Positions 1 to 8,645 of a stretch of DNA of 8,645 bases are shown here, piece by piece. The notes beneath the pieces were generated by a model, which worked only from the letters and a program-made list of their open reading frames with translations, was not told the origin of the DNA and searched no databases. Position numbers and translations under genes: made by a program. Every line of letters begins with the position of its first letter. The stretch's first letter is position 1. This DNA is from Candidatus Zixiibacteriota bacterium. Lineage in GTDB: Bacteria > SM23-81. The stretch is taken from positions 1 to 8,645 of the forward strand of contig DAOVRJ010000096.1 in the NCBI GenBank assembly GCA_030628225.1. Direction: 5' to 3'.

Positions 1-30
1 AACAATCTCCCAACCCAAACCTCGCCACGA
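1..30. repeat. 30-bp direct repeat, copy 1 (copy 2 at 2062-2091)
   Basis: These first 30 bases recur without mismatch at 2062-2091 (both begin AACAATCTCCCAACCC and end CGCCACGA). In copy 2 the repeat runs into a GTAGGTTGGGTT hairpin element. In copy 1 it is followed directly by the GC-rich foldable element that starts at 31. The copy may extend left of the window. Confidence 0.85.
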
Positions 31-160
31 GGGGGTAGCGGAAGACAGCGAGGCTGGCGGCTGGCCGAACGAATAGTGAGGACAGTATGGCCTGTAGGCC
101 ATAGCCAGCCGGTGCTGCGAAGCAGCACGCTGGCTGCAGCTAGGGGGAAACATCCCCCTT
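31..160 (+). ncRNA. Candidate structured RNA / GC-rich multi-hairpin element
   Basis: About 130 bases with no coding potential but dense complementarity. The stems seen are TATGGCC/GGCCATA (86-92 with 97-103, loop TGTA), AGCCAGC/GCTGGCT (103-109 with 129-135) enclosing GTGCTGC/GCAGCAC (112-118 with 122-128, loop GAA), and AGGGGG/CCCCCT (142-147 with 154-159). Competing long-range pairings also exist: GGCTGGC at 52-58 with GCCAGCC at 104-110, and GGGGG at 31-35 with CCCCC at 154-158, which would close the whole element or form a pseudoknot. The single-stranded stretch CCGAACGAATAGTGAGGA (65-82) resembles, from memory only, the conserved core of HEARO/omega RNAs that guide IscB nucleases. No iscB-like gene follows in this window. 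It could instead be a REP/MITE-type DNA element. Strand is chosen from that tentative resemblance. Confidence 0.35.
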
Positions 161-179
161 CCAACCCAACCACCCCAAA

Positions 180-218
180 TGAAAATTGCAAAGTGCAAAT
201 TTCAAATTGAAAAATGAA
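180..218. repeat. A/T-rich simple repeat of AAATTGCAA-like units
   Basis: This short tract is built from variants of AAATTGCAAA / AAATTTCAAA / AAATTGAAAA. It looks like the low-complexity intergenic tracts common in repeat-rich genomes. No gene or RNA signal is visible in it or in the following stretch to about 300. Confidence 0.45.
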
Positions 219-307
219 GTACAAAACCAATCAAATAGGTTTGCAGTTTATCAATAAGTTCATGCTAAGTCAATTCACCCTTCCCAACCCCATGAGCATC
301 GCTATTT

Positions 308-364
308 TGTCATTCTTCGTTGCTCAGCGTCGCTTGCGCTCCGCTGATGCTACTTAGAATGACA
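308..364. repeat. Inverted-repeat element (TGTCATTCT ... AGAATGACA)
   Basis: Perfect 9-bp outer arms TGTCATTCT (308-316) and AGAATGACA (356-364) flank an inner GC-rich dyad (CAGCG near 325-329 with CGCTG near 342-346). It is the size and shape of a dispersed REP-like hairpin. No T-run follows, so it is not an obvious terminator. Confidence 0.6.
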
Positions 365-433
365 GAAACCCAACAATCAATCTCATTTTGTTGGGTTGCG
401 CTGCGTTTGACCCAACCTACATTAGTATTCTCC
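365..433. repeat. CCCAACCTAC hairpin repeat, copy 1 (partial)
   Basis: Bases 365-420 match 2115-2170 with three substitutions in 56. The match continues through ATT(A)GTATTCTCC to 433, against 2182 in the other copy. It contains the inner stem ACCCAACAA/TTGTTGGGT. This copy lacks the left outer arm GTAGGTTGGGTT that the second copy keeps, so it is a truncated or interrupted element. Confidence 0.8.
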
Positions 434-447
434 TGTAAGCATCCCAA

Positions 448-485
448 TGATGAGCTGTCCGTGAGGCCACCCGATACACGAAGAA
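448..485. repeat. TGATGAGCTGTC hairpin repeat, degenerate copy
   Basis: TGATGAGCTGTC...GTGAGGCCACCCGA..CACGAAGAA is a degenerate copy of the element at 5844-5883, where CTGTCGGGTG/CACCCGACAG form a perfect 10-bp stem. Here several stem bases are changed. It abuts the ATPase promoter. Confidence 0.65.
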
Positions 486-489
486 ATTT

Positions 490-545
490 TTCTCCTTGAC
501 AAAAGGAGAAAATAGCACTATATTCTCCCTGCATAAAGGAGAATA
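490..545 (+). promoter_or_regulatory. ATPase promoter with two operator-like dyads
   Basis: The -35 box TTGACA (496-501) and -10 box TATATT (519-524) are separated by exactly 17 bp. Two dyads of the same form, TTCTCC-N9-GGAGAA, lie at 490-510 and 523-543, with centres 33 bp apart (about three helical turns). The first covers the -35 box. The second covers the start region and ends in the Shine-Dalgarno sequence AAGGAG (536-541), 7 nt before the GTG start. The arrangement predicts cooperative repression by a dimeric regulator. The regulator is unknown. Confidence 0.75.
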
Positions 546-548
546 TTT

Positions 549-1937
549 GTGAGACGCGAACAAAACACCGGTTTTTCTCACTCTCGGCTGGCTGAGCATC
601 TGGCCGATGCCTTGGCTGCTCCCTGGCCGGAGCTGACCCCGCGGAAAATGTTGCATCGTGTCACCTTCCCGGGCAAGGCGACGGCCGTGGTGGGCATGCG
701 CAGAGCGGGGAAGACCACCTTTCTGCACCAGATGCGGTACATCCGACATGAGCAGGGAATCGCCCGGGAGCGCCTTCCCTACATCAATTTCGAGGACGAG
801 CGGCTTGCCGGTCTGGTCGTTGAGGACCTCACTGTCCTGGTTGAGGAATACTACCGACGCTTCCCGGCACTGCGGGGACGCGAGACGGTCACCTGGTGTT
901 TCGATGAAATTCAGGTCGTCCCGGGCTGGGAGAGATTTGTTCGCCGGCTGTTGGACAGCGAGAAGGTGGAGATCTTCGTCAGTGGTTCGTCGGCCGCTCT
1001 TCTGTCGCGCGAAATCGCCACCTCCATGCGTGGTCGCGCCTGGGAGGTAGTGATATTCCCATTCAGCTTCGAGGAATACCTGCGCCACCATGGCGTTCCC
1101 CTGCCCCAGCGGCTTGATGTGCTCCCGGCGCGGGAGCGCTCTCTCCTCGAGGGAGCGTTGCGGGATTATCTGATCATCGGCGGCTTTCCCGAGGCCCAGG
1201 GATTTGATGCCAACACCCGCCACCGCCTTCTCTTGGACTACGTTGATGTGGCCATTCTGCGGGATGTGGTGGAGCGCCACGGGGTAAGCAACGTGGTCAG
1301 CCTGCGCTGGCTGGTCCGGCACCTGCTGGGCAATCCGGGTGCACTCTTTAGCGTGGAGAAGTTCCATGCCGCCCTCAGATCGCAGGGATTGGCCGTCGGA
1401 AGGGACACGCTCCACCAGCTTTTGAGATATCTGGAGGATTGTTTTCTGGTTCGGCTCACCTGGGTGGAAGCGAGTTCCGAACGCCGCCGCATGGTAAATC
1501 CACGCAAGGCCTACCCGGTGGATCCTGGCTTCATCCCCATTTTCGATCGATCGGGGAAAACCAACATCGGTCATGCCCTGGAGACGGCGGTGCGCGTCGA
1601 GCTGGAACGGCGTGGCATGGAAGTGAGTTACGTGCGCACCCGTGATGGCTTGGAGGTGGATTTCCTGGCCCGATCCCTTGAGGGTCGAGAGGCATTGATC
1701 CAAGTCTGCGCTGATTTGAGTGATGGAGCTACTCGGGAGCGGGAGATTCGGGCGCTTCAGGGGGCGGCTGAGGAACATCCGCAGGCCTCGTTTCATCTGA
1801 TCACCATGGCGCTGGAATCGGCGCGGAACATCCCCAAGGACATCCACGTTCACAACGCCGCTCTGTGGTTCCTCGAACCGTGGATCGATAAGTCCCGCCT
1901 CAACCAAAGAGGCCATTTTTCGGGAAGGGAGGACTGA
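549..1937 (+). CDS. AAA-family ATPase with DUF4143 and PD-(D/E)xK-like C-terminus
   Basis: A 462-residue protein starting at GTG, 7 nt after AAGGAG. The N-terminal P-loop domain has Walker A GMRRAGKTT (residues 49-57), Walker B VTWCFDE (114-120), a sensor-like SGSSAALLSREIATSMRGR (145-162) and the family-typical FPFSFEEYL (170-178). The DUF4143 part begins near GGFPEA (211-216) and includes a winged-helix-like middle. The C-terminus has GLEVDFLA (367-374) and ALIQVCADL (382-390), which match the E-(V/L)DF...xExK core of PD-(D/E)xK nuclease folds, although the usual lysine is not evident (Q-V-C). Length is normal for the family. These ATPases are widespread in bacteria and archaea, often among accessory or TA genes, and their cellular role is not established. 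It is monocistronic, flanked on both sides by hairpin repeats, and has the best-equipped promoter in the window. Family assignment is firm; function is not. Confidence 0.92.
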   Translation: MRREQNTGFSHSRLAEHLADALAAPWPELTPRKMLHRVTFPGKATAVVGMRRAGKTTFLHQMRYIRHEQGIARERLPYINFEDERLAGLVVEDLTVLVEEYYRRFPALRGRETVTWCFDEIQVVPGWERFVRRLLDSEKVEIFVSGSSAALLSREIATSMRGRAWEVVIFPFSFEEYLRHHGVPLPQRLDVLPARERSLLEGALRDYLIIGGFPEAQGFDANTRHRLLLDYVDVAILRDVVERHGVSNVVSLRWLVRHLLGNPGALFSVEKFHAALRSQGLAVGRDTLHQLLRYLEDCFLVRLTWVEASSERRRMVNPRKAYPVDPGFIPIFDRSGKTNIGHALETAVRVELERRGMEVSYVRTRDGLEVDFLARSLEGREALIQVCADLSDGATREREIRALQGAAEEHPQASFHLITMALESARNIPKDIHVHNAALWFLEPWIDKSRLNQRGHFSGRED

Positions 1938-1941
1938 TCCG

Positions 1942-1981
1942 TGCCACCCAACATTAGGTGGCATCGGGTCACCGTACCCGA
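1942..1981. repeat. Two adjacent hairpins after the ATPase gene
   Basis: TGCCACC/GGTGGCA (1942-1948 with 1957-1963) is followed at once by TCGGGT/ACCCGA (1964-1969 with 1976-1981, loop CACCGT). No T-run follows, so a rho-independent terminator is unlikely. The second hairpin, read on the minus strand, is the same element as CGTCAGGT-ACGGTG-ACCTGACG at 6080-6101: the loop is identical and most of the stem is shared. Confidence 0.65.
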
Positions 1982-2061
1982 CGCCGTAAGACTATTTGGT
2001 TGAACCGCCGTCCATCACGTTCGTTTTTGAAATATGTCCTCACCAGCAGCTTCACACCCAA

Positions 2062-2091
2062 AACAATCTCCCAACCCAAACCTCGCCACGA
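2062..2091. repeat. 30-bp direct repeat, copy 2
   Basis: Identical to positions 1-30. Here it is followed by AATC and then the intact GTAGGTTGGGTT hairpin element, so this copy may represent the uninterrupted arrangement. Confidence 0.85.
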
Positions 2092-2095
2092 AATC

Positions 2096-2182
2096 GTAGG
2101 TTGGGTTGAGGAACGAAACCCAACAATCAATCTCATTTTGTTGGGTCGCGCTGCACTTGACCCAACCTACATTGTATTCTCC
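2096..2182. repeat. GTAGGTTGGGT ... ACCCAACCTAC hairpin repeat, intact copy
   Basis: Outer arms GTAGGTTGGGT (2096-2106) and ACCCAACCTAC (2160-2170) are perfect complements. An inner stem ACCCAACAA/TTGTTGGGT lies at 2118-2126 and 2138-2146. The similarity to 365-433 extends to TATTCTCC at 2182. It is a two-level dispersed intergenic hairpin element of about 75 bp. The short open frame running through it (1958-2236) is repeat sequence, not a gene. Confidence 0.8.
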
Positions 2183-2198
2183 ATCCACACCGCCGCCC

Positions 2199-2220
2199 CG
2201 GGCGAGGTAACCTCGCCCCT
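2199..2220. repeat. GGGCGAGGT-A-ACCTCGCCC palindrome
   Basis: A nearly continuous palindrome with 9-bp arms and a one-base centre, followed by CCTACA. Short GC-rich palindromes of this kind occur dispersed in many repeat-rich genomes. No transcriptional role is visible. Confidence 0.55.
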
Positions 2221-2230
2221 ACATATTCAT

Positions 2231-2329
2231 TCTTAAGGGGCAAGGGTGGTTCCATTTCCTCCATCAGTTCCATTTTTTCCACGATTCAACCGCCATTGCC
2301 ATTGCTACTGAGCGAGACTCGAGATTCGG
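2231..2329. repeat. Long direct repeat, copy A (copy B at 3985-4096)
   Basis: Positions 2231-2317 match 3985-4071 at 85 of 87 bases. The unit contains GGTGGTTCCATT (2245-2256), a TTCC-rich stretch, and ends in two heptamers GACTCGA GATTCGG (2316-2329). The same end in copy B has nearly four heptamers. Confidence 0.9.
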
Positions 2330-2340
2330 CAAAAACAAGC

Positions 2341-2369
2341 TTGACACACGTCATCAGATGCCCTATTAT
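2341..2369 (+). promoter_or_regulatory. Consensus sigma70-type promoter
   Basis: TTGACA (2341-2346) and TATTAT (2364-2369) are separated by exactly 17 bp. No open reading frame follows before the terminator at 2432-2466. The expected start near 2376 would give an RNA of about 90 nt. Confidence 0.65.
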
Positions 2370-2375
2370 TAAAAG

Positions 2376-2466
2376 TGATCTGAACAAATTAACTCTCTAT
2401 CATTGCACTGCAACGGTAGGTTTATTGACTCCAGGGGGTTAGGGGGCGTCCCTAACCCCCTGTTTT
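2376..2466 (+). ncRNA. Possible ~90-nt small transcript between promoter and terminator
   Basis: Inferred only from the consensus promoter at 2341-2369 and the strong terminator hairpin ending at 2466. The interval has no start codon with a ribosome site and no open frame of useful length. It could be a small RNA or the empty shell of a cassette that lost its genes. Nothing in the sequence shows a target. Confidence 0.3.
2432..2466 (+). terminator. Rho-independent terminator, repeat family copy 1
   Basis: Perfect 13-bp stem CAGGGGGTTAGGG/CCCTAACCCCCTG (2432-2444 with 2450-2462), 5-nt loop, then TTTT. A 33-bp block starting CGGTAGGTTTATTGACTCC (2414-2446) is identical at 4823-4855, so the terminator travels with its upstream flank. 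Confidence 0.8.
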
Positions 2467-2498
2467 ACATCGCCAGAATGATCTTTTTCATATATTAG

Positions 2499-2527
2499 TT
2501 GACATTCGGTCCGGATTTTGATATGAT
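2499..2527 (+). promoter_or_regulatory. Promoter of hicBA unit 1
   Basis: TTGACA (2499-2504), 17-bp spacer, TATGAT (2522-2527). The spacer half next to the -10 box (GATTTTGATATGAT) closely matches the promoter at 4161-4189. The leader to the ATG at 2597 is about 63 nt. Confidence 0.8.
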
Positions 2528-2596
2528 ATTGCAGAGAAGTGATAATGTCCTTCGCCTTACTTATTCTCCATAATTCTCTTGAGGGGATCCTGGCGG

Positions 2597-2809
2597 ATGA
2601 AATATCGTATCTTATTAGAGAAAGATGAAAATGGCGTTTTTGTGGCCGAATGTCCAGCATTTCCCGGATGTATTTCGCAGGGAAAAACCCGGCAGGAAGC
2701 ATTAGAAAATATCCGCGATGCTATCAAAGGCTACATAGAAAGTCTGAAGAAACACAACGAATCCGTTCCATCATCTATTGAGGAAGAGATCGTCGAGGTA
2801 AAAGGTTGA
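2597..2809 (+). CDS. hicB: HicB family antitoxin (hicBA pair 1)
   Basis: A 70-residue HicB/UPF0150-type protein starting MKYRILLEKD. It has the family core: a short beta strand, GVFVAECPAFPGC (residues 13-25), SQGKT and then the helix QEALENIRDAIKGYI. HicB proteins bind and neutralise the HicA mRNA interferase and usually repress their own operon. The ATG at 2597 is preferred over an in-frame TTG at 2579 because the family starts at this strand. The ribosome site is weak (GGCGG directly upstream, GAGGGG farther off). The C-terminus overlaps hicA by three bases, implying translational coupling. No separate C-terminal DNA-binding domain is present, so operator binding, if any, is not explained by a recognisable HTH. 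Confidence 0.9.
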   Translation: MKYRILLEKDENGVFVAECPAFPGCISQGKTRQEALENIRDAIKGYIESLKKHNESVPSSIEEEIVEVKG

Positions 2810-3033
2810 CCAAACTGCCGGTGCTCTCAGGGCGACAACTGTGCAAGGCATTAGGTCGAGCAGGATATATGATCGACCACCAGACAGGAAGCCATATCAT
2901 CCTCAGGTATAACGATCCTCCATACTGGAGACTGACAGTGCCTGACCACAAGGAGATTGCCAAGGGGACACTACGAGCGATACTTCGCCAGGCAGGTTTG
3001 TCAGTAGATCAACTGCTTGCGCTGCTTGCGTGA
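2806..3033 (+). CDS. hicA: HicA family mRNA interferase toxin (pair 1)
   Basis: A 75-residue HicA/YcfA-type protein with the double-stranded-RNA-binding-like fold. It carries the catalytic motif GSHIIL (His at about residue 28) and the typical end VPDHKEIAKGTLRAILRQAG followed by a leucine-rich helix. HicA cleaves mRNA and is held inactive by HicB. It starts with TTG, overlapping the HicB stop (TTGA at 2806-2809), with GAGG 7 nt upstream. The weak start codon would keep toxin below antitoxin. The gene looks intact. Confidence 0.9.
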   Translation: MTKLPVLSGRQLCKALGRAGYMIDHQTGSHIILRYNDPPYWRLTVPDHKEIAKGTLRAILRQAGLSVDQLLALLA

Positions 3034-3133
3034 TCGGGAATAGTGGGCTGAATCTATGAATTGTTATATGGGCACCTTTAGCGAAGAGTCTAAAAGTGAA
3101 ATTTGAAGGTATTGCAAGAGAGTTATTGGAAAG

Positions 3134-3310
3134 ATGCGTATCACAATGACGAAATTCTTCACTGCGGTTCTCCATAAGGAAAACGATCTTTGTGTAGCAG
3201 AATGCCCTGAAATTGGGACGGTCAGCCAGGGGCCTACTATTGAGGAGGCCGTTGCCAATTTGAAAGAGGCCACAGAGCTTTATTTGGAAGAGTTTCCTCT
3301 GCCGGTTTAG
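3134..3310 (+). CDS. Orphan HicB-like protein, probably C-terminally shortened
   Basis: A 58-codon frame with the HicB core: FFTAVLHKENDLCVAECPEIGTVSQG and then IEEAVANLKEATELYLEEFPLPV. Homologous orphan HicB proteins, as I recall the family, continue about ten residues after EEFPLP, so this one may be truncated by the terminator repeat that follows. It could start at 3134 (GGA four bases upstream) or at the second Met at 3146, which is the more usual family start. It lies 100 bp downstream of hicA 1 and ahead of a terminator, so it is probably co-transcribed with pair 1. No HicA partner follows. Confidence 0.75.
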   Translation: MRITMTKFFTAVLHKENDLCVAECPEIGTVSQGPTIEEAVANLKEATELYLEEFPLPV

Positions 3311-3338
3311 AAATTCACGACAAGAGGCTTTTTAACTC

Positions 3339-3376
3339 CGGGGACTTAGGGGGCTTCCCTAATGCCCCGTTTTTTT
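3339..3376 (+). terminator. Rho-independent terminator, repeat family copy 2 (diverged)
   Basis: A 13-bp stem with two mismatches (3339-3351 with 3357-3369), 5-nt loop, then seven T. The layout TTAACTCC-GGGG..TTAGGG-loop-CCCTAA..CCCC matches the copies at 2432 and 4841 despite divergence. It ends the hicBA unit 1 / orphan hicB transcript. Confidence 0.85.
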
Positions 3377-3408
3377 ATGCATCGAGGCCGACCTGAAGGA
3401 GTTGAAGT

Positions 3409-3954
3409 ATGGCAGCTAATAATGAACCTATTCCCCCCGAGCGAATCGAGTCGCTCATCTTTATCATCCGGGGGCAGAAGATCATGCTGAGTACGCACCT
3501 GGCAGAGCTTTATGACGTAAAACCTCGCGCTCTCGTTCAGGCCGTCAAACGGAATATCCAACGCTTCCCCGATGATTTCATGTTTCAGTTGACCGCTGAG
3601 GAGTTCGCCAACTTGAAATCACAAATTGTGATTTCAAGTTGGGGTGGCATCCGCCGAGCTACGCCTTACGCCTTCACCGAACAGGGTGTGGCCATGCTCT
3701 CCAGTGTGTTGCACAGCGACCGCGCCATCGGTGTCAACATCGAGATCATGCGCGCCTTCGTTCGGCTGCGTAAGATGCTCGCCTCCAATGCCGATCTCGC
3801 CGGCAAGCTGGCGGAGCTGGAGAAGAAATATGACGCCCAGTTCAAAGTGGTCTTTGACGCCATCCGTGAGCTTATGACCCCGACTTCCCAGTCATCCAGG
3901 CGGCGAATCGGTTTCGAGACGCAGGAAAAGGCACCGAAGATTGAAAGGGGGTAG
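3409..3954 (+). CDS. ORF6N domain-containing protein
   Basis: A 181-residue protein with AAGGAG 7 nt before the ATG. Residues about 10-95 form the ORF6N domain: [44 protein letters not shown] and then LPYAF-type [23 protein letters not shown]. This is followed by a helical stretch ([13 protein letters not shown]) and a coiled-coil-like segment ([16 protein letters not shown], residues about 127-142). ORF6N is a putative DNA-binding domain shared by phage antirepressor-like and bacterial accessory proteins, related in context to KilA-N/Bro. A regulatory role is inferred; its target is unknown. The gene stands alone after a terminator with no clear own promoter in the 30 bp between. Codons 67-78 are encoded by a 35-bp perfect palindrome (see separate entry). 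Confidence 0.88.
3608..3642. repeat. 35-bp perfect palindrome inside the ORF6N gene
   Basis: Left arm CCAACTTGAAATCACAA (3608-3624), a single A at 3625, right arm TTGTGATTTCAAGTTGG (3626-3642). All 17 pairs match. It encodes part of the conserved [13 protein letters not shown] segment, so the palindrome coexists with coding constraint. It could be an internal operator or a strong mRNA hairpin. Confidence 0.95.
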
Positions 3955-3984
3955 GGGACTGTGTCCGGCCCGGTTGCCCCCGAG

Positions 3985-4096
3985 TCTTAAGGAGCAAGGG
4001 TGGTTCCGTTTCCTCCATCAGTTCCATTTTTTCCACGATTCAACCGCCATTGCCATTGCTACTGAGCGAGATTCGAGACTCGAGATTCGAGAATCG
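3985..4096. repeat. Long direct repeat, copy B, with heptamer tandem repeat
   Basis: Matches copy A (2231-2317) at 85 of 87 bases over 3985-4071. At its right end, four successive heptamers occur at 4070-4096: GATTCGA, GACTCGA, GATTCGA and GAATCG(T). Copy A has only two, so the heptamer number differs between copies. The remainder of the gene-free stretch to 4311 holds the hicBA 2 promoter and leader. Confidence 0.9.
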
Positions 4097-4160
4097 TAAA
4101 GGCCAAACCAAACTGACTTTTAACTTTTGCCTTTCCTGCCAACTGCCAGACGATTATTCA

Positions 4161-4189
4161 TTGACTTTTGGCCGGAAATTTGATATGAT
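4161..4189 (+). promoter_or_regulatory. Promoter of hicBA unit 2
   Basis: TTGACT (4161-4166), 17-bp spacer, TATGAT (4184-4189), preceded by ATTATTCA as at 4902-4908. The leader to the ATG at 4312 is about 115 nt, longer than in the other units. Confidence 0.8.
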
Positions 4190-4311
4190 ATGCTCAGATA
4201 GGATGGGTTAAGGGAATGGGAAAGTCATCTGGGCACCGTTCTAGGTTTAATACTTTTAACGTGCCATCGATTACTCTCAGCATGTATCCCTGACAAAAAA
4301 GGGGAGCTATC

Positions 4312-4539
4312 ATGTGGCAGTTCAAAATCGTGGTGGAAAAGCATCCCGATGGATACATCGCCTATCCCTTGAATTTCAAGGGTGTTGTGGTGGGGCAGGG
4401 GGAGACTTATGAGCAGGCGCTATCGGATGTGAAATCCGCCATACGTTTCCACATCGAAACCTTTGGAGAAGAGGTTTTTGAGTCTGATTCTCCTGTTCTC
4501 GAAGCGAGCATCATTGAAGCAGAGGTTGGCAGCGAATGA
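4312..4539 (+). CDS. hicB: HicB family antitoxin (hicBA pair 2)
   Basis: A 75-residue protein starting MWQFKIVVEKHPDGYIAYPL, with the HicB-type strand pair, a G-x-GET-YEQAL turn (residues 28-37) and a following helix DVKSAIRFHIETFG. Start ATG follows AAGGGGAG with 5-nt spacing. It is expected to neutralise the HicA encoded immediately downstream; the ATGA overlap (4536-4539) couples their translation. It belongs to a different subgroup from the HicB at 2597 (only the general pattern is shared), so the two pairs were probably acquired separately rather than duplicated locally. Confidence 0.87.
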   Translation: MWQFKIVVEKHPDGYIAYPLNFKGVVVGQGETYEQALSDVKSAIRFHIETFGEEVFESDSPVLEASIIEAEVGSE

Positions 4540-4775
4540 CAAAATTTCCAGTAGATGCTCCCAGGCAGAAAGTCATCAAGGCGCTGGAGAAGTTAGGCTT
4601 TCGGATTATTCGAGAAGAGGAACATATTGCTATGCTTCGCGAGAATCCCGATGGGACCACGACTCCCCTGACCATGCCCAATCATCTGAGAATAAAGGGA
4701 TCAACCTTGCGGGTCATCTGTACGCAATCAGGGATCTCACGGGATGATTTCTTGAAGGCATATAGGAAGATATAG
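4536..4775 (+). CDS. hicA: HicA family mRNA interferase toxin (pair 2)
   Basis: A 79-residue HicA protein: LEKLGFRIIREEEHIAML (catalytic-type His at about residue 34), then ENPDGTTTPLTMPNH and the typical end IKGSTLRVICTQSGISRDDFL. The common GSH/GNH triplet is EEH here, but the histidine is kept. It overlaps hicB 2 by four bases (ATGA), with AGAGG about 10 nt upstream. It is followed by 65 bp and the terminator at 4841. It appears intact. Confidence 0.87.
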   Translation: MTKFPVDAPRQKVIKALEKLGFRIIREEEHIAMLRENPDGTTTPLTMPNHLRIKGSTLRVICTQSGISRDDFLKAYRKI

Positions 4776-4840
4776 TGTTGTAGGCTAGGTTGAAGGGCTC
4801 AACCCGACCTGCGAGTTACTCGCGGTAGGTTTATTGACTC

Positions 4841-4878
4841 CAGGGGGTTAGGGGGTAAAACCCTAACCCCCTGTTTTT
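4841..4878 (+). terminator. Rho-independent terminator, repeat family copy 3
   Basis: Perfect 13-bp stem CAGGGGGTTAGGG/CCCTAACCCCCTG (4841-4853 with 4861-4873), 7-nt loop, then TTTTT. The 33 bp at 4823-4855 are identical to 2414-2446; only the loop differs. It ends hicBA unit 2. Confidence 0.88.
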
Positions 4879-4908
4879 CATCTATGGGGCACGGCAATAT
4901 ATTATTCA

Positions 4909-4937
4909 TTGACTTTTCAGCATAATTTGCCTATGAT
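4909..4937 (+). promoter_or_regulatory. Promoter of the third hicB unit
   Basis: TTGACT (4909-4914), 17-bp spacer, TATGAT (4932-4937), with ATTATTCA immediately upstream as in unit 2. A CATCTG/CAGATG dyad (4961-4966 with 4975-4980) in the leader could be an operator. Leader length to the ATG is about 70 nt. Confidence 0.8.
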
Positions 4938-5012
4938 ATTTCTGCAATATTTGATATGCTCATCTGAGATCGAGCAGATGCTGAAAAGATCCATGTGTAA
5001 GGAGCGGAGAAG

Positions 5013-5186
5013 ATGCGCAAAATAACCGCCTACGTGGAGAAAGATCCAGAAACCGGGCTGTATGTGGCTATCGTGCCCAGTATACCAGGGGCTCATACTC
5101 AGGCAGCTTCTCTTGACGAATTGCAGAAAAACATCAAGGAAGTTGTCGAGCTGTGCCTGGAGGAATGCGGCCCCGTGAGTAATTGA
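5013..5186 (+). CDS. Orphan HicB-like protein, probably C-terminally truncated
   Basis: A 57-codon frame, MRKITAYVEKDPETGLYVAI then VPSIPGAHTQAASLDELQKN and a helix IKEVVELCLEE. AAGGAG lies 8 nt before the ATG. The strand-helix pattern and PGxxTQA turn are typical of a HicB subgroup whose members, as I recall them, run on about 12-15 residues (an LPEFVG-like end) before hicA. Here the frame ends CGPVSN, just where an AATCAAT-rich operator region of the next gene begins, and no hicA follows. I infer that a rearrangement replaced the gene end and hicA with the nucleotidyltransferase cassette. Confidence 0.75.
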   Translation: MRKITAYVEKDPETGLYVAIVPSIPGAHTQAASLDELQKNIKEVVELCLEECGPVSN

Positions 5187-5225
5187 TTGTTTATAGTAAT
5201 CAATTGATTGGTATAGGTAATCAAT
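5182..5225 (+). promoter_or_regulatory. ATTGATT/AATCAAT half-site cluster (candidate operator)
   Basis: Four half-sites occur in 44 bp: ATTGATT (5182-5188), the 12-bp palindrome AATCAATTGATT (5199-5210), and AATCAAT (5219-5225), which touches the ATG at 5226. GTAATCAAT recurs at 5197 and 5217, 20 bp apart. The position suggests autoregulation by the HTH of the downstream protein. There is no clear Shine-Dalgarno sequence. Confidence 0.6.
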
Positions 5226-5846
5226 ATGGCCACCTTATCGGACATGATATCATCGAAAGCGCGGGCGGAGATATTTCGCCTGCTTTTCGGGGTTTCTGAT
5301 AAAGAGCTTCACGTACGGGAAATTGAGCGCCAATCCGGACTGGCCTTCCGTACGGTGCATCAGGAATTGAAAAATCTCGCGCAGATGGATCTCGTCACAG
5401 CTCGTCGAGAGAGCAATCGCCTTTACTACCGGGCCAACGATGAACATCCCCTTTTCAATGACATCCGCAACATCGTCCTGAAAACTTCCGGTCTGGTCGA
5501 GGTTCTGAGAGAGGCTCTCGATCATAAGCAGGTCAAGGTCGCCTTCGTGTTTGGATCCATCGCCAGAAAAGATGAGGGTGCCCGCAGCGATGTCGATCTG
5601 ATGGTCATCGGCGATGTCAGTCTGCGGAAAGTCGTTGGCTGGCTGAGCGATGTTGCTGAGAGGGTGGGTCGCGAAATCAATCCTCATGCCTTCAGCCTGA
5701 ATGAATTCCAAAAACGAAAGGAGTCTGGCAATCATTTTTTAACAACCGTCTTGAGATCACCGAAGCTCTTCATCAGGGGAGATGATCATGCGCTTGCAAC
5801 ACTGGGTCGACAACAAGCTGCTTCGGACGTACACGACGAATTCTGA
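5226..5846 (+). CDS. HTH-domain nucleotidyltransferase (MntA-like antitoxin type)
   Basis: A 206-residue protein. Residues about 10-70 form a winged HTH (ARAEIFRLLFG, VREIERQSGLAFRTVHQELK, LYYRAN wing). Residues about 100-185 form a minimal nucleotidyltransferase of the DNA polymerase beta fold, with FGSIARKDEGARSDVDL giving the GS-x10-DxD motif (G110, S111, D122, D124). In MNT-HEPN pairs this type of protein neutralises a HEPN ribonuclease, in characterised cases by AMPylating it; the fused HTH likely adds autorepression. It follows the truncated hicB by 39 bp with half-sites in between. The partner gene begins in a 59-bp overlap at 5788 but is cut off. The TGA stop (5844-5846) coincides with the first bases of a repeat, so the true C-terminus may differ. 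Confidence 0.85.
   Translation: MATLSDMISSKARAEIFRLLFGVSDKELHVREIERQSGLAFRTVHQELKNLAQMDLVTARRESNRLYYRANDEHPLFNDIRNIVLKTSGLVEVLREALDHKQVKVAFVFGSIARKDEGARSDVDLMVIGDVSLRKVVGWLSDVAERVGREINPHAFSLNEFQKRKESGNHFLTTVLRSPKLFIRGDDHALATLGRQQAASDVHDEF
5788..5846 (+). pseudogene. N-terminal remnant of a HEPN-domain toxin
   Basis: ATG at 5788 with AGGGGAG six bases upstream opens a frame MRLQHWVDNKLLR...TNS. It resembles the N-terminus of HEPN-type proteins encoded directly after HTH-nucleotidyltransferases (M..L.KWLDNGWLR pattern, from memory of the family). After about 19 codons the frame enters the hairpin repeat at 5844 and then other repeats, ending at 6039 without HEPN features. The R-x4-6-H ribonuclease motif expected later in the protein is absent. 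I infer a toxin gene decapitated by repeat insertion or deletion. Confidence 0.6.
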
Positions 5847-5883
5847 TGAGCTGTCGGGTGAGGCCACCCGACAGCACGAAGAA
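5844..5883. repeat. TGATGAGCTGTC hairpin repeat, intact copy
   Basis: CTGTCGGGTG (5851-5860), loop AGGC, CACCCGACAG (5865-5874): perfect 10-bp stem. The flanks TGATGAG and CACGAAGAA are shared with the degenerate copy at 448-485. Its first three bases form the stop of the nucleotidyltransferase gene. Confidence 0.85.
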
Positions 5884-5885
5884 GG

Positions 5886-5909
5886 CCGTAGGGGCGGGAG
5901 CCCCTACGG
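5886..5909. repeat. CCGTAGGGGC-GGGA-GCCCCTACGG hairpin
   Basis: Perfect 10-bp stem (5886-5895 with 5900-5909) and a 4-nt loop, starting three bases after the preceding hairpin. There is no T-run, so it is a dispersed hairpin rather than a clear terminator. Confidence 0.75.
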
Positions 5910-5961
5910 GGCAAGAAAAGTAGCAGACCTTTCCATCCCGGCCACTTCACTTCATCCTGTC

Positions 5962-6010
5962 ATTCCGGCGAAGCCTGTCCTCACGAAAGCGGGGAGCGGG
6001 GAGCCGGAAT
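5962..6010. repeat. ATTCCGGC ... GCCGGAAT inverted-repeat element
   Basis: Arms at 5962-5969 and 6003-6010, with TGTC before and CTCC after, and a GC-rich interior including GCGGGGAGCGGGGAG. It resembles the common dispersed GTCATTCC...GGAATC hairpin family. Confidence 0.6.
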
Positions 6011-6040
6011 CTCCTGATAAACGATGTCTTGCATGCTGAG

Positions 6041-6060
6041 ATGCCTGCATGCGCAGGCAT
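6041..6060. repeat. ATGCCTGC-ATGC-GCAGGCAT palindrome
   Basis: Perfect 20-bp palindrome followed by GACA. It lies at the right side of the preceding element and may be part of the same composite repeat. Confidence 0.65.
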
Positions 6061-6079
6061 GACAATTGTGTTTTTCCGG

Positions 6080-6101
6080 CGTCAGGTACGGTGACCTGAC
6101 G
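6080..6101. repeat. CGTCAGGT-ACGGTG-ACCTGACG hairpin (inverted relative of 1964-1981)
   Basis: Perfect 8-bp stem (6080-6087 with 6094-6101) and 6-nt loop. The reverse complement of about 1964-1985 reads CGGCGTCGGGTACGGTGACC, so the two elements share loop, flank and most of the stem in opposite orientations. Confidence 0.7.
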
Positions 6102-6130
6102 ACACTTGATCCAAATCGCCAACTTTCCTC

Positions 6131-6159
6131 TTGACTTTTCCGCAAAATTCCCCAATATT
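6131..6159 (+). promoter_or_regulatory. Promoter of the hldA-hldC operon
   Basis: TTGACT (6131-6136), 17-bp spacer, AATATT (6154-6159). The sequence TTGACTTTTC.GCA.AATT is close to the third hicB promoter at 4909. Predicted start near 6166 leaves an ~84-nt leader to the ATG at 6250. Confidence 0.65.
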
Positions 6160-6249
6160 GCAATAGCCTGTTTGGGGCACTAATCGCAAACACCCTACGC
6201 ACTTGCCAATCGGTATACAGTGTACTTACACCTTTTCCCCGAAAATCCC

Positions 6250-7248
6250 ATGGACAAAATCCCCAAGAAACGCTTACAGGAGATCCTCCCCGGCTTCAAG
6301 GACTCCCGGGTCATGGTCCTGGGCGACCTGATGCTGGATCACTTCATCTGGGGTGCGGTCAACAGGATCTCCCCGGAGGCGCCGGTGCCGGTGGTGCGGG
6401 TGCACAAGGAGACCCAGCGGCTGGGCGGGGCGGCCAACGTGGCTCACAATATCAGGATGCTGGGAGCCATGCCGGTGCTCATCGGCCTGGTGGGAGAGGA
6501 TGATCACGGAAAGATCCTGGTGGGGGCCATCCGCGATCTGGACATCGCCACCGATTGGATCGTGACCGATGCCGGGCGGATGACCACCATGAAGACCCGG
6601 GTGGTGGCTCATAGCCAGCAGGTGGTCCGCGCCGACTGGGAGGACACCAGGGATGCCTGCGGAAAGGTCCTCCAGGAGATCATGGAGCGGATCGAAGGAG
6701 AGATCGATAACGTTCAGGCCCTGATCATCTCCGACTACGGCAAGGGAGTGATCACCACCGAGGTTCTCGGCCAGGTCCTGGAGATGGCCAAAAAGAAGGG
6801 CACCTTCGTGGCCGTGGATCCCAAGGAGTCCCATTTCGATCTGTACAAGGGCGTCTCCCTGATCACCCCCAACCAGAAGGAGGCCGGCCAGGCCTTCGCT
6901 AAGCCCATCTTCGATATGGCCAGCCTGGAGGAAGTGGGCCGGGGAATGCTGGAGAAGCTGAGGCTGCAGGCCCTGCTGATCACCCGCGGAGAGGACGGCA
7001 TGTCCCTGTTCGAGAGCGACGGATCCCTGACCCATTTTCCGACCATGGCCCGGCAGGTTTACGACGTCACCGGCGCGGGAGATACGGTGGTGGGCTCCTT
7101 CGCCGTGGCCAGAACGGCCGGAGCCAGTCTGAAGGAGGCGGCGCTGATCTCCAATCATGCCGCCGGGATCGCCGTGGGCGGTGTGGGCACCACGGCGGTG
7201 AGCTTCCAGGAGCTGGCCGAGGACCTGAACCGCTTCACCGAGGATTGA
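6250..7248 (+). CDS. hldA: D-glycero-beta-D-manno-heptose-7-phosphate kinase
   Basis: A 332-residue PfkB/ribokinase-family sugar kinase that phosphorylates heptose 7-phosphate at C1 to the 1,7-bisphosphate, a cytoplasmic step of ADP-heptose synthesis for the LPS inner core. Seen in order: VMVLGDLMLDHFIWG (residues 21-35), RLGGAANVAHN (57-67), the SDYGKGV segment (161-167), an ITPN motif (205-208), and the PfkB signature DVTGAGDTVVG (272-282) with catalytic Asp278. The ATG at 6250 is chosen because family members begin close before KRLQEILPGF; an in-frame GTG at 6220 would add ten atypical residues. Neither start has a clear Shine-Dalgarno sequence. Length is normal for stand-alone HldA/RfaE1. 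hldC follows after three bases. Confidence 0.95.
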   Translation: MDKIPKKRLQEILPGFKDSRVMVLGDLMLDHFIWGAVNRISPEAPVPVVRVHKETQRLGGAANVAHNIRMLGAMPVLIGLVGEDDHGKILVGAIRDLDIATDWIVTDAGRMTTMKTRVVAHSQQVVRADWEDTRDACGKVLQEIMERIEGEIDNVQALIISDYGKGVITTEVLGQVLEMAKKKGTFVAVDPKESHFDLYKGVSLITPNQKEAGQAFAKPIFDMASLEEVGRGMLEKLRLQALLITRGEDGMSLFESDGSLTHFPTMARQVYDVTGAGDTVVGSFAVARTAGASLKEAALISNHAAGIAVGGVGTTAVSFQELAEDLNRFTED

Positions 7249-7251
7249 CTC

Positions 7252-7728
7252 ATGGGCCAGGTGGTGTCCACAGAAGAGCTGATCGGGATCCGCCGGCAGG
7301 CCGGCCGGGAAGACCGCAAGGTGGTTTTCACCAACGGCTGCTTCGACCTGATCCACCGCGGTCACGTGGAGTATCTGGGCCAGGCCAAGGCCATGGGAGA
7401 CATCCTGGTGGTGGGCCTGAACAGCGACCGGTCTGTGCGTCAACTGAAAGGGCAGGGGCGGCCGCTGACCCCACAGGATGACCGGGCACAGGTTTTAGCC
7501 GCCCTGGAGATGGTGGATTACGTCTGTCTGTTCGATGAGCAGACCCCGGCCCGGCTTATCTCGGCGGTGCTGCCCGACGTGCTGGTCAAGGGTGGGGACT
7601 ACCGGCCAGACGAGATCGTCGGCCGGGAGACGGTGAAGGAAGCCGGGGGCAAGGTGGTGGTCGTGCCATTGACCGAGGGCTTCTCCACCAAGGGTCTGAT
7701 CGAGAAGATCCTCGAACTGAAGCGCTGA
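7252..7728 (+). CDS. hldC: D-glycero-beta-D-manno-heptose 1-phosphate adenylyltransferase
   Basis: A 158-residue nucleotidyltransferase of the cytidylyltransferase-like alpha/beta superfamily. It joins heptose 1-phosphate and ATP to give ADP-heptose. Motifs: TNGCFDLIHRGHVEYL, with the HxGH nucleotide-binding site at residues 35-38; VVGLNSDRSVRQLKG; LVKGGDY (111-117); and the C-terminal FSTKGLIEKI (144-153), where relatives usually have STT or STS. Length fits stand-alone RfaE2. It starts three bases after the hldA stop and is certainly co-transcribed. Separate hldA and hldC, instead of fused hldE, is common in deltaproteobacteria and several other phyla. No T-run terminator is visible after it. 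Confidence 0.95.
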   Translation: MGQVVSTEELIGIRRQAGREDRKVVFTNGCFDLIHRGHVEYLGQAKAMGDILVVGLNSDRSVRQLKGQGRPLTPQDDRAQVLAALEMVDYVCLFDEQTPARLISAVLPDVLVKGGDYRPDEIVGRETVKEAGGKVVVVPLTEGFSTKGLIEKILELKR

Positions 7729-7746
7729 GATGTGGGGCCGGGAACG

Positions 7747-7917
7747 GGTGGTTCCATTGATTCCGTGATTTTCCCCGTAGCCTGATTGAGGAGATCCTCC
7801 GGTGATATGGTTGAGATGGGGAGGTGGGGGTGGTTCCGTTTATTCCGTCTTTTCCATGTTTTTTTCCATGATGCATTTCTTCCATGATTGTTTTTCCATT
7901 TGCTCCATGATTCTCTC
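7747..7917. repeat. GGTGGTTCC and TTCCAT-rich tract
   Basis: GGTGGTTCCATT (7747-7758) and GGTGGTTCCGTT (7829-7840) are further copies of the motif at 2245-2256 and 3999-4010. From 7836 to 7908, seven CC(A/G)T boxes recur in a T-rich context at 9-16 bp intervals. Small dyads GGAAC/GTTCC (7741-7755) and GAGGA/TCCTC (7788-7799) are present. No gene is seen. Confidence 0.6.
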
Positions 7918-7946
7918 TTGACATCTCCGGCCAGTTATGCTATCGT
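7918..7946 (+). promoter_or_regulatory. Promoter of the TPR gene
   Basis: TTGACA (7918-7923), 17-bp spacer, TATCGT (7941-7946) overlapping a TATAA stretch. The leader carries GGAGAGG (7961-7967) before an ATG-TGA start-stop pair at 7976-7981, then GGAGG (7984-7988) for the real gene. Confidence 0.7.
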
Positions 7947-7995
7947 ATAAATCGACTGCCGGAGAGGTCATTTTTATGTGAGCGGAGGATGCCGG

Positions 7996-8645
7996 GTGAC
8001 AGAATCGCCCAAATCATTGATGGCCAGGCTGCACAGGAAGCTGCAGGCGGAGAAGGCCTCGCGGGTATTCGCCCGGCTGGCCGATCAGCTTCGGCTCAGC
8101 GGCCATGTGGCGGATGCCGTCGAGCTTTGCCAGAAAGGCCTTAAGCATTTCCCCAACTATGCCAGCGGCCACATCGTCCTGGGCCATTGTTACCTGGATC
8201 TGGGAGCCCTGGATGATGCCGGGGAGGTTTTCCGGCGAGTCCTTGCCCTGGATTCGGAGCATATCTTGGCCCTCAAATGTCTGGGAGACATTCTCTTCCA
8301 ACAGGGAAAGCTGGAGGAGGCAAGCGAGTATTACCAGCGGGCTCTACAGCTGGATCCGGCTAACAGCGATATTAAGACGGTGGTCAGGAAGCTGGAGGAG
8401 CAGCAGCGGGAGGGATCTGGCGTGGAGCCCGAGCCTAAACCTGCGCAGGAGCCTGAGCCTGTGCCTGAGTCTCAGCCTGCCGATGAGCTGGAGAAGGAGA
8501 TGCCTCTGGTGACAGAGGTGCCCGTTTTCGGAGATCAGGTGGTGGAGCTGGAAGAGTCACTGCCGGAGCTTTTGGAAAATGAAGGTTCGTCGGTCTCACC
8601 GCGGGAGATCGAGGCGCAGTTCAGCCCCGAGGAGACGGAACTTCT
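7996..8645 (+). CDS. TPR-repeat protein with acidic, Pro/Glu-rich tail (3' end outside window)
   Basis: At least 216 residues, open at the window edge. GTG at 7996 follows GGAGG by 7 nt; an in-frame ATG at 8020 has no ribosome site. Three tetratricopeptide repeats fill residues about 12-120: ADQLRLSGHVADAVELCQKG, then LGHCYLDLGALDDAGEVFRR, then LGDILFQQGKLEEASEYYQR ending ALQLDPANSD. A short basic/acidic helix follows, then a low-complexity PEPEPKPAQEPEP region (about 147-160) and an acidic segment rich in E, V and P. No signal peptide or membrane segment is seen, so it is probably cytoplasmic and a protein-protein adaptor. Its partner is unknown. It has its own promoter, so it is not simply part of the hld operon. 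Confidence 0.85.
   Translation, partial: MTESPKSLMARLHRKLQAEKASRVFARLADQLRLSGHVADAVELCQKGLKHFPNYASGHIVLGHCYLDLGALDDAGEVFRRVLALDSEHILALKCLGDILFQQGKLEEASEYYQRALQLDPANSDIKTVVRKLEEQQREGSGVEPEPKPAQEPEPVPESQPADELEKEMPLVTEVPVFGDQVVELEESLPELLENEGSSVSPREIEAQFSPEETEL

Follow-up and report, generated by a model that had tools for sequence, protein, structure and literature searches.

A perfect palindrome within an ORF6N gene

Why should a protein-coding gene carry a long perfect palindrome, and does the palindrome serve the protein, the DNA or the mRNA? This question was raised by an ORF6N gene in the 8,645-nt stretch of a Candidatus Zixiibacteriota contig analysed here (hereafter, the window). The gene lies at 3409-3954 on the forward strand and encodes 181 aa that matched Pfam PF10543 at 111.5 bits (curated cut-off, 27.8 bits), placing it in the ORF6N family. 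It also matched the PHROG anti-repressor annotation, which is shared by ORF6N relatives, and the PADLOC candidate PDC-S05. The AlphaFold2 model predicted a small HTH-like domain and a long helix, and its similarity to SKI/Dachshund and MerR-type domains was weak and non-significant.

The palindrome spans 3608-3642 (CCAACTTGAAATCACAA-A-TTGTGATTTCAAGTTGG) and is assigned to neither strand. Its arms (3608-3624 and 3626-3642) match in 17 of 17 pairs around a single central A at 3625, and no longer perfect palindrome was found in the window. A 29-nt core at 3611-3639, likewise assigned to neither strand, fits the family palindrome model (R1) at 41.8 and 41.6 bits on the two strands. The palindrome lies in frame, and the residues it encodes fall within codons 63-86 (3595-3666, forward strand), modelled with codons 63-72 as the end of a helix and codons 73-86 as a linker of low confidence, with a mean pLDDT of 57 over residues 71-80. 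The first-pass annotation had reported a 35-bp palindrome with 17 matched arm pairs in the ORF6N coding frame, encoding 11 residues and not easily given by chance, and recomputation on the window reproduced each of these points. From base composition, about 5e-7 arms of 17 bp with that spacing are expected per window, and 4e-7 in the gene alone with 12 loop sizes allowed. None of 20,000 synonymous recodings of the window peptide attained the observed 15 of 15 pairs (mean 6.8, maximum 14). A chance origin is ruled out by the composition expectation and the recodings together, and an intrinsic terminator by the lack of a T run 3' of 3642. The palindrome occurs as a single copy in its own genome at up to 3 mismatches, and a search with the family palindrome model found no promoter-side copy for the window ORF6N gene.

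The gene stands in a string of small accessory genes (2579-5186) comprising two HicA toxin genes with HicB-like partners, the ORF6N gene and more HicB-like ORFs (58 and 57 aa), with a Polbeta nucleotidyltransferase downstream at 5226-5846. Direct repeats of 98 bp, 96% identical, bracket the HicAB/ORF6N segment at 2231-2328 and 3985-4082. A further pair of repeats, 59 bp long, is found at 365-423 and 2115-2173. Three related 49-nt inverted repeats (2418-2466, 3325-3373 and 4827-4875; GGGGGTTAGGGGG...CCCTAACCCCC, then T-rich) stand before or after accessory genes and are terminator-like. Candidate defence relatives were assigned by PADLOC to the genes at 549-1937, 3409-3954 and 5226-5846 (PDC-S01, PDC-S05 and PDC-M05A, respectively).

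The palindrome is fixed in position across ORF6N genes

Homologs were drawn from GTDB genomes (80 named loci), from single genomes representing many phyla, from one genus sampled in depth (up to 18 ORF6N copies per genome), and from 7 viral contigs and 10 plasmid records. A strict palindrome fell inside one 50-nt bin in 203 of the 221 profile-mapped ORF6N genes, from many phyla, vs 0 of 145 matched control stretches and 3 chance sites across the entire shuffled sequence. Upstream of the FTEQG motif, the top palindrome score had a median near 12 in 203 distinct genes, vs a median near 4 and a maximum of 7.2 in the adjoining stretch of those genes. The in-gene palindrome lies ~200 nt downstream of the ORF6N start, and all 10 plasmid ORF6N genes carried it. 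Two small plasmids of Segatella copri, 4.1 and 3.0 kb in size (L337 and L338), encode rep and ORF6N only, each ORF6N with an in-gene palindrome. A viral origin is ruled out, with only 7 loci among 2.9 million viral contigs plus 5 phage records.

A covariance model detected palindromes in 27 of 98 genomes, all of them among the 31 genomes with ORF6N, and found the ORF6N-type palindrome in 0 of the 67 genomes without it. In a second sample, every genome of the phylum had ORF6N, and the sample thus provided no ORF6N-less comparison. When sought as empty sites, genes without a palindrome were scarce: it was nearly always present, in 1-4 tandem copies. The strict census counted 7 distinct linkers with two or more palindromes, and some homologs had 2-4 copies per linker; in one gene, four were recognised from the peptide (ILKSQIVTSS, LVKSQFATSR, ILMSQNVTSS and LVKSQIVTSR). 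Tandem palindromes were all in frame, mostly 42 nt apart and different in sequence. The same core, GGTCGCAA-N-TTGCGACC, was read in two frames, giving ELVANCDRF when one base out of frame and LRSQIATSK otherwise, and the frame-shifted palindromes formed no single supported clade on a rough tree.

The two arms change together

In the 173 distinct sites compared, 95% of pairs at positions 2-12, counted from the centre, were Watson-Crick. The observed pairing was 94.5%, vs 40% when homolog peptides were recoded using each gene's own codon usage. Double changes were found in every one of 13 pairs, with 178 both-side-changed cells vs 48 in shuffles. With the palindrome left out of tree building, parsimony counted 184 Watson-Crick-to-Watson-Crick double changes and 154 one-sided changes, vs 15-51 double changes of any kind and 281-551 one-sided changes in slid controls; horizontal movement means that cells and branches are not fully independent, though the effect is very large. 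In moderately close genes, at roughly 80% flank identity, there were ~7 double changes per single change.

The pairing extends to individual codon choices. The third base of the Ser codon matched the second base of codon 7 in 122 of 122 genes, including two with TCC/G; Ser TCA goes with Val GTG, and Ser TCG with Ala GCG. The third base of the Leu codon matched the second base of codon 9 in 129 of 129 genes, Leu TTG going with Ser TCA and TTA with Leu TTA, and the choice of Lys or Arg tracked T- or C-ending Thr or Ile codons opposite, with few exceptions. The arms change together even where the protein is altered, and a change in one arm would be followed by a change in the other, at the price of an amino acid where needed, because both arms must match. 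The first-pass annotation had proposed that coding and structural constraints act together, and had named, as the result that would speak against it, close homologs in which the peptide is unchanged but the palindrome is freely broken. The comparison of synonymous sites gave the opposite: synonymous choices follow the opposite arm almost without exception, and the arms covary family-wide.

Which molecule is constrained was addressed by the mismatches and the apex. Sense G.T and sense A.C mismatches were equally common (25 each in the 173 sites), and an RNA helix should favour G.U, so that the equal counts speak against RNA. Apex heptamers and their own reverse complements had similar counts (54/46, 17/12, 7/7, 6/4 and 4/4). 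Together, the mismatch counts and the strand-symmetric apices place the constraint on the DNA rather than on a hairpin in the mRNA. The central base was A in 88 sites, T in 84, G in 1 and C in none, and G or C is nearly absent although Val or Leu codons should be no less suitable than those for Ile or Phe. The A at position 2 and the T at position 6 of the core were kept in ~97%, and outer arm positions 9-13 paired in >87% of genes with nearly any sequence. This outer pairing fits a requirement for a hairpin, or copying between arms, better than plain sequence recognition; combined with the concerted arm changes, it suggests either recognition of a hairpin or copying between the arms by template switching.

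Comparable palindromes in RhuM, Bro-N and DUF1016/YhcG genes

One extra-genic match of the ORF6N-type palindrome fell within a Bro-N gene. In-frame palindromes were found in RhuM genes, where their spacing from the YNLDxII motif is fixed (28 of 31, vs 1 of 30 controls), with 94% Watson-Crick pairing vs 69% in recodings and a motif of their own (AACT...AGTT), and in Bro-N genes (10 of 12, vs 0 of 12 controls), with 92% pairing vs 55% in recodings. Of the 14 DUF1016/YhcG genes examined, 9 had a palindrome with a score of 9 or more in the same place or close by. These three sets are small, partly regex-based and scored on the best palindrome per stretch, and the fractions are therefore approximate. 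The motifs are family-specific rather than copies of one element. Among 692 other genes, ~5% had a comparable palindrome, a figure that also counts N-run artefacts and overlooked members of these families.

In Escherichia coli K-12, the yhcG palindrome is AAAGATTTGGCAGACGCTGTCTGCCAAATCTTT; the in-frame palindrome of E. coli yhcG is 33 bp long (L415:4205-4237). A 61-bp yhcG stretch was held by 3518 of 5426 E. coli genomes (2670 across >80% of its length). In the river isolate E. coli 21F61, two more palindromes with that GGCAGAC-type core, AATTCGCCAGACAGTGTCTGGCGAATT and GAATTCCGCAGACACCGTCTGCAGAATTC, lie a short way upstream of the yhcG palindrome. In E. coli VG12A2, yhcG is cut at the palindrome edge with a transposase gene just past it (L422 and L423 among the yhcG loci). 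By annotation, ORF6N, RhuM and DUF1016 genes also occur in type I restriction-modification operons, by hsdM and/or hsdS, or in a BREX locus (L339, L404, L407, L408, L409, L410, L419 and L421).

Copies outside the gene frame

Sites of the palindrome class occurred at 0.72/kb within 260 nt upstream of the ORF6N domain and at 0.04/kb elsewhere within 1.5 kb, an 18-fold difference, although only 27 of the 221 ORF6N genes had a promoter-side copy. Across the family, then, a dyad-symmetric site is enriched at the gene's own promoter, as looked for in an operator. In L340, for instance, CATCGAGATGCCAATTTGGCATCTCGATG lies 15 nt ahead of the start codon and TATCGAGATGCCAATCTGTCATCTCGATG inside the gene. 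Pairing was 94.5% in the in-gene palindromes and 88.6% in the upstream copies. With the class filter, upstream copies resembled the gene's own palindrome beyond shuffled pairings (2 of 2000 shuffles as high); a first, looser version that included noise sites was not significant (336 of 2000), and the likeness seen in the repeated test is suggestive, while part of the match could come from shared lineage composition.

Other extra-genic copies adjoin DUF1016, DUF3800, PIN, MNT/HEPN and YoeB-type genes, and one intergenic copy is identical across 30 nt to a copy within an ORF6N gene. Fragments of ORF6N genes were rejected as their source: no credible remnant flanked ~18 sites at 13 loci, the single weak score (13.6 bits at L240:3823) lying near a real ORF6N gene. 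Convergent genes flank several of the copies, an arrangement that rules out general promoter operators for neighbour genes and is at odds with an operator. At L237:561-1010 and L239:2361-2820, upstream of near-identical DUF1016 genes, the flank is kept and both palindrome arms differ in concert.

In one genus (L232 and L327-L336), a hot spot downstream of the rnf operon holds 0.8-8 kb of variable genes between conserved flanks, with an ORF6N-type palindrome ahead of the downstream gene in several species. Integron-like cassette sites were rejected at this hot spot, where inserts are variable and most boundaries have no palindrome.

A DNA site that may be read by the encoded protein

The fixed site, the conserved core, the promoter-side copies and the strict co-occurrence with ORF6N together argue for a DNA site whose reader is the encoded protein. 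In the reading we tentatively prefer, which has a little under an even chance of being right, the palindrome is an intragenic site recognised by the encoded DNA-binding protein and acts as an autoregulatory operator. The recognition site would be embedded in the ORF6N coding sequence, ~200 nt past the gene start and with extra copies in the promoter region of some relatives. It would most likely be read by the encoded protein or a complex that holds it, bound as a dimer or to an extruded hairpin, and the bound protein would limit or gate transcription of the gene that encodes it. By template switching during replication, one arm could plausibly be copied to the other. From the sequences we infer ORF6N as the reader and autoregulation as the outcome. 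The operator for ORF6N itself, proposed in the first-pass annotation, is strengthened by the upstream copies near ORF6N genes. Set against it are the small share of genes with a promoter-side copy, the lack of one for the window gene, the copies between convergent genes, the sequence-independent pairing of the outer positions, and the more perfect pairing of in-gene than of upstream copies.

A selfish or mobile protein-coding palindrome that spreads by copying to tolerant linkers and intergenic sites with no service to the host gene, as has been suggested for Rickettsia palindromic elements, would account for the in-frame placement within a disordered linker (in the AlphaFold2 model), the 2-4 tandem copies per gene, and the stand-alone intergenic copies, which lack ORF6N remnants, lie by toxin-antitoxin, DUF1016 and DUF3800 genes and include the one sharing 30 identical nt with an in-gene copy. 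Such an element should insert at assorted sites, whereas the ORF6N position is fixed across phyla and almost never empty; few copies lie outside ORF6N, the RhuM, Bro-N and DUF1016 motifs differ by family, and REP-type Y1 transposases are absent from four of the palindrome-richest genomes. We regard this account as fairly unlikely, although the in-frame palindromic element raised in the first-pass annotation keeps some probability. Somewhat harder to credit is that an ancestral chance palindrome without function has been kept perfect by template switching alone. This mutational process is documented as able to make and keep perfect stems (PMC8794818); the concerted arm changes in moderately close genes agree with it, and the strand-symmetric apices look like loop inversion. 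It leaves unexplained the conserved core bases, the upstream clustering of separate copies at ORF6N genes, their restriction to ORF6N genomes, and a trait shared by several antirepressor-like families vs ~5% of other genes.

A different factor might instead use the palindrome, as the target of a recombinase or transposase, as a site for a host nucleoid or replication factor, or as a centromere-like site, and this class of mobile accessory genes would exploit it. The trait's presence in unrelated ORF6N, RhuM, Bro-N and DUF1016 genes of restriction-modification, BREX and toxin-antitoxin islands, the yhcG of VG12A2 broken beside a transposase gene, and the two-gene Segatella plasmids could be read this way, but a motif peculiar to each family and the total absence of the ORF6N-type palindrome from ORF6N-less genomes make it improbable in our judgement. 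Least credible is a structured mRNA hairpin governing translation or decay of the ORF6N message, another possibility raised in the first-pass annotation. The window palindrome folds strongly (z = -6.1) and the covariation is strong, yet G.U is no commoner than A.C, the apices are symmetric, copies lie outside transcripts and between convergent genes, and an Rfam search of the window matched no family; as the main explanation, the hairpin is ruled out by the wobble counts and apex symmetry, and we give it very little weight overall.

Relation to known palindromic elements

Palindromic sites for a DNA-binding protein within its own coding sequence are known from parS within spo0J/parB and from intragenic operators. 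ORF6N is not a ParB, its binding is putative, and its site varies in sequence among homologs while the symmetry is kept.

The nearest precedents are of two kinds, PARCELs being the second. The first, Rickettsia palindromic elements and other protein-coding palindromes (Ogata and colleagues 2000/2002; Wolbachia; M. jannaschii; cited in PMC2996958), are likewise palindromic DNA in frame in protein genes, in unstructured stretches and also extra-genic. The ORF6N palindrome shares the near-perfect, in-frame form and is not one element at assorted positions of unrelated genes: it sits at one fixed position in one family across phyla and is nearly always present, its arms covary, it is short (about 29-35 nt), it has promoter-side copies, and the motifs of other families differ. 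PARCELs, the palindromic amphipathic repeat coding elements of DUF285, share a family-wide dyad symmetry in the coding DNA of horizontally spread genes, and tandem copies; as described in the relevant part of PMC2996958, they are 25-residue surface-protein repeats with imperfect palindromes and variable phase, and by that description the covariation and synonymous-site evidence set the ORF6N palindrome apart. A Pfam profile search of the gene matched ORF6N alone and found no 25-residue DUF285 repeats.

REP elements with RAYT/Y1 transposases (PMC3733652) are also short palindromes (20-40 bp) but are dispersed between genes, whereas the ORF6N palindrome is low in copy number and mostly within one gene family; a Y1_Tnp search found none in four of the palindrome-richest genomes (G096, G119, G120 and G121), and a REP/RAYT element was rejected on this basis. 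Template-switch maintained hairpins, proposed for RNA genes and yeast coding regions (PMC8794818, PMC8604942), resemble the present case in arms corrected to match, concerted changes and inverted loops; here, in contrast, the setting is a single class of bacterial genes for DNA-binding proteins, and core bases are conserved. Open-licence full text yielded no description of palindromes in ORF6N genes, almost nothing on ORF6N, and no explanation of the role of ORF6N, RhuM, Bro-N or DUF1016/YhcG. The ORF6N palindrome is set apart from the nearest precedents by the fixed position, the near-universal presence, the deep covariation and the promoter-side copies.

These four families are widespread in bacterial genomes and mobile islands, and some members are listed as candidate defence genes. 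It is conceivable, though we think it unlikely, that in all four, which are antirepressor-like and often sit in defence islands, the DNA coding for a loop past the HTH-like part is the site that the protein reads. If so, a recognition site and part of its reader would be one stretch of DNA, evolving as a self-referential unit. A strictly kept palindrome in each coding sequence is a concrete lead to a DNA target, one that can be tested directly and, for yhcG, in E. coli K-12. It carries a caution, too: in these families, a protein motif such as L-R-S-Q-x-x-T-S owes its form to DNA symmetry as well as to protein function.
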